Source: a virus. Taken from it: 64,000 bases of DNA. A program made the translations under genes and the position numbers. How positions within the stretch are numbered: position 1 is the stretch's first letter; each line of letters opens with the position of its first letter. Shown here piece after piece: positions 1 to 64,000 of this stretch. Location: IMG/VR virus record IMGVR_UViG_3300027782_000025, positions 186,001 through 250,000 of that record; one strand, 5' to 3'. The notes below the pieces were generated by a model. The model ran no database searches and was not told where the DNA came from. It was given only the letters and a program-made list of their open reading frames with translations.

Positions 1-1
1 T

Positions 2-853
2 GGCAACCACGACATGTATCTCAGGCACAGCTGGAAATGTAATAGTTTAGATCCGATAAATGATAAATTAGTGGTTATTAACGATATAAAAGATCTTGTA
101 ATAGAAGGAAGACATTTCCATATCTTGCCGTATATGACCAAAGAAAGCACATATCGCAAAGTCTTAGAATTACTTTCACAAAAAGCTGATGCCGAAACTA
201 TACTTCTAACGCACATTGGTGTAAATGGCGCCACCTATAACACCTGCTTTACCCAAGCTTCGAATTCTTCTATAACATTTAACGACACACCATATAGGAA
301 GATCTTCACTGGGCATTATCACAATAGGCAATCGATAGGGGATAGGGTATATTATCCAGGGTCCCCAATACCTTTCAAACACGATGAAGGCGGTATTCCC
401 CATGGATTCTTGGTATTAGATACTGACACTTTAGAACAGAAGTTCGTTAACATCCAGAAAGCTGGTCAGAAGTTCTTCCCGACTGAAGCTCCACCACCGA
501 ATTTTTATACCATCATTCACACAGATGTTAATTCGACATCTGAAGAAGTAATTAAGAATAACCACATTCGTGTCGTGTTGGGTGAAACCATCGCGGAGAA
601 TGAGAAAGAATCGATTAGACTACTACTAGAAAACTACAATCCTAAAAGCATAAAGTTCATCACCCCGGTCGAAAAGATAACTGCTGGCAGAAAAGAAATA
701 AAAACTTACGGCATCAGCGATTACTTCGACAGATGGATTAAAAAAGATAAAAATTTTAAAGAGCTTGATGATAAACTGATATTAAAACTAAATCAGGAAA
801 TCATACAACTCGGCGATGAACAATACCTATCAGAATCCCAAGAAATAGAATAA
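2..853 (+). CDS. SbcD/Mre11-type recombination nuclease (T4 gp47-like), 5' truncated
   Basis: The frame is open from the first bases and begins inside the gene: the first visible residues are GNHD, the metal-binding phosphoesterase motif of calcineurin-like nucleases. Further on come THIGVNGA and GHYHNRQSIGDRVYYPGSP, the TH and GHxH metal ligands in the spacing and context typical of SbcD/Mre11/T4 gp47. In that family the protein is the Mn-dependent nuclease subunit that works with an SbcC/Rad50/gp46 ATPase in double-strand end processing and recombination-dependent replication. Visible length is 283 residues, so only the first metal motif and N-terminus are missing. The C-terminal 120 residues are lysine/glutamate-rich and would form the partner-binding/capping part. 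The ATPase partner gene is not in the window and may lie upstream. Read from sequence: motifs. Inferred: recombination role. Confidence 0.85.
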   Translation, partial: GNHDMYLRHSWKCNSLDPINDKLVVINDIKDLVIEGRHFHILPYMTKESTYRKVLELLSQKADAETILLTHIGVNGATYNTCFTQASNSSITFNDTPYRKIFTGHYHNRQSIGDRVYYPGSPIPFKHDEGGIPHGFLVLDTDTLEQKFVNIQKAGQKFFPTEAPPPNFYTIIHTDVNSTSEEVIKNNHIRVVLGETIAENEKESIRLLLENYNPKSIKFITPVEKITAGRKEIKTYGISDYFDRWIKKDKNFKELDDKLILKLNQEIIQLGDEQYLSESQEIE

Positions 854-894
854 GTGTATTATCACACAGTCAACAGTCTAGTGTTGACAACATA

Positions 895-920
895 GCGACC
901 ACGTTTGTCGTAGGTTTTTT
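895..920 (+). terminator. Possible intrinsic terminator after the SbcD-like gene
   Basis: A five-pair stem GCGAC/GTCGT (one G-U pair) at 895-899 and 907-911 is followed by AGG and a run of six T. It sits 42 bases after the stop codon. The stem is short, so the call is tentative; a second small hairpin at 869-888 may contribute. Confidence 0.35.
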
Positions 921-980
921 AAGCAGTTGGGAAACCAGATTCGGTCTTTTCAGGCAAGTTATCTCCATTGATCTGGTTTG

Positions 981-988
981 TATAAATA
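981..988 (+). promoter_or_regulatory. TATAAATA box, candidate T4-type late promoter
   Basis: The eight bases match the T4 late promoter consensus TATAAATA exactly. It lies in the gene-free stretch 420 bases before the giant virion gene. A single 8-mer in AT-rich DNA can arise by chance, and no phage late sigma factor is visible in this window, so support is weak. Confidence 0.25.
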
Positions 989-1407
989 AATGCCTGTAAC
1001 TCCCCAACCCGGCGATGAGCTATATCACTAGAGAAGGCGTGGCTTAACAGAGGACGGCATGTCTGCGAGCCATCAGTTGCCCCATATATAGTTCCTAACT
1101 CAAAGATCTGAGACACCAAACCTGATAGAGTGTACGGGTGACTGAACCTCACCGACGGCGGCAGATCCCATTATTATTGTTGACTATCGGCTAGCTCTAA
1201 ACCCCGCAAACCATAAGCGACTTGGTGAGCTGGACTGGTAGTGTTAAATAGTAAAACCGAGGCATTAGTAACATTTTGCACCTCTGGCCATTCTTTTGGT
1301 CTTTTTTTTTAAAGACTTTTAGGGCGGGCGGGGAGGAGCTTGGTATATAATAAATGTGCCATTTAAAATAAAAATTAAAAGATAAAGGTCCACCGACAGG
1401 AAAACAA

Positions 1408-4400
1408 ATGGCAAAATTTACACCTCGTTTCCCTAGAAACGCTACTGACGGTCAAGAAGTTGCAGATAAGTATGGAAATGTTTGGAGATATTATTCTTCC
1501 ACTGACACCTGGGTATCAATCGGTTATCTTCAGCCTCCAATTATTGTCGATGAAAAGAATGATGGCTTTGTCTCCCCCGAAATTTATAAAAGAATACAAT
1601 ATTATAAAAACTTTAAAGAAGCTCTTAATCAAGCGCCCTTAAAGATATTGCCAGGTAGGGGAGCATACTATTATTACTTTAGATCTAATAATCGACTGAT
1701 TAAATTTAAGGCTGAATCTAAAAGCCAACTGCGTATAGAAGTCAATATGCAGCGGCTTTATCGTTTATTATATAATGAGAGATGCAAAGGCCCGACCGGT
1801 CAACGTGGACTAATTGGTGCGGCTGGAGTCGATGGTCTAGCAGCCCCCGCTGAACTCTCATTTAATCCAACATTTGACAATAATATAATGTCTTTTGCGG
1901 TCTACACCCCTCAGCCTTTAGAGGCTGGTGGAAAGATTTTTCTTCCGAATGGCCACGTACCAGATATAAGTGTTAGATTGGATGAGCTTGACCCCTCCTT
2001 CACTCCCTCTCTCCTCCCATCCTATGTCGAATTACCAATTTATCTGTTTACAATAAGCAATGAATACAAAGAATACATGAGGCTTCAAGCCGATATAAGA
2101 AATAAATGTGCGGCTGGTAACGGATTGTTCTATTTCTGTTTAAATGACGTTATTAAAAATCTTGACTTAGATTCGATAAATGCCCAAAGTGTGTTAGAAA
2201 TCAAGATTGACCCGACCGGCGCTGTTCCAGTTCGTTTTACAGGCGAGCTTTCTGCACTAATCGATGAGGGAGCATCAGCAGCGCTTATCGGTTATGATAA
2301 GGATTATCATATAGCCTATGGAAAAATAATCCTTAAGGTAGGTTCTTGGAACACTAATTATGCTGTAAAATCTAGACAATGTGGTCCAGACGGGGCTAGG
2401 GGTGACATTGGTTCTTCTAAATTAAGTATAAGCGAAGTGGTTATCGAGCCTGGTAGTACGGTCTTAGCTAAGAGGCCACTTATTGGTCTAAGATATGATA
2501 AAAGCTCATCTACTTTATTATCGTCATTTGGTGATCTTAGTATAGAGACGAATGTTGATAATATTTCTTTGGTTCCAGGATCTACAAATTTAGCTTTTGA
2601 AAGCCCAATTGATAGTGTTCTAGCGAGCGTTGAAACTACTGCTAATAGATATAAATCTCTAAGAATTCATGAGACCAGTATCGTTGGTTCTGAGACTCCT
2701 AAGACTAATTTTTTTGTCTGGCAGCCTCTACCAAACTGTGTTAGTAAGCATAATTATGAGAAGAATGTCTTTGATTGGGTGCCTTTAACTAGCAAGGAAC
2801 CTTGTGAAATTGGTGGTGTTACTTGGTATGGTGCTGATGGCCCTAAGAATGCTCAGTATCCATGGCAGATTTTAATACCTGCTTCTCCTGAGGTTGAAAA
2901 TTGCTGCCAGGAGCCTTTCTTCTATTGCCCTAATGTGCAGATGGGTGCTTGCAGCGATGTGGGTGGCGGTTCTGGGACTCCGGCCCCATCTACGCCCACT
3001 GCTTCACCAACACCAACAGCTTCACCGACGCCTACAGCTTCGCCCACTCCAACACCTACCCCAACACCAACACCTACCCCAACACCTACCCCAACACCTA
3101 CCCCAGCTGGGTCAGGTAGAGCCTTGTTTGGTTTTGGTATTACTACAGGAAATGTTTATGTCAGTTTAACCAACCATGTTTCGAATACCGGTGTTGTCGC
3201 ATCTGATACTACTGGTGTCGGTACCGCTAGAATGGGTCTGGCTGCTGCGGGTTATGGTGGTGATAAAGCTTTATTCGGATTTGGGATTTATAATGACCCT
3301 CTTGATGTTGTGGTCAGTACGACAAATCTTGTGTCGAATACTGGCGTGGTTGCGACCGACACAAATGGCGTTGGTACTCCAAGAATAGATCCGGCCGCTG
3401 CTGGTTATGGTACAGATAAGGCCATATTTGCATTCGGGAATACTGGAATTACTTTTACTTTTACCAGTTTAACTAATCTTGTATCTAATACTGGTGTTGT
3501 TGCGACCGATACGGCTAATGCTTCTAGTACTCCAAGAACTTCTGGCGCGGCAGCTGGTTATGGTGGTGATAAAGCTATTTTCGGATATGGGCTTTCGAAC
3601 ACAAATCCCTATGCATATATTAGTTTTACAAATCTTGTTTCTAACACCGGTGTTATGGCGTCTAATACCGCTGGCGTTGGTACTGCTAGGGCATATTTGG
3701 CGGCAGCAGGCTTCGGTGGTGATAAGGCCATATTTGGATATGGATCCACAAATAGCTCCACTTATGCTGAGACGAATATTGTTAATAATCTTGGTATAGT
3801 TTCAACTAATACTGTAATTGCTGGTTCTGTAAAGACGGAATCTTCCGCTACCATCTATGGTGGCAATAAAGCCGTATTTGGATATGGGTCCGGAAATGCT
3901 AGTAAGACTTATCTAAATCTCGCAAATTATGTTTCAAGCTTTGGCGTTGTTTCGGCGGATACAGCTATTGTTGGTACTGCTAGAAATAATTTAGCAGCGA
4001 CTAATTATGGTGGTAACCCAGCACCGACACCGACACCATGCTTAGACCTATTAGAAAAAGTCGGGCAATCACCATCAAACGTCGTATACCCACAAGACAA
4101 TGTCGTCTCACCAGACGGACGGACATTATATGTTTTAGGTGGTGGCCTTGGTAATACCCCCACCAAAGTGGCTATATTTTCAATAGACAAAAGCACTGGA
4201 CTTATAACCTTTGTAGAAGAAACAGCCGCTGGATACTCGCCTTATGGAATATGTGTTTCACCTGATTCAAAATATGTTTATATTTCTTCTATAACTGGTC
4301 CGCTCACAGATCCTACTTCAGTCTATGTGATCACAATGTATTCAAGAAATGCAGCCACAGGCAGTATAACATCGATAGGAACTGTTGGTCCAGTGGTTAC

Positions 4401-7400
4401 TAACGGTCAAATGGGTAAATTAATATTTTCTCCAAATGGGCTATTTGTCTATACTGCGACCTACAATACTATAATTTCTATTTATACTAGGAACGCTTCA
4501 ACAGGTGTTCTTGCCCCGCTTGGTTATGTCGTCGTAACCATACCTACATCTAACACTTTTTATATTCGTGGATTGTATATCTCGCCGGATGGCTTAAACT
4601 TATATGTTTCTCAAGATGAGACTTTTAATGCTGGCCGGCAGGTCATAGGTACTTCAATATCTAATTTTAGCATAAGCCAATCGACTGGACTGCTAACCTA
4701 TGTCGATAGAATAATAGGCAATGAAGTATTTTATAACGAAGGTATTGTTTCGCCGGACGGAAAAACCGTTTACACTTTAGGCACCAAAAATCCTTCCAAT
4801 ACCCTTGGAGCTGATGCTGTTACTATTTTTTCGAGATCTACTTCTACAGGTAGTCTTACACTCAGCGGTTCTATTGCTACAGCCGCAGTACCTACCGATA
4901 TTATAATATCTCCGGATGGTTCAAACGTCTATGTTAGCAGCGCAATTATAGTAGCTATAGGCTCCCTAGGCGCCCTTACGACATATCGTAGAAACATATC
5001 CACCGGAAGCTTGACATATTTAGGAGAAATACCTACTGGCGTCACGCCACGAGGTTTATCGATTTCGCCAGATGGTTCATATATCTATCAGGGAAATGCC
5101 TTAGATCCTTCTGTTTTTATATTTTTTAGGTGCGTCTCACTATCGCCGACACCGACTCCTACTCCGACACCCTCATATGTTACCGCTGGTCGAGCCGTAT
5201 TTGGATTTGGCGTTAGTGGCAGCCTTGCAACTTCGAGCGTTACTAATCTAGTTTCAAATACTGGTGTTGTCGCGACCGATTCTGCCGGTATTGGAACGGC
5301 CAGACATTATTTGGCTGCAGCTGGCTACGGCACAGATAAAGCTATATTTGGTTATGGGATTACATTTGGCGGCAGCATAAATACAAATTTAACGAATCTT
5401 GTTAGTAATATTGGAGTTATCGCGTCTGATACATCTGGCTTGGGAACCGCTAGAATGGGCTTAGCAGCAGCCGGCTATGGCACTGATAAAGCCATATTTG
5501 GCTATGGCTATACTACAGGTTATGTCGCTATTACTAACCTTGTTAATAACACTGGTCTCGTAGCGTCTGACACTGCCGGGGTCGGCTCGGTTAGGAATTT
5601 TTTAGCTGCTGCCGGTTATGGTGGTGATAAAGCAATTTTTGGCTTTGGGCAAAACAATACCTCAATATATTCGATGACTAACCTTGTTAGTAACACTGGA
5701 GTAGTCGCGTCAGACACAAATGGTGTTGGTAGCGGACGATCAGGCTCTTCAGCAGCCGGATATGGTAAAGATAAGGCGATTTTTGGCTTTGGTTTCTTTC
5801 AGAATGTTTATATCTCCTCGACTAATCTTATCAGTAGTATCGGTGTTGTTGCATCAGATACTTCCGGCATTGGTACCGCCAGAATGCTTAATGCAGCTGC
5901 CGGATATGGTGGTGATAAAGCGATTTTTGGATATGGAAGAACTAGTTCTACTGCAGCAGTAAGCATAACGAATCTTGTTAGTAGCACCGGCGTTGTCGCC
6001 ACTGATACAACTGGCATCGGCACTGAAAGATACGGGCTTGCCGCTGCTAGTGTTGGTGGTAATTCGTTGACACCTACACCTACACCTACACCAACACCAA
6101 CACCAACACCAACACCAACACCAACACCAATCAATCCATGCATAGTAACGAACTGGTCCGCTGTGCCGACGAAAGTCACGGGCGGCAGCTCTTACTATAT
6201 AACTTACGGTCAAGGTCGTTTCATAAATCTAATCACCACCGAATCAATTGAGATAGCAGATGGTGGAACTGTTTCTGTCCCCAGCTACTTGCAGACATCA
6301 ATCGATGGTACTAATTGGACAGATACTAAATTACCAAAAAATTATGTTTTTAATGGCTTTAATGCTTATCCTTACTTTTATTCTAAAATAGCAGTTAGCG
6401 ACAAAAGAATAATCTTTTGGGCAAACAATGATGTTTATACTCCTAACTACGATATTATTTATACAGATGATTTTGGCAGCACGTTTAATTCATATAAATT
6501 CGACGGAAAATATGGTTTCGAGTTTCCTCTGAGTATAGCTTACGGAAACAATAAATTCCTTCTAGTAACACAAGACATATACACCGCGATTGGAAGGAGT
6601 GTTAACTTTTATTTTTCTGATGATGGCTTAACTTTTGGCTCTGCCACTTATAGATTTTCTTTGCCCGGCCCTGATTGGAATGTAACGTTTACTAACGGCT
6701 TATTTTTTACATTTCCAGCAGGAACTATGACCGGCAGCCAAGTTTCGACAAAGGGGTATATGTCCGATGGCGGTCCCAATGCTTTTATCCCTTTTGATTT
6801 ACCTGTCGGAGCAGGCAATATTCGTAATCTAGTTTATGGTGCCGGAAGATATGTCTTGACTTCTGAAAAAGGCGTCTACTCTAGCCAAGGACCAAATCTT
6901 GGTCCTTGGGTTAAAGCTACATTGCCAACTACTATTACAACTGGTTATAGCGATAGCGCTTTCATTACTTTTGGATCTGGTACTTTCGTAATTATGCCTT
7001 TTAGAAAAAGCGTTCCTGATACACTTCAATATGCGCTTACTTCTCAAGATGGTATTAATTGGATCGTTACCGGTAGTCTTTTTACGTATCCTACTTCTCC
7101 TAACGCTCAACCAAGGGCCAACAATATAGCGTTTGGTTATACCTCACAAGATAAATCATCTTCTAAATTCATTATTAGTGCTATAACGACTACTCAAGGC
7201 ACGCTCGGCGCGCCATTAAATTATGGTAATGTTCTTGTCGCTCAATGTGTTACTACTCCAACACCTACACCAACTCCGACTGCTACGGCTTGTTCCTTTT
7301 TAACTTGGCCGCCATTTTTTGCTAATAGTAGTGCTGCTATGACTATTACTAGTATAAATACTGGTGCGGTTATGCAAGCTACCTTAGGAAATACTATAGT

Positions 7401-10400
7401 TGTAAAAGGTAATTTAAGTTATACACCACCACAAAACGACTACAGGGAATTTTACCAATACACTAGTAGTAGTGGCGCAATTATAATTGCTTCTCCATTT
7501 TCTGCCGGAGATAAAGTATTAATTAACGAAAATTCTGCATCACAAGGTACTAATGGTTACTATTTTATCTCTAAGATTATTAACGGTATCCACACGATCG
7601 TTTGTTCTCTTACACCAACACCTACTCCAACACCGACTCCGACACCAACTCCGACCACAGTTACTACTGCTTCAAACATTTGCGGATATCTCTGGGAAAG
7701 ATCAGATATCCCATCTGACAGGATAATTGTCGATGCTGCGACCTTCGGCCTTAATTATTACGCCATCACACACAATGATATCCTTGGTAATAGTTTACCA
7801 CTAGATGTAGGTTATAAGAGTAATTCCGGAAAGACATGGACTACGTTTACATTACCCTCGTTGTCAACAGGATACTGGAATAAGATAGCTTTTTTAGCTG
7901 GCGCAAGTACACCAGTGTTTGTGATCTACAGCACACCAGGCGTCGTCCGGCTATCGACCGACGATGGTAAAACTTGGGCCAAACCGTTTGACGCGGCTCA
8001 GGTAGGTATTGATCTGATTATCGTTTCTATTAGTTATAATACTTCTGCCAGCGTGCTAGTTGCTATTCATTCAGACGGCAAAGTGTATAAACATGGGATT
8101 CACTCTACAGATCCAACCCTGCTCACATTTACACTAATAAATCTACCTACGATCCCGAATAATGTCTGGCTAACAGTTAGTTTTAGTGATAAATTTTATC
8201 TGATTGGCAAGAACGCAGACGGCTCTTCATATGATACTTATTTAACATCAATAGATGGTGTTACTTGGGTCGTAGAGAAATTCCCACGTTCTGATAAATG
8301 GACAGGCATTGAGGGTCATAGCAATACGATTGTCGCTATTACGCTGGCCAATGGCGCGGCGGTTAAGACTGGTACACCATCGGCATGGCAGAATATTGTT
8401 TTACCAAATAATGTTTCTTCCTTTAGCTTTATTAGAAGTTCATCAACCGCCTCGTCTTTTTATCTTGGCGCTGCGTTTCTAGCAGCGGTAAAAGTCCCGA
8501 GTGGTGTAAACAATTCTGATATAGCCCATTCTACAGATGGTATAAATTGGTCGACCTCGACATTAACTTTTAATACTGCAGCCCCAGGCCTTAGCTTTAT
8601 AAATTTCTTTAAAGAAAACAACACCTTTTTAGTTATTTATAACGGCGGCGCCGATGGCGCTAAGGCTGCCGTATCATACTGTAACGAAATATCTTGTTTA
8701 ACATCTTGGACAGCGAGCAGAGCGCCAGACTTTACCAGCCCGCTTGGCGGTTTGCCGAATTACTCCGACTTGCTCTTTACATATGGTTCTAATTTTATGT
8801 TGCTTAATGCAACCACTTCTGACCTTAAGATATCTGATGATGGTATAACTTGGGCGTCTTTTAATGTCTATGGTGCTTCGACACCTGGGACCTCAGTTTG
8901 GAAAGATATTGCTGTTGGCCCGAATACGACATACTTGATACTTTCAGAGGAAAAAACAGTCGCTAAGTCTGTAGATGGTGGAAGAATTTGGCAAATATAC
9001 TCGACTTTACCGACACTCCCTAGTTCAGCAAGCAAAAACTGGCTTCAAGCATGCTACGGCGCTGGAAAATATGTGGCGTTAAGTTATTCTAACATAGGTG
9101 CATATTCTGTCGACAATGGTGCAACTTGGTCACAGATGACGTTGCCTGTATTCGCTGCATGGTCTGAATTGATTTACGCTAATGGCCAATTTGTGGCTAT
9201 AGCATCAAAAGAATTATCTAGTGGTGCTTTGGTAAATGCTGGATACGCGATGGTCTCTACTGATGGTATTAACTGGAGCATATTTAATCTGCCAGTTAAG
9301 ACAGATCCTTGGGTGGATATTGTTTATGGAAGCGATGTCTTTGTGGCTATACCTAGCGCACTAGATGCGAACTACGTCGCGGTTTCTTCTGATGCCAAAA
9401 AATGGACAAAGATATCGCTTCCAACACCAAGAATAACGCCATCCGTAAAATGGGTGCGGATATCATATGGGGCTGGCATCTTTCTTTTAACTTCTTCAGA
9501 TACTATACAGGCAGTATCTGCTGATGGGTTTAGCTGGTTTATTCGCAGTGCTGGTACTCTGTCCCCAATTAGTGATGCCATCGTAGCCTTTGGTAATAAT
9601 CGTTTTGTGGCGTTTTCATCGATACCTGAACGTGGTAATCCTGCTAACATTGCTATATCAATTTGCGATGCTACACCGCCCCCTTTCAGTAACCCTGACA
9701 TTAGCTGTTTTAAACAATGGCCAAGCAATGCTACTTCCGGCGATGCCTCTTATGTCAATACAGTGGTAACTGGCATGACATCTGGCGCAACGCAAATTAA
9801 TACGATTGTTAGCGAGCCATGCGTTTTAGGATTATATTTCCTTGATCCTAATAAAACCCAACAAAAACCCGTTTGGTATTATGGTCGATTTGCCTTTTTT
9901 AATAATGGAAGTATAACAGGTGTTAGCTCTAAATTTACGACTGCTAATACCCTTGGCAATCAGATGACATATGTTTATATAGATGAATCGACTTTCTTGT
10001 TTCGCACTGGTCTGCCTGATCCTAAACTAAATGATTATTTTAATAACGAAGACTTAACCGTTTACAATTTTAATGGTACTAATTCTATTTACCCAGGTGC
10101 TAAAATCGGCATCTCGGATGGGACATATAAGTATGTTGGATTAAGAGACTTAGGCGGCTTTACCTATTATGAAGCGACCTGTAAACCAAAGAATGTAATT
10201 GTCTATACTGTTTACTTAACTTATAAACATTCATTCTATGGTGGCCTATCCAATGGCCGTAACTTTATATTAAATGAAACTGTTAATATTGTAGGTGGTG
10301 TATCGAATTCCGCTGATTATGTAGTAACAGCCATAACACCTAGAAAAGGCTCGCCTGTCAATCCGCTCTGGGAAGGTGTAGAAGTGACTCTGGCGTGTCC

Positions 10401-13400
10401 TTTGATTACACCAACACCGACTCCGACTCCTACGCCGACTCCAACTCCGACCACATTTATAACTCCATCAATTTGCGGTAAATTACTTGCATGGGGATAT
10501 AATGGTCTAGAGTATCAGTTGGGGACGGGTTCAAAGGAATTGTTCGTTAGTGATCCTGATTTGGTGTTGATAGCAAATCCGATAACTTTTGATGGCACTA
10601 GTTATTTAACCACACCGATACCGGTTCCTGGTTCACCAGTAAGTTGTCTTTGCGCTCTAGATTATACGCAAGTCACTGAACCTAACGTACAGCTAGGAGA
10701 CAGAAAGACTGGGCCTTGCTCGCCAGGCTGTGATGGCTTATGCGAGTATATTGCTTGGGAAAACAGGGGGGTCTTATTTTGGAGGGCCTTGTCTTCTAGT
10801 TGTCAGATTACTCCAGTAAGTTCGCCGAATACACCGCCAGTGGCGACGCCGACACCACCGCCCGTTGCGACGCCGACACCGCCGCCAGTGGCGACACCAA
10901 CCCCAACACCGCCACCTTTAAATTGTACTCACGGTTGCAATGCTGGTCTTGGTTATCTCGCAATCACGGCGTTGGGTCCTAACAATACTAAGACAGTCAC
11001 TTTAACTGGCTCTAATGGCAAGAGTTTTAGTGCCGGTGAAACAATAATAATACAAGGTGTTGCGCCTGCTCCGGCGATTTGCTGGGATAATGTGAATGGC
11101 ACATATAAAATATTATCTGTCAATAATCGCCAAATTATTTTAGAATGTGTTTCTTTAGGATGCTTTAACGGATGGGCAAGTGGTAGTTTTAATGTTCCTG
11201 TATATGCTGGGATTACGGTGATCTCGTCTGGCGGCGCAGAAATAAGAGGTATAAAAACATCTGGAAGTACAGACTATTGGCTTGCTTTCGCTTGCAGTAC
11301 TATGTATTCCCCAATAACAGCGCCAATACTTACACCAAGCGATTCAAATGTTTATGTTGTAAATGATGTAATCCCACAAAACGTCGAATGTTTTGATAGA
11401 AATTCTACTAATGGTTCTTTACTTTCTAAAGGCATCATTGCTATCGGTCCCGCTACTGGAAATACTTCAAAGGGTATTTGCATCTCTGAAGATGGCACTA
11501 GTGTTTATGTCGGTACTAATTCATTAATAAAGATATACTCAAGAGATAAAACGACAGGCACACTAACAGATAATGGCACTATCTTATCGAATATAGCTGA
11601 CCAAATGTATTCGATCTGCATTTCTAAGGATGGCACCAGCGTTTATGCTGCTAGCCGATTAGGTAAACTTCACATGTTGAGTAGAAATACTACATCTGGA
11701 GCGCTTGCTGTATTGGGTGAAATTAGAACTTGGGGATTACAGGAGGGACTTTGCGTTTCAGAAGATGATAAGAGCGTTTATGTTATTAATTTGAATTCGC
11801 CAGCATTAGTTTCTATATATTCAAGAAATATTTCGACTGGCGTATTAACGGCGAATGGTCAAATAGGAGATTATAAACAGGGTGATAATTTTAATCCTCA
11901 TGGAATCTGTATTTCTAAAGATGGTAAAAATGTGTATGTGACGGCTTTTTATAAAGATTATGTTCTTTGGTATGATAGAGATGCTACCACTGGAGCTTTA
12001 GTGTTAAGGGGCACCGTTCCAACCCCCGCAAGCCAGCCTTGGGGGATATGTATATCTGCAGACGGTATAAGTGTTTATGTATCAAGTAATAGTGGCGCTG
12101 GTGTTTCGATATATAGCAGGAATGTTTCAACTGGTGCATTAGTACAAAATGGAAAGATTAACACACCACAAAGTTTAGCCTCATACGACATGTGCGTTTC
12201 AGCAGACGGGACTAGCGTATATGTGGTTTTTAACACTGGCTATGTAGGAGAGTACAGGAGAAATACTTCTACTGGCTTATTAACTTATGCTGGAGCTAAT
12301 AAAACAAATAGTACTAATCCACAGTCAGTCTGCATCTATCCTAAAACTTTTGGTCCAGCAACGACGCCGACTCCAACACCGACTCCAACACCAACACCAA
12401 CACCAACACCGACTCCAACACCAACACCAACACCAACACCAACACCAACACCAACACCAACACCAACACCAACACCAACACCAACACCAACACCAACACC
12501 AACACCAACACCAACACCCAAAAATGCTTGTACATTCATGACGATTTATTTTAATGAGTCTGGAAGTACAACCCAAGGCGGTCTAGCGCCACCCACTTGC
12601 GGAAGCACGATAACATATACCGTTGCTAACCCGACTGTCAATAATAATAATAAACTCGTTACAGCTTCAGTAAAGTTTTCGGATGTTCTTGAACCACACA
12701 CTCAAGGCGGCAGCGGTGAAAGATGCAAGCCACTCACTGCTATTATATATAATAATGGGCAATATTTTGGCACGATGTCATTCAATGACATTACTCTTGT
12801 ACCTGGGCATGCAGGTGCTAACGGTGCTTCTGTGTTTCAAGGCATATTAGGGATTTATTCGCTTTTCTTAGTTTGGACGTTTGAGTGTGCTCCCGCTGCT
12901 GCTCCAATAATAGTACCTCCTACACCTACTCCAACGCCGACACCAGCCCAAAGGGTTTTATGCAATATCTTGTATGGCGATACTTTTTCATATTTTGGTA
13001 TTAGTCATTTAGTGTCTGGTTCAAGCGGCATGCTGCTAATTAACCCTCCTAGTAGAGGTGGAGTTAGTTTCGACGGTTATTTATATGGTTCTGGTTATTG
13101 GGCTGGAAGGCCAAATACTTCGACACAGCTGAAAAGAATAGATGGAAAAGTAAATCCTGTAGTAGCTGCGCCTGGTCAGTGGAGATATGTTAATACATTC
13201 GGAAGCATGGCTTATGCAATCGATGCAAATAGCGATCTTTACACATGGGGTATCGATACATTTGGTGAATCGTGCTTGGATAGAAAGGGTGAGACAATAG
13301 CTGAGCCAACCAGAGTAACCGATGAATTTATGCCAAAACTTACAAAAATGAGTTATAATCAGATTGCCCCTGGTAACGGTTTTACAGCATTTTTAACTAA

Positions 13401-14664
13401 GCAAGGTGAGATTTACTATGTCGGCAAAAACAGTATGGAAGCCTACTTGGGCGTTAGTCTAAAATGGACATCTGACACTGCTTTCGAAAGAATAGATAAT
13501 AATGGCGTTGCCTATTTATATAAGCCAACATTAATAGCCAGTAGTCCAACATATAAACAGATTTATGCGTGTGATTCTGCACTGATCATTGTTGATGTTT
13601 CCGGCGGATTACATGTTATCGGTGAGAACAAATGTGGAGTGCTGGGGATAAACCAAAAGGAAGGTTATACCACTAACAAAGTAATCCCAATGTTAAATCC
13701 TATCCCAGTACAAACTTTAGGGTCAGGTGCTGGGCCTGGTGTGGAGGGAATAGGCTTAGGCGTTGGTGTCGGGTTTGGCGTCCGCACGTCAAGAACAAAT
13801 GCTATGGCTATCACACGCGACGGCGATTTATTGTTTTGGGGCGGTTTTGTCGGACAAAGCGGATTGCCTACAAACATATACAAGCCTACTAAATTGACTT
13901 TGCCAGAATCTGGCGTGATTGATTATCAGCCAAATACTTCTGGATGCCTAGTAGTATTTAAGAGCGGCAATGTGTACGCTTATGGTTATAGTATTATCGA
14001 TAATAACAATGCTCCTGATACATTCTCTTCAGATTTTGTCCAAGTTGGATTTGGGTCGATTAATGGTGCTTTGGTCCTAGCCCATGGCTCCCCAGAACGA
14101 AACGGATATGTCTTAGTAAAGGATTTTGTAAAACCGCAATTGCCGGTTGGCTTGGGCCTGTGTATGACTATATTCGATAAAATCGCAAATGCCGATACAA
14201 TAACTGACGCTAATGGTATTCAATTCTATATTGGCGACACTATAGAAGTAAAACTAGACGTCACAACTAACCCCTACAATGGCAAGTATACGATCACCAA
14301 CATTGAAAAATTTACGGTTGGTACTAAGATAACCAAACAGATGAGATTAACTTGCTTATCTGGTAATTGTTTGGCTGGCGGGTTCCCTGGGGTGCTAACG
14401 GTTCCGGCTGTGCTTCCAGATCTAAGAAGCCTAACATCTACCAGCGGCGCTTCAATTATTCCAGCTCCGGCCGGAACATCGCCTGTATACACTATTACTT
14501 TCAATCCTAGCTGCGGAACTAGCCCGACACCAACACCGACAACACCAACGCCGACACCGGCTACACCAACGCCGACACCGGCTACACCAACGCCGACACC
14601 GGCTACACCAACGCCAACGCCGACTACGTCTAAATTAAAAGTACTATACACAGCGTGGAAATAA
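1408..14664 (+). CDS. Giant virion/fibre-type protein: string of beta-propellers on Thr-Pro linkers (4418 aa)
   Basis: One uninterrupted frame encodes 4418 residues. Collagen-like Gly-X-Y patches occur near residue 130 ([16 protein letters not shown]) and 330. Then domains alternate with (Thr-Pro)n linkers. Residues 570-870 and 1260-1553 are two blocks of six GYG/kelch-like repeats. Residues 877-1244 and 3310-3648 are lactonase/YVTN-like propellers with SPDG-x-VYV repeats. Residues 1576-1950, 2085-2425 and 2426-2755 carry Asp-box repeats (S-x-D-x-G-x-T-W) as in sialidase/BNR propellers. Residues 3848-4248 are RCC1-like. A shared small module ending GIHTIVC lies at about 1962-2070. Linkers are near 525-568, 1246-1256, 1554-1575, 1951-1961, 2069-2083, 3001-3016, 3144-3171, 3651-3705, 3837-3847 and 4372-4406. 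No signal peptide or catalytic motif was seen. The architecture suggests a long fibre or surface-decoration protein that binds sugars or cell surfaces; this is inference. The start is the ATG after ACAGGAAAACAA. Confidence 0.85.
2980..3108 (+). repeat. Thr-Pro linker repeat (degenerate 6-mer tandem)
   Basis: Low-complexity hexamers such as CCAACA and CCTACC encode a Ser/Ala/Thr-Pro run that turns into pure (Thr-Pro)n. It separates the N-terminal region of the giant protein from its first six-repeat propeller. Confidence 0.9.
3115..4018 (+). repeat. Six ~50-residue GYG/kelch-like repeats, block 1
   Basis: Six copies carry the pattern [10 protein letters not shown], then a variable stretch, then [20 protein letters not shown] and LAAAGYG. 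Six equal repeats suggest a six-bladed beta-propeller. The last two copies have drifted the most. The same block recurs at 5185-6066, with long near-identical stretches at DNA level. Confidence 0.85.
5185..6066 (+). repeat. Six ~49-residue GYG/kelch-like repeats, block 2
   Basis: This is a second six-copy block of the same family as 3115-4018, flanked on both sides by Thr-Pro linkers. Conserved cores are [17 protein letters not shown] and AAAGYG. The identical copy number in both blocks supports a closed six-bladed fold. Confidence 0.85.
6070..6129 (+). repeat. (ACACCT)/(CCAACA) hexamer tract, Thr-Pro linker
   Basis: About ten in-frame hexamers encode (Thr-Pro)n between the second six-repeat block and the first Asp-box propeller. 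Any gain or loss of whole units keeps the reading frame. Confidence 0.9.
12364..12519 (+). repeat. Long hexamer microsatellite, 17 perfect CCAACA units plus variants
   Basis: This is the longest Thr-Pro linker of the window, about 26 Thr-Pro pairs. Positions 12415-12516 read as 17 consecutive identical CCAACA hexamers, preceded by CCGACT/CCAACA variants. It links the second lactonase-like propeller to the C-terminal part of the giant protein. Perfect units point to recent slippage expansion. All six frames across the tract are open, which creates long spurious frames on the other strand. Confidence 0.92.
14542..14625 (+). repeat. 21-base tandem repeat, C-terminal Thr-Pro-Ala tail
   Basis: Three consecutive 21-base units (14542-14562, 14563-14583, 14584-14604) encode TPTPTPA each, with a partial fourth. 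They form the tail of the 4418-residue protein just before its last 12 residues. Confidence 0.85.
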
Positions 14665-14676
14665 AAAAGGAAAACC

Positions 14677-17600
14677 ATGAGGCTTACTGATAATATAAAA
14701 GCTAAAATAGAGGAACTCTATAATCTTACACCAGAAGATATTCACGGTGTTAGCCTAGGATATAAGCATAAAAGCGGCGCTAACACTGGCGAGATAGGCA
14801 TAGTATTTAGCGTTCTTAAAAAACTAAGTAGAAGTGAGTTAAAACCATCAGATATCTTGCCATCTACTATTACTGTAGACGGCGTTGATATTATTACTGA
14901 TGTTATAGAGGCTAAGCCAATTAAGTTAGTCTCTTGCTATCCTAACATGAGCTCTACTCCGCTGACTTCTTATATTGGCACCGATACAAATATCACACGA
15001 TTGCAAGGGCATGATACAGCCCTTCTAACACCGATGAAAGGTGGTCAAGAATTAGTACAATTTCCTACTAATTGGACAGCTGTTAATAACAACGGCCAAA
15101 CGAGCTATAATTTCGATGTGGGCACATTATGCATGTTTTGTATCGATAGTTTAGATTTTAGGGTGGTTGGTCTTACGAATAGTCACGTTGCAATTGACAG
15201 AAGAAATATAGCCACAGACAGAGATATAGTATTAGAAACGCAAGATCCTTATAACATTTACGAAGACATGACGTGGGTTTATGATGGAAAGAAGCATCCG
15301 CCCAGTATGGCTGCCTTTAATACTTTTAATAACCTTAATCTGGTCGGTAGATTAAAGAGGTACATCCCTGTGACTTCAGGCATAAATTATGTAGACGCAG
15401 CTCTCTACATTCCTAACGATTCTTATATTGATGTGGCTTCATCTTATAACACCTGGCACCCTATTGGCAGCGATAATTACGCATTTAAACCAATACCTCC
15501 TTTCGCTTCAACCAGCGAGATTGACAGTCTATTGGCAAATGCTAGCACCACACCAATATACAGCACCGGCCGTACAACCGGGCCAAAAGGGTTTAGTCAG
15601 ACTGCATCATGTAAGCTCATAATTACGGGCATTGGTGCTACGGTTACGGTCAACAATAATGCAAATTCAGCTAATAGCTGGGGTGACCTCATAGTATTTA
15701 AAAATGCTGATTCATCTTATTGGCCTATAGCTGGTGGAGATTCTGGATCTCCAATGATAGCTGTTATCGGCGGTGTCGAAAAAATAATAGGAATAGCTTT
15801 TGCTGGTAGTCCAGACACGGCATACGCTTGCAGAATCGATAGAGTTGCGCAAGAGCTGAAGATCGAATCGTATAAAAGCTTTCACACGACTACCGTTGCA
15901 GTACCTGATACTTTTACTATAGACTACACCGATCCGAGAGCCAAGCAAGCGACCATAACAGTGAATGGTGCGGTATATTATCAAGCTGGCTTTACTTTGG
16001 TTCAAGTTGCTACACCAACACCGACAGCTACTCCGACAGCTACTCCGACAGCTACTCCGACAGCTACTCCGACAGCTACTCCGACAGCTACTCCGACAGC
16101 TACACCCACAGCTACACCCACAGCAACACCGACAGCTACACCGACAGCTACACCCACAGCTACACCCACAGCAACACCGACACCCACAAATTGTTTTTTA
16201 TCTTGGCCTCAAGCTACCTCTTATTCATTTGATTATATGACTATTACTAGTATTAATTCTGGTATGGTTTTAAAACCAATCTTTGGAACTTCTAATATAG
16301 TAATAAACAGCAATAGAGAATTTTATCAAAAGGACTTTACTAGCGGTAAGCCGGTGACTTGCACCCCATTTTCTGTCGGAGATAAAGTTCTAATAGCTCA
16401 GAACTCTACACCGATGCGGGGCTATGATGGCTATTATTATATTTCTAAGATCACAAGCGGTATCCACTCTCTTGTATGCACTCTTGCAGAAGTGTCAACA
16501 CTGTGCGTAGGCGAATTGACAGGCCCCTGTGAAACGGAAAGAAACGGCACTGTTTATTACTTAGCTGTATCTCCCGATGGCTTAAATGTATATGCAACAA
16601 TATTTCAAAATCCAACGATATTAGTTTATAACAGGTCTAAGACTACAGGCGCATTAACATTAAACAGTACCATAACTATGGTTGCTGCGCTCCCAGCAGA
16701 TATAATCGTATCTCCAGATGGTTTATATGTATATGTCACTAACGGTAGTAACGGCCTTACAAAAAGCGGACCATATATATCAATTTATAGGAGAGACAAA
16801 GCTACGGGTGCACTGACAAGCGCTGGTACCCAATACACAGGCATAGATTGGGATTTTACTCTTGGCATTGCCATTTCTCCAGATAATTTAAATGCATATA
16901 CTACAAATTATGGGTCTGGTACAGTATCGATTTATAATAGAAACATAATCACAGGAGCGTTGACAAGTGCCGGCACCATAGATGCAGCAGTTAAGCTCGC
17001 TGTTGGTATATCAGGCAGTCAACCACACGATGTGATCGTTTCTCCTGATAATTTGAATGTATATGTGACTAATACCATGCCGCCAACAAATGGTTGTGTA
17101 TTATCGATCTATAAAAGAAACACAACTACTGGCGCACTAACAAGTGCTGGCACTGTACCAACTGGTAGTAACGCTAAGCGCATGTGTATTTCTCCCGACG
17201 GTAAAAACGTATATGTGCTTCATGACGGCAGTCCCGGCAAATTAACTATTTTTAATAGAAACACGACCACGGGGGCGTTAACAAATGCCGGCGACATAGA
17301 TACAGGAAATTGGCCTTGGGGTGTTAATATCTCTCCAGACGGCTTAAATGTGTATGTGACAAAAAACGGTCCGAACGAAATGTTCATCTATAGTAGAAAT
17401 AAGGTCACAGGCACCTTGATTAAAACAGGCACCAGCCTTATAAGTCTGTTTAATGCGCCTACTGATGTGGTGGTTTCACCAGATGGCTTAAATGTATACT
17501 CAGGGCTATTCAGTGGGTCTTTTTCTAGCGCGATTCCCGGGGGCTATGGCGGATCAGTTTCAGTCTTTAATAGATGTTTACCAACGCCTACACCAACGCC

Positions 17601-20511
17601 TACACCTACACCTACATCCACGCCGACGCCAAGCATTATTCAATCATTCCCTTCTGATGGTGGTGAATATAAAGTTAAATATGCAGAAGAGAATTATGGC
17701 AAAGCACTAGCCGTCAGTGGTGATGGTAAGATCCTATTGGTTAGTGCTCCGATCGCCTCAACAGTATTTCAGAATACGACCATGACTAAGTGCGGAGCGG
17801 TTTATATTTATGAACGAAATGCTAACAATGTGTGGGTAGGTTTACAAAAAATATTCTCACCCAATCCAACAGCAAATGCAAGTTTTGGTGAAGGTTTAGC
17901 ATTATCACATAATGGCCAAAGAATATTCGTCGGCCAACCAAACGCTAACTCTGGCGCCATTATGGTTTACAATAGAGTCGGCAATGAATACATCTACGAT
18001 AGTGATTTGCCGATCACATCAGACATGCTATTACATTCGACATTTAATGCCGAGGTGGTTAATTGGGGATATCGTTTGAGCTGCACTCCTGACGGTCTAA
18101 CCGTAGCTGCTATTTCTCCAAACACAATAGCTCCTGGCGAATACACTAAGCAATTAGATAATTGGCCAACCGGATTTTACAATGGCTCGAATCCTACGGT
18201 ATTCACTGTCAGTATCTATCAGCCATCCAGTGGTGCTGAATGGCGCTCGACAAAGAATGATTATGGGATATCTTATATCAGAAGAAGCGGCGGCGGCATT
18301 GAGGTGACAGCAAATCAAAGCAAAGTATCGATAAAAGGGTATTTCAGACAAAATGAACCTGTCTATATTCAGGACATATCTGATATTCACCCTGAATATA
18401 CTGGGTTCTACACTACGACCCAGCCAGCGGTTACTAGCGGCATCTATTATACCATGAACATTTACCCATTAGGAAGCAACGGAATAAGAACAACTACAGA
18501 TCCTATGAGCTCATACGCTGGCAATGTTGCTGTGTTTAATTATCAGAATGCAGGGTCTAGTATGTCTTGGGTAAGACAAGGTTACATGTTGGCAGATTTT
18601 GCCGGATATTCTGAGGCCTCGTTATCATTTAGCGACGACGGTTTAAGATTATTAGCAAGTGTTAAGCGCTATGGAATGCTGATTTCATATGTATTCAAAA
18701 GCCCTTCACTATTATCGAGCTATGCGTTAACCAACATTTTGGCTCTAATCGACCCTTATCCTATCGATAACGCCGGTATCTTTGGTATCAGTGGTGATGG
18801 TAAAATGGCAATGCTAGACTATGCTTTATATTATCTTGACTCGTTGCCTATCCCAGATTATATTACAGCGACACCAAGTGCGGTACTAAAAAACATCACT
18901 TATAATGGCGTCGAGGATTTTGCTAGAAACGCGAACTATTTAGCCAAAGGCGCACCGCAGAAGTACCAGATCATATCAGATCAAAGCAGCAACGGTGCTA
19001 AGAAAAATACTACATTCAGTTATGCATTAGGTTATGGTGGTGAACCTGTTCCAGATGAATCATACATATCGCCAAGCTCAGCGCTCGACTATTCTGCAAT
19101 GTTTATCGGTGATGATAAAGCTGTTAGTAAGAATGGTGATGTGCTGGTAAGATCTTATAAAGATGGTGGCGTGAGATCTATATTATTCCATCAAAGCGAT
19201 AAACAAATTATTACAGCGCCGGCAGGCATGGTGTGGTTTGGTAACCAAGTCGAAATGAATCCAGATGGTACCTTCTTTACTTGTGTTTACGGAAAGCGTT
19301 CTGACACCGATAAGAGTATTAGCTATGGTAAATGTACCTATGTCAGAATGGGCCAACGTTTCTATAATCAGCTCGAAAATAGAATCATATATAATAACTT
19401 CCCAGCCGCAGTTTATCCTTTAACAAATCTCGCATTGCCGACCACATATGTTACGGACTCTAAGTGCATCCAGCAGATAACCAATGTTTATGGAACTGAC
19501 GCTAATTTATTAGGCATTTTTAGAGATTTAGACGAAGGTGTGTCGAAACGAACAACGACATCATGGAATAAGAATTGGCTTACAAATAATGCAGACAGGA
19601 GTCTTTTGTTTACTTCTAATACCACAGGAACGAACGGGCCAGTCACTGGAAAGAATAGTGTCGCTATTAGCGAAGATGGCGTTTCTTTTGTGGTTGGTTC
19701 GTTGTTTTCTAATAACGGCACTGGAGCCATTGAGCTTTATACTAGAGATGTGGCGCAAGATGGTACTTTTTACTCTGCTTGGTCAGCTGGTACATCGGTC
19801 TTTAAGGGTGCTGACTTCTTGTCTGTAACAGTTGATAAGGCTAATTTAAAATACCCATTATTTGGTTATTCTGTAACTATCCTAGGAACTGTTGGAAACA
19901 GATGGATCGCTGTTGGGGCTCCTAAAGCTTATGATGGCAAGGGCGTGGTGTGGATATGGAGAGTCGATGAGCGAGACCAAACGACACCCGACACTTATAT
20001 TTTAATGGGTGAGAATGCCAATGAAGGCTTCGGGACTGCTGTCAAGATTTACATAAACCCTGACACGACATATATGACTCTAGCTGTAGGTACTGATACT
20101 GGATTGGTAAAAATGTATGCTAAGACTGGGCCTAGCACTACTCCATTCGAACCAACCGGCATTATAGTGGCTCCAGACGGCAAAGATTCTGGCTTTGGTA
20201 AAGATATTAAAACGACCAGAGACGGACTCCAAAACATCATCATCACTGCGCCTTTAGCATCATATCAAGGCACTAAGCTTCAAGCTGGTGTAATATATGT
20301 TTATTCATCAGACGGAACGACATTGTTAAAAACATATAGGTCAGAATCACCACAAGCCAACGACCAAACAGGCTTTAGAGCTAGCGACCGATTTTATACT
20401 AACACTGGGGCAGTAGGATATGGTTTCAGGACTATCACTGCTATAGGTTCACCTGGTCGTAATAATGGCAATGGGCAAATCGAAATTACTTTTGAGAACC
20501 CTTATCCTTAA
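14677..20511 (+). CDS. Virion-type protein with trypsin-fold protease domain and beta-propellers (1944 aa)
   Basis: Residues 1-410 look like a chymotrypsin/trypsin-fold peptidase of the bacterial S1/Nal1-like kind. LTNSHVA places a catalytic His at 170, YVDAALY an Asp at 240, and AGGDSGSPM the nucleophile Ser at 356, so the triad is complete and in the right order. A Thr-Ala-Thr-Pro linker follows (about 445-505), then the shared GIHSLVC module (506-608), a lactonase/YVTN-like propeller (612-968), a second Thr-Pro linker (969-986) and FG-GAP/integrin-alpha-like repeats to the end (for example FGYSVTILG and GFGKDIKTTRDG). The gene follows the giant gene by 12 bases with SD AAAAGGA. No signal peptide is seen, as expected for a virion part assembled in the cytoplasm. 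The substrate is unknown: the domain could mature the neighbouring fibres, cleave itself, or attack host surface proteins. Motifs are read directly; the role is inferred. Confidence 0.82.
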   Translation: MRLTDNIKAKIEELYNLTPEDIHGVSLGYKHKSGANTGEIGIVFSVLKKLSRSELKPSDILPSTITVDGVDIITDVIEAKPIKLVSCYPNMSSTPLTSYIGTDTNITRLQGHDTALLTPMKGGQELVQFPTNWTAVNNNGQTSYNFDVGTLCMFCIDSLDFRVVGLTNSHVAIDRRNIATDRDIVLETQDPYNIYEDMTWVYDGKKHPPSMAAFNTFNNLNLVGRLKRYIPVTSGINYVDAALYIPNDSYIDVASSYNTWHPIGSDNYAFKPIPPFASTSEIDSLLANASTTPIYSTGRTTGPKGFSQTASCKLIITGIGATVTVNNNANSANSWGDLIVFKNADSSYWPIAGGDSGSPMIAVIGGVEKIIGIAFAGSPDTAYACRIDRVAQELKIESYKSFHTTTVAVPDTFTIDYTDPRAKQATITVNGAVYYQAGFTLVQVATPTPTATPTATPTATPTATPTATPTATPTATPTATPTATPTATPTATPTATPTATPTPTNCFLSWPQATSYSFDYMTITSINSGMVLKPIFGTSNIVINSNREFYQKDFTSGKPVTCTPFSVGDKVLIAQNSTPMRGYDGYYYISKITSGIHSLVCTLAEVSTLCVGELTGPCETERNGTVYYLAVSPDGLNVYATIFQNPTILVYNRSKTTGALTLNSTITMVAALPADIIVSPDGLYVYVTNGSNGLTKSGPYISIYRRDKATGALTSAGTQYTGIDWDFTLGIAISPDNLNAYTTNYGSGTVSIYNRNIITGALTSAGTIDAAVKLAVGISGSQPHDVIVSPDNLNVYVTNTMPPTNGCVLSIYKRNTTTGALTSAGTVPTGSNAKRMCISPDGKNVYVLHDGSPGKLTIFNRNTTTGALTNAGDIDTGNWPWGVNISPDGLNVYVTKNGPNEMFIYSRNKVTGTLIKTGTSLISLFNAPTDVVVSPDGLNVYSGLFSGSFSSAIPGGYGGSVSVFNRCLPTPTPTPTPTPTSTPTPSIIQSFPSDGGEYKVKYAEENYGKALAVSGDGKILLVSAPIASTVFQNTTMTKCGAVYIYERNANNVWVGLQKIFSPNPTANASFGEGLALSHNGQRIFVGQPNANSGAIMVYNRVGNEYIYDSDLPITSDMLLHSTFNAEVVNWGYRLSCTPDGLTVAAISPNTIAPGEYTKQLDNWPTGFYNGSNPTVFTVSIYQPSSGAEWRSTKNDYGISYIRRSGGGIEVTANQSKVSIKGYFRQNEPVYIQDISDIHPEYTGFYTTTQPAVTSGIYYTMNIYPLGSNGIRTTTDPMSSYAGNVAVFNYQNAGSSMSWVRQGYMLADFAGYSEASLSFSDDGLRLLASVKRYGMLISYVFKSPSLLSSYALTNILALIDPYPIDNAGIFGISGDGKMAMLDYALYYLDSLPIPDYITATPSAVLKNITYNGVEDFARNANYLAKGAPQKYQIISDQSSNGAKKNTTFSYALGYGGEPVPDESYISPSSALDYSAMFIGDDKAVSKNGDVLVRSYKDGGVRSILFHQSDKQIITAPAGMVWFGNQVEMNPDGTFFTCVYGKRSDTDKSISYGKCTYVRMGQRFYNQLENRIIYNNFPAAVYPLTNLALPTTYVTDSKCIQQITNVYGTDANLLGIFRDLDEGVSKRTTTSWNKNWLTNNADRSLLFTSNTTGTNGPVTGKNSVAISEDGVSFVVGSLFSNNGTGAIELYTRDVAQDGTFYSAWSAGTSVFKGADFLSVTVDKANLKYPLFGYSVTILGTVGNRWIAVGAPKAYDGKGVVWIWRVDERDQTTPDTYILMGENANEGFGTAVKIYINPDTTYMTLAVGTDTGLVKMYAKTGPSTTPFEPTGIIVAPDGKDSGFGKDIKTTRDGLQNIIITAPLASYQGTKLQAGVIYVYSSDGTTLLKTYRSESPQANDQTGFRASDRFYTNTGAVGYGFRTITAIGSPGRNNGNGQIEITFENPYP
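16009..16190 (+). repeat. 12-base tandem repeat encoding Thr-Ala-Thr-Pro, about 13 units
   Basis: Thirteen 12-mers of the form CCGACAGCTACT cover 16021-16176. The first five are identical; later units carry C/G and T/A changes. They encode a Thr-Ala-Thr-Pro linker directly after the protease domain. The unit length is a multiple of three, so copy changes keep the frame. Confidence 0.92.
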
Positions 20512-20523
20512 TAGAGTTTAACT

Positions 20524-22452
20524 ATGAAATATGGCCCATACAAATATTATGCATCGATACTTGGATATAGAACTTCATTTTATACTGGGAATAATTATCC
20601 AATCATAACAGCCACAGCCGGTTTATTTGACTTTACGAATTATTCCGCTGGTTTTTCTATTCCTTTTTTTAAGATGTCGGTCAAATTATTTTCTAGAAGC
20701 AATGGCCCTTTGCTCGGAAATACTGCAAATGGTCGCTGGCAAGAATTAAATTTATCATTTATGGCTGGTAAAGTCACGGCCGTGTCGCAAGTAGCTGATT
20801 TTATAAATTCAAAGCTAGTATTTGTGAAAGCATCTGTAGATTCTGATTCAAGGCTCGTACTTACTGCTGATAGATGTACATCTAATCCAGATGAAGAAGC
20901 AACTGTAGATTTTCTAGTGGTGGGCGGGGATACAAGACAATTTGATGCCCAAAGATCGAACTTATCAACTAATGCTATCATGTCCGCATCAGTTTTTCCC
21001 CTTTCTAAAATTGGTAACACAGACGTCGGTAACCAGAATATATGTAATTCTGGGTTTGGTTTTTCTACATCAGTGTTGGGTAATGTGGTGTGCCCAAGCA
21101 TTTTTCCGAGCAGTACATCTCAATCGCAAACAACTAACACTTTGGGCTATATTACATGTTGCGATGGTTATACGCCTAATACAATCCATCAAAGGGGCGT
21201 TTGGGATTTAGGGGGTCAGATAAACCCAATCATCTTTATAAAGATGCATAATAATAACACCATTACCTATAATAAAGACGCTCCAAATGGTTTAGTGATA
21301 CCGATTTACTCTGGCATTCTGGCAGTAAAGTTTACGGATAAAAAATATACTTCACAAGAAATAGTAGACACAATAAATCTTGCTCTAAGCGAAATATCTC
21401 CTTGCGACGGCGTGTTAAACTTTACGCAAGCATGTTCGACAGCCAATGGCACGATCCCTTTCAAGGCCACCGTTAGCCCAGATGGAAGAATATTAATCTG
21501 TCAATCATTTTATGAATTGGCGATAAGTGGTTCAAATAGTTATCTAGATTATATATTTTCATTTGATAAAATCGAAGAAGGTCAGACATGTAAAGCGAAA
21601 GTCGGTTATATGTTATCAGACATTCCAAAAGGCTGCGCGATGTATAATATAAGTGAAGCTAAGACAGAAGCAGAAATAAAATCGATTGTAGACACAAAAA
21701 TCGCTAGAATAGCTAATTTTCAGTATGATGTTTACGATTATACTCCTAAAGCTATTGTTGAAAAAATATCCGACTACACCGGCCGCGGTATAAGCTATGC
21801 CTTGGCGCCGACACTTACTGGGCCGCTATCCGATACTGCATTTGCGCTGGCCAATGAAGCAACATCTTTGTCTTCAGCGCTATGGACTACAAACCAATAC
21901 AATAACAAATCGAATTACGCTGAATTTTGGACTACTGTCAGTTTAAACGAAGAAGGCATAAAAGCCGCCATCGGCCATAATAAAACTATCATTAAAGTCT
22001 TATCTGTCTCAGCATCTATTAAAGCTTCTTGGAACTACTTTGGCCATATAGCTGGGGCCTATATAACGTATCCATTTTATAACTGGGCTCTTGTTTTAAA
22101 CACGAGCACATACTGTAAAGTCCAGCCTTTAAAAAATTCTGACACGATTCATTTTTCACAAAATGGAATACAATGTAGAGATTACGGAGCAGACTCGTCG
22201 AACAATGTCTTGCCATCTTGGGATGGAAATACAGAGTGTTTGGATTACATTAGATCTAGAAATAAATCTTGTAACACCGATCTGGCTCAGATTAGCACAG
22301 TAGAAATACCAAGAATATATGGTGAATATCGCGTCGGTGTTGTGTTTGATTATAAATTATGGTCAAGATATAATCCAAATGGGGTAAATAGTCTAGATTT
22401 CGCCGGCGCTTTTGCCATACCGACTATTACTTTTAAAGTAGCTTACTACTAG
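20524..22452 (+). CDS. Unknown structural-type protein (642 aa)
   Basis: This gene starts 12 bases after the protease-propeller gene, in the same direction. I recognise no family. The protein is rich in Ser, Thr, Asn and aromatic residues, has no transmembrane segment or signal peptide, and has scattered Cys including an ITCCDGYTPN patch. A predicted beta-rich fibre or baseplate part fits its composition and position. It contains no Thr-Pro linker, unlike its two upstream neighbours. Its leader GAGTTTAACT before the ATG resembles the AGGTTTAACT before the next gene, and neither is a classical Shine-Dalgarno site. Confidence 0.6.
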   Translation: MKYGPYKYYASILGYRTSFYTGNNYPIITATAGLFDFTNYSAGFSIPFFKMSVKLFSRSNGPLLGNTANGRWQELNLSFMAGKVTAVSQVADFINSKLVFVKASVDSDSRLVLTADRCTSNPDEEATVDFLVVGGDTRQFDAQRSNLSTNAIMSASVFPLSKIGNTDVGNQNICNSGFGFSTSVLGNVVCPSIFPSSTSQSQTTNTLGYITCCDGYTPNTIHQRGVWDLGGQINPIIFIKMHNNNTITYNKDAPNGLVIPIYSGILAVKFTDKKYTSQEIVDTINLALSEISPCDGVLNFTQACSTANGTIPFKATVSPDGRILICQSFYELAISGSNSYLDYIFSFDKIEEGQTCKAKVGYMLSDIPKGCAMYNISEAKTEAEIKSIVDTKIARIANFQYDVYDYTPKAIVEKISDYTGRGISYALAPTLTGPLSDTAFALANEATSLSSALWTTNQYNNKSNYAEFWTTVSLNEEGIKAAIGHNKTIIKVLSVSASIKASWNYFGHIAGAYITYPFYNWALVLNTSTYCKVQPLKNSDTIHFSQNGIQCRDYGADSSNNVLPSWDGNTECLDYIRSRNKSCNTDLAQISTVEIPRIYGEYRVGVVFDYKLWSRYNPNGVNSLDFAGAFAIPTITFKVAYY

Positions 22453-22460
22453 GTTTAACT

Positions 22461-23843
22461 GTGCTAACCATAATACAATATTTCGATGGTAAAATAGATT
22501 ATACAAGCATATTTAACATATTATCTGTGTTTGGTCAAGAAGAACGTCAAGAAATAATTATCGTCCATAAAACTGATCATAAACCGAAGATAGTTCTAAA
22601 AGGCATACAGTTCATAGAAATAAAGGACCATGACGCCACAAATTCTGCATCGTTAAACCACATTATTAATAGCCGAGCTGCTAATTTTATTCTTTTTATA
22701 AATGGTTCAGCATATTTTTTGCCCGGTTTTTACGAAAACATATTAAATTTCATAGCTACTAATAAATCAGATATTGTCTCTATCGACTCCACGATCATTG
22801 ATATCGCCTTTAATTGCGACACTGAAGGCACGAGAACTGGTAGGCTTACTTTTGATCCTGATTTCAAGATAGTTAGGGAAAAAAATAAAGATTCTAATCA
22901 TACCATTATTAACCCTTCGGCTTTTATATTTGATATTAGTGTTTTTAGAGAAGCAGAAGGCTTCGATGTACCTTTAGAGCTAGGAGCAGAGACCGCAATA
23001 GCACTATCGATTGACATTGTTAGGAGAGGATACGAGATTACATTTTACGATGCTTTGCCTATTAAAACGGACTCAAAACCATTCTTTAAGAATGAAGAAA
23101 ACGTAAAATATTTAAAATCACAATATGGCTTTGACATGGCTGGCGAGATATTATCACATCCTATGGCCGAGAGAAAACGCAGCGCTGATTACAGCATGCA
23201 CTTGGATGATTATTATATAAGGCATTTCCCGAATTTTATTATTGATAGAGATTTAAAGCGAAAATTTCGTAATAAAAATATCGTGATTCTATACCCAGGC
23301 GTCTCCTTGGAAGATATAGCGCCGATTAATATTTATCATTATGATTATGTCATAGGAATCGATTTCGCCGGCAGGATTTTTAAATGTGATTTTGTTTTTA
23401 CCCAAGAACTACATATACTCTCTGACCTTCTCAGCACATATAGCAAGCAATCTTTAATAGCGCCTGATTACATATATGACAAGATGCAAAATAAATTCGT
23501 ATTGCTTAAAGATGTGACTAATAAAGTCGCTGCTATTGACACTACCACTGACAAAAATAGTATCATGACTACTGGGCTGTATTTTCTTGATAGTAATCCA
23601 CTTATTTGCCTAACCCATATGTTAATATCAGCCAAGCCAAAGAAGATACAAATATTGGGGGCTGACTTCAAGTGGTCTAAAGGTAAAAGTCATATCGCCA
23701 GCAGTTACTATAATAATGGGTATGCTCTTGCTGAAAATGAATACCATCGCGAAGACTATGCTAATTCTTTAAAATTATTAGAGAGTCTCGGCAATTTGGC
23801 TGAGAACCTTGGCGTAGCTTTGATGAGGAATCATTATGTCTGA
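22461..23843 (+). CDS. Glycosyltransferase-like two-domain protein
   Basis: The start codon is GTG, 8 bases after the previous stop. The N-terminal half looks like a degenerate GT-A (family 2-like) domain: a beta strand with IIIVHK, NHIINSRAANFILFINGSAYFLPGF in the place where the DXD region lies, and later EGFDVPLELGAE. The DXD aspartates are not clear. The C-terminal half (about residues 270-460) begins KNIVILYPGVSLEDI and contains YVIGIDFAG, CDFVFTQ and QILGADFKW, reminiscent of DUF115/sialyltransferase-type Rossmann domains that bind CMP-sugars or nucleotides. With KdsB and Gmd in the window, a sugar-transfer role is reasonable. The last 8 bases overlap the next gene. Confidence 0.45.
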   Translation: MLTIIQYFDGKIDYTSIFNILSVFGQEERQEIIIVHKTDHKPKIVLKGIQFIEIKDHDATNSASLNHIINSRAANFILFINGSAYFLPGFYENILNFIATNKSDIVSIDSTIIDIAFNCDTEGTRTGRLTFDPDFKIVREKNKDSNHTIINPSAFIFDISVFREAEGFDVPLELGAETAIALSIDIVRRGYEITFYDALPIKTDSKPFFKNEENVKYLKSQYGFDMAGEILSHPMAERKRSADYSMHLDDYYIRHFPNFIIDRDLKRKFRNKNIVILYPGVSLEDIAPINIYHYDYVIGIDFAGRIFKCDFVFTQELHILSDLLSTYSKQSLIAPDYIYDKMQNKFVLLKDVTNKVAAIDTTTDKNSIMTTGLYFLDSNPLICLTHMLISAKPKKIQILGADFKWSKGKSHIASSYYNNGYALAENEYHREDYANSLKLLESLGNLAENLGVALMRNHYV

Positions 23844-24144
23844 TCCAACTATCATGATTATTATATCGATGCTGATGATTATGATGTCACTGATTATGAT
23901 ATTACTAGTACAATCGACCATATTACTTAATAAGATTATTAATGCTGAGGAAAAGCAGCCGAAGCTTGTTGATAAACAACAAATTATAGGCTATCAACAA
24001 TCATCGCTTGAAAAAGAACCTGTAAAAAAATTCGATACTTTAAAAGTGCCAGATTTGGATCCATTTTCTATAGCGCCTAATTTAAAAAAACCACCAAAAT
24101 CAGCTGGTGGTTTTGGAAATAAAACAGATCAAAATGATCCATGA
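23836..24144 (+). CDS. Small single-pass membrane protein (102 aa)
   Basis: Residues 5-32 form one strongly hydrophobic Met/Ile/Leu-rich segment after a four-residue start, so this is probably an N-terminal membrane anchor. The remaining 70 residues are polar, Lys- and Pro-rich, and likely cytoplasmic and disordered. It overlaps the glycosyltransferase-like gene by 8 bases and the actin-like gene by 11, so the three are probably translated together. A membrane adaptor for the actin-like ATPase is one possibility; a holin/spanin role is less likely given the long charged tail. No family recognised. Confidence 0.6.
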   Translation: MSDPTIMIIISMLMIMMSLIMILLVQSTILLNKIINAEEKQPKLVDKQQIIGYQQSSLEKEPVKKFDTLKVPDLDPFSIAPNLKKPPKSAGGFGNKTDQNDP

Positions 24145-25657
24145 TTTTTCGATAAAAAAACAGGTAAATGATTCTAAGCTGATTACTCAAAAACCGAAAG
24201 TTCCAGAGTTAATTATTAAGGCACCTGTTCATATCATACCTGTCATTGCGCCGATCAAAATCGAAGCCAAGCCCACAATATTGAATGAAAAAACCATTCA
24301 AAAACCGATTCCTATTGTGCCCATCGATAAACCAGCCGAAAAGCCGGAAAAAACAAAGCACTTGCTATCAGGCGACATAATCCCCGATGAAAAATATGCC
24401 GAATATCATAAAAACATTTATGACAAGAAATATTATGAAGCAGTTAAGACAAAAGATGACTTAGTGTTAGGCACATTTGAGACCCCTCCTAAGATCAAAT
24501 CTTTAACTAAAGATGGTGTAGTATATAGAATGGGCGATTTAATTTCTCTCGAAAGGAAACCTATCATGCCGCATCTTGGCCTTGACATTGGCACTAAAAC
24601 GATCGTAGCTTCATTTAAGAACAAGAACGGTGATATAAATTATATATCTGAAATTAATGGGTTTTGGCCTTTCGAAAGAGCCACAGCATTTATTGAAAAC
24701 ATGCTTAAAGATCCAACTAAAGTTAGATCCGACGGCACCAGTAGGCCAGCACATTATTTTAAGCATGAAGAATCAAATCAACTAATCGTGCTTGGACGAG
24801 ATGCTGAAGAATTAGCCTATTCAAAGAATGATACGATGAAAAGACCAATGGCTGAAGGCGGAATTACACCAGATGAAATGTCTATGACGGTGCTGAGCAG
24901 CATCATCCATGGGATCTTAGAGACCGCAGAACGCGATGTTGGTAAGTTTGATAATAATTTGACATTGTGTTATTGCACGACAGCACCGGCTTTAAATAAA
25001 ACAAATAATATTGAATATCACGAAAGAGTTATCGATATCATCCTTAAGAGTTATAACTCACAGAGTGCTATAAAACTTCAAAAGATAAAAGAAAGTCATG
25101 CGATAGTTCTAAACCAAAGCCCAGACGGCTCTGGGATCGGCATCAGCTGGGGAGCAGGCACGGTAACGGTGACATATGTTAAGTATGGCTTAGAAGTTTA
25201 TAGTTTCTGCTGGGTTGGCGCTGGTGACTGGATAGACGAGAATGTAGCGATTAGACATGGCTATGATGCACATGCTATGAAAAGCATGAAAAAGAACAGT
25301 AAGGAAACTCCAACCACAGTATCAAAAGTCAAAATGGACATAGATCTTACCCCCGGCATACAGTATGCCGACAGGCTTCAGTTAGATATATCGCTGCACT
25401 ATGACGTGCTTATTAATCAAGTAGTGTCAGGTATCGTGGCCGGTTTTAAGGAAAATGAGGCGCAGGCAAGAATCGAAAATGGCATTAATGTTTATATGGC
25501 TGGCGGCACTAGCAGTCCGAAGGGCTTTGCTGAGCGTGTGGCTTTAATATTCAATAATAATGAATTACCTTTTGTTTTAAATAAAGTATCTGTGGCAGAA
25601 AAGCCACTATTTACCGTTGCGGCAGGGTGCTTGACAGCAGCAGAGATGTTCGAATAA
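24134..25657 (+). CDS. Actin/Hsp70-superfamily ATPase with disordered N-terminal extension
   Basis: The motif order of the MreB/ParM/DnaK fold is present: phosphate-1 LGLDIGTKTIVAS (about residues 149-161 from this start), phosphate-2 GIGISWGAGTVTV (about 334-346), VGAGDWIDENVA, and the adenosine motif MAGGTSSPKGF (about 455-465). ESHAIVL before phosphate-2 also fits. The first 145 residues are Pro/Lys-rich and probably disordered. A GTG 27 bases upstream (24107) is an alternative start, but the ATG at 24134 gives a normal 11-base overlap with the membrane-protein gene. Such proteins polymerise for DNA segregation or positioning, or act as chaperones. Context (membrane peptide upstream, replication genes downstream) suggests intracellular organisation of phage DNA or membrane-linked assembly. 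The fold is well supported; the role is inferred. Confidence 0.72.
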   Translation: MIHDFSIKKQVNDSKLITQKPKVPELIIKAPVHIIPVIAPIKIEAKPTILNEKTIQKPIPIVPIDKPAEKPEKTKHLLSGDIIPDEKYAEYHKNIYDKKYYEAVKTKDDLVLGTFETPPKIKSLTKDGVVYRMGDLISLERKPIMPHLGLDIGTKTIVASFKNKNGDINYISEINGFWPFERATAFIENMLKDPTKVRSDGTSRPAHYFKHEESNQLIVLGRDAEELAYSKNDTMKRPMAEGGITPDEMSMTVLSSIIHGILETAERDVGKFDNNLTLCYCTTAPALNKTNNIEYHERVIDIILKSYNSQSAIKLQKIKESHAIVLNQSPDGSGIGISWGAGTVTVTYVKYGLEVYSFCWVGAGDWIDENVAIRHGYDAHAMKSMKKNSKETPTTVSKVKMDIDLTPGIQYADRLQLDISLHYDVLINQVVSGIVAGFKENEAQARIENGINVYMAGGTSSPKGFAERVALIFNNNELPFVLNKVSVAEKPLFTVAAGCLTAAEMFE

Positions 25658-26337
25658 TGAATATAATTCATGTCGATGGTAGTTTGGTAGCTATTTTAAT
25701 AAAAGAAACTATATATATCATCGACATGGATAATTTTACGGTCCATGACCAGATTGGTGCACGGCTAGCTATCCAAAACATTGATGACTGGTTATTTAAA
25801 AACACCTTATGGGCTCATGGCATTTTTAATTTAAAGCTTTTTGTTAATTTCTTCTTACAAGGACGTGAATCTATAGTAATTAAAGACTTAGGCGTTTTAC
25901 TGTCAGAATTTATCGCTCACCTTTTTAAAAATGATCAGATCGGCCAATTGTTGAAAATGTATGATGTTGAATTACTAAATTTAGAAACAATTGACAGAGT
26001 AGTCTTACCTAATCTTAGAGATAATTTTGAAGCACACCGTCTAAAAAATGGTGAATTAGGTCTCGAATTGTTCCTTAGAAGACTAAGAGACCGAATCGCT
26101 ATATTAAATCCAAACGAAACCAGAGTCATTGATAGCTTTCTAAGTAGGTTAAAAGAGCAGCATGTCGATATAAAGATGGCTATACCCGATGGCCTTTTAG
26201 AACTAGCGAATAATTTTTTATGCACGCAAGATGTTTATACTTCTAACATAAGATACCCCAATATCATCGAATCTTTTGAGAAAATTAAAGCTCCAAAAGG
26301 TAAGAGAAATGGATTAGAAACCGTATTATCTTCATAG
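25657..26337 (+). CDS. Unknown protein upstream of the split polymerase (226 aa)
   Basis: The ATG overlaps the stop of the actin-like gene (TAATG), so I prefer it to an upstream in-frame GTG at 25627. The N-terminal 60 residues look like beta strands (NIIHVDGSLVAILI, TIYIIDMDNF); the rest is helical with many Leu, Arg and Glu, including a region ELGLELFLRRLRDRI. No catalytic motif or known family was recognised. Translational coupling to the ATPase and the 13-base gap before the polymerase gene place it in the same transcription unit. Confidence 0.55.
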   Translation: MNIIHVDGSLVAILIKETIYIIDMDNFTVHDQIGARLAIQNIDDWLFKNTLWAHGIFNLKLFVNFFLQGRESIVIKDLGVLLSEFIAHLFKNDQIGQLLKMYDVELLNLETIDRVVLPNLRDNFEAHRLKNGELGLELFLRRLRDRIAILNPNETRVIDSFLSRLKEQHVDIKMAIPDGLLELANNFLCTQDVYTSNIRYPNIIESFEKIKAPKGKRNGLETVLSS

Positions 26338-26350
26338 TATAGGAGATAAT

Positions 26351-27751
26351 ATGGAATATCAAGGTTCATCAGATTTTGTTCATCTTCACTCTCACACACT
26401 TTATAGCATGCTTGATGGTGTGGCCTCTCCGGCCCAATATGCCGAAGCTTGTTATAAAAGGAAGTACCAAGCGATGGCTATCACCGAACACGGCCATATG
26501 GCCAGTGTTCCTGAAGCTTACGCTGCTTTTAAACAATATGGTATCAAATACATCCCTGGGTGCGAAATATACTATAATGATTTTGAACTAAAAAGGCAAG
26601 AGCTTTTGGCAAGCGGAATAAATGTCAGATCGCTAGAATGGAGAAAAGAGAATCCAGAGCTAGCAGGAAGAATTATCAGAAATAGACATCTCACAGTAAT
26701 TTGCAAAAACAAGACCGGATTTGAAAATCTCTTAAAGTTAACAACTCAAGCATATGAGACAGGCCTGTTCGGCGTATCTATTAAACAGTATAATCGCATA
26801 TGGTTTGAAAAGTTATGTGAATATCGCGAAGGACTTATTATATTATCAGGATGTCTAAATGGACCTATAAGTCATGAATTGCGTACTAAATCGATAGTAA
26901 ATAAAGCAGGCGATGTCATCAGAGAAATAAGCCGAAAAGAAAGGCTTGAAAACGCTATCGCCAATATAAAAAAATTTAAAGAAGCGTTTGGAGAAGACTA
27001 CTACATAGAACTACAGATGCCTGGTGTTGAAGGCGACATGTTTGTGTTTCAGACATCTATTATGCTGGCAGACCATTTCAAGATTAAGACCGTGCTGGCT
27101 AATGATTCTCATTACATGGAAAGAAAAGATTTTCAAATCCAAAAGATCATGATGGCGATAGCTCAAGACGTAACTGTTGACTCTCCTGATTTATTTCATA
27201 CAAACAGCGACGAGCAATACTTCAAACAGCGTAGTGAATTATGGAGTAGATATAATGAGACTGAATATTCCAAAGGGTATACGGCTAGAGAATTCGAACT
27301 AATGTGTGATCATACTTTAGAAATAGCCGACAAATGCGAAAATATCGAATTTGATACGGATCCAAAAATACCGACCATCGTAGACGCTGATAATGAATTA
27401 CGGCGCTTGGTCGCATCAAAGCTTATATCGTTAGGACTTCATAAAAATGAACAAAAACACTTGATCGATGGTAGAGAAGTTACCTATCTAGACCAAGCTA
27501 AAATCGAATTAAATCGTTTTATAGAAAAAGGTTTCGCCAGCTATTTTCTCATTACTAAGAATATTATAGAGTACGGTAAAGAACAAGGTTGGCCGTTCAC
27601 TGCTAGAGGTAGCGCTGGAGGCTCCTTAATTTGCTACTTATTAAATATTACATCAGTCGACCCTCTTTCGTGGGGTCTTTCTTTTGATAGATTTCTTGCA
27701 CCGAGCCGCGGTGGCTATATGCTTAATGTCAAGATGACTAAAGGAGATTAG
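26351..27751 (+). CDS. DNA polymerase III alpha (DnaE), N-terminal fragment: PHP domain plus start of palm
   Basis: The first 290 residues form a PHP domain with HLHSHTLYSMLDG (His 11, 13, 15) and ITEHGHM (Glu 46, His 47), which in DnaE binds metals and may proofread. VLANDSHYM, the YLDQAKIEL helix from residue 379, and the palm motif ARGSAGGSL at 418-426 follow, the last binding the dNTP phosphates in C-family polymerases. YLLNITSVDPLSWGLSFDRFLAP matches the family segment that should lead straight into the catalytic PDIDID motif. Instead the frame ends 14 residues later with an unrelated tail. The catalytic aspartates are in the gene at 29018. SD TAGGAG precedes the ATG. This is a genuine split gene rather than a simple frameshift, because 1.3 kb and three small genes separate the halves. 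Confidence 0.88.
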   Translation: MEYQGSSDFVHLHSHTLYSMLDGVASPAQYAEACYKRKYQAMAITEHGHMASVPEAYAAFKQYGIKYIPGCEIYYNDFELKRQELLASGINVRSLEWRKENPELAGRIIRNRHLTVICKNKTGFENLLKLTTQAYETGLFGVSIKQYNRIWFEKLCEYREGLIILSGCLNGPISHELRTKSIVNKAGDVIREISRKERLENAIANIKKFKEAFGEDYYIELQMPGVEGDMFVFQTSIMLADHFKIKTVLANDSHYMERKDFQIQKIMMAIAQDVTVDSPDLFHTNSDEQYFKQRSELWSRYNETEYSKGYTAREFELMCDHTLEIADKCENIEFDTDPKIPTIVDADNELRRLVASKLISLGLHKNEQKHLIDGREVTYLDQAKIELNRFIEKGFASYFLITKNIIEYGKEQGWPFTARGSAGGSLICYLLNITSVDPLSWGLSFDRFLAPSRGGYMLNVKMTKGD

Positions 27752-27752
27752 C

Positions 27753-28184
27753 TTGCAGAAGTATTTATTACACGCTTTGAACACACATTTAAAAGTCATG
27801 CAAAAGCCTACTGAAACATTATGTGTATTCTCGCTTAAATTCATCGATGTTCTTATAGATGACGATAAAGTCAGAGCTGAGAAAGAATCACTAGATTTGT
27901 TAATAAATATTCAAAATAATATAATTTCTAGCATTGTCGAAACTATTGACCGCCTAGAGAAAGAAGCTACCGATTCTACTAAAGTACTGGGATCGGCGAT
28001 GCTTAATACAAGAAAATCTATTTATTCTCATACAATAAATTTAAAATTAGTAGATGTAAGTAATCTAGAAGATAGATATAACAAAGCTATAGTTGAAATC
28101 GCTAAAGCGATGAGGTTATTTAATCTTTGTGGTCTTTCTGAAGCAATTAAAATAAATGATGTAAATGGGAACCAGATATGTTAG
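27753..28184 (+). CDS. Unknown small protein inside the DnaE split (143 aa)
   Basis: The TTG start lies one base after the stop of the DnaE N-fragment and has a strong SD, AAAGGAG, 6-7 bases upstream, so the rare start codon is credible. The product is mostly helical and charged (IISSIVETIDRLEKEATDSTK), with no recognised motif. It overlaps the next gene by 7 bases. It could be a structural partner of the split polymerase, but nothing in the sequence proves that. Confidence 0.55.
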   Translation: MQKYLLHALNTHLKVMQKPTETLCVFSLKFIDVLIDDDKVRAEKESLDLLINIQNNIISSIVETIDRLEKEATDSTKVLGSAMLNTRKSIYSHTINLKLVDVSNLEDRYNKAIVEIAKAMRLFNLCGLSEAIKINDVNGNQIC

Positions 28185-28624
28185 AGATGCAAATAAATAG
28201 ATTAGATAATTCCAAGATTAATTCTAAAATCGTCGTTACTTTAATAAAAAATAATGGCAAAAAAATGAAGACCCAACGGCGTGATATCGCTTTTAAATTG
28301 AAAATGACTGATGATACCATATATAAGTATCAAGCTATCCTAGTTGGTCTATCTGCGATAAAAGATGTTAATCAATCGATAAGAATCAGCATGTTGGGGT
28401 TTGAATCGAATGATTTATATGGTACATCAAACGATAAACAGCTATATTTCGACGAATTAAAAAGACGTATTATCAAAATATGCCAACGTCATAATAATGT
28501 ATTTTTTGATGCTAATATGATAGCTTTAGATAATGATTATGTCAATATAATTAAAAAGTATTTAGTATCACAATCAGAGTACCATGATACCGGTACAGTC
28601 TTAATCGATAAATCTAAGGTTTAA
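28178..28624 (+). CDS. Unknown small protein inside the DnaE split (148 aa)
   Basis: ATG start overlapping the previous stop; GGGA lies upstream. The product is basic in its N-terminal half (KNNGKKMKTQRRD) and mixed helix-strand after that. No conserved catalytic signature was seen, and it is not a homing endonuclease of the LAGLIDADG, GIY-YIG or HNH kinds as far as I can read. It is followed by a 62-base gap containing only a 17-codon open frame. Confidence 0.5.
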   Translation: MLEMQINRLDNSKINSKIVVTLIKNNGKKMKTQRRDIAFKLKMTDDTIYKYQAILVGLSAIKDVNQSIRISMLGFESNDLYGTSNDKQLYFDELKRRIIKICQRHNNVFFDANMIALDNDYVNIIKKYLVSQSEYHDTGTVLIDKSKV

Positions 28625-28686
28625 TACTATGGCTGTTTGGCACAACACAAGCTTAGATCTTTTTATGTATATTGAGATATAAAATT

Positions 28687-29031
28687 ATGGATCATAAAGG
28701 TGAATATGATAAATATGCTTTCATTATAATGGAAGCGCAAACCGATAATATTGTCAACATAGTACGATTAAAGTCGAACGAAGAAAGACTGAAAACCATT
28801 AAAAGCATACGTTCTAAAGGGCAATATTTATTTTACGCTATGACGCACCAAGACGAAAAAACCAAGAGGGTCACTATAAAAAGGCCCTTTGTCGTCGATT
28901 TTGATTCAGTTCCTTCAGCTGAGGAATCAAAATGTATTGAAAATGATATAAAGAAGCTTAGCTGCAAAAAATGTGGCAAAAGTTTTACTTCTACTTCTGG
29001 GCTAACGAACCATCTAAATGCAAAACATTAA
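28687..29031 (+). CDS. C2H2 zinc-finger protein inside the DnaE split (114 aa)
   Basis: The C-terminus holds a classical zinc finger: CKKCGKSFTSTSGLTNHLNAKH has the spacing C-x2-C-x12-H-x4-H with the Phe and Leu core residues of the eukaryotic TFIIIA type. This spacing is uncommon in phages. The N-terminal 85 residues are a compact alpha/beta region (YAFIIMEAQTDNIVNIVRL) without a recognised family. I use the ATG at 28687, preceded by GAGAT, over a TTG at 28672. The gene overlaps the DnaE C-fragment by 14 bases. A DNA-binding or protein-bridging role for the polymerase is possible; this is inference. Confidence 0.65.
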   Translation: MDHKGEYDKYAFIIMEAQTDNIVNIVRLKSNEERLKTIKSIRSKGQYLFYAMTHQDEKTKRVTIKRPFVVDFDSVPSAEESKCIENDIKKLSCKKCGKSFTSTSGLTNHLNAKH

Positions 29032-31741
29032 ATCTTGGGAAGAAATTGTCGAAAAGGCTGGAGAGTTGGTTACCGATAAACCGAAGATTTATAAAGACAG
29101 ACTAAAATTCGAAATATATGAAATCGAAAAGCAAGGGGCAGAACGCTACTGGTTAGAATTAGTGACTGATGGAACGACTTTCGATGCAAACCCGAATCGT
29201 CTATTACTACCATACCTTTTAAATCTAGTTTCTGTCGACCCAATCTCCACAGACCATAGCGGCATCATGACAAGCATATCTGCCAATGATGTTTTAAAAT
29301 ACAAAGACCATAACAATGGTAAAATGCCAACAGGAATCTACAGAGATTCTGACATGCCGGACATCGATATAGATTGCTTGCCTGGGGCCAGAGATCATTT
29401 AAAAGAATACGTAATTTCTAAATATGGCCAGAATTCAGAAGATAGTTATGGATCTGTATGTAGCGTTGGCACATGGCAAACTTATAAATTCAAATCTGCA
29501 ATAATCGATGTCTCTGTGGCTCTTGGAATAATGTCTAGATTTGATGCCGAAAGAACGACCACACAATTACCAGAGCACGCAGATGATTTGCCGGAAAATG
29601 GTATATCAGTCTGCAGAGGTAAATATTTAAAGGAAGGTGTCGAGATAGAATGTGGCACTATTCACGGTGATGCTACTTGCCCATCTTGTAAGCAATCCAT
29701 CACGGATGCTCCGACTATTGGTCAGCTTATTGAAGAACTACCAGTTCTCAAAGAATTCGCGATAAAAAACCCTGAGATCATAGCATCAGCGATCAAACTA
29801 GTAGGCAGAATTAGAAACATGGGCATGCACGCCGGTGCTTTACTAATAACAGACAGAGCGTTGTTTGGCAATATACCTATGGCCAAGAGCAGTAATAAGG
29901 GCTATTGGGTAAGCATGTGGACAGAAGGTAGAAGCACCCAGCTCTCAAAATTTGGGTATGTGAAATGGGACTGGCTTGGTCTTAAAACCTTAGAATATAT
30001 ATTTAGGTGTTGCGAGATGGTTAAACTTAACCGCGACATCAATTTTGGCGAAAATTTGTCTGGCTGGGAAGACATCGATCCTAAGCAACGTAAAGCCGGC
30101 TTTTTTATCGATGCTTCTGGTGTTAAACACATTATCAGCCTCGACGACGAAGGGGCTCTAAAGCTAGCAAATAAGCAGAAATGCGATGGTATTTTTCAGT
30201 TCGACACTGAATTAGCCATGTCTTTGCTGGCTCATGGCGTTAGGAATTTCGAAGACTTAATGTTAATCAATGCGATGGGCCACCCAGGGCCAATTGCCGC
30301 TCTACCAGAGACAATGGCAAATCGTGACGATCCCACGATGGCATGGAAAAAACGCATGCATCCAGAAGTCTATAATATTCTTAAAGAAACTTATGGACAA
30401 CTGGTTTATCAAGAGCAATTAACGCAGCTTTGGCAGAGATTAGCTGGATTTACTGCGCCTGAAGCTCAAGAAACGAGGAAGGCCGTTGCTAAGAAATGGA
30501 CACACAAATTAAGAAGCGTAGAACAGAAATGGGTCGCTGGTGCTTCTAAAACCATCGGCGAAGACGAAGCTCGCACTATTTGGTCCAAAATGGTATCATT
30601 CGGTCGTTATGCATTTAATAAATCACATTCTGTAGCTTATTGTTTGGTAACCCTACGATGCTTGTTCCTAAAAGCGCATTTTGCGCCTGAGTTTTGGGCA
30701 TCTGTCATGAATGATTGCCATCCAGATAAGCTGGTACGTTATATGGGTGTTGCAAGATCAGAAGAATGGAAACCGACAGCAATCACTAAACTCGGTTCGA
30801 GCAGATCAGATGATCCATTGCGCTTTGAAGCTATCGACATTAACAATTTATCATTAAAGTTTATAGTAAAAGATAACACGATATTTGTTGGTGTCAGTAG
30901 CATAAAAGGCTTTGGCGAAAAAATAGCTGAGTGCTTAATCACTGCACACAAATATATAAACATGGATGATTTTATTTTAAAGACCGGGATAAAATCTAAA
31001 ACAGTGTTAGAACGGTTAATTAAACTTGGGGCCTTTAGAAATCTTGAAAGACACAATAATAGCAAGGCTTTGTGGGTTTATTATCAAACGAAGTATGGCA
31101 ATGGGCCAGATGCAAAAGAGACTAAAAGCTTCATCTCCAACCTCATTATTTCTAAACAAGGATGGAATGATGGCTCTATTGCGGCTGAGAGGGAAAGACT
31201 CGCCAGTGAATACAGATTGATCTATCCAAAGAAAAAAGTTATACCTAAAAAATTACTTAATTGGAACCCTGAACCGATCATCGATTTTGATGCCGTTCTT
31301 GGCGCTATCGGAGATGATTTTAGTTTTGAAGAAAGACTACAATTTCAGAACGATTACTTAGGATATTACATCGACTCGCCTCTAGGATTATTTAGTTGCA
31401 GGGGTGATCTAACGATTGCTGCAGCAAAGACAAATGCTAAGTCCGGCCAAGACATCATAGCTATCGAAGGAATAATTGTAAATATAGAATATGCTACATC
31501 AAAGAATAATAAACCGTACGCTAAAATATCGACATCAGATGGTATGTTAAAAACCAGTATTATGGTGTGGTCCAAAGAATTGTCGGGGTTAGATAAAACC
31601 AAATTGATGATTGGCGCCGGAATTAGAGTGATCGTGGATTATGATGGCGAGCGAAATAGTTTTTCATTACGACGCAATACTTCGATAAACATACTGAAGA
31701 GAAAGCCAACTAATGCAACTGCCGACGAAAGACGGGATTAA
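29018..31741 (+). CDS. DNA polymerase III alpha (DnaE), C-terminal catalytic fragment (907 aa)
   Basis: MPDIDIDC supplies catalytic Asp115 and Asp117, and VKWDWLGLKTLE the third, Asp318. MGMHAGALLIT, GIFQFDTELAM, AMGHPGP, YGQLVYQEQ and AFNKSHSVAYCLVTLRCLFLKAH match the DnaE palm, fingers and beta-binding regions in order, and the C-terminal 110 residues look like an OB fold. Residues 25-80 resemble the end of the N-fragment (a helix like YKDRLKFEIYEIEKQG, then PYLLNLVSVDPIS), but the GS phosphate-binding motif is replaced by NPNRL. Four Cys at 199, 212, 221 and 224 form a probable zinc-ribbon insertion. In the cell this fragment should act with the product of 26351-27751. No intein residues are visible at either break. 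No 3'-5' exonuclease subunit was found nearby. Confidence 0.9.
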   Translation: MQNIKSWEEIVEKAGELVTDKPKIYKDRLKFEIYEIEKQGAERYWLELVTDGTTFDANPNRLLLPYLLNLVSVDPISTDHSGIMTSISANDVLKYKDHNNGKMPTGIYRDSDMPDIDIDCLPGARDHLKEYVISKYGQNSEDSYGSVCSVGTWQTYKFKSAIIDVSVALGIMSRFDAERTTTQLPEHADDLPENGISVCRGKYLKEGVEIECGTIHGDATCPSCKQSITDAPTIGQLIEELPVLKEFAIKNPEIIASAIKLVGRIRNMGMHAGALLITDRALFGNIPMAKSSNKGYWVSMWTEGRSTQLSKFGYVKWDWLGLKTLEYIFRCCEMVKLNRDINFGENLSGWEDIDPKQRKAGFFIDASGVKHIISLDDEGALKLANKQKCDGIFQFDTELAMSLLAHGVRNFEDLMLINAMGHPGPIAALPETMANRDDPTMAWKKRMHPEVYNILKETYGQLVYQEQLTQLWQRLAGFTAPEAQETRKAVAKKWTHKLRSVEQKWVAGASKTIGEDEARTIWSKMVSFGRYAFNKSHSVAYCLVTLRCLFLKAHFAPEFWASVMNDCHPDKLVRYMGVARSEEWKPTAITKLGSSRSDDPLRFEAIDINNLSLKFIVKDNTIFVGVSSIKGFGEKIAECLITAHKYINMDDFILKTGIKSKTVLERLIKLGAFRNLERHNNSKALWVYYQTKYGNGPDAKETKSFISNLIISKQGWNDGSIAAERERLASEYRLIYPKKKVIPKKLLNWNPEPIIDFDAVLGAIGDDFSFEERLQFQNDYLGYYIDSPLGLFSCRGDLTIAAAKTNAKSGQDIIAIEGIIVNIEYATSKNNKPYAKISTSDGMLKTSIMVWSKELSGLDKTKLMIGAGIRVIVDYDGERNSFSLRRNTSINILKRKPTNATADERRD

Positions 31742-32255
31742 ATGCGACGGCTGCGGGCTTCAGTTTCATGAAGATTTTACTTATTATTCGATAGATTTTA
31801 GAAGCGCTAAATCAAAATTTGGGCAACACTTATCATTGAGAGATCTAGACTCAGCACCAATGGTCGACACTTTTGATTATTGCAGTATGTGTTATGAGAA
31901 ACTCCAAGACAAGATAGTAGAAATAAACCAAAAAACATCTCAGAAAACTGGCTCAAGATATTGTGATCTTTCTGGACAAGATCTGATGCAGTTAAAAACA
32001 TATTACTATGCTACCATAACTGGAGCTACAGTCAAACAAACAGGTGTACCATTTACTTGTGAACAGTGCGGCCTTCAAGCGCACACCCCGACAACAGTAT
32101 GTAAGTGCGGGTCGGTTAAATATGTTAGGAAAGCCGACGTACATACTGATAAAAAATTAATAGAAATCTTCATAACACCAGATATATTTAATAGCTTTGC
32201 CGTTAGAAGAGAAAAGCATAAACAAGAAGGAAGTAATTGGAATGTTACCAGCTAA
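31713..32255 (+). CDS. Zinc-ribbon protein with two Cys clusters (180 aa)
   Basis: Two metal sites are visible: CDGCGLQFH pairs with CSMCYE, and CEQCGLQAH pairs with CKCG. The start overlaps the polymerase C-fragment by 29 bases, which ties its expression to the polymerase. The function is unknown. Such ribbons usually bind nucleic acid or partner proteins. Confidence 0.6.
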   Translation: MQLPTKDGIKCDGCGLQFHEDFTYYSIDFRSAKSKFGQHLSLRDLDSAPMVDTFDYCSMCYEKLQDKIVEINQKTSQKTGSRYCDLSGQDLMQLKTYYYATITGATVKQTGVPFTCEQCGLQAHTPTTVCKCGSVKYVRKADVHTDKKLIEIFITPDIFNSFAVRREKHKQEGSNWNVTS

Positions 32256-32757
32256 CCCATATGATTTGCATGAAATACTCTTAAATAACGTCTTAATGCA
32301 TGCGAGACCGATAGAGTGGAATTCTCACATGGTCGATCAGCATACTAACAAGAGTGCGCTTGGCGATCAAGTAAGAGCCACAAAGGCCGTCCTTACATGT
32401 CCTGATTGTGCATCTTTAGTCGAAATATTGGATATGTATGATCTTAATGGTTATTATTATTGCGAATGTTTTAAAGGTTATAAAAAGACTAGAGATCAGC
32501 TGCAGACAGACGAAATAAATTATGAAGACCCATTTCAGAATCCATTTTCAGAAGATCTGAATCTAGAATCCTTTCTATACCCACAGATAGCTAGTACACC
32601 GGTGAAAACTGGAACCATTAAAGCTGATAAAAAAGTAAAGCCCAAAAAATTATGTAAGGTAGATATCAAAGCTAAGAATAATGATGTCATCGCTAATGAA
32701 GATAACATCATGAAATTGGCGAGTGAACCATTCAATGACGAAGATCTATTAGAATAA
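32242..32757 (+). CDS. Small zinc-ribbon protein with acidic tail (171 aa)
   Basis: CPDCASL and YYCECFK form one Cys4-type site near residues 52-79. The C-terminal half is Lys-rich, then acidic (EPFNDEDLLE). I choose the ATG at 32242 because AAGGAAG lies just upstream; an upstream TTG (32197) would add 15 residues inside the previous gene. It overlaps the previous gene by 14 bases. No family recognised. Confidence 0.55.
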   Translation: MLPANPYDLHEILLNNVLMHARPIEWNSHMVDQHTNKSALGDQVRATKAVLTCPDCASLVEILDMYDLNGYYYCECFKGYKKTRDQLQTDEINYEDPFQNPFSEDLNLESFLYPQIASTPVKTGTIKADKKVKPKKLCKVDIKAKNNDVIANEDNIMKLASEPFNDEDLLE

Positions 32758-32761
32758 GCAT

Positions 32762-33691
32762 ATGAACTACATTTTAGGGTCAGGCATAGTTGGTCTAACT
32801 GCTCGACACATCCTAGGAGCTGATTGGCAAGTAGTTCCATTTTATAAAAGCAGATTTTTTTCGAGCAATCCACCATTAGATGATAACTTCTTGTGTAGAC
32901 ATGAGCGGTTGGACTATATTATTGATAAATTATTGCCAGGTAAAATAGTTAATTCTATATTTTATAAAAGATCTTGGTCGATGAATGGCATATTATCAAC
33001 GAACGGCGATAAGATAGTTATTAATGATTGGCTCGACAAAGTTTATGGCAATGATGTGCCAGGACAAAGTTTACCTTACTATTTGCAAAAAGACATATTT
33101 CAGATTTATAATAATGTCAGGATCAGCGAAATTTACAAGGCACTGTTAGACTTATACTTACCGGTCCTAAAACAGAACGCTACTGCCGGCTTGCCGACTT
33201 CAATCAGAGATGGATACATATATTTTGGCGAAGAAAGAAAGCCATATGATAATATAATTAGCACAATCCCAGCCGATGTTTTATATAACCTTACTGGACG
33301 TACAAGTTTATTAAAATCTAAGGATATGCATTATGTGCATTTGTTTACCGAGGAATTAGATTTTGAAGGCGCTAATCAAATGATGGTCGCTGATAGAGAT
33401 ATCGAATTTTTTAAAGTATCGAACATAGCTCCAAGTCGATATTTGTTTTATTTTTTAAAAGACATGTTACACCCTGGCATATATATGCAAAATTTTCTTA
33501 AGAAATTCGAAATTATAGACGGTACTATGGTTAAACAGGCTTTAACACTAGGAAATACGATAGATATAAGCGTATTCAAGAAAGAGAATATACATCCGAT
33601 AGGTAGCTATGCTATATGGGACCCTTGCTTGGATGTTGCGAGCTGTTTTTTAAGATTATTAAATACCCTTGACACCGGATTTAAAAAATGA
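32762..33691 (+). CDS. FAD/NAD(P)-binding oxidoreductase-like protein (309 aa)
   Basis: The protein opens with YILGSGIVGLTARHILG, a Rossmann beta-alpha-beta dinucleotide motif with GxGxxG. The middle part NIISTIPADVLYNLTG is typical of amine-oxidase/UDP-galactopyranose-mutase-like flavoproteins, as is the C-terminal IGSYAIWDPCLDVASC. It is shorter than most members of that group. It overlaps kdsB by 4 bases, so a sugar-nucleotide or glycan-related redox step is plausible. The substrate cannot be read from sequence. Confidence 0.6.
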   Translation: MNYILGSGIVGLTARHILGADWQVVPFYKSRFFSSNPPLDDNFLCRHERLDYIIDKLLPGKIVNSIFYKRSWSMNGILSTNGDKIVINDWLDKVYGNDVPGQSLPYYLQKDIFQIYNNVRISEIYKALLDLYLPVLKQNATAGLPTSIRDGYIYFGEERKPYDNIISTIPADVLYNLTGRTSLLKSKDMHYVHLFTEELDFEGANQMMVADRDIEFFKVSNIAPSRYLFYFLKDMLHPGIYMQNFLKKFEIIDGTMVKQALTLGNTIDISVFKKENIHPIGSYAIWDPCLDVASCFLRLLNTLDTGFKK

Positions 33692-34404
33692 TTAAATCGA
33701 ATGCTATAATAATTCCAGCAAGATTAAAATCGACTAGGCTCAAGAAAAAATTACTTATCGAAGTTAAAGGCAAACCAATTATCCAATACACTATTGAGAA
33801 TGCTCTAGCGAGTAAGAAGAAAAATCGTATTATTGTAGCGACAGAGGATTTAGATATTAAAAGATTCGTCGATAGTCTCGGATATGATGTCGACTGTGTT
33901 CGGACACCCCAATTTAATAACGGCACGGAACGAGTGCGACACATATCAAAAGAATTACTTAATGGTTATGCTAGAGTGGTAAATCTTCAAGCTGATGAGC
34001 CATTGTTTAACGCAGATAGTATCGACGCCGTGTTTGGTGAAATAAGCAATGACATTGTCTTGACTAGCGCATACTCCTTTATTAAGAGTGAAGCTGAATA
34101 TAATGATCCGAATACCGTAAAAGTGGTATTAAACGTATTCGACATGGCGCTATATTTTAGTAGATCATCAATACCACACGGTGGTTTTACTTCAGCATGC
34201 AAACATATCGGCATATATGGTTACAAGAGAGACGTACTTGCTGATTTACCAACCAGTAGCAATTATCAAAAATCAGAAAATCTTGAACAATTGTCTTGGT
34301 TAGAGAACGGCTACGCTATAAAAATGGTTAGAATCAATTATGAGACAATAGGTATTGACACGCCAGAAAATATCGAAGCTTTTAAGGCTACTCTTGAGAA
34401 GTAA
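33688..34404 (+). CDS. kdsB: 3-deoxy-manno-octulosonate cytidylyltransferase (CMP-KDO synthetase)
   Basis: The N-terminus AIIIPARLKSTRLKKKLL is the CTP-binding signature of the family. VVNLQADEPLF corresponds to the conserved N-x-QGDEP loop, YFSRSSIPHGG to the sugar-binding segment, and KHIGIYGYKRDVL and ENLEQLSWLENGY to the C-terminal signature; GIDTPENIE ends the domain. Length (238 aa) is normal. The reaction activates KDO to CMP-KDO using CTP, the step before transfer to lipid A or capsule. In a phage this could feed virion or host-surface glycosylation. A related CMP-sugar synthetase specificity cannot be excluded. The ATGA overlap couples it to the flavoprotein gene. Confidence 0.85.
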   Translation: MIKSNAIIIPARLKSTRLKKKLLIEVKGKPIIQYTIENALASKKKNRIIVATEDLDIKRFVDSLGYDVDCVRTPQFNNGTERVRHISKELLNGYARVVNLQADEPLFNADSIDAVFGEISNDIVLTSAYSFIKSEAEYNDPNTVKVVLNVFDMALYFSRSSIPHGGFTSACKHIGIYGYKRDVLADLPTSSNYQKSENLEQLSWLENGYAIKMVRINYETIGIDTPENIEAFKATLEK

Positions 34405-34798
34405 GCGTATCGCTGTCCGACGGCATACTTTCAAGATAATAAGCAAATTCATCCTTATTTTCGACCTTGCGAAGATATTCAAACTCGCCCTTCCTTCTTA
34501 GATAATTTCCGAACCTCATAATCATCGTCGAAAATGTTTTGAATCTAGAAGGAATATATTGCGAAAGATCGGTTTTTGATAATCTGCAATTATTATCTTT
34601 AAATAATTTATAAATGAAATCATTATCGACATCTTTTTCTTTTTTCTTGTCTTCAACAGCGCCGGCTAAATCTTTAATGTCTTGAATTGTGTCCTTTAGG
34701 ATTTCGCCGGCTTTACCGGTTAGATGTAAAGCATTTTCTGTCGCTAATTCATCTATATTAATATTTAGATCAATGTCGATGATAGTGTACTTAGTCAT
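34388..34798 (-). CDS. Unknown acidic protein, minus strand (136 aa)
   Basis: This minus-strand gene has a clear SD (AAAGGA) 5 bases before its ATG and overlaps the 3' end of kdsB by 17 bases. The product is rich in Asp, Glu and Lys and mostly helical, with a central KKKEKDVDND patch. No family recognised. It stands back to back with the gene at 34810, only 11 bases away. Confidence 0.55.
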   Translation of the reverse strand: MTKYTIIDIDLNINIDELATENALHLTGKAGEILKDTIQDIKDLAGAVEDKKKEKDVDNDFIYKLFKDNNCRLSKTDLSQYIPSRFKTFSTMIMRFGNYLRRKGEFEYLRKVENKDEFAYYLESMPSDSDTLTSQE

Positions 34799-34809
34799 GG
34801 AGGTCCTTT
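34799..34809. promoter_or_regulatory. Overlapping divergent ribosome-binding sites
   Basis: The 11 bases between two divergent ATGs read GGAGGTCCTTT. On the plus strand GGAGG serves the gene at 34810; on the minus strand the complement gives AAAGGA for the gene ending at 34388. There is no room for a promoter, so both transcripts must start inside the opposite gene and overlap as antisense RNAs. Confidence 0.6.
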
Positions 34810-35610
34810 ATGAAATGTTTTTTATGTACCAGCGATGCTTTCGATAATTCTCAATTAACAATACAGATGGAAGACGGCAAGAAAGTCGATATCTATCTAT
34901 GCGAAGTACATTCTGAATCCTCTATTAAACAGCTTAAGGAAGCCTATGTCCAAAAGAAAGTAGATTTAGATAATTTAATAAAACAAGCCAAAGAGCTAGG
35001 ATATAGTATAGATCTGGACAGTCTCTTGAATCCATCTAGCAGATCTATCCTGACGGCCACGGAGATACACGTAGCACCAGAAGTTTTACAGATTCCTATT
35101 AAACCGGCTACCCAGCCTGCTAAAGTACAAATTAGGCAAGAAATAATAACGGAAGACGACGAAAACATGATTCCGACCGAAATTATAGACAAAAAGGTAA
35201 TGCGGTCAGTCGGTGGTAATACTGAAATGGGTAATGTGTCGGCGCATCAATCTTATGATTTTAATAGTCTCGGAGACAAGCTGCCAGAAAACGCTAGAAT
35301 TGGTAAAGTAAAAATGGCTATGGTCGAAGGGCGCGGTGGCCAGCCCATCGCCATACCACAGAAGCGGGTTGATGGGCTTGGCGAAACGCATATCATGATA
35401 AATAAAGCAGAAAACGATGATAAGTTACAAGCACGATTTAAAAAGATGGCTCAGGAGAGCAAATCAGATAAATTCGCTAACTTCTCCCAGAATGGATATG
35501 CAGACACGACTAGACCTTGTCCGATTTGCAGGGGCAGTGGGTTGGTTAGGAACGGTAAAAATGAATCAAGTTGTCCAAAATGCGCTGGCGGTGGTATGAT
35601 ATCTATCTAA
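34810..35610 (+). CDS. Protein with DnaJ-like CxxCxGxG zinc motifs (266 aa)
   Basis: The N-terminus MKCFLC with a later YLCEVHS looks like one zinc site. The C-terminus has CPICRGSG and CPKCAGGG, two repeats of the DnaJ CxxCxGxG type, enough for one zinc-ribbon. No J-domain HPD motif is present, so it is not a full DnaJ. The middle is Lys/Glu/Pro-rich and probably disordered. SD GGAGG gives a solid start. The function is unknown. Confidence 0.6.
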   Translation: MKCFLCTSDAFDNSQLTIQMEDGKKVDIYLCEVHSESSIKQLKEAYVQKKVDLDNLIKQAKELGYSIDLDSLLNPSSRSILTATEIHVAPEVLQIPIKPATQPAKVQIRQEIITEDDENMIPTEIIDKKVMRSVGGNTEMGNVSAHQSYDFNSLGDKLPENARIGKVKMAMVEGRGGQPIAIPQKRVDGLGETHIMINKAENDDKLQARFKKMAQESKSDKFANFSQNGYADTTRPCPICRGSGLVRNGKNESSCPKCAGGGMISI

Positions 35611-35824
35611 TAGTATAAGGTCTATTACCCATACCAAAGAATTGGCGGTGTCTTTCACTTACTGGCACCCCTGTTGAATATGAAGTATCACCCTTCTGAC
35701 TATTTCCCATATCAAAACCAGACGAAGGATTAAACCCTGAAGGCTGTCGCCCAGAATTAAAATAATTCTCGCTGTTTAAGACTTCACGCATTTTTTGCCC
35801 TAGAAAGCCTTCATTCAAATTCAT
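35603..35824 (-). CDS. Small Gly/Ser/Asn-rich protein, minus strand (73 aa)
   Basis: The gene overlaps the upstream minus-strand gene by 14 bases and has SD AAAGGA 8 bases before its ATG. The product is Gly-, Ser- and Asn-rich (SGFNPSSGFDMGNSQ) and likely disordered. It converges with the plus-strand gene ending at 35610, with an 8-base overlap. No family recognised. Confidence 0.5.
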   Translation of the reverse strand: MNLNEGFLGQKMREVLNSENYFNSGRQPSGFNPSSGFDMGNSQKGDTSYSTGVPVSERHRQFFGMGNRPYTIR

Positions 35825-36329
35825 CGTGTATATCCTTTACATTTTTCTTGTTAAGGTCGGTCTTGATGATGTCGAATTCAGAAGCTTGTTCTGGCTGCGA
35901 TACCTCTTTAATACCATCCATATCAGAATTTAATCCTGAGTCCTGCTCTGCCCAAGCATCGCGACCATCTCTTAACTCTTCTAATAATTTGTCTGCTAGA
36001 TCTAGAGCTTTTGCGATTTCAGAGGAATCAATAGCTTGGGCTGTAAGCTCTTTTTCCATAGCGCTATTAAATGTAGTTGATCCAAAATTCTTATAACTAT
36101 GCGCCTTATTAAAAGCCTGCAATATGGGCCCTATATAAATTAATTTAGCGTTAAACAATTTGTCTCGATATTTGGAATAAATATCATTATGAATAAATTC
36201 TAAGCCATTTACACGCTCTAGATCATTAAGATCATCTTTATCATGACCTTTGAGGCCTAATTGGGCATCTTGATTCAGGTAAATATCAAGTGCTTCTAAA
36301 AAAGTCTTTTGTTTCTTATTAAGGCTCAT
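35811..36329 (-). CDS. Unknown helical acidic protein, minus strand (172 aa)
   Basis: Two ATGs are possible (36335 and 36329). GAGGA directly touches the first but is 6 bases from the second, so the second fits ribosome spacing better. The product is helical and acidic, with KALDLADKLLEELRDGRD in its second half. No family recognised. It forms a two-gene minus-strand unit with 35603-35824. Confidence 0.55.
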   Translation of the reverse strand: MSLNKKQKTFLEALDIYLNQDAQLGLKGHDKDDLNDLERVNGLEFIHNDIYSKYRDKLFNAKLIYIGPILQAFNKAHSYKNFGSTTFNSAMEKELTAQAIDSSEIAKALDLADKLLEELRDGRDAWAEQDSGLNSDMDGIKEVSQPEQASEFDIIKTDLNKKNVKDIHDEFE

Positions 36330-36383
36330 ATTCATTCCTCACTTAAATTTTAAATTTGATTGTCATATATTGGTATTTATCTG

Positions 36384-36701
36384 ATGGAAAACGAAGAAAG
36401 AATTAGCAGATTCGATCAGGTTACTATTAATACTACCCGTAGAGTAAGTTATCTATCTGCACCTGAGGGTCAACAGCTTAATCCGAATGGTATGTGGATG
36501 GTAGCTGCAGCTATAGGAAATGAATTATTATTAACTAAAGAATCAATAGTAATACGGATACCTGCGGCAGATGTTAAGAAAGTATTAGATTATCATAGGA
36601 CATTTACAAACATCTTAGACTCTTTAGGAAAGTTTAACAATTATGAAAGCAGAAAAGAAAGACCCACCGAAGACCCTCCAAGACCTGATGAAGAGGATTG
36701 A
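36384..36701 (+). CDS. Unknown small protein upstream of recA (105 aa)
   Basis: An upstream TTG (36360) would add eight residues, but the ATG is more usual; no strong SD precedes either. The product has a compact beta-rich core (MWMVAAAIGNELLLTKESIVIRIP) and an acidic, Pro-rich tail that overlaps the start of recA by 59 bases. It lies in the gap shared with a divergent minus-strand gene, so a promoter for the recA-helicase run probably sits at 36340-36380. No family recognised. Confidence 0.5.
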   Translation: MENEERISRFDQVTINTTRRVSYLSAPEGQQLNPNGMWMVAAAIGNELLLTKESIVIRIPAADVKKVLDYHRTFTNILDSLGKFNNYESRKERPTEDPPRPDEED

Positions 36702-37755
36702 TAAGGACTTCGGCCCAGGGACAATCATGCGTGGCAGAAGCAGCATAGTTAATGTTAGCATAGTCCCGACTGGAATCCCCTCTATCGACAAGGCATTAGG
36801 AGCTGGTGGTGTGCCTATCGGCCGTACTTTGGAAATATTCGGGCCAGAAAGTAGCGGAAAGACAACTACATGCCTACACATCGCCTCTGCATTCCAGAAG
36901 CATTATTTCAAGGGTAAGGAACGTGATGGTGTTGTAGCATATATCGATGCTGAACATGCCCTAGATATAGAATGGGCGAGAAGATTAGGAGTCAATACGG
37001 AAACACTTTGTATTTCTCAACCAGATAGTGGTGAAGATGCGTTTCGACTTATAGAAGTGTTGGTAGAGTCTGGCCAAGTTGATCTAGTCGTGGTTGATTC
37101 CGTGGCTGCACTTATACCTAAGGCTATATTAGAAGAGGATATCGGTAAAGCCACCATGGGTGCTCTAGCCCAACTCATGTCTAAAGCATTAAGCAAATTA
37201 AAGGGCAAATGCAATAATAGCGGCACCACTTTAGTATTCGTTAATCAGCTTAGAGAGAAGGTCGGTATGGTTTTTGGAAACCCAGAAGTGACACCTGGCG
37301 GCCGTGCACTTAAATATTATGCTTCGGTGAGAGCAGAAATCAAACGCAGCACCGCTATAAAATCTTCTGATGACACTGTTATCGGACATCACACTACTAT
37401 GAAAATAGTTAAAAACAAAGTCGCAGCTCCTTTTAGAGTCGCTGAGTTCGACATATTCTATGGCACAAAATCATACCCGATTGCAGGTATTGATGCAGTT
37501 TCGTCCCTTTTAGATGTCGGCCTTGATGTCGGCGTTATATCTAAGAGCGGATCATTCTTTAATTATGATGGTAAAAGTTTGGGCAATGGTGCTCAAAACG
37601 CTTCTAAAGCCTTAAGGAATGATGACGTTCTGTTTAAAAAGATAAAAGATGAAATATACTTAAAGGCCTTCGGCCCTGATTTCGGCCAAGTAAAGGTCGA
37701 TGATGATTTAGAAGACAAATACCTTGATGATGAGGAAGACCCAAATGGCAAATAG
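36643..37755 (+). CDS. recA: RecA recombinase, bacterial type (370 aa)
   Basis: The protein follows bacterial RecA end to end: GIPSIDKALGAGGVPIGR, Walker A GPESSGKT (67-74), YIDAEHALD, VVVDSVAALIP (Walker B), loop-1/loop-2 regions with GKATMGALAQLMS and FGNPEVTPGGRALKYYASVR, and an acidic C-terminal tail. T4-type phages usually carry the shorter, divergent UvsX, so a full bacterial-style RecA next to gp32- and gp41-like genes is notable. It should coat single strands and drive strand exchange for recombination-dependent replication. It overlaps its upstream neighbour by 59 bases and the next gene by 11. Confidence 0.95.
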   Translation: MKAEKKDPPKTLQDLMKRIDKDFGPGTIMRGRSSIVNVSIVPTGIPSIDKALGAGGVPIGRTLEIFGPESSGKTTTCLHIASAFQKHYFKGKERDGVVAYIDAEHALDIEWARRLGVNTETLCISQPDSGEDAFRLIEVLVESGQVDLVVVDSVAALIPKAILEEDIGKATMGALAQLMSKALSKLKGKCNNSGTTLVFVNQLREKVGMVFGNPEVTPGGRALKYYASVRAEIKRSTAIKSSDDTVIGHHTTMKIVKNKVAAPFRVAEFDIFYGTKSYPIAGIDAVSSLLDVGLDVGVISKSGSFFNYDGKSLGNGAQNASKALRNDDVLFKKIKDEIYLKAFGPDFGQVKVDDDLEDKYLDDEEDPNGK

Positions 37756-38077
37756 TCCAAAGTATGATGTAAATGACATAGTTTATTTTAAAGCCTCTGC
37801 TGCTAGAGGCTTTATAGAACCGGTAAAAATAGGTATCGTTGCAAAAATCGATACTACTTGGGTGTATGGTCTAAAATATAAGACCGCTGAGCCTAGCGCG
37901 CCTAGAGTTTTTGGCGACAGAATAAACTTCGGAAACCTTGGGGCCCAACAGGTATACTACACTGAGGACGAATTCCAAACGTATTGTGAAGCTTTAGGGG
38001 TCGCTGAAAAATACTTGACTGGCCAATTAACAGCGATTCAAACACTTATCGCCGCAAGTTGCGGAGTCACGGGCTGA
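37745..38077 (+). CDS. Unknown small protein between recA and helicase (110 aa)
   Basis: I choose the ATG at 37745, which has GAGGAAG upstream. The first 50 residues look like a small beta barrel (DIVYFKASAARGFIEPVKIGIVAKI, TWVYGLKYKT); the C-terminal part is helical. It overlaps recA by 11 bases and precedes the helicase by 3, so it is part of the replication operon. A helper of RecA or helicase is possible but unproven. Confidence 0.55.
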   Translation: MANSPKYDVNDIVYFKASAARGFIEPVKIGIVAKIDTTWVYGLKYKTAEPSAPRVFGDRINFGNLGAQQVYYTEDEFQTYCEALGVAEKYLTGQLTAIQTLIAASCGVTG

Positions 38078-38080
38078 TAA

Positions 38081-39421
38081 ATGACACAAATCGTTTCTTA
38101 TGATGCTGGCAACATAAATGATAATGAAGATGAAAAACCATTTGGAAAATACCAAGAAGAAGCGATAATTTCATTAGCTCTTGATCACCCAGAATTCTTC
38201 TCCAACGTCGGAAGATACCTTAAGCCAGACATGTTTGGTCGAACCGAATGCAAGTATGTTATGGCTGTTCTTCTTAATTATTACGAAAAATTTAACATTA
38301 TCCCCACTAGGCCACTGCTTAGAGATATAGTCGAAAAACAATTAACGTCTGATCAGCCTTTTGAGATAGTGTTCAAATTACTTGATAGGAAATCAGACCC
38401 CAGAGAAGTTCCGATCATCAAAGACACTTTAATGAAGTGGGCCAAAAATCGAGCATATGGTTTAATTTATAGCGAAGAAGCTATACAAGCTTATGAATCA
38501 GGTCGTTTTGAAGAATTAGAGAAAATAGTCTCAGAGGCAAATAAGGTAACAGACATAGGTGAAGGTGGCTTTTGGCTGCTAGAACAGTTTGAAAAATTAT
38601 TCCAATCAGACGCCATAGATCATAGAACTACGGGATTTCCGAGACTTGATCGAATCCTTAATAATGGCGGACCATCACCAAAAGAAGTGTTATGTTGGTT
38701 AGCGCCGACAAACACCGGTAAATCGATATTGTTGGTTAATAATGCGATTTCATCTCTTAAAGGCGCTAATAATGATGGGACAAATGGTCAGGACGTACTC
38801 CTTGTTACCTTTGAGCTAGACACTATTAAAACCGCTCTAAGATGCCTTTCGGCTACGACAGGTATACCTCAAGATCAAGTAGCTAATAATCAAGATTACA
38901 TTAGAAGAGTCATTAACACTATCAAAGACACCTATAATAAAAAGCTATTAATATATGAATTTCCCCCTGACGAATGTAGCGTGGATCATATATATGCTTT
39001 AATAGATAATCTTAAACGAAAAGAAGGATGGCGACCAGACGTTGTTGTGGTTGATTATCTTGATTTAATGGTCAGTCGTAATGCAGCATATAACAAGGAT
39101 GATTATACCAGACAGAAGCATATCGCTACTGAGCTACGTGGTTTAGCTAAAAACGAAAACGTATTAGTCTTTACTGCTACCCAAACCAATCGTAGCGGTG
39201 GGGAAGGGTCGGAACCAATCGATCTATCAAAAACCGCCGAAAGCTATGGTAAGCAATTTGCACTTGACTATGTAATTAGTTTAAACCAATCTATCGAGGA
39301 TAAGTTGGAAAAACCGCCTAGGATTAGGTTTTATGTCGCTAAAAATAGAAATGGTCCTAAAAATGAATTAATCACCTGTGAGATTAATTATGACACTATG
39401 GTAGTTAAGGAGATGGCCTGA
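38081..39421 (+). CDS. Replicative DnaB/T4 gp41-like helicase (446 aa)
   Basis: An N-terminal helical domain (KYQEEAIISLALDHPEFF, typical of DnaB/gp41) is followed by a RecA-fold motor. Walker A is APTNTGKS (208-215), the VTFELD strand follows, Walker B is DVVVVDYLDLM (320-330), and FTATQTNRSG and YVAKNRNGP match the later DnaB motifs. The variant Walker A with T-N resembles T4 gp41 more than bacterial DnaB. It should form the hexamer that unwinds the fork on the lagging strand. No primase (gp61/DnaG) was recognised in the window. Confidence 0.88.
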   Translation: MTQIVSYDAGNINDNEDEKPFGKYQEEAIISLALDHPEFFSNVGRYLKPDMFGRTECKYVMAVLLNYYEKFNIIPTRPLLRDIVEKQLTSDQPFEIVFKLLDRKSDPREVPIIKDTLMKWAKNRAYGLIYSEEAIQAYESGRFEELEKIVSEANKVTDIGEGGFWLLEQFEKLFQSDAIDHRTTGFPRLDRILNNGGPSPKEVLCWLAPTNTGKSILLVNNAISSLKGANNDGTNGQDVLLVTFELDTIKTALRCLSATTGIPQDQVANNQDYIRRVINTIKDTYNKKLLIYEFPPDECSVDHIYALIDNLKRKEGWRPDVVVVDYLDLMVSRNAAYNKDDYTRQKHIATELRGLAKNENVLVFTATQTNRSGGEGSEPIDLSKTAESYGKQFALDYVISLNQSIEDKLEKPPRIRFYVAKNRNGPKNELITCEINYDTMVVKEMA

Positions 39422-39630
39422 TGAAGATGCGCATCATAATTGATGTCAATGTTTCGAAAACATTGGCGCAAACGATGGAAAGGAATGGCTTTAATGTTAT
39501 TCCAGAGGGAACTGGGTTAGGGATAAGAATTCCAAATAGTCCTGCGATCACCAAGAGCAAAAGCAAAATAACGTTTACAGAGATTTTTACAGAGATTACA
39601 GATGAACCAAGTACAAAGGAGATAAGATGA
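39421..39630 (+). CDS. Unknown small protein (69 aa)
   Basis: The ATG overlaps the helicase stop (TGATG). A second ATG two codons later is also possible. The N-terminal 25 residues predict a beta-alpha unit (RIIIDVNVSKTLAQTMERNGF); the rest is Ser/Thr/Lys-rich. No family recognised. Its stop overlaps the next start (ATGA). Confidence 0.45.
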   Translation: MKMRIIIDVNVSKTLAQTMERNGFNVIPEGTGLGIRIPNSPAITKSKSKITFTEIFTEITDEPSTKEIR

Positions 39631-40064
39631 TACCGAAGACTGCTAAGCTAATAAAAGAAGAAACCGCATCAAACACCAAGGCCAACGTCGATGAGCCTAA
39701 AGTATGCTCAAAAGCCAAGAAATGCTGCGATAGCGAGCCAGAAAATTACCAAGAAATAGAAATACGTGAAATCAAATGCCTTAATGATTTCGTTGCTATA
39801 TTGAGATTCGAAGAAGAATCGGTAATCGAAATACCCGATCATCAACGTCTTAAAAATGAAGGTATGGTTATTGGCGTTGGGCCTGGTGTCCCTCCAACTA
39901 TAAATGCACAAGTTATAATAGGCGATGTTGTAGCTTTTATGCCGCGTAATATAATCACCGAGATTAAAGGTACAAAATACCCCTACGAAGGCAAGACTAT
40001 TACCATCGTTTCAGAACGCAATATTATTATGACATTAGATCCAATCATCCACAGGTTCGTATAA
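39627..40064 (+). CDS. GroES-like co-chaperonin (145 aa)
   Basis: From about residue 50 the sequence follows the GroES beta barrel: LNDFVAILRFEEES, GMVIGVGPGVPP, IIGDVVAFMPRN and an end IVSERNIIMTL. The first 45 residues are a Cys/Lys-rich extension not found in GroES. T4 gp31 and related phage proteins replace host GroES for folding the major capsid protein, which is the likely role here. The match is by pattern only and moderately divergent, especially in the mobile loop. SD AAGGAGAT is strong. Confidence 0.62.
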   Translation: MIPKTAKLIKEETASNTKANVDEPKVCSKAKKCCDSEPENYQEIEIREIKCLNDFVAILRFEEESVIEIPDHQRLKNEGMVIGVGPGVPPTINAQVIIGDVVAFMPRNIITEIKGTKYPYEGKTITIVSERNIIMTLDPIIHRFV

Positions 40065-40471
40065 TGCCAGAATACATTTATAGATGCGTTCCATGTGAAG
40101 AAAAGCTAGCTGAAGATAATTCTAGTGTCGATGCTGATACGTATGATGCTCAAGTTCTTTTTGAGACAAGTCATAGCATGTCAGCTGCTGGTAAAGAATT
40201 ATCTGAAGCCCTAAAATGTCCACGCTGCGGCGCATCAAGGGCAGAAAGGTTCTATGGTTATGATAATATCATATCATATGTCAGAGGCAATGGTTATTTA
40301 GATCGCGCTGGCGCTAGAAGAGACATGCATAAGCATACATTAGTTAATAATGACCCATACGGTCATATGCGCCAGCCAGGAGAAGTCGAAGATTTAAAGA
40401 TCAAGCTAGACCAAGCAGGAAAACACGACCCGAAACCTAGGCATTTCGTAATGGGCGCAAAAACGACATAA
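40064..40471 (+). CDS. FmdB-like zinc-ribbon protein (135 aa)
   Basis: MPEYIYRCVPCEEK with a later CPRCGASRAERFYGY gives the Cys4 ribbon of the FmdB type, here with a 40-residue insertion between the two Cys pairs. The C-terminal half is basic with several His. The start overlaps the previous stop (TAATG). The function in phages is unknown. Confidence 0.6.
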   Translation: MPEYIYRCVPCEEKLAEDNSSVDADTYDAQVLFETSHSMSAAGKELSEALKCPRCGASRAERFYGYDNIISYVRGNGYLDRAGARRDMHKHTLVNNDPYGHMRQPGEVEDLKIKLDQAGKHDPKPRHFVMGAKTT

Positions 40472-40485
40472 TGTATTGATTCATT

Positions 40486-41685
40486 ATGAAGCCAATTCTA
40501 TTCGCTATCAAAAGAGGAAGACAAGTCGCATATCCAGCCATCATAGGTATTAAACGCGACCAAAAGATTTACAAGCAAATCCTTTTTGATAATAGCAACG
40601 CAAAATCTATAAGCGATATAAGGATTGACCAGTCCAAGATAAAAGCATTATTCGACCATGCGGTTAGCACCAGATGCGCGATAGTCACCAACGATCGCGC
40701 ATCACTGATCGCCGCTATGGGTTATAACAATAGAGCTATCGCCGACAACATCTTCGATCATAACGAAATAATTCATGAAACAAGTGCCCTCGATGAATTT
40801 TTAGCATCAACAGATGCTTCCGTTCAAGAACCATATAAAAAGCTATTGTTTGACGCTGGGTGCGTTTATGATAAACTCTCTGACTTGCCAATTTATGTAA
40901 ATTACACTCCTCTTAAGTCATCTTGGTCACATGACACATTTACTGGCAGGAGCAAGTGCACAGGTTTTAATATTCAAGGCTATAACATGCCTGATTTTAT
41001 CACAAGGGACGGGATCTTCGAAGATAAAGTATTACTGCATTTCGACTGGATCTGCGCTGATCTAAGAATAGCATCAGTTGTATCAGGAGATGATGAATTA
41101 GAATCAGCTTTTAGGCATGGTGATCCATACGAGTATCTTTTTGATCGCGCAGGGGACATGTTTACTGATCGCAAGGATAGCAAAATAGCTCTACTTAAGG
41201 CAATAAATTCTCTGAATTTTGATAGTAGCATATTTGATATATGCTATGGAGATCTTAGAACTTGGCTTATAGAGTGCGCCCATAAGCTTACTGAGAGTGA
41301 ACCCTTGGAGACATTGCTGGGCCGTAAATTTATTATCCCAAAGGAAAAGACCATATTATCAGGTATTAATGGTGTTCTGCAAGGATCTATAGCCCATGCT
41401 ATGCAGAACACCATTACGAAAGTTAATGCTTTATTTCCAAGACATATTATATGTGACATCCATGATTCTCTAGTAATGTCTTGTGAAAACGACCGAAGTA
41501 GCATACAATATATGATAAATAGTGTAAAATCGATAATGTCGAAACCGCTTGAAGGGCTGATAGATAGGGATATATATTTTCCGTTAAGATACGGCATTGG
41601 CAAGAAATGGCGAGAATATAAATATAGTAATATACAGAGGGAACATGAACAACAAGAAACTGCAGAAGATACGTCAGAGGGCTAA
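40486..41685 (+). CDS. Short family-A (Pol I-type) DNA polymerase-like protein (399 aa)
   Basis: Family-A polymerase signatures occur in order: SKCTGFNIQGYNMP (like PNLQNIP); motif A LLHFDWICADLRIASVVSGD with catalytic Asp187; a motif-B-like helix ending in LLKAINSLNF; TLLGRKFIIP; NGVLQGSIAHAMQN (the N-x2-QG-x-A segment); and motif C ICDIHDSLVMS with catalytic Asp327. The usual HDE is HDS here, and the motif-B Arg is not where expected. The thumb and any 3'-5' exonuclease are missing, so the protein is about 180 residues shorter than a Klenow polymerase core. Both catalytic Asp remain, so activity is possible. It coexists with the split DnaE. A repair or translesion enzyme, or a degenerate polymerase subunit, are the alternatives. 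Confidence 0.75.
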   Translation: MKPILFAIKRGRQVAYPAIIGIKRDQKIYKQILFDNSNAKSISDIRIDQSKIKALFDHAVSTRCAIVTNDRASLIAAMGYNNRAIADNIFDHNEIIHETSALDEFLASTDASVQEPYKKLLFDAGCVYDKLSDLPIYVNYTPLKSSWSHDTFTGRSKCTGFNIQGYNMPDFITRDGIFEDKVLLHFDWICADLRIASVVSGDDELESAFRHGDPYEYLFDRAGDMFTDRKDSKIALLKAINSLNFDSSIFDICYGDLRTWLIECAHKLTESEPLETLLGRKFIIPKEKTILSGINGVLQGSIAHAMQNTITKVNALFPRHIICDIHDSLVMSCENDRSSIQYMINSVKSIMSKPLEGLIDRDIYFPLRYGIGKKWREYKYSNIQREHEQQETAEDTSEG

Positions 41686-41926
41686 AGAAAAGTCTCTTTT
41701 ACGAGCAAAACGCAAGATCGAAGCGGAGCGTCGATTTCAAGAAGGGCGCAAAGAACATATAAGAAAAACGATCAGGAATAGTATCGTCAATGAGATCACC
41801 AATAAATCATTTAGTAAAAGTAATTGGTCTGGAGATAAATCATCTAATAATGATGATGTATTATCAAAGCATAGGACGGTAGGTTTTAACAAGGAATTAT
41901 TCAACGATGGAAAACGAGAACCGTGA
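41645..41926 (+). CDS. Small basic coiled-coil-like protein (93 aa)
   Basis: I choose the ATG at 41645 with AGAGGGA upstream; it lies 41 bases inside the polymerase gene. The first 50 residues are almost all Lys, Arg, Glu and Ala and form a single charged helix (KKLQKIRQRAKEKSLLRAKR); the tail is Ser/Asn-rich. Nucleic acid binding is possible. No family recognised. Confidence 0.5.
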   Translation: MNNKKLQKIRQRAKEKSLLRAKRKIEAERRFQEGRKEHIRKTIRNSIVNEITNKSFSKSNWSGDKSSNNDDVLSKHRTVGFNKELFNDGKREP

Positions 41927-42425
41927 TTGGGTACTGGCAAATGTACCCCGCGAGCTTATTAATTCATCATTGTTTAAATTCAATGTGAAGCTACAAGTCA
42001 TAGAAAGGCTAGATGACAGCAACAAGCCAGTCTATAAAGTGATCACTGTCGACATGTTGGCAAATGTCGACATCGATTATGAGACTCTCGAAGAGAATAT
42101 CTGTGATATTCCAGCCCAATTCGCTTTCTGGTCTGCTGTGTATTCAGAAGTTAGATTGGGTGTGGCGATTGCTGAACGTAAACTCAAAGTAAGGAGGGCA
42201 GAAGCGACAAAAGCGGTTCTGGAAGAAGCCAGGACAAATAATGTAAAATTGACTGTTGATCAGATTAAAAGTATCGTTGAAGCCGATACATTATTAACCA
42301 AAGCTGAGATCTCGTATAGTGAAATACAGATGAAAGCCGGTAAGCTGTATAACATGGTCGAAGCTATAAAAATGAAAGCCGAATTGGCAAGAACACTGGC
42401 TGGTTTTAAAAAATTAGAAAGATAA
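41907..42425 (+). CDS. Helical protein next to gp32, possible recombination mediator (172 aa)
   Basis: The first 65 residues are mixed; the rest is a long charged helical region with AFWSAVYSEVRLGVAIAERKLKVRR, then a second helix KAGKLYNMVEAIKMKAELARTLAG. This layout recalls T4 UvsY, which loads the recombinase onto gp32-coated DNA, and the gene lies directly before gp32. There is no sequence signature strong enough to assert homology. The start has AAGGA 10 bases upstream and overlaps the previous gene by 20 bases. Confidence 0.45.
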   Translation: MENENRDWVLANVPRELINSSLFKFNVKLQVIERLDDSNKPVYKVITVDMLANVDIDYETLEENICDIPAQFAFWSAVYSEVRLGVAIAERKLKVRRAEATKAVLEEARTNNVKLTVDQIKSIVEADTLLTKAEISYSEIQMKAGKLYNMVEAIKMKAELARTLAGFKKLER

Positions 42426-42433
42426 GGTGCAAT

Positions 42434-43387
42434 ATGGCATATGATATTGATGCAATGCGCAAAAAGTTAAATCAGATGACTGGTAAGCAAATGGATGCGG
42501 ATGAATTCCGCCCCAAAAAGAACGAAAGCACGACAGAACCTATTAAGTATAGATTCTATGTCTTGCCACCACTTCTTGAGGGTGATGCGCTTAAGAGCGG
42601 TGTGGTGAAAAAACCAATGGATTTGTTTTATATTAAACACGGTTCCCATTGGATCAACAACCGACCTCACCCATGTCCAAGAGCAGCAGGATCGGCTGAA
42701 AAATGCCCAGTCTGCCAGTTCGGGTTTGATCAAATGCGTGATGAAAAAGACGAGGACAAGCGACGAAAAATCCGATCTGATTGGATGCCTTCTGAGAATT
42801 ATCTTGTCAACGTTTACTTCACCAACTGGAAAGGTAATCCAGAAGAACTAAGAGGCAAAGTAAAATTCTTCAATGCCACTTCTACCTGTTTTAAGCTATG
42901 GTCACAGGCATTAGAACGTGAAGATTGTGGCGATCCTGACGAACCAGAAGCATTTGGTGCTTTCTTCGACGAAAACAATGGTAGTCTATTCGAATTATCT
43001 GTCCTTAAACAAGGCAAGAATAATAGTTATGCTACTAGCGCTTTCAGAAAAGAAAAATCTGGGCCGATGGTTGTCGATGCCGATGGTAAGCCAAATCCAA
43101 AGGGGTTAGCAGCTCTTCTAAAGCTGAGAGTCAATCTTTGGGAAAAAGTCCAGATGCCTGACGCTGATGCTCTAAAATCACTCCTCAATAGTGTTATCAA
43201 TGGTGATGAATATACCCCTCCTAGCAACAACAAAGCAGATACCAGTTTTGATGTTGATGAGTTGGAAGGTAAGGCACCAGCGAAGCCAACACTAGCGAAG
43301 GGTGCAGGGGAAAAAATAAGTAAACCCAGCAGTGCGACTTCCGATACGGAAATCGATAATCTGCTTGGGCAGCTTAATGACGATTAA
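42434..43387 (+). CDS. Single-stranded DNA-binding protein, T4 gp32-like (317 aa)
   Basis: The N-terminus has a basic start, then an OB-fold core with a zinc site HGSHWINNRPHPCPRAAG...KCPVC (Cys 81, 91, 94 and a His in 69-79), spaced as in T4 gp32. Many aromatic residues (YLVNVYFTNWKGN) fit the DNA groove. The C-terminal 90 residues are disordered and end in the acidic tail TEIDNLLGQLNDD that in gp32 recruits helicase, recombinase and polymerase. It protects single strands in replication and recombination. It follows the possible mediator gene by 8 bases. Confidence 0.85.
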   Translation: MAYDIDAMRKKLNQMTGKQMDADEFRPKKNESTTEPIKYRFYVLPPLLEGDALKSGVVKKPMDLFYIKHGSHWINNRPHPCPRAAGSAEKCPVCQFGFDQMRDEKDEDKRRKIRSDWMPSENYLVNVYFTNWKGNPEELRGKVKFFNATSTCFKLWSQALEREDCGDPDEPEAFGAFFDENNGSLFELSVLKQGKNNSYATSAFRKEKSGPMVVDADGKPNPKGLAALLKLRVNLWEKVQMPDADALKSLLNSVINGDEYTPPSNNKADTSFDVDELEGKAPAKPTLAKGAGEKISKPSSATSDTEIDNLLGQLNDD

Positions 43388-43398
43388 GAGGTCCGACA

Positions 43399-43674
43399 AT
43401 GGCTATCGGTGTACATTTTGTACGTTTGGGTTTATTCACAGTTGATATCAACGGCGCTAGGATCGACAAAAGCGGTCTTGGCGCCTCTATCAATACCATG
43501 AAATCTACTAGTATGGAATTTCTGGTTATCCCTGACGCAGCTGTTCCTAATTCGTCTGGTTATCCTACGATGAAGGAATTTATAAAGCTAGAAGCAGACG
43601 ATAACTTCGTAGTAAGTCACATCGACCAATCAATTATAATCACATATAATCAGTCACAAGTTAATTCCGCTTGA
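43399..43674 (+). CDS. Unknown small beta-rich protein (91 aa)
   Basis: SD GAGGT is well spaced 11 bases after the gp32 stop. The product reads as short beta strands (VHFVRLGLFTVDING, MEFLVIPDAA, FVVSHIDQSIIITYN). No family recognised. It is the last gene before a hairpin-containing gap, so it may end the gp32 transcript. Confidence 0.5.
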   Translation: MAIGVHFVRLGLFTVDINGARIDKSGLGASINTMKSTSMEFLVIPDAAVPNSSGYPTMKEFIKLEADDNFVVSHIDQSIIITYNQSQVNSA

Positions 43675-43691
43675 TGTAAGTAATTAAGAAT

Positions 43692-43733
43692 TAATTCCGT
43701 ATTATTTCATTGGTGACACCGATGGCGGAATTA
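43692..43733 (+). terminator. Nested inverted repeat in the gap after the gp32 unit
   Basis: An outer 8-pair stem TAATTCCG/CGGAATTA (43692-43699 with 43726-43733) encloses an inner 7-pair hairpin at 43708-43724 (CATTGGT/ACCGATG, loop GAC). There is no T-run right after, so it may be a factor-aided terminator, an RNA-processing site or a regulatory structure rather than a classical intrinsic terminator. Confidence 0.4.
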
Positions 43734-43781
43734 TTATATCATTTATTTAATCACGGACATCACCGAAAAGGCTAGTGCTAA

Positions 43782-44450
43782 ATGTCAGAAGAAGTGACCA
43801 AAAAACCAGATAGGTCGAGAATAGGTAAATCTAATGTTAGAAAGGGTAAGACATTAGAAAGAAGAGTAGCTCACCTTTTAACTGACTGGACAGGGGTCGA
43901 GTTCAGAAGGCGAAGAGTCGAAGGTCGAGACGCCACAGTGGTTGAGCGTGAATCGACTGCTGATGTTATACCTGTAAAAGGGATGGTACATTGCTCCATC
44001 GAGGCCAAATCTGGTCATGGCTTTAGTCTTGATGCACTGTTAAGTAGCCATGAAACTACAATTTTTACGAGTTGGTGGCACCAAGCAACATATGATTGCA
44101 CGATTTTAGAAACAGTATTTAAACGCTTATTTTTTCCGATGCTTTTCTTTAAGCCGCACGCGAATTTTGATTGGGTCGCTGTTGACCAGCGATTATTCCT
44201 ATATAACATCTTAAAGCCAAGTGTCACCGCAGCTGCAAATTATGCAAAAGCAATCGAAGTCAATCAACCGATATGGTTTCCGAGTATTTCATATGGGTAT
44301 TACCATATAGCGCCTAAAATATCCTTAAACGTTAGTCATTCTAAGAACAATAAAGTATTCGAATCTCTGCAGCTGCCATCTTTGTTTTTTTGCAGATGGA
44401 AAGACTTTGCTGCAAACATAGACCCCACTTCATTTTTCGTGGAAACATAA
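43782..44450 (+). CDS. PD-(D/E)XK nuclease, Holliday-junction-resolvase-like (222 aa)
   Basis: KGKTLERRVAHLLTDWTGVEFRRRR is the start of many phage PD-(D/E)XK resolvase-type nucleases. STADVIPVKG with the later CSIEAKSG gives the D and E-x-K active-site residues in correct spacing (about 60, 73 and 75). The C-terminal 130 residues are aromatic-rich and not recognised. A junction- or flap-cutting role in late recombination or packaging is likely. AAAGG lies 10 bases before the ATG. Confidence 0.65.
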   Translation: MSEEVTKKPDRSRIGKSNVRKGKTLERRVAHLLTDWTGVEFRRRRVEGRDATVVERESTADVIPVKGMVHCSIEAKSGHGFSLDALLSSHETTIFTSWWHQATYDCTILETVFKRLFFPMLFFKPHANFDWVAVDQRLFLYNILKPSVTAAANYAKAIEVNQPIWFPSISYGYYHIAPKISLNVSHSKNNKVFESLQLPSLFFCRWKDFAANIDPTSFFVET

Positions 44451-44465
44451 TGTAGGAGATGCACT

Positions 44466-44615
44466 ATGGGCTGCTGCGGAAATAAAACCAGAGTTATACC
44501 GATTAATAATATTGAGAGAGTGTCTGCAGCTAAACATAAACCAGTTATTGATCGTATAAATGTTAGACAAACACCACCGAAATACCCAACTAAAATCGAT
44601 AGGCATAGGGTGTAA
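44466..44615 (+). CDS. 49-residue Cys-rich-start protein
   Basis: This small gene has SD TAGGAG about 8 bases before an ATG, 49 codons and a TAA, in a gap that would otherwise be 167 bases. The product begins MGCCGNK and is basic. The next gene begins MGCGCGSS, so the two may be related by their N-termini. No function known. Confidence 0.55.
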   Translation: MGCCGNKTRVIPINNIERVSAAKHKPVIDRINVRQTPPKYPTKIDRHRV

Positions 44616-44617
44616 TT

Positions 44618-44884
44618 ATGGGATGTGGATGCGGATCTAGCGGTGTACAAAGGTCACAACCAGTGACTGAACAAGTTCGGCCACAAGCTGCCGAACAAGC
44701 CAGACCGCAGAAAGTCATACAAATCAGAAGTGCTTCTCGGCCAGAAATTGCGCCGATAGCATCAGCAGCAGCTCCAAACATTATAAAGTGCCCTAAATGC
44801 GATAGCCATACAATTCGTGTAAATATTTCTGGACGTCAAAGAATACAATGTTCTAACAGCAACTGCAGGAAAATCCTATCGTGA
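44618..44884 (+). CDS. Small zinc-ribbon protein with MGCGCG start (88 aa)
   Basis: The N-terminus MGCGCGSS is Cys-rich, a Gln/Pro/Arg-rich linker follows, and the C-terminus is a Cys4 ribbon: CPKCDSH then CSNSNC. It begins two bases after the 49-residue gene and overlaps the next by four (GTGA). Such ribbons often bind nucleic acid; the role is unknown. Confidence 0.55.
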   Translation: MGCGCGSSGVQRSQPVTEQVRPQAAEQARPQKVIQIRSASRPEIAPIASAAAPNIIKCPKCDSHTIRVNISGRQRIQCSNSNCRKILS

Positions 44885-45267
44885 TAGCAGATATAATTAG
44901 CTTAGCACTTATAAGTGTGGCTGCCGAAAGAATAACCGAGATATTAGTAGCCAGTAAATTAGTCCAGCCTTTTAGGGACATATTAAGAGATAAAAACATA
45001 AACAGTATGTCTAATTATGGTTTATGGTGGTTTTTAGACAGTGTATTTCAGTGTGGTTATTGTATGTCAGTCTGGGTAAGCATTTCATTGTCTTGGCTGA
45101 CACCAGCTTTAATCAATGACAATTTTTATATAAATTATATATTAATGATATTTGTGGTTCATGGTTTTGCTAATTTTTATCATGTTTTTTTTGAATATGC
45201 TAGAAGAGGTCGAGCTAAATATTTTGAAGTTAATCTTGGGTACAAAAGGGTCAATGAAGATGGATGA
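44881..45267 (+). CDS. Membrane protein, DUF1360-like (128 aa)
   Basis: GTG start overlapping the previous TGA. Two or three hydrophobic helices are visible (IADIISLALISVAAERI, SVWVSISLSWLTPALI, YINYILMIFVVHGFANF). Between them CGYCMSVWVS is like the CPxC-x2-W membrane motif of DUF1360 phage and bacterial proteins. The function of that family is unknown. Confidence 0.55.
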   Translation: MIADIISLALISVAAERITEILVASKLVQPFRDILRDKNINSMSNYGLWWFLDSVFQCGYCMSVWVSISLSWLTPALINDNFYINYILMIFVVHGFANFYHVFFEYARRGRAKYFEVNLGYKRVNEDG

Positions 45268-45760
45268 AATAGAACAATTAAAGAGTAGAGAAGAAAATCG
45301 GCTATCGCCCGAAGTCCTCAGGCCAACGGTGGTTAGAACTATCGATGATATTAAAATTATATTATCAGAAATAGACCCAACAAGAGCAACAGCTAGTAAA
45401 GAATTAGATATAGTAACGCTAATGGACGTACCAAATGGTATGCCTAACCAACGCTACCAAGTAACAGCTAAAACAAGATCTAAGACTAAACGCGAATATC
45501 TCATAGAAGGCATGGAGATAGTTAAAAAGACTATCGAATTTTCTAAAGAAGAACCGATATCAACAATGGTTAACGGTATCGAAGTAAAGCCTGCAAGGAT
45601 GCTTGATCGCACTACCATGAGAGCTTGGGTAGATAATTTGATCAGTCATTGGTTAGGGGCAGCAAGAGAAGGTCTTTTGATAACTTGGAAATTAGAAGAC
45701 GGTTATCAATACAACTATGAGATTTATGGCCACAAACTCACCAGAACCAAAATCGCGTGA
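45260..45760 (+). CDS. Unknown protein (166 aa)
   Basis: Two close ATGs compete (45254 and 45260); AAGGG is spaced better for 45260. An upstream ATG at 45152 would overlap the membrane-protein gene by 116 bases and add a shadow-like hydrophobic stretch, so I reject it. The product is mixed helix-strand with a Lys/Arg-rich centre (TAKTRSKTKREYLIEG). No family recognised. Confidence 0.5.
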   Translation: MDEIEQLKSREENRLSPEVLRPTVVRTIDDIKIILSEIDPTRATASKELDIVTLMDVPNGMPNQRYQVTAKTRSKTKREYLIEGMEIVKKTIEFSKEEPISTMVNGIEVKPARMLDRTTMRAWVDNLISHWLGAAREGLLITWKLEDGYQYNYEIYGHKLTRTKIA

Positions 45761-46067
45761 AGTGGTTTTACCACCACTCATACAGTATCGTGATCTTGCT
45801 AATTATGTCCCAGCTTACGGTGACTTCTTAGTATGGTCGGGCTGGCTTTCAACTTGGTGCGGTGTGGTCACTAATTATAATAAAGAAACTAAAGACTTGT
45901 CGATTATTTTTAATAGCGTACCTTTTGTCCTTTTTACTCTATCTCCTTCTGAACAGGAGAAAGAAACCAAAGTCATTAAACTAGAGGCTATAAAAAATGC
46001 GCCGAAAGGGAAGTACGCCGTCCAACAAAGAGATTATTCCTCAAGTGCGGCCATCTGGTATATCTAA
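45726..46067 (+). CDS. Unknown small protein (113 aa)
   Basis: The ATG at 45726 has GAGAT just upstream and is preferred to one 9 bases earlier. The middle forms an SH3-like run of strands (GDFLVWSGWLSTWCGVVTNYNKETKDLSIIF), seen in many small phage proteins. It overlaps both neighbours. No family recognised. Confidence 0.5.
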   Translation: MATNSPEPKSREVVLPPLIQYRDLANYVPAYGDFLVWSGWLSTWCGVVTNYNKETKDLSIIFNSVPFVLFTLSPSEQEKETKVIKLEAIKNAPKGKYAVQQRDYSSSAAIWYI

Positions 46068-46674
46068 CCAGCCTAACGCTACAGCACCGATGCCAAAACC
46101 GCCAGCGGTTCTAAGGTATCCGGAAATGCTTGGCGAAGACTACTTACCAGCCATTAAAGATACTTTGGCTTACGTTATAAAGCCATATGCTTTAGAAGGC
46201 TTATCGGTTATAATATCAAAAGACGAAAAATCTGACAATATTATGATATTATTTGCCGATTGGTTTGGAAATAAATTAGACTTATTAGAAAAAACGAATA
46301 AATTAGTGATAATGGCAGACGCATTCTTAGCTAACAATGTGCAAATTCTAATAAATTTCATGAAAATGATAAAAGTAAAACAAGCACAATACTTTTTCTC
46401 AGGTACAACTTATGAAGAAATGATACTGGTCGATATGCAGACCTCTATAAATAAAATGTGCGGACCAGGGATGATTAGAGATTTATTCAGCAAGATAATG
46501 AAGACGCAAGAAGTTTTAAAAGTAGAACCGATCGATGAGAGGGCTATAAGCGCTATAAACACCGGCAATGGTATCTATGAAGGAGATATCATTTTAAAAC
46601 CTTCTAGATTTAGACAATACCATAATCTAGAAAAGGGGCTTTATACTCCGTTATATGTGAAAATAACCAGATGA
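45997..46674 (+). CDS. Unknown protein (225 aa)
   Basis: The start overlaps the previous gene by 71 bases. The first 35 residues are Pro/Asn-rich and disordered; the rest alternates helices and strands (DNIMILFADWFGNKLDLLEKTNKLVIMADAF). No catalytic motif was seen. Its stop overlaps the next start (ATGA), joining it to the glycosyltransferase run. Confidence 0.5.
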   Translation: MRRKGSTPSNKEIIPQVRPSGISNQPNATAPMPKPPAVLRYPEMLGEDYLPAIKDTLAYVIKPYALEGLSVIISKDEKSDNIMILFADWFGNKLDLLEKTNKLVIMADAFLANNVQILINFMKMIKVKQAQYFFSGTTYEEMILVDMQTSINKMCGPGMIRDLFSKIMKTQEVLKVEPIDERAISAINTGNGIYEGDIILKPSRFRQYHNLEKGLYTPLYVKITR

Positions 46675-48635
46675 AACTATTTGTAAATAATCACCAAGAT
46701 ATCCAAAAATTAACAGATGCTCAGGGCAAAGTTGTTCAGGTACGACCAAATCAAAAAATCCTGTTGCCAGATTATTTTGATAAATACGTCACATCTGGGC
46801 ATTTAGTTCACGCTAGAGCGCCTACATCAGGAACTCGCAGCGCCGCTAGCCACACTAAAAACAGACAGTCAAACAGCCTATTAGAACGAAGAAACAAAAA
46901 AACCGAAACTAACATAATAAACCCCGAAAACAATCCATCGATACCAACGACTAAAAATAATCGCCAAAATATGCAAAGAGCCGAAATCCAAAGGCCGCAA
47001 GTACGCAGCCAAAGGCAGAATGCTGTCAGGCAAAAGAAAATACACACGTCGCCAAGGCAGGTCGATAGCCAAAATAAATTTAAAGGTAAATCTATACCCA
47101 ATCCAAGGGAGCAACATATTTATGATCAATCAGACAATCTGTCTGGAATTATAAACATCAGTAATGATATCGGAGTCGGAATACTATCATATAATAGACA
47201 GCAAAGCTTAAAAAGACTAGTTGATTCTATTATAAAAAACACTAATTTATCGAAGACCACTATCTTCATAAGCGATGATGGTAGCACAGAACCGGAAACA
47301 ATAAGTTATCTAAGCAAATTAGCAGCGACGAACCGATTTTGTATCATCATGAATGATAAGAATTTAGGAATAGCCGGCAATAGCAATCGACTTTTGCAAT
47401 GTCTCCAAAGATTTAAATACGGCATTATTTTAAATGATGATGTTGAAATCACCAGTTCTGGCTGGGAATATTTCTATCCTGACGCCATGCAAATTACTCA
47501 ATTTAAGCATTTCATATATAGAGAAAAAAACATATACGGCGCCACCATAGGCGACCCATATAATGTCAAAGGCATAAATCTTTTAAAAAGCGACAATCAA
47601 CCACAGGGTGCTGTTCTTGCATATGAGACATCTGCAGTAGAGAAGATCGGATTCTTCAACGAGGCTTATGGGCAGTATGGCATGGAGCATGTTGATTGGT
47701 CGACTAAGTTTAATGATTTTAGTCTACACGATGTTAATGGATTTTTTGATGTCTATGGTTCGAGTCGTTATTTCTTATTACATAATGAAAAATCATCTGT
47801 ACCAGAAAGAAGCGAAAAATTGCAATTCGCTAGAAATCTTTTCAGAAATCGAGAAATAAAGAAGTATAATCACTCTGAAGATTCTAAAACCGATTCTATT
47901 AGCGTTGTAATACCTTATAGGTCACAAGACCGATCAGCATCAGTTATTACCGTTATAGATAGTATAAAAGGACAATTATTCCCAACGATCAATATAATAT
48001 TATCAGAGCACGATCATAAAGCCACCATTGATACGACTGCTATTTTACCATCGATATGTCTCCATATTCACGCAGAATCTGAAGAACCATTTAATAAATC
48101 AAAAGCTTTCAATGGTGGTGTCGACATAGCAAAAGATGATTATCTTATATTGCATGACGCTGACATGCTAGTACCAAATTATTATGTGTCAGAAGTCTAT
48201 AAGACTTTATTATTTAACAGTAGTTGCCATCTAGGGAAAGATGTGAGTTACTATGATAATAATGACACAGACATAATCAATCGTGAAAAGCGTGTGTTCA
48301 AGCCGCAGAATTTTGAGCGTTACGTATCATACTTTGAAGGTGGATCATTAGCATGTACCAAAAAATATTACAGCGAAATAGGTGGTTTTTATGAGGCCTA
48401 TTCAGGATATGGCTGCGAAGATTGCGACTTTTATGCTAGATTAATCGCTGGTGGAAATTTTAAAGATGATCGTCGCATATCGCTTTACCATTTAAACCAT
48501 CCAAGAAGCGATAAATGGCAAAAATTTCACGACCAAAATGTAAAGCTAGAGACTACGCTTAAAACATTATCAAATATTGCAAGAATCGCTGATGCTAAAA
48601 ATTTATTAATACGAAAAGGATATAAAACAATATGA
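46671..48635 (+). CDS. Tandem GT2 glycosyltransferase with disordered N-terminal linker (654 aa)
   Basis: After a small N-terminal domain (LFVNNHQDIQKLTDAQG) and a Gln/Asn/Arg-rich linker to about residue 150, two GT-A domains follow. The first starts GVGILSYNRQQSLKRLVDSI, has FISDDGS and the DXD region LNDDVEI. The second starts ISVVIPYRSQDRSAS, has LHDADML, and ends with GGFYEAYSGYGCEDCDF, the usual ED acceptor-side motif. Two active-looking domains in one chain can add two alternating sugars, as in chondroitin- or hyaluronan-type polymerases, but acceptor and sugars cannot be read. It probably acts in the cytoplasm on virion proteins or a lipid-linked glycan. Confidence 0.78.
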   Translation: MKLFVNNHQDIQKLTDAQGKVVQVRPNQKILLPDYFDKYVTSGHLVHARAPTSGTRSAASHTKNRQSNSLLERRNKKTETNIINPENNPSIPTTKNNRQNMQRAEIQRPQVRSQRQNAVRQKKIHTSPRQVDSQNKFKGKSIPNPREQHIYDQSDNLSGIINISNDIGVGILSYNRQQSLKRLVDSIIKNTNLSKTTIFISDDGSTEPETISYLSKLAATNRFCIIMNDKNLGIAGNSNRLLQCLQRFKYGIILNDDVEITSSGWEYFYPDAMQITQFKHFIYREKNIYGATIGDPYNVKGINLLKSDNQPQGAVLAYETSAVEKIGFFNEAYGQYGMEHVDWSTKFNDFSLHDVNGFFDVYGSSRYFLLHNEKSSVPERSEKLQFARNLFRNREIKKYNHSEDSKTDSISVVIPYRSQDRSASVITVIDSIKGQLFPTINIILSEHDHKATIDTTAILPSICLHIHAESEEPFNKSKAFNGGVDIAKDDYLILHDADMLVPNYYVSEVYKTLLFNSSCHLGKDVSYYDNNDTDIINREKRVFKPQNFERYVSYFEGGSLACTKKYYSEIGGFYEAYSGYGCEDCDFYARLIAGGNFKDDRRISLYHLNHPRSDKWQKFHDQNVKLETTLKTLSNIARIADAKNLLIRKGYKTI

Positions 48636-49585
48636 GAATTCTAATGGTACGCCGAGTTAGCGGGGCATTTGGGTATATCACAGATGGTATGGTCAATGCT
48701 TTGCGATCTAAGGGGCATGAAGTTAAGCGATTCGATGGCGAAATGAGCACTTGGAACGAGTTCGATCCTGATATCTATATTGGATGTTCAGGCCACAGAG
48801 AAAGTATTCCCATCGAAGGGCGAAGAGCTAAAGTTGCTATACATGTTAACCCTTATGGCCCTGTTTCGATACCTGGCGGAATTAATGAAAGCCAAGACAG
48901 CGTTGATTGGGTTAAAAAGCAAAAACCAGATGTGGTCTTTGGTTATGGTTTCGATGAAGATGCTATACTTTGGAGCTATTGGCATCAAAGGGCTAACACA
49001 CGTTGGATACCAATGCCCACCGCAGCAGATGCTACTATATTCTCAGATTTAGGCCAAGATAGAAGAAACCAAATCATTTACCTCGGTGGAAGATGGACAT
49101 ATAAAGCAAAGACTATCGATTCGTACCTTCTACCAGTGTTAAATTCTTTTAGGGGAAAGTGGAAGTTATATGGCTGGGGCGAATGGCCAGAAGGAATGTC
49201 ATCGGGTGAACTGCCGCAACATGAAGCAAATGAGTTTTATAACACCGGAAAAGTAGCTCCATGTATTTCAGAAATTCATACTCATACACATAATATAGAT
49301 ATACCAGAACGAGTTTTTAAAGCTTGCTTGGCTGGTTGCTTGCCGATCCACGACACCGTTCCGGTATTATCAAGAGTTATACCAGGCCTCCCAGTCGCAA
49401 AAGATCCAAATGACTTTCTTGCACTGCACGCGCATTATCTTGCTCCTATAACAGAAAAAGAACTTAAAGAAAAAAGCGCAAGATTAAGAGATTGTGTGGC
49501 TAAAAACCACACATACCACCAAAGAATGCACAGACTATTGCACGGATTGGGTTTTCCAGCAGAGGCAAATGATATAATAATATAA
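48632..49585 (+). CDS. GT-B glycosyltransferase, CgeB-like (317 aa)
   Basis: The N-terminal half has a Rossmann start RILMVRRVSGAFGYITDGMVNALRSKGH; the C-terminal half has IIYLGGRW and DIPERVFKACLAGCLPIHDTVPVL, the nucleotide-sugar-binding end of CgeB/GT4-like GT-B enzymes. Length is normal for the group. It overlaps the tandem GT2 gene (ATGA), so both likely act on the same glycan. Confidence 0.7.
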   Translation: MRILMVRRVSGAFGYITDGMVNALRSKGHEVKRFDGEMSTWNEFDPDIYIGCSGHRESIPIEGRRAKVAIHVNPYGPVSIPGGINESQDSVDWVKKQKPDVVFGYGFDEDAILWSYWHQRANTRWIPMPTAADATIFSDLGQDRRNQIIYLGGRWTYKAKTIDSYLLPVLNSFRGKWKLYGWGEWPEGMSSGELPQHEANEFYNTGKVAPCISEIHTHTHNIDIPERVFKACLAGCLPIHDTVPVLSRVIPGLPVAKDPNDFLALHAHYLAPITEKELKEKSARLRDCVAKNHTYHQRMHRLLHGLGFPAEANDIII

Positions 49586-49586
49586 T

Positions 49587-50231
49587 ATGGCGCTCTTAAC
49601 TGATAAATTTTTGTTTTTACACATACCAAAAACTGGTGGTTCATATATAAGAAAAGTCATCGATCTTATACATATAAAATGGGTTGAAAAAAGCCACCAC
49701 CATAGCTGTTTCCCTGGATTGTTAGATCATTTATCATCGAATGATCTCTTAGGAAAAACCGTTATCTGCTTTATCAGGCATCCATTAACTTGGTATCAAT
49801 CACGCTGGGCTTTTAGATTGTCGCACCAAAGTGGTTGGCAAGGTAATGGTCTTGACCTAGCATGTGGGTCTAATGATTTTAACATGTTCGTTAACAATTG
49901 TATAGATTATACCGGTAGCGATAAGGGTTGGGCATCGTATAAAATGACTAAATTTATCGATAATATACCAAGCGGATTAAAGACCTTTATCGGCAAGCAA
50001 GAGAATCTTCGTAATGATCTTATATCGGCTCTGATAGAATGCGGAGCGGTTATAGCTGAAACCGAACTGCCGCTATCGCCAAAATTTAACATGTCCTTGA
50101 ATGATGGTAAACAGTCCCACATTATAGCCAAATACGACATAAAGACATATGAGCGTGTAATGCAGTTTGATGGCGAATTTATGAATAAATACTATAAAGA
50201 TTATAACGTTGACCATAAAATCCTTTTTTGA
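49587..50231 (+). CDS. Carbohydrate sulfotransferase-like protein (214 aa)
   Basis: Both PAPS-binding motifs are visible: the 5'-phosphosulfate loop LHIPKTGGSYIR (residues 11-22) and the 3'-phosphate segment VICFIRHPLTWYQSRW (59-74) with Arg and Ser in place. The family transfers sulfate from PAPS to sugars or proteins; the catalytic base is probably in the His-rich stretch after the first motif. It sits 1 base after the GT-B gene and before two more GT-like genes, so sulfation of the phage-made glycan is the likely role. Sulfotransferases are unusual in phages. No PAPS-synthesis gene is in the window, so host PAPS would be used. Confidence 0.75.
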   Translation: MALLTDKFLFLHIPKTGGSYIRKVIDLIHIKWVEKSHHHSCFPGLLDHLSSNDLLGKTVICFIRHPLTWYQSRWAFRLSHQSGWQGNGLDLACGSNDFNMFVNNCIDYTGSDKGWASYKMTKFIDNIPSGLKTFIGKQENLRNDLISALIECGAVIAETELPLSPKFNMSLNDGKQSHIIAKYDIKTYERVMQFDGEFMNKYYKDYNVDHKILF

Positions 50232-50293
50232 GTCCGGTAGCACCTGAGCTCGGTCGATGGTATGTAACCATGGCTGGACGAATAGGAGCATCC

Positions 50294-51121
50294 GTGAATA
50301 AACCCATATACAGTATAATAACGTGTGTTTCTAATTTTGACATTTATAATGAATGCGTTGTAAATTCATTTTATAATAGCAAGATCAACAAAGAACACTA
50401 TGAACTAATACCAATAGACAATAGAATGTCGATATATACAGCACCACAAGCCCTTAATTATGGTCTAATTATTGCTAAATCTGACTTAATTATATGCTGC
50501 CATCAGGATATTTCATTCCTGCCAGGATTCTTCGATGAGGTAGAAAAATCGGTAAAAAAAGCTGGAGGCGATTGGGGAATAATTGGTAGTTCAGGCCGAT
50601 CAATAGAAATAGATGAAGTTAGTAAGAAACCAGATTGGGTAGGTGTGGTATACAATGGTCACCCAAATCAGCTTGGAGATGATTTTGACAATAAACTTAT
50701 TAAATGCTGGGATGGTAAAAAAGAAATGAAAGAAGTGCATTGTGTCGATGAATGCTTATTCATGATAAATAAGCGACACAATATCACATTTAATCCTGAG
50801 ATAAATGGTTTTCATTTTTACGGAGCTGATTTAGCGCTCTCTATGAGATCAGCTGGGCACAAAGTATATGCCACATATCTTCCAAGCATTCACCATGGTG
50901 CTTATTCAGGCAGCCTTAAAGCGAAGGATGATTATTGGCCTTTGTTTAGAAAACTACTTAACATGTGGTCTACAATTTTTCCAGAATGCTATGGCACTCA
51001 TTTCCACTGGACCACGTCCGAAGTAGGCATGGAAATAGCATCTTACATCTCAATAGAATCTGATACCGAGAGTTTTAGAGCTTCAACGACCAACATAAAA
51101 ATAAGAGAAAATAGAAAATGA
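50294..51121 (+). CDS. GT-A glycosyltransferase-like protein (275 aa)
   Basis: I use the GTG at 50294, because AGGAG stands 5 bases upstream; an upstream TTG (50228) or ATG (50270) would add 22 or 8 residues without ribosome site. The domain starts PIYSIITCVSNFDIYNECV, with ALNYGLIIAKSDLIICCHQDISFLPGF giving a QD in the DXD position, then GIIGSSGRS and ECLFMINK, as in GT2-type enzymes. The short upstream gap holds no gene. The overlap with the next gene is ATGA. Confidence 0.65.
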   Translation: MNKPIYSIITCVSNFDIYNECVVNSFYNSKINKEHYELIPIDNRMSIYTAPQALNYGLIIAKSDLIICCHQDISFLPGFFDEVEKSVKKAGGDWGIIGSSGRSIEIDEVSKKPDWVGVVYNGHPNQLGDDFDNKLIKCWDGKKEMKEVHCVDECLFMINKRHNITFNPEINGFHFYGADLALSMRSAGHKVYATYLPSIHHGAYSGSLKAKDDYWPLFRKLLNMWSTIFPECYGTHFHWTTSEVGMEIASYISIESDTESFRASTTNIKIRENRK

Positions 51122-51930
51122 TCGATTTGTTTATTAACTGTCATACTGCAGGTTATGATTGTCTTGATGATAGCATATTTGAACATAAATCGATTAACGC
51201 CAAGAGAATCGCCTGTGGCATGACCAGGCCGCCAAAATATGATTTATCTGAAGTATCAGATTTTTTTCCAACCTATGCTTCCTTAAATTCATCGATTTTT
51301 GAAAGTTCTATAATATTGACAATCTGGGAACATATAGAAAATATTAGCGATAATGAATATATTGGTTTTTTACATACAGATATCGAACCTTACTTTACGA
51401 AAGATGAATTATGGGCTAAGATTATCGACTCTTTATCGCCAAATGATGTAGCTTTAGGTGTTTCATTTCCAGCAGAGTACAAAATCACTCAATGCGGTGA
51501 GTGGGACTTAAAAAATGATTTTGTCCTTAGACCATCATTAGACCCAATGGTGCGCAATAAATTCGACTTAGAGAGATCGATTTGGGATACTATTAAGAGA
51601 CTTGATCGTCCAATCTATGAGTTTGCAATGTCTAAAAATCCGCCAATGATTTACTCGCATATGTTTATAACCACTAGAGAGATTTTTAATAAACTTGGGA
51701 TGAGAATGCGTAATATGTTAGATAGATTATTAGCATCAGAAATGGGTCTTTGGACACCGCATTTATTCGAACGTCTTGTAGGACTTTACCTATCCGAAAT
51801 ATGCAGTGTAAAAAATGTCGCTGCATTTATACATCATGCGGGATCTAGTCCTACTAAACCGGGCGCTTTAAATCTTTATGGGACTGCAGGATATAAATAT
51901 TATAAAACTTCAAGAAAGATTTTTGTTTAA
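51118..51930 (+). CDS. Glycosyltransferase-like protein, DUF4422-like (270 aa)
   Basis: FINCHTAGYD at the start, YIGFLHTDIEPYF as the acceptor/DXD-like patch, and GLWTPHLFERLVGLYLSE near the end follow the pattern of DUF4422/capsule-type transferases. The catalytic residues cannot be fixed from one sequence. It is the last plus-strand gene of the glycosylation run and converges with a minus-strand gene by 21 bases. Confidence 0.55.
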   Translation: MIDLFINCHTAGYDCLDDSIFEHKSINAKRIACGMTRPPKYDLSEVSDFFPTYASLNSSIFESSIILTIWEHIENISDNEYIGFLHTDIEPYFTKDELWAKIIDSLSPNDVALGVSFPAEYKITQCGEWDLKNDFVLRPSLDPMVRNKFDLERSIWDTIKRLDRPIYEFAMSKNPPMIYSHMFITTREIFNKLGMRMRNMLDRLLASEMGLWTPHLFERLVGLYLSEICSVKNVAAFIHHAGSSPTKPGALNLYGTAGYKYYKTSRKIFV

Positions 51931-52215
51931 ATATTTATCAATTACAAGAGCGAAAGTCGCTTCAATATATTCAAACCATTCTGACGGTATATCGCTAAAA
52001 TTGCTCATGCTATCGTTAAGCCCTGCCTTCATTGTGATAAATATCGTATTTTCTTTTATGTTTAGAACTATAGGCGTTAAATTAAGATTTAAGTCATTGG
52101 TTTTACTTTTAAAATTAATATCTGTGGCTATATTACCGATATCGACAGCTCTAACAAGAATACTTGATAATTGGCTTGATATGCGATATTTTTTGGTGAT
52201 ATCTGTAGTCGGCAT
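51910..52215 (-). CDS. Unknown small protein, third gene of the gmd unit (101 aa)
   Basis: It begins one base after the stop of the preceding minus-strand gene, so it belongs to the gmd unit. The product is beta-rich with Asn and Asp (INFKSKTNDLNLNLTPIVL). No family recognised. A plus-strand frame over the same bases (51878-52234) is hydrophobic and is better explained as its antisense shadow. Confidence 0.5.
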   Translation of the reverse strand: MPTTDITKKYRISSQLSSILVRAVDIGNIATDINFKSKTNDLNLNLTPIVLNIKENTIFITMKAGLNDSMSNFSDIPSEWFEYIEATFALVIDKYLNKNLS

Positions 52216-52216
52216 T

Positions 52217-52786
52217 TTAGAATTTCTTCTTTAAAGTAGCTCCGGGGAAGTTTTTAGTAACATCTTGAGATATCTTTTTACCTTCGTCGCTTATCTTTTT
52301 TCTTACTTCTTTTAGCTGGCTTTTCGATACACCATCGGTGTTAGAAAGCATCGCCACCCAACCGCTAGGCTGTAATGCCAACATTGTTTTAGCTGTGTCT
52401 TGGGTGCTCTGCGCCAGAGATTTTAAATCAGTCTTTAATAGATATCTAGGCTCGATAGCATAAAGAGCTGATGTGATAATGCTTGGTGCATATGTTTTTA
52501 GCTCGGTCATGGATTTTTTTAAATCTTTGTACTTATTTGCGTTTTTCTTGTCGGAATCTAATATTTTTAAAAAGCCTGAGATAAAGTCATCACTAATTGT
52601 CGACCACGTATCAGAGCTAGGTTGCTTGAAATATGATCTCAATAGTTTAGCTGGCTCAGAGTCTTTATATCGGTCATCATTAAAAAGTATATCGATTAGC
52701 TGGCCAAATATCTGGCTGATATTTAAGACAGGAGTGCCGCCGCTAGAGATACTACCAGCAGCTTCATAAATATTTAATAATTTCAT
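52217..52786 (-). CDS. Unknown helical protein downstream of gmd (189 aa)
   Basis: The ATG is one base after the gmd stop. The product is helical and ends in a basic tail (GATLKKKF), with repeated Leu and Ser. No catalytic motif, signal peptide or transmembrane segment was seen. Coupling to gmd is clear; the role is not. Confidence 0.55.
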   Translation of the reverse strand: MKLLNIYEAAGSISSGGTPVLNISQIFGQLIDILFNDDRYKDSEPAKLLRSYFKQPSSDTWSTISDDFISGFLKILDSDKKNANKYKDLKKSMTELKTYAPSIITSALYAIEPRYLLKTDLKSLAQSTQDTAKTMLALQPSGWVAMLSNTDGVSKSQLKEVRKKISDEGKKISQDVTKNFPGATLKKKF

Positions 52787-52787
52787 T

Positions 52788-53869
<1,082 letters not shown>

Positions 53870-53888
53870 GGTTTTAGAAAGGGATATC

Positions 53889-54149
53889 ATGAAGACTTTT
53901 GTTTTGGCCTGCGTATTGCTCGGGACTATTGGTGTGTTTGAAGCTGAGGCCGGTTGTGGTCAGCGTTCAAACGGGTCTTGTGGCAATAGCCGTGCTAAGT
54001 TATTCGAAGGGCGCACTCGCGGAGGCCTCTCCTGTGGTAAGACTCGCGTTTCTTCTTGTTTTGCGGCTCCAAAGGCTTCTGCCTGCACAGCTTGCGACAA
54101 GGCTAACGAGAAAGCCGCTCCTGCTGCGTCTAAGTCTGAAAATAAGTAA
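53889..54149 (+). CDS. Small secreted Cys-rich protein (86 aa)
   Basis: MKTFVLACVLLGTIGVFEAEA is a Sec signal peptide with an A-x-A cleavage site before GCG. The mature part has six Cys in a Gly/Ser/Ala/Lys-rich background (CGQRSNGSCGNS, SACTACDK), so it is likely disulfide-bonded outside the cytoplasm. The AAAGGGA site favours this ATG over a TTG 39 bases upstream. GC content and codon choice look richer than in the neighbours, which suggests capture from a host. No family recognised. It could be a superinfection or envelope-modifying protein; this is inference. Confidence 0.65.
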   Translation: MKTFVLACVLLGTIGVFEAEAGCGQRSNGSCGNSRAKLFEGRTRGGLSCGKTRVSSCFAAPKASACTACDKANEKAAPAASKSENK

Positions 54150-54150
54150 T

Positions 54151-54164
54151 TGATTAATTAATCA
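54151..54164. other. Perfect 14-base palindrome after a stop codon
   Basis: TGATTAATTAATCA reads the same on both strands, one base after the TAA of the Cys-rich gene. It might be an operator or a small hairpin; an AT-rich palindrome of this size can also arise by chance. Confidence 0.35.
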
Positions 54165-54244
54165 TCGCCAGATTGCGTAGACTATTACTTTCCCTTCAAA
54201 TATACATTAGAAATTTGGCTACTTATATTGAAAGGAGACAGAAA

Positions 54245-54649
54245 ATGTCTGCGCAACCTGCCAATTCTTCGATTTCGGTGTTTATGAACCTGAGGTCCTA
54301 TAGGCGGGATCTCAGACATGAGTCTCTGGCTGCTATTTGCAAGAGGCTTCGTCCTCTTGTGATGACCATCCCAGGAGAAGAAATTCTCGTGGGCGTTCTT
54401 AACAGAGATACCGGCGTCAAAGACATGAGTTCTTATATGGGCGAAGCACGTTTTAATGCTGGTCGTGGCTTCCCAATTGTAATCGGCACCTTCGGTCAAA
54501 CTAGCTTCGCTGAAGCTCAGACCAATCTTGCTGATATCAATTTTGCATTCCAAATCGGCTCTGATAAATTCTTGTCCAACACCGCAGCTGGCCTAACTGG
54601 CGATCTGTTTGGTGATGCACGAGGCCTAGCATCTGATATAACCACTTAA
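54245..54649 (+). CDS. Unknown, probably abundant virion protein (134 aa)
   Basis: AAAGGAG is spaced 7 bases before the ATG; an in-frame ATG at 54173 has no such site. The protein is Ala/Gly-rich and compact (EARFNAGRGFPIVIGTFGQTSFAEAQ). It stands alone between a palindrome and a strong terminator, and its leader (AAGGAGACAGA) matches that of the next gene, which suggests a separately and highly expressed protein. No family recognised; a capsid or tail component is an inference from place. Confidence 0.5.
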   Translation: MSAQPANSSISVFMNLRSYRRDLRHESLAAICKRLRPLVMTIPGEEILVGVLNRDTGVKDMSSYMGEARFNAGRGFPIVIGTFGQTSFAEAQTNLADINFAFQIGSDKFLSNTAAGLTGDLFGDARGLASDITT

Positions 54650-54678
54650 TAATCCTTAATCGGATTATCGAGAATTAA

Positions 54679-54717
54679 AAGAAGACGGGGAGATCGATAA
54701 AATCTCCCCGTCTTCTT
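54679..54717 (+). terminator. Strong hairpin terminator, perfect 16-pair stem
   Basis: Positions 54679-54694 and 54702-54717 pair perfectly over 16 bases with a GGGGAGAT/ATCTCCCC core and a 7-base loop. The T-run is short (TTCTTATATA). A second 7-pair hairpin (ATAATCC/GGATTAT, 54649-54668) stands before it. Because the stem begins with A and G and ends with T and C runs, it could stop transcription in either direction. Confidence 0.8.
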
Positions 54718-54735
54718 ATATAAACCATATCCGAA

Positions 54736-54743
54736 TATAAATT
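54736..54743 (+). promoter_or_regulatory. TATAAATT box, candidate late promoter
   Basis: Seven of eight bases match the T4 late consensus. The box lies after the strong terminator and 39 bases before the next ATG, where a promoter for the following structural genes is needed. No second element was identified. Confidence 0.35.
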
Positions 54744-54781
54744 AAGCCACAAATATATTATATAACTCAAGGAGACAGACT

Positions 54782-55312
54782 ATGCGCTGGGTCCCATTTA
54801 CAGCCTTCATAAAAATTGTGCCATCATTAGCGAACGGAAAAAGATTCGAAATTATAAGAAATGCTCAAAAACTATCAGTAGCATTATTCGAAGAAATCCC
54901 TAATTATGATGGTGGGAAATTCCAGCTATCGTCGCCTAGTGGCGGACAACAAAACAGCCAAACAAATGGGGCTGCGTTGAGTTCCTTCGCCAACGGCACC
55001 GCATATAAACCACAATTTGGGCAATCGCCAGCCCAACTGACAATGTCTGGATTCTATAAATCAGAGGCTAAAAACGCATACACGCAGCCTGAAGTTATGC
55101 GATTCTCTGGCAATGAAAAATATTCAGGCATGGGCTCGCATTTAAATGAATTGATGCCAACAGGCACAGTATATTCAGAAGTATCAGACATTCTATCGAT
55201 TCTTCGAGACGCTTGCGATGCAGCGTTTCCAGCATCAGTTCCTTATAGCGTATTTCGTTTAGAATACAATGGCTTAGTATTTGGGGACAGGGGATTAACC
55301 TTCCCTGATTAA
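54782..55312 (+). CDS. Unknown protein before the neck gene (176 aa)
   Basis: A clear AAGGAGA site gives the start. The N-terminus is hydrophobic-basic (RWVPFTAFIKIV), the middle is Gln/Gly/Ser-rich (SSPSGGQQNSQTNGA) and probably flexible, and the C-terminus is compact (ILRDACDAAFPASVPYSVFRLEYNG in two pieces). It is two bases before the neck-like gene, so a head or connector part is likely. No family recognised. Confidence 0.5.
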   Translation: MRWVPFTAFIKIVPSLANGKRFEIIRNAQKLSVALFEEIPNYDGGKFQLSSPSGGQQNSQTNGAALSSFANGTAYKPQFGQSPAQLTMSGFYKSEAKNAYTQPEVMRFSGNEKYSGMGSHLNELMPTGTVYSEVSDILSILRDACDAAFPASVPYSVFRLEYNGLVFGDRGLTFPD

Positions 55313-55314
55313 AT

Positions 55315-56097
55315 ATGGCTATTTTTGGACCAGCAGATCTACCCTCTATATTAAAACTACGTTCTGAACCAATGAAAAAGTATATCCTGACCAAATTAGG
55401 ATATCCAAATGTAGATGTAGAGATACAAGAAGATCAATTCGAAACGATTTGGAGAGTGGCTGGAGATTTTATAGCTAGCTATTTCCCCAGAGAGCAGAAA
55501 TTAGCTGTTTTTTGGACCAACCCATTGCAACCAACATACCCTCTTCCAGAAGACGCTTATTGGGTCCAAGAAGTGCATTGGGACCCAGCAACAACCAGAA
55601 TAAACGATGTATTTGGGGCTGAAAGCTTTTTATTTAATGTCGGGCAGGTGTCCGGCATACAAAATATGCTTTTAGATTACCACCTTCTTCAAGCATATAG
55701 AAAATTCTCCCAAAAAATACTTGGCACTGAAGGCCACTGGGAAGTGATTAACGAAAACAATAAATTTACACAAGGTGATTCATTAAGTTCTAAAGATCAA
55801 AAAATACGGTTATATCCGACACCAAAAGGCGCTTTCCCAGTGACTGTTCTTTACATCCCTGTCGTCAATAGTTTTAGAAGCCCGCAAGCTAGACAGCTAT
55901 GCTATGATATGATGCTTGCTGAAGCTAAAACCTCGCTGGGTGCTGCAAGAAGAAAAATCTCAGGATTACCAACACCAGATGGTGGTACAATATCTTATGA
56001 TGGTGATGCTCTCATGAACGAAGGCATCAAAATGAAAGAAGAGATAATTAAATCTGCTATTGATCTCGGTGAACCATATGGAGTATGGCTATGGTAA
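55315..56097 (+). CDS. Neck/head-completion-like protein (T4 gp13-type)
   Basis: KYILTKLGYPNVDVEIQEDQF matches the LGxPxVxVE-x-Q start of myovirus neck proteins, followed by a helix (WRVAGDFIASYF) and YPLPEDAYWVQEVHWDP. The middle part KIRLYPTPKGAFPVTVLYIPV also fits. Length of 260 aa is close to T4 gp14/gp13-like proteins. It would join head and tail after DNA packaging. Certainty is moderate because the family is known mainly by structure. Confidence 0.65.
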   Translation: MAIFGPADLPSILKLRSEPMKKYILTKLGYPNVDVEIQEDQFETIWRVAGDFIASYFPREQKLAVFWTNPLQPTYPLPEDAYWVQEVHWDPATTRINDVFGAESFLFNVGQVSGIQNMLLDYHLLQAYRKFSQKILGTEGHWEVINENNKFTQGDSLSSKDQKIRLYPTPKGAFPVTVLYIPVVNSFRSPQARQLCYDMMLAEAKTSLGAARRKISGLPTPDGGTISYDGDALMNEGIKMKEEIIKSAIDLGEPYGVWLW

Positions 56098-56681
56098 TAG
56101 AACCGATTGAAATTAGCTTCCAATTACAGGTACTACCTGACCATAGCGTCATTATACCTGGCTGTGAACCAACATCGGCAATATCAAGTGCGTCTCTGTC
56201 TTATTCTATGGCACTTAATGGATGTGAACAACCGAAAGTACCAATTAAATTAATATTAGATAAAATCCCAGGTAGCTATATAAAGTATGGGTGGAATTTT
56301 AACCTTGGCTATAACCAGACTTGGTTGGTGTTTCCTCCTTATTTGGCAGGCTGCCCATGCGATGATAGACCCGATTGGTATAACATGCTGAGATGTATAG
56401 CTAGTGAAATAACTGACCCGATTGTAGTTGAAAAAAACTGCGATGTTCTAGAACGCGAATTTTGTAACCCAGAAATAAAACCAGGGCCAAGCGGCGGCGG
56501 TGATGCTTATGTGAATCCTCCAGAAGGTCCATCTGCCTTAGGCTATGGTGGTATTTTACCACCGATTCCACCTTGGGCGCGGAAAAAAGTTAATTTCTGT
56601 AAATTAGCGGGCATGGACAAGGAAATGAAGATGATGGCTCCGCACGATACTAATATACTGGATTCTATTTTAGGAACTTAA
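56085..56681 (+). CDS. Unknown Cys/Pro-rich structural-type protein (198 aa)
   Basis: It overlaps the neck gene by 13 bases and touches the next gene's start. Ten Cys are spread along the chain (CPCDDRPDW, NCDVLEREFCNPE), and the C-terminal half is Gly/Pro-rich (GPSGGGDAYVNPPEG). No family recognised. A second start two codons in is also possible. Position suggests a virion protein. Confidence 0.5.
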   Translation: MAMVIEPIEISFQLQVLPDHSVIIPGCEPTSAISSASLSYSMALNGCEQPKVPIKLILDKIPGSYIKYGWNFNLGYNQTWLVFPPYLAGCPCDDRPDWYNMLRCIASEITDPIVVEKNCDVLEREFCNPEIKPGPSGGGDAYVNPPEGPSALGYGGILPPIPPWARKKVNFCKLAGMDKEMKMMAPHDTNILDSILGT

Positions 56682-59600
56682 ATGGATATTGGAACTATAT
56701 TAAGGCTGCAAGGCCCAGTACCGACTAATTTAGCTCCAAATAAGTTTTATTCTGGAACCATCTTTTTTTTCGAAGATGACGCTTTCTTGTTTTATGCTGG
56801 CGGCAATAACGGCTACAATAGAGCCACATATATAAGCAAAATAAATATTGGCGCCGGAAGCGTAAATGGGTTTAACTTCGATACAAACACGTTAGCCTTG
56901 AGCGGCGGCCCAATAACTAGAACTGGCACGATAAAAATAGATCTTATCGAGAATCTGGCTGTGGTGGGGCAGTACGGTTCATCGACCACGATACCAATCA
57001 TAACCGCTAATTCGCTTGGATTCGTTACTAGAATGAGCGAAGTGCAAAACGATACGGCTGGCGGTACTGTCACGCTCATGGAAATGGATTCAGATGATTT
57101 AGAAATATATGGATTACCAACACAATTACCGACATGTCCTCCACCAGCCGTGCCGCCGCCGGTCCAATGTGATGAGTTAACTGAATTAGGATTTTTAGCA
57201 ACCGACACTAAGCCAGCTGACATCTGCATAAGCCCAGACGATGGTTTTTTATATGTCGCTAATAATGGTAGTATTTCAATCTATAAGCGTATAACAGGAA
57301 CCGGCTTGCTGCAAGCATTAAGCCCTGTGATTATTTCTGGGATTGGTAATGCTATTATTATAAGCTCCGATGGTAAAAACATATACGTTATTAACGACAC
57401 AAATAGTATCGACATGTTTTGGCGAAATACCACTAACGGCTTATTGACATCAATCGGATCCATTGCTACTGGCAACACGCCGGTTGATATGTGCATATCT
57501 GCTGATGGTAAGAATGTTTATGCTGTAAACCTTCTGGATGACACTATTTCAGTATTTGGGCGTGATGACACGACAGGCTTGCTAACATCATTAGGCGACA
57601 TCGCTGCTGGCACCGAACCGAATTACATTGCAGTAAGCCCTGATGGCAAGAATGTTTATGTTATCCACCGTGGCTCAGCGTCGCGCACGATATCTATTTA
57701 TGCACGCAATACTACATCTGGTTTGTTAACTATAACAACGTCTATCGCTACTGGCGTTGCGCGTGGTATCGCGATTAGTCCAAATGGTAAAAATGTATAC
57801 GTTTCTGATCTCGATAATGTCATAGTTAACTATGGTAGAAACACCACGACAGGTCTTCTGACTAAAAAAGAAACCTTTGCATCTAATGCGCCTTGGGGTA
57901 TTGTGATTAGCGCTGATGGCACAAGCGCTTATATTAGCAGTATGAATAATAGCATAAGCATTTTTAGACGTAATGTCACCACTGGCTCATTCTCCGCAGT
58001 TGGGCAAATAGCAGCTAGGGGTGGTTATAACCTTTGCATTAGCTATGATGGTTTAAATGTTTATGTGCCAAATGTGAATTTAGATTCGATAACAATGTTC
58101 TCAAGGAAGAATTGCACGCCACCTAGCACTCCGACACCGACACAGGTAGATCTTAGACGCTATCTTGTTAGAGCGACTCGCGGAGGTACTGCTGAGCAAG
58201 CATCAGATGTGGAATATTGGTCGTCTGGTGATGGCTATGGAGGCACCACATGCATGATAGATCTGGTCGCCAATAATATTTATACAACTGGAGCTAATCC
58301 AGAATTCGCAGGTCTGCCGCCGTTGCCAGCTTTTAATTCGATTATAAATGCCAAAAAGGTAACGAAATATTCAGCCAAACCATATGATACATATGCTTGG
58401 AAAAAACTCGCGACTGGTCACGGCATGGTGGCTGTAGTTAAGACCGATGGCTCTTTATGGGTCGGCGATGAAAGTATATCTAAAGGCACTGGACTTAGGA
58501 AGATTACCAGTTTTAAACGTTTAAATAATGGGGTTGTAGTTAATGTCATTCCAGCGCCATCTAATTTTATAGATGTTAGGACCACAAAATGGCCAGATCA
58601 AAGCACAACTGATTTTGTCAAGTTAAGAGCTTTCACTTCTGATGGTGCTACATATTCTAGTTCATATGGCTGGAATACTAGCACTGCGCCAGACACTATG
58701 ACTTTGGAATCCGGACCAGGCGGACTACCAATCACGGAAGTGCCGAATTATTCCTATAATGGCTATACTCATTATTTCGAAACTTATTTAATGACACTAA
58801 CATCAAGGAGGTGGGTGGCCTACGGCAATAACACTAACGGCCAATGTGGTACAAGCACTATAGTATCACCGATAAGAAATTTCTACATTAAAGATCTTGA
58901 TAATGCACTGGTAGTATCAGCTGGTCAGTTGCATACAATGGCTATATTACCAGGCGGAATATTAGTTGGCTGCGGAGATAGCATTCAAGGTCAGTTGGGT
59001 AATAACTCTAAATTTACAGCTAATTCTAAATTTACCCAAATAGGCACTGATAGAGATTGGAAGTCAGTTTATGCAGGTGATAGTTTTAGCATAGCCATAA
59101 AAAATGACGGCACAGCGTATGCGACTGGCTTTAACCCGCCAGGCTTGCCAGTATACAGCAATAAGACATTATTTAATTTCACTCAAATACCAAATATTAC
59201 TGGTGCAGTGGAAGCGTTTGGCTTTAACGATCCATTTATATTCTGCAGCACTGCACCCCGACGAACTGATTGCTTTGCCGGTTGGAGCCCAAGCCTCAGC
59301 ACTCTGACAATTCCATTATATAGTGGCGACACTGTTTTATCAAATAATGGAGCGGGCTTTTTCGGCTATGCATCGAGCGGCACGTCGCTATATTCGATCG
59401 TTTTAAACAATCTTGGTTCTGGTATTTTCTCTATTGCATTCTTGAACAATGGTCAGTTGACACTTAACAGTAATATATCTGCTACTAATACAAAATTGTT
59501 TGCTAATGGCGACATTATTACGATTAACATCCCATCATTAAAAGGTGACACAACAAGTTGGGATACTGTTAATGGCAGATACCTTGTAACTGACACTAGC

Positions 59601-61988
59601 GATTTGAGATACGTTAAACTATTATGTGCGCCGGCCCCAACGCCTGTGCCTACACCAACACCGACACCACCGACGCCAACTCCAACTTGCTTTGATCGGT
59701 GGGGTGGAGAACCGAAAGGCTTTTTCGGTCCGTTTACTTATTCGGAATATAATCCGTTTTATATCTTAGCCCCTAGGAGGCCACCATACATTCCTAGCGA
59801 TCCAATACCAATGCTGCAGGCACCTTTAGCTGAAAGTACGGTAAATCCAATTAGGCCATATAATGGCGAATTAGTTATTACTAGCAGGCTTTATAATTTA
59901 TACGCACGTGGGTTAATTTACGATGATGGTCTCAGATTTTTTTGGCTAAACGACAAGAATGGTAAAGTAGAAACTACCCCATTTATTGTGGGAGACCTAG
60001 TTACTTTCCGTAATGACGCTAACAATAATGAACGAAACCCGCCAACTAACTGGATAAACACAGAATACCTTATCACTAACATAGAGCTGGGCGTGCATAC
60101 TATAATTTGCCGCCCCACGCCGACGCCAACACCGGCTCCAACGCTTGAATGCGGTAAATTAACACTAAGGCAGACTGCATCTTTTGGCGGTAATCATCAA
60201 GCTATGATAGTTTCTGAGAAATATGAGGTTAAGATTTTATGCACAGCTGATGCTGTTACTAATGCAGTATCTGTTTTTGTTATAAATTCAGATGGATCAT
60301 TAACCTTTTATAATTCATATTTAGCCGGCCTAAACCCACGTGATATAGTGATGTCATCAAATAATCAATATATCTATGTGATCACACAGAGTGGTTTAGT
60401 TACCTTTCTTAGACCAGCAGGAACCTCGCCAGTTATAAATTTAATCGATACTGATACTAGATTTACTTCATTTAATGGAGCAAGGCTTTACATTTCGCCT
60501 GATAATTCATTCTTATATATTTCTATCTTAAATGCTATAAAAATAGTTAAACTTAACGGCATACCTGATAAGACTAGCGTAGTATTAACAACACCTATCG
60601 CAGGCGAAGTATGTTATATGCTTGGGTCTAGTGATGGAAAGTATCTCTACCATGTTTCTTCAGATGCAAATAAGATATCGGCTTTCATAAGAAATTCTAG
60701 CAATGGATCGCTGATCTTAATTAGAGAATTAAATATTGAAGGCACACAACCACGACATGCGACTTTAGCTTTCTCCGAAAAGTTCATATTTATTTCTAGC
60801 ATTGGTACTAGTCTAATATCAGCTTTCATGAGAGACCCAACTAGCGGAGACATTAATTATGCCTCAACACCAAGCACAAGTATCGGCTTGGCAGGCACGC
60901 GAACTAATGGGATACTTGCCACAGCCGATAACTCTTTATATATCGCCGATTTCCAATTCAGCACTTTATATGAATACAAAATAGATCCCGGCACAGGCAA
61001 TATCACCTCATCGGGACAAACGTTGCCAAATGTGGTTTATGGAAATGACATAAAAATTAATGCTGCTAATAAAACGCTTTACGTCTTAAGCGGCGCTGGT
61101 GCTATTGGTGATATAATAGTTTACGACAGAGTATATTGTCCACCGACCCCTACGCCAACACCATTAACACCTTCCCAAACACCAACGCCATTGACATTTC
61201 CTTCTTTAGGTGGCAAAAGGTTAGTGGTAAGTTATTCTGCTACTCAAGCGACTACATCTAAACTGTTTACGATCAATGAAATGAATGGTGATAAAATAGC
61301 AGAGTCAGTTATTAATCTACCATATAACGCTTTGCGTCGTATCTCAGCATACGACGGTACATTATATGCTTCTGCTGTTCCTTCAAATAGTGCTATTGTT
61401 TTAAATAAAGAACAAATTGGTATAATTGATACAAATGGTGTTTTTAGTTCTCTGAATGATACTTCAAGCGCATATGTTTTGTCAGGAAAGTTTTGCATGG
61501 TTGGCTACCATTCTTATATAGCTATAATATATAACACTATCTTCCAGGCATCATATTTTGCTTCTAAAACGCAATTCTACGGTGGAGCTACAAAACTAGG
61601 CGCCAACTTTAATAATAACCAAGTAATAAACGATTTCACCGTTAGCCCGAGTGGTGAAATATTCTTTGTAAGCCCTAGTTGGGGCAATGATCCAAAGTCG
61701 CCAACAGGTCAATTATACGTTTATTATACGAATACATCCATCAATCCAGTCCAGATCGGACTTACCCAATATGGCGGTCTATCATTTATGTGTTGGGCTG
61801 GGAGTAGTCTTTCTTTTGATGGCAGGATGAATGACGCTATTTATTATTTAATCGGCCCACAACTACACTACCTAGAAATATTTAGAGATAATAATGGAAC
61901 TCCAATTTCTGTTAAAGATTACTTTATAGATAGAATGACAGGTTTTGACATCACAGGTGTTGGTATCACAGGTATCACAGTTATATAG
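56682..61988 (+). CDS. Giant virion-type protein: lactonase/RCC1 propellers and Thr-Pro linkers (1768 aa)
   Basis: The N-terminal 160 residues contain a beta-rich region (GGNNGYNRATYISKINIGAGS) and a Pro-rich hinge. Residues 165-480 form a lactonase/YVTN-like propeller with SPDG-x-NVYV repeats; 485-860 an RCC1-like propeller (AYGNNTNGQCGTS, VSAGQLHTMAILPGG, DSIQGQLGNNSKF). A Cys-Phe-Trp module and the shared GIHTIIC module follow, separated by Thr-Pro linkers near 986-1003, 1146-1155 and 1488-1507, then a second lactonase-like propeller (1157-1487) and a C-terminal beta region. It shares modules with the proteins at 1408 and 14677. The gene starts directly after the upstream stop. Confidence 0.82.
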   Translation: MDIGTILRLQGPVPTNLAPNKFYSGTIFFFEDDAFLFYAGGNNGYNRATYISKINIGAGSVNGFNFDTNTLALSGGPITRTGTIKIDLIENLAVVGQYGSSTTIPIITANSLGFVTRMSEVQNDTAGGTVTLMEMDSDDLEIYGLPTQLPTCPPPAVPPPVQCDELTELGFLATDTKPADICISPDDGFLYVANNGSISIYKRITGTGLLQALSPVIISGIGNAIIISSDGKNIYVINDTNSIDMFWRNTTNGLLTSIGSIATGNTPVDMCISADGKNVYAVNLLDDTISVFGRDDTTGLLTSLGDIAAGTEPNYIAVSPDGKNVYVIHRGSASRTISIYARNTTSGLLTITTSIATGVARGIAISPNGKNVYVSDLDNVIVNYGRNTTTGLLTKKETFASNAPWGIVISADGTSAYISSMNNSISIFRRNVTTGSFSAVGQIAARGGYNLCISYDGLNVYVPNVNLDSITMFSRKNCTPPSTPTPTQVDLRRYLVRATRGGTAEQASDVEYWSSGDGYGGTTCMIDLVANNIYTTGANPEFAGLPPLPAFNSIINAKKVTKYSAKPYDTYAWKKLATGHGMVAVVKTDGSLWVGDESISKGTGLRKITSFKRLNNGVVVNVIPAPSNFIDVRTTKWPDQSTTDFVKLRAFTSDGATYSSSYGWNTSTAPDTMTLESGPGGLPITEVPNYSYNGYTHYFETYLMTLTSRRWVAYGNNTNGQCGTSTIVSPIRNFYIKDLDNALVVSAGQLHTMAILPGGILVGCGDSIQGQLGNNSKFTANSKFTQIGTDRDWKSVYAGDSFSIAIKNDGTAYATGFNPPGLPVYSNKTLFNFTQIPNITGAVEAFGFNDPFIFCSTAPRRTDCFAGWSPSLSTLTIPLYSGDTVLSNNGAGFFGYASSGTSLYSIVLNNLGSGIFSIAFLNNGQLTLNSNISATNTKLFANGDIITINIPSLKGDTTSWDTVNGRYLVTDTSDLRYVKLLCAPAPTPVPTPTPTPPTPTPTCFDRWGGEPKGFFGPFTYSEYNPFYILAPRRPPYIPSDPIPMLQAPLAESTVNPIRPYNGELVITSRLYNLYARGLIYDDGLRFFWLNDKNGKVETTPFIVGDLVTFRNDANNNERNPPTNWINTEYLITNIELGVHTIICRPTPTPTPAPTLECGKLTLRQTASFGGNHQAMIVSEKYEVKILCTADAVTNAVSVFVINSDGSLTFYNSYLAGLNPRDIVMSSNNQYIYVITQSGLVTFLRPAGTSPVINLIDTDTRFTSFNGARLYISPDNSFLYISILNAIKIVKLNGIPDKTSVVLTTPIAGEVCYMLGSSDGKYLYHVSSDANKISAFIRNSSNGSLILIRELNIEGTQPRHATLAFSEKFIFISSIGTSLISAFMRDPTSGDINYASTPSTSIGLAGTRTNGILATADNSLYIADFQFSTLYEYKIDPGTGNITSSGQTLPNVVYGNDIKINAANKTLYVLSGAGAIGDIIVYDRVYCPPTPTPTPLTPSQTPTPLTFPSLGGKRLVVSYSATQATTSKLFTINEMNGDKIAESVINLPYNALRRISAYDGTLYASAVPSNSAIVLNKEQIGIIDTNGVFSSLNDTSSAYVLSGKFCMVGYHSYIAIIYNTIFQASYFASKTQFYGGATKLGANFNNNQVINDFTVSPSGEIFFVSPSWGNDPKSPTGQLYVYYTNTSINPVQIGLTQYGGLSFMCWAGSSLSFDGRMNDAIYYLIGPQLHYLEIFRDNNGTPISVKDYFIDRMTGFDITGVGITGITVI

Positions 61989-61996
61989 AGCAATAT

Positions 61997-64000
61997 ATGA
62001 TCATCAATACCGTATTTAATCTGAAAACAGTTAATTTTGTGTCGCCGCCACAAAAGGATCCAAACAATCCATATTACCAGTTAGATCTTAAATGCTCTGG
62101 CGTAAATTCTGGGACATTTGGATCAATCGGTACTGTGCCGATGATAAGAATAAACACAAAAGGATTAGTGACTCTTGCCGGGGCTACAACTGGGATCGTC
62201 ATACCTCCATTTATAACAGATTTTACGATAAAAGGACAAAACAGCTCATCGAATCCATTATACACAAACCTTGAAAATTATAATCCAAATCAAGATGAAG
62301 TCGAAAACATATCCGGATTTATTGGAAATTACGGTAAATCTTTATATTCTTCCAATAACCTTATGTATGACAAAGCATCAGGATCTATCAGTATCGGCGT
62401 TAAAAGCAACAGTACAAATGCGGTAAATGAAAATAATGTCGCTATTGGCCAAAGAGCTATGGAAGATGCTTATTCTGCAAAAACCGTAGCTATAGGAAGC
62501 TATACAGCATCTAATACTTTATTAAACAATAATACTATATGTGTTGGTTATGGTGCTCCAGTCGTCGGTGGCAATACGCCGATTAATTCTGACAATATAG
62601 TTATAGGTAGCGGCCTATTTAATAGCTCTGGCACCAAATCGATATTTATAAATAATAATAAAGTTTTGCAAATCACAGGTAACGCGACAAGCAATTCTAT
62701 AAGCATAGGTGGTTTCCCACACTTTGGGTCAGTACCAGATTATTCTGGCATCTTAATCGGTCAGACATACGGCTTTGAAGGATTAAGCATTACGCTGCAG
62801 CAATCTATATTGATTGGAAACCCGTTTACCGCTGTTAATCAAACAAGGACAAGTTTAACCTATAAAACATCTGTCGCTATCATCCAATCTGGCACGCAAT
62901 CTTATAACGCCCTCCGAACCATAGGGCTAGAATCATCGGTTTTAATAAGTAACGAGGCGCCGCCGTCAAAATACTACAGAGATCAAATCGACGGTGCTGG
63001 TCATGTTATATTAGGAAACGGCGCAGGAATAGTGAAACCAAGCATAGTTAGTACAGATAATCCAACAGATTGTATAGCAATTGGCGTGTATTCTACTGGA
63101 TCTTCAAAGGGCATTTCAATAGGTTATAAATCTGGGTCTTTTCTACCGCCTCAGAATAACTCTTTACCTGGTGTTGGGACACTTGGAGGCGCATTTACTG
63201 GTGGTCCTGGGGCTTCCTTATATGGTGCCGGACCGCCTGACGGGAAGAGTAATCCGTATGGTATTATGGGTAAGATAGTACCCGATAATGAATATGTAAC
63301 AGGCGATAATATAACTATCTTAGCAGGTGGTCAATCGCACAGCGCAGCCCTTGTAAACCAAGGAAGAATGTATGTATGTGGCCTTAATGATGCTGGACAA
63401 TTGGGGCTTGGTGACAACACACCAAGATATACGTATACTTTGGTGCCTTGGTCTAACAGCTTTACCTTCGGGATTAAAATAACGCAAATCTGCGCTTATT
63501 ATAATGGCACATTTGTCATCCTAAACGATGGAAGACTATATGGCAGCGGACAAATAAATCCGACTTCTACCACTTCGAGTTTTACTTTAATAGATTCTGG
63601 GCCTTGGACAGTGATATCGGCGGCACGCGATTACGTTACAGGAAAGACAACGTGGGCTGGTATCAAAGGTGGTAAGCTCTATACGATGGGTGATAACACA
63701 TATGGCCAATTGGGCAATGGTACTACCGGCGGTTCTACTAGCACTTTTGCTATGGTAGGATCTTCTACTTATACTAAGGTAGAATGCGGTAAATCTTTTG
63801 TACTAGCAGTGAGAAGCGATAATCGTTTAATAGTGTGGGGAAGAAATAATGTAGGCCAACTCGGCATGGGAAATACTAGCGATTTTAATACTCCACAAAT
63901 AGTGCCGCTGTTCGTTCGTGCTATCCTTGGCGGTTCTCCGGAGTATGATACTTCTAATATAGTATCAATATCAGCTGGTCATGAATGCATAGTAGTGGTA
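61997..64000 (+). CDS. Fibre-type protein with beta-roll stalk and RCC1-like propeller, 3' truncated
   Basis: An ATG 8 bases after the previous stop opens a frame of 668 codons that runs past the window end. Around residues 135-230 the repeat NVAIGQRAMEDAYSAKTVAIGS and IVIGSGLFN resembles the YadA-like left-handed beta-roll found in trimeric adhesins and fibres. From about residue 438 RCC1-like repeats appear (SAALVNQGRMYVCGLNDAGQLGLGD, YTMGDNTYGQLGNGT, IVWGRNNVGQLGMGN). No Thr-Pro linker is seen in the visible part. A trimeric receptor-binding fibre is likely. Confidence 0.75.
   Translation, partial: MIINTVFNLKTVNFVSPPQKDPNNPYYQLDLKCSGVNSGTFGSIGTVPMIRINTKGLVTLAGATTGIVIPPFITDFTIKGQNSSSNPLYTNLENYNPNQDEVENISGFIGNYGKSLYSSNNLMYDKASGSISIGVKSNSTNAVNENNVAIGQRAMEDAYSAKTVAIGSYTASNTLLNNNTICVGYGAPVVGGNTPINSDNIVIGSGLFNSSGTKSIFINNNKVLQITGNATSNSISIGGFPHFGSVPDYSGILIGQTYGFEGLSITLQQSILIGNPFTAVNQTRTSLTYKTSVAIIQSGTQSYNALRTIGLESSVLISNEAPPSKYYRDQIDGAGHVILGNGAGIVKPSIVSTDNPTDCIAIGVYSTGSSKGISIGYKSGSFLPPQNNSLPGVGTLGGAFTGGPGASLYGAGPPDGKSNPYGIMGKIVPDNEYVTGDNITILAGGQSHSAALVNQGRMYVCGLNDAGQLGLGDNTPRYTYTLVPWSNSFTFGIKITQICAYYNGTFVILNDGRLYGSGQINPTSTTSSFTLIDSGPWTVISAARDYVTGKTTWAGIKGGKLYTMGDNTYGQLGNGTTGGSTSTFAMVGSSTYTKVECGKSFVLAVRSDNRLIVWGRNNVGQLGMGNTSDFNTPQIVPLFVRAILGGSPEYDTSNIVSISAGHECIVVV

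What the first reader, a model, noticed from the sequence alone, without database searches (positions are those of the whole stretch)
26351..31741. DnaE split into two genes with an apparently duplicated palm segment
The N-fragment ends just past the GSAGGS palm motif; the C-fragment begins just before the catalytic PDIDID. Around the break, N residues 379-450 and C residues 25-80 look alike (helix with EK, then PYLLNLVSVDPIS against CYLLNITSVDPLS), but only the N copy keeps the phosphate-binding GS motif. This suggests a partial duplication followed by splitting, not a frameshift or intein. No intein Cys/His/Asn residues are seen.
Basis: partly seen in the sequence, partly recalled or inferred. 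Interest (0 to 1): 0.85.

Follow-up and report, generated by a model that had tools for sequence, protein, structure and literature searches.

The report
Phage DNA polymerase split through active site
A family of giant phages makes its bacterial-type DNA polymerase from two separate genes that divide the catalytic site between them, and the second gene still carries a worn-out extra copy of part of the first, so the enzyme probably works only when two different proteins come together.

Summary
Window 26351-27751 (N: PHP domain, palm half with RGSAGGS) and 29018-31741 (C: catalytic PDIDID, third Asp, fingers, HhH) together make one DnaE, broken between the triphosphate-binding GS half and the metal-binding DxD strand of the palm. 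C opens with about 112 residues that match the pre-DxD palm of intact DnaEs but lack the GS loop (profile score 39.5; best of 300 shuffles 21.8). The split is not an assembly error, frameshift, intein or recognisable intron. It is present in all 19 related viral contigs that hold both halves, which form one clade. In one, the two genes lie 56 kb apart on opposite strands. Both halves, and the extra segment, are under purifying selection. The best explanation is an obligate two-subunit polymerase with its active site assembled in trans; assembly itself is inferred, and my structure test of it was inconclusive. The closest known case is the PHP-less split Pol III alpha of Atu_ph07-type jumbo phages (Iyer 2021), cut at the same place but without the extra segment. 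Phage G and an Alicyclobacillus phage carry insertions at that codon site, which suggests a mobile-element origin. Verdict: real, a new variant of a known kind.

The parts
26351..27751 (+). N subunit of DnaE (466 aa): PHP domain plus first half of the palm
   Evidence: Pfam PHP 7e-36, DNA_pol3_alpha positions 14-98; Shine-Dalgarno AGGAG before the ATG
27608..27625 (+). GSAGGS, phosphate-binding GS motif of the palm (N residues 420-425)
   Evidence: invariant in the seven aligned family N rows
27485..27670 (+). N segment (residues 379-440) that is doubled in C
   Evidence: Smith-Waterman 61, z 8.1
29018..31741 (+). C subunit of DnaE (907 aa): extra palm-like head, catalytic strand, thumb, fingers, HhH, OB
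   Evidence: Pfam DNA_pol3_alpha 99-260, fingers, HHH_6; best PDB folds are Pol III alpha
29018..29353 (+). C-head (residues 1-112): degenerate copy of the pre-DxD palm without GS motif or strand
   Evidence: hhalign to intact palms E 1.2e-6; AF2 helices H7-18, H23-39, H42-51, H63-67, H89-98; dN/dS 0.064
29090..29248 (+). C segment (residues 25-77) that matches N 379-440
29357..29374 (+). PDIDID, two catalytic aspartates D115 and D117
   Evidence: invariant in family and bacterial rows
29960..29983 (+). VKWDWLGL, third catalytic aspartate D318 with K316
   Evidence: invariant in family and bacterial rows
27753..28184 (+). orfA, between the halves, function unknown, conserved between N and C
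   Evidence: homologues in 13 loci, including next to C in L044 where N is remote
28178..28624 (+). orfB, probably a diverged RNase H-like protein
   Evidence: iterated profile E 0.012 to the RNase H-like protein of L005, itself a sub-threshold Pfam RNase_H match, E 0.065
28672..29031 (+). orfC, C2H2 zinc-finger protein; its end overlaps the start of C by 14 nt
   Evidence: Pfam zf-C2H2 1.4e-5; homologues in 13 loci

Best explanation
This phage family carries a C-family replicative polymerase that is permanently encoded as two subunits. The N subunit supplies the PHP (probably proofreading) nuclease and the palm half that holds the incoming triphosphate (GS motif). The C subunit supplies the strand with two metal-binding aspartates, the third aspartate, thumb, fingers, HhH and OB. 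The two chains most likely pair through the palm, so the active site is made in trans. The first ~112 residues of C are an old degenerate copy of the palm half that N provides; it has lost the GS loop and most likely now caps or docks the interface. Shown: the split, its conservation, selection on all parts, co-inheritance, complementary catalytic residues. Inferred: assembly, activity, role of the head. The likely origin, inferred from other phages, is a mobile-element insertion at the DxD codons.
For: Pfam profile divided exactly at 98/99. Same split in all 19 contigs holding both halves, no unsplit relative above about 30% identity. One clade, support 100/100. N and C 56 kb apart on opposite strands in one genome, so they must act in trans. 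dN/dS window vs L004: N 0.012, C-head 0.064, C-body 0.023; N-C distance correlation 0.93, Mantel p 1e-4. GS motif only in N, all three Asp only in C, each invariant. No intact dnaE in the window's genome. Head homologous to palm; AF2 of C keeps the palm-like helices (pLDDT 82.7).
Against: No direct evidence that N and C bind. The linked N-palm/C model was poor (pLDDT 50, pTM 0.38) and does not show a joined palm. The genome also has a short family-A polymerase, so the split DnaE might not be the main replicase. Homology of the head to the family's own N segment is weak when compared directly.
Confidence: 0.75

Rival explanations
1. A spliced interruption: an intron (or a cryptic split intein) joins N and C into one chain.
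For: Phage G and Alicyclobacillus phage KKP_3916 have insertions at exactly this codon site, in KKP_3916 a group I intron; other sites of DnaE in this family carry split inteins.
Against: No Rfam intron in the window stretch even at E 5 (only two chance sRNA/snoRNA matches). In L044 the halves are on opposite strands 56 kb apart. The C-head is a selected coding sequence with a conserved start. Complete unrelated genes lie between. No intein residues at the junction.
Confidence: 0.06
2. N and C are separate proteins with separate jobs: N a stand-alone PHP nuclease, C a polymerase that uses its own head in place of the missing half.
For: The head covers the place of the missing palm half and is under selection.
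Against: The head has no GS motif or equivalent in any member, while N keeps an invariant GS motif that a nuclease would not need; N and C coevolve in distance.
Confidence: 0.12
3. The extra segment is not homologous to the palm; only the split is real.
For: Direct N-segment vs C-head profile comparison is at chance level and BLASTP E is 0.14.
Against: Head vs intact palms: score 39.5 against at most 21.8 in 300 shuffles; Pfam model runs through it in two relatives; collinear position just before DxD; window pair z 8.1.
Confidence: 0.07

Closest known systems
Split minimal Pol III alpha of group 2.2 jumbo phages, e.g. Agrobacterium phage Atu_ph07 (Iyer et al. 2021, PMC7824862)
   Same: C-family polymerase cut between the NTP-binding and metal-binding palm halves; in Atu_ph07 N ends ..DLDFSEFLE and C begins MKNIPDIDIDF, the same place as here.
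   Different: There the proteins are minimal (no PHP), genes far apart, alongside a family-B polymerase, and C has no extra palm-like head. Here the enzyme is full length, the genes are usually neighbours, no family-B polymerase was found in 7 records, and C has the head.
Bacillus phage G dnaE (gp329, gp330, gp331, gp339)
   Same: Broken exactly at LP|DIDIDF with a homing endonuclease ORF in the break; also an intein at the GS motif.
   Different: No doubled palm segment; looks like an interruption by mobile elements, not a fixed two-subunit enzyme.
Alicyclobacillus phage KKP_3916 dnaE
   Same: Interrupted just before the DITVDID strand.
   Different: By a recognised group I intron (RF00028, 70.6 bits), with no doubled segment.
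Fractured genes with split inteins (Dassa 2009; MIJ3 PolB, PMC6892783)
   Same: Polymerase gene in pieces in a large phage; relatives of this phage have such split inteins at other DnaE sites.
   Different: No intein halves and no endonuclease at the palm split of the window.
Bacterial DnaE1, e.g. M. tuberculosis (7pu7, 5lew) and Taq (2hpi, 4iqj)
   Same: Domains, catalytic residues and intact PHP metal ligands.
   Different: One chain.

Membership tests
C-family DNA polymerase (DnaE) | GS motif and three catalytic Asp in a Pol beta-like palm | tested here: met
   Met by N plus C together: GSAGGS in N, D115, D117, D318 in C; neither chain alone has all
C-family DNA polymerase (DnaE) | PHP, fingers and HhH domains in order | tested here: met
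C-family DNA polymerase (DnaE) | DNA synthesis activity | not testable with these tools
   needs purified proteins
Split minimal Pol III alpha of group 2.2 jumbo phages | split between NTP-binding and Mg-binding palm halves | tested here: met
   same boundary, Pfam position 98/99
Split minimal Pol III alpha of group 2.2 jumbo phages | minimal size, no PHP or accessory domains | tested here: not met
   N has PHP; C is 907 aa with fingers and HhH
Split minimal Pol III alpha of group 2.2 jumbo phages | accompanied by a family-B polymerase | tested here: not met
   no PF00136 match in the window's record or 6 relatives, which may be fragments
Split intein / fractured gene | intein N and C parts with Cys/Ser start and His-Asn end at the break | tested here: not met
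   N ends a few residues after the palm; C starts with the palm-like head
Group I / II intron | catalytic RNA at the break | tested here: not met
   no intron family match at E up to 5 in 26300-31800; halves on opposite strands in L044

The most novel reading that the evidence does not exclude
The degenerate palm copy at the start of C is a regulatory part: it occupies the palm of free C and keeps it off, and the N subunit displaces it to complete the active site, so the polymerase is switched on by subunit exchange.
Probability: 0.12. Interest if true: 0.88.

Novelty: new variant of a known kind. Interest (0 to 1): 0.66.

Why it matters
Most split enzymes are cut between domains. Here a full-length, apparently proofreading-competent replicase is cut through its catalytic palm, between the residues that hold the nucleotide and those that hold the metals. 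Insertions or splits at this codon site now appear in at least four phage lineages: this family, Atu_ph07, phage G and KKP_3916. That makes it testable whether mobile elements that home to active-site codons can turn a one-chain enzyme into an obligate heterodimer. A natural two-part Pol III alpha could also be a practical tool for switchable DNA synthesis.

Tried and rejected
Frameshift or assembly error: rejected, conserved in 19 contigs with other genes between. Intein or intron at this site: rejected for the window. A homing endonuclease in the gap: none recognised in the window or its cassette. Recent duplication of the window's own N segment: not supported. Direct proof of assembly by folding a stop-read-through stretch carrying N-palm and C: poor model, inconclusive; MAFFT repeatedly put the C-head onto the N segment, which spoiled two earlier alignments. 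PHROG 7513 looked like an N-only family, but its best members are actinophage PHP genes and an unsplit Staphylococcus phage polymerase. C-head search against isolated phages: no match at E 10. No read mapping was possible.

Full report
What is there. The window is 186001-250000 of a 274,625-base virus record. ORF 26351-27751 (466 aa, N) carries PHP and positions 14-98 of the 260-position Pfam DNA_pol3_alpha model. ORF 29018-31741 (907 aa, C) carries positions 99-260, the fingers and HHH_6. The cut therefore falls inside the palm, after the GS motif (N residues 420-425) and before the catalytic strand PDIDID (C residues 114-119); the third aspartate is C D318. Between them lie three complete small ORFs: orfA, orfB and a C2H2 protein whose end overlaps the C start by 14 nt.

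The doubled segment. C does not begin at the catalytic strand but 113 residues earlier. In the window, N 379-440 and C 25-77 align with Smith-Waterman 61 (shuffles 24.6 +/- 4.5; 1 of 1000 as good), and the signal is clear in 4 of 13 genomes tested. BLASTP gives E 0.14 and the direct profile comparison of the two segments is at chance level. But 17 C-heads as a profile match 74 intact DnaE palms with E 1.2e-6, score 39.5; 300 column-shuffled head profiles reach at most 21.8. Pfam's own model runs through the head in two relatives (5-260 and 6-260). AlphaFold2 of C (pLDDT 82.7) gives helices 23-39, 42-51 and 63-67 before strand 115-120, the order expected of the palm helices, with the GS loop and its strand missing. 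So the head is a degenerate palm half.

Is it real and fixed? Relatives in IMG/VR at 36-95% identity all have the same split: 19 contigs hold both halves. In the members read, N ends within a few residues of ..GGY.LN..MP, and C starts 108-120 residues before PDID. No unsplit relative closer than about 25-30% identity was found in viral, phage or genome collections. The 16 split C rows form one side of a branch with support 100/100 on a long stem (one outgroup row has a very long branch). In the contig of L044 (156,696 bases) N lies at 143805-145271 (+) and C at 85322-87916 (-), 56 kb apart on opposite strands. That excludes cis-splicing, read-through and frameshift, and shows that the halves act in trans. 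Between window and L004 dN/dS is 0.012 for both parts of N, 0.064 for the C-head and 0.023 for the rest of C; pairwise distances of N and C correlate at 0.93 (Mantel p 1e-4).

How it most likely works (inferred). GS in N and the three Asp in C are each invariant, and neither chain has the full set, so the active site is most simply assembled from both chains. N also keeps the residues that align with the nine metal ligands of the active PHP exonuclease of M. tuberculosis DnaE1 (the identity of the nine ligands beyond D23 and D226 is from my own knowledge), so proofreading may be built in. The head probably packs against the palm or the N chain. I tried to test assembly by folding the N palm and C as one stop-read-through stretch; the model was poor (pLDDT 50) and says nothing either way. 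The same genome has a 399-aa family-A polymerase at 40486-41685, so which enzyme is the main replicase is open.

The gap. orfA is found at 13 loci, an RNase H-like gene at 9 (plus a weak match for orfB of the window and L004), and a zinc-finger gene at 13. In L044 orfA and the RNase H-like gene stay upstream of C although N is far away. The cassette thus belongs with C and contains no recognised endonuclease in the window.

Where the break came from (inferred). Bacillus phage G dnaE is interrupted exactly at LP|DIDIDF with a homing endonuclease ORF (no Rfam intron found). Alicyclobacillus phage KKP_3916 has a group I intron just before DITVDID. Atu_ph07 has a fixed split at the same place, C starting MKNIPDIDIDF, as described in general terms by Iyer et al. 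(PMC7824862). The DxD codons look like a repeated landing site; in this family the break became permanent with a doubled segment. Whether duplication or splitting came first cannot be told: the head is not closer to its own genome's N segment than to others.

Novelty. Split Pol III alpha in jumbo phages is known. New here, as far as the searched library shows, are the full-length PHP-bearing form, the conserved doubled palm segment, the conserved gene cassette, and the recurrence of the break site.

Noticed in passing
L016:7944-11920, L036:779-2734, L040:1459-3540, L045:2796-3131; L173:734-3043: Inteins inserted exactly at the GS motif (RG|C..N|SAGGS) of DnaE in several relatives and in Bacillus phage G; in L016 a split intein with a DUF790/TnsA-like ORF between the halves.
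   Followed up: partly
L014:11668-16335, L016:12806-16753, L017:11424-16148: Split inteins in C at YAFN(R/K)|C..|SHAVSY with a weakly Vsr-like ORF of about 510 aa between the halves, so some relatives spread DnaE over four or more ORFs.
   Followed up: partly
L148:3914-5599 (-), L147:875-2641 (-), L152:2359-4086: A second, unsplit, PHP-less minimal DnaE-like protein (561-588 aa) with GS and PD[IF]DID in two split-family genomes and in huge phage LR756508; absent from the window's record.
   Followed up: partly
window 24107-25657: Actin-like protein of the Volactin family (Pfam PF25216, 7e-38) two genes upstream of the N gene.
   Followed up: no
window 40486-41685: Short 399-aa family-A DNA polymerase; homologous matches in 5 of 6 relatives checked.
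   Followed up: partly
L173:4188-11509 (Bacillus phage G): Phage G dnaE also breaks just before the third catalytic aspartate (VKFDILGL): gp331 and gp339 are separated by seven genes.
   Followed up: no
L143:5004-8636, L144:4995-8616: Actinophages Terapin and Papyrus encode the PHP part and the polymerase part of DnaE as separate genes, a different split site.
   Followed up: partly
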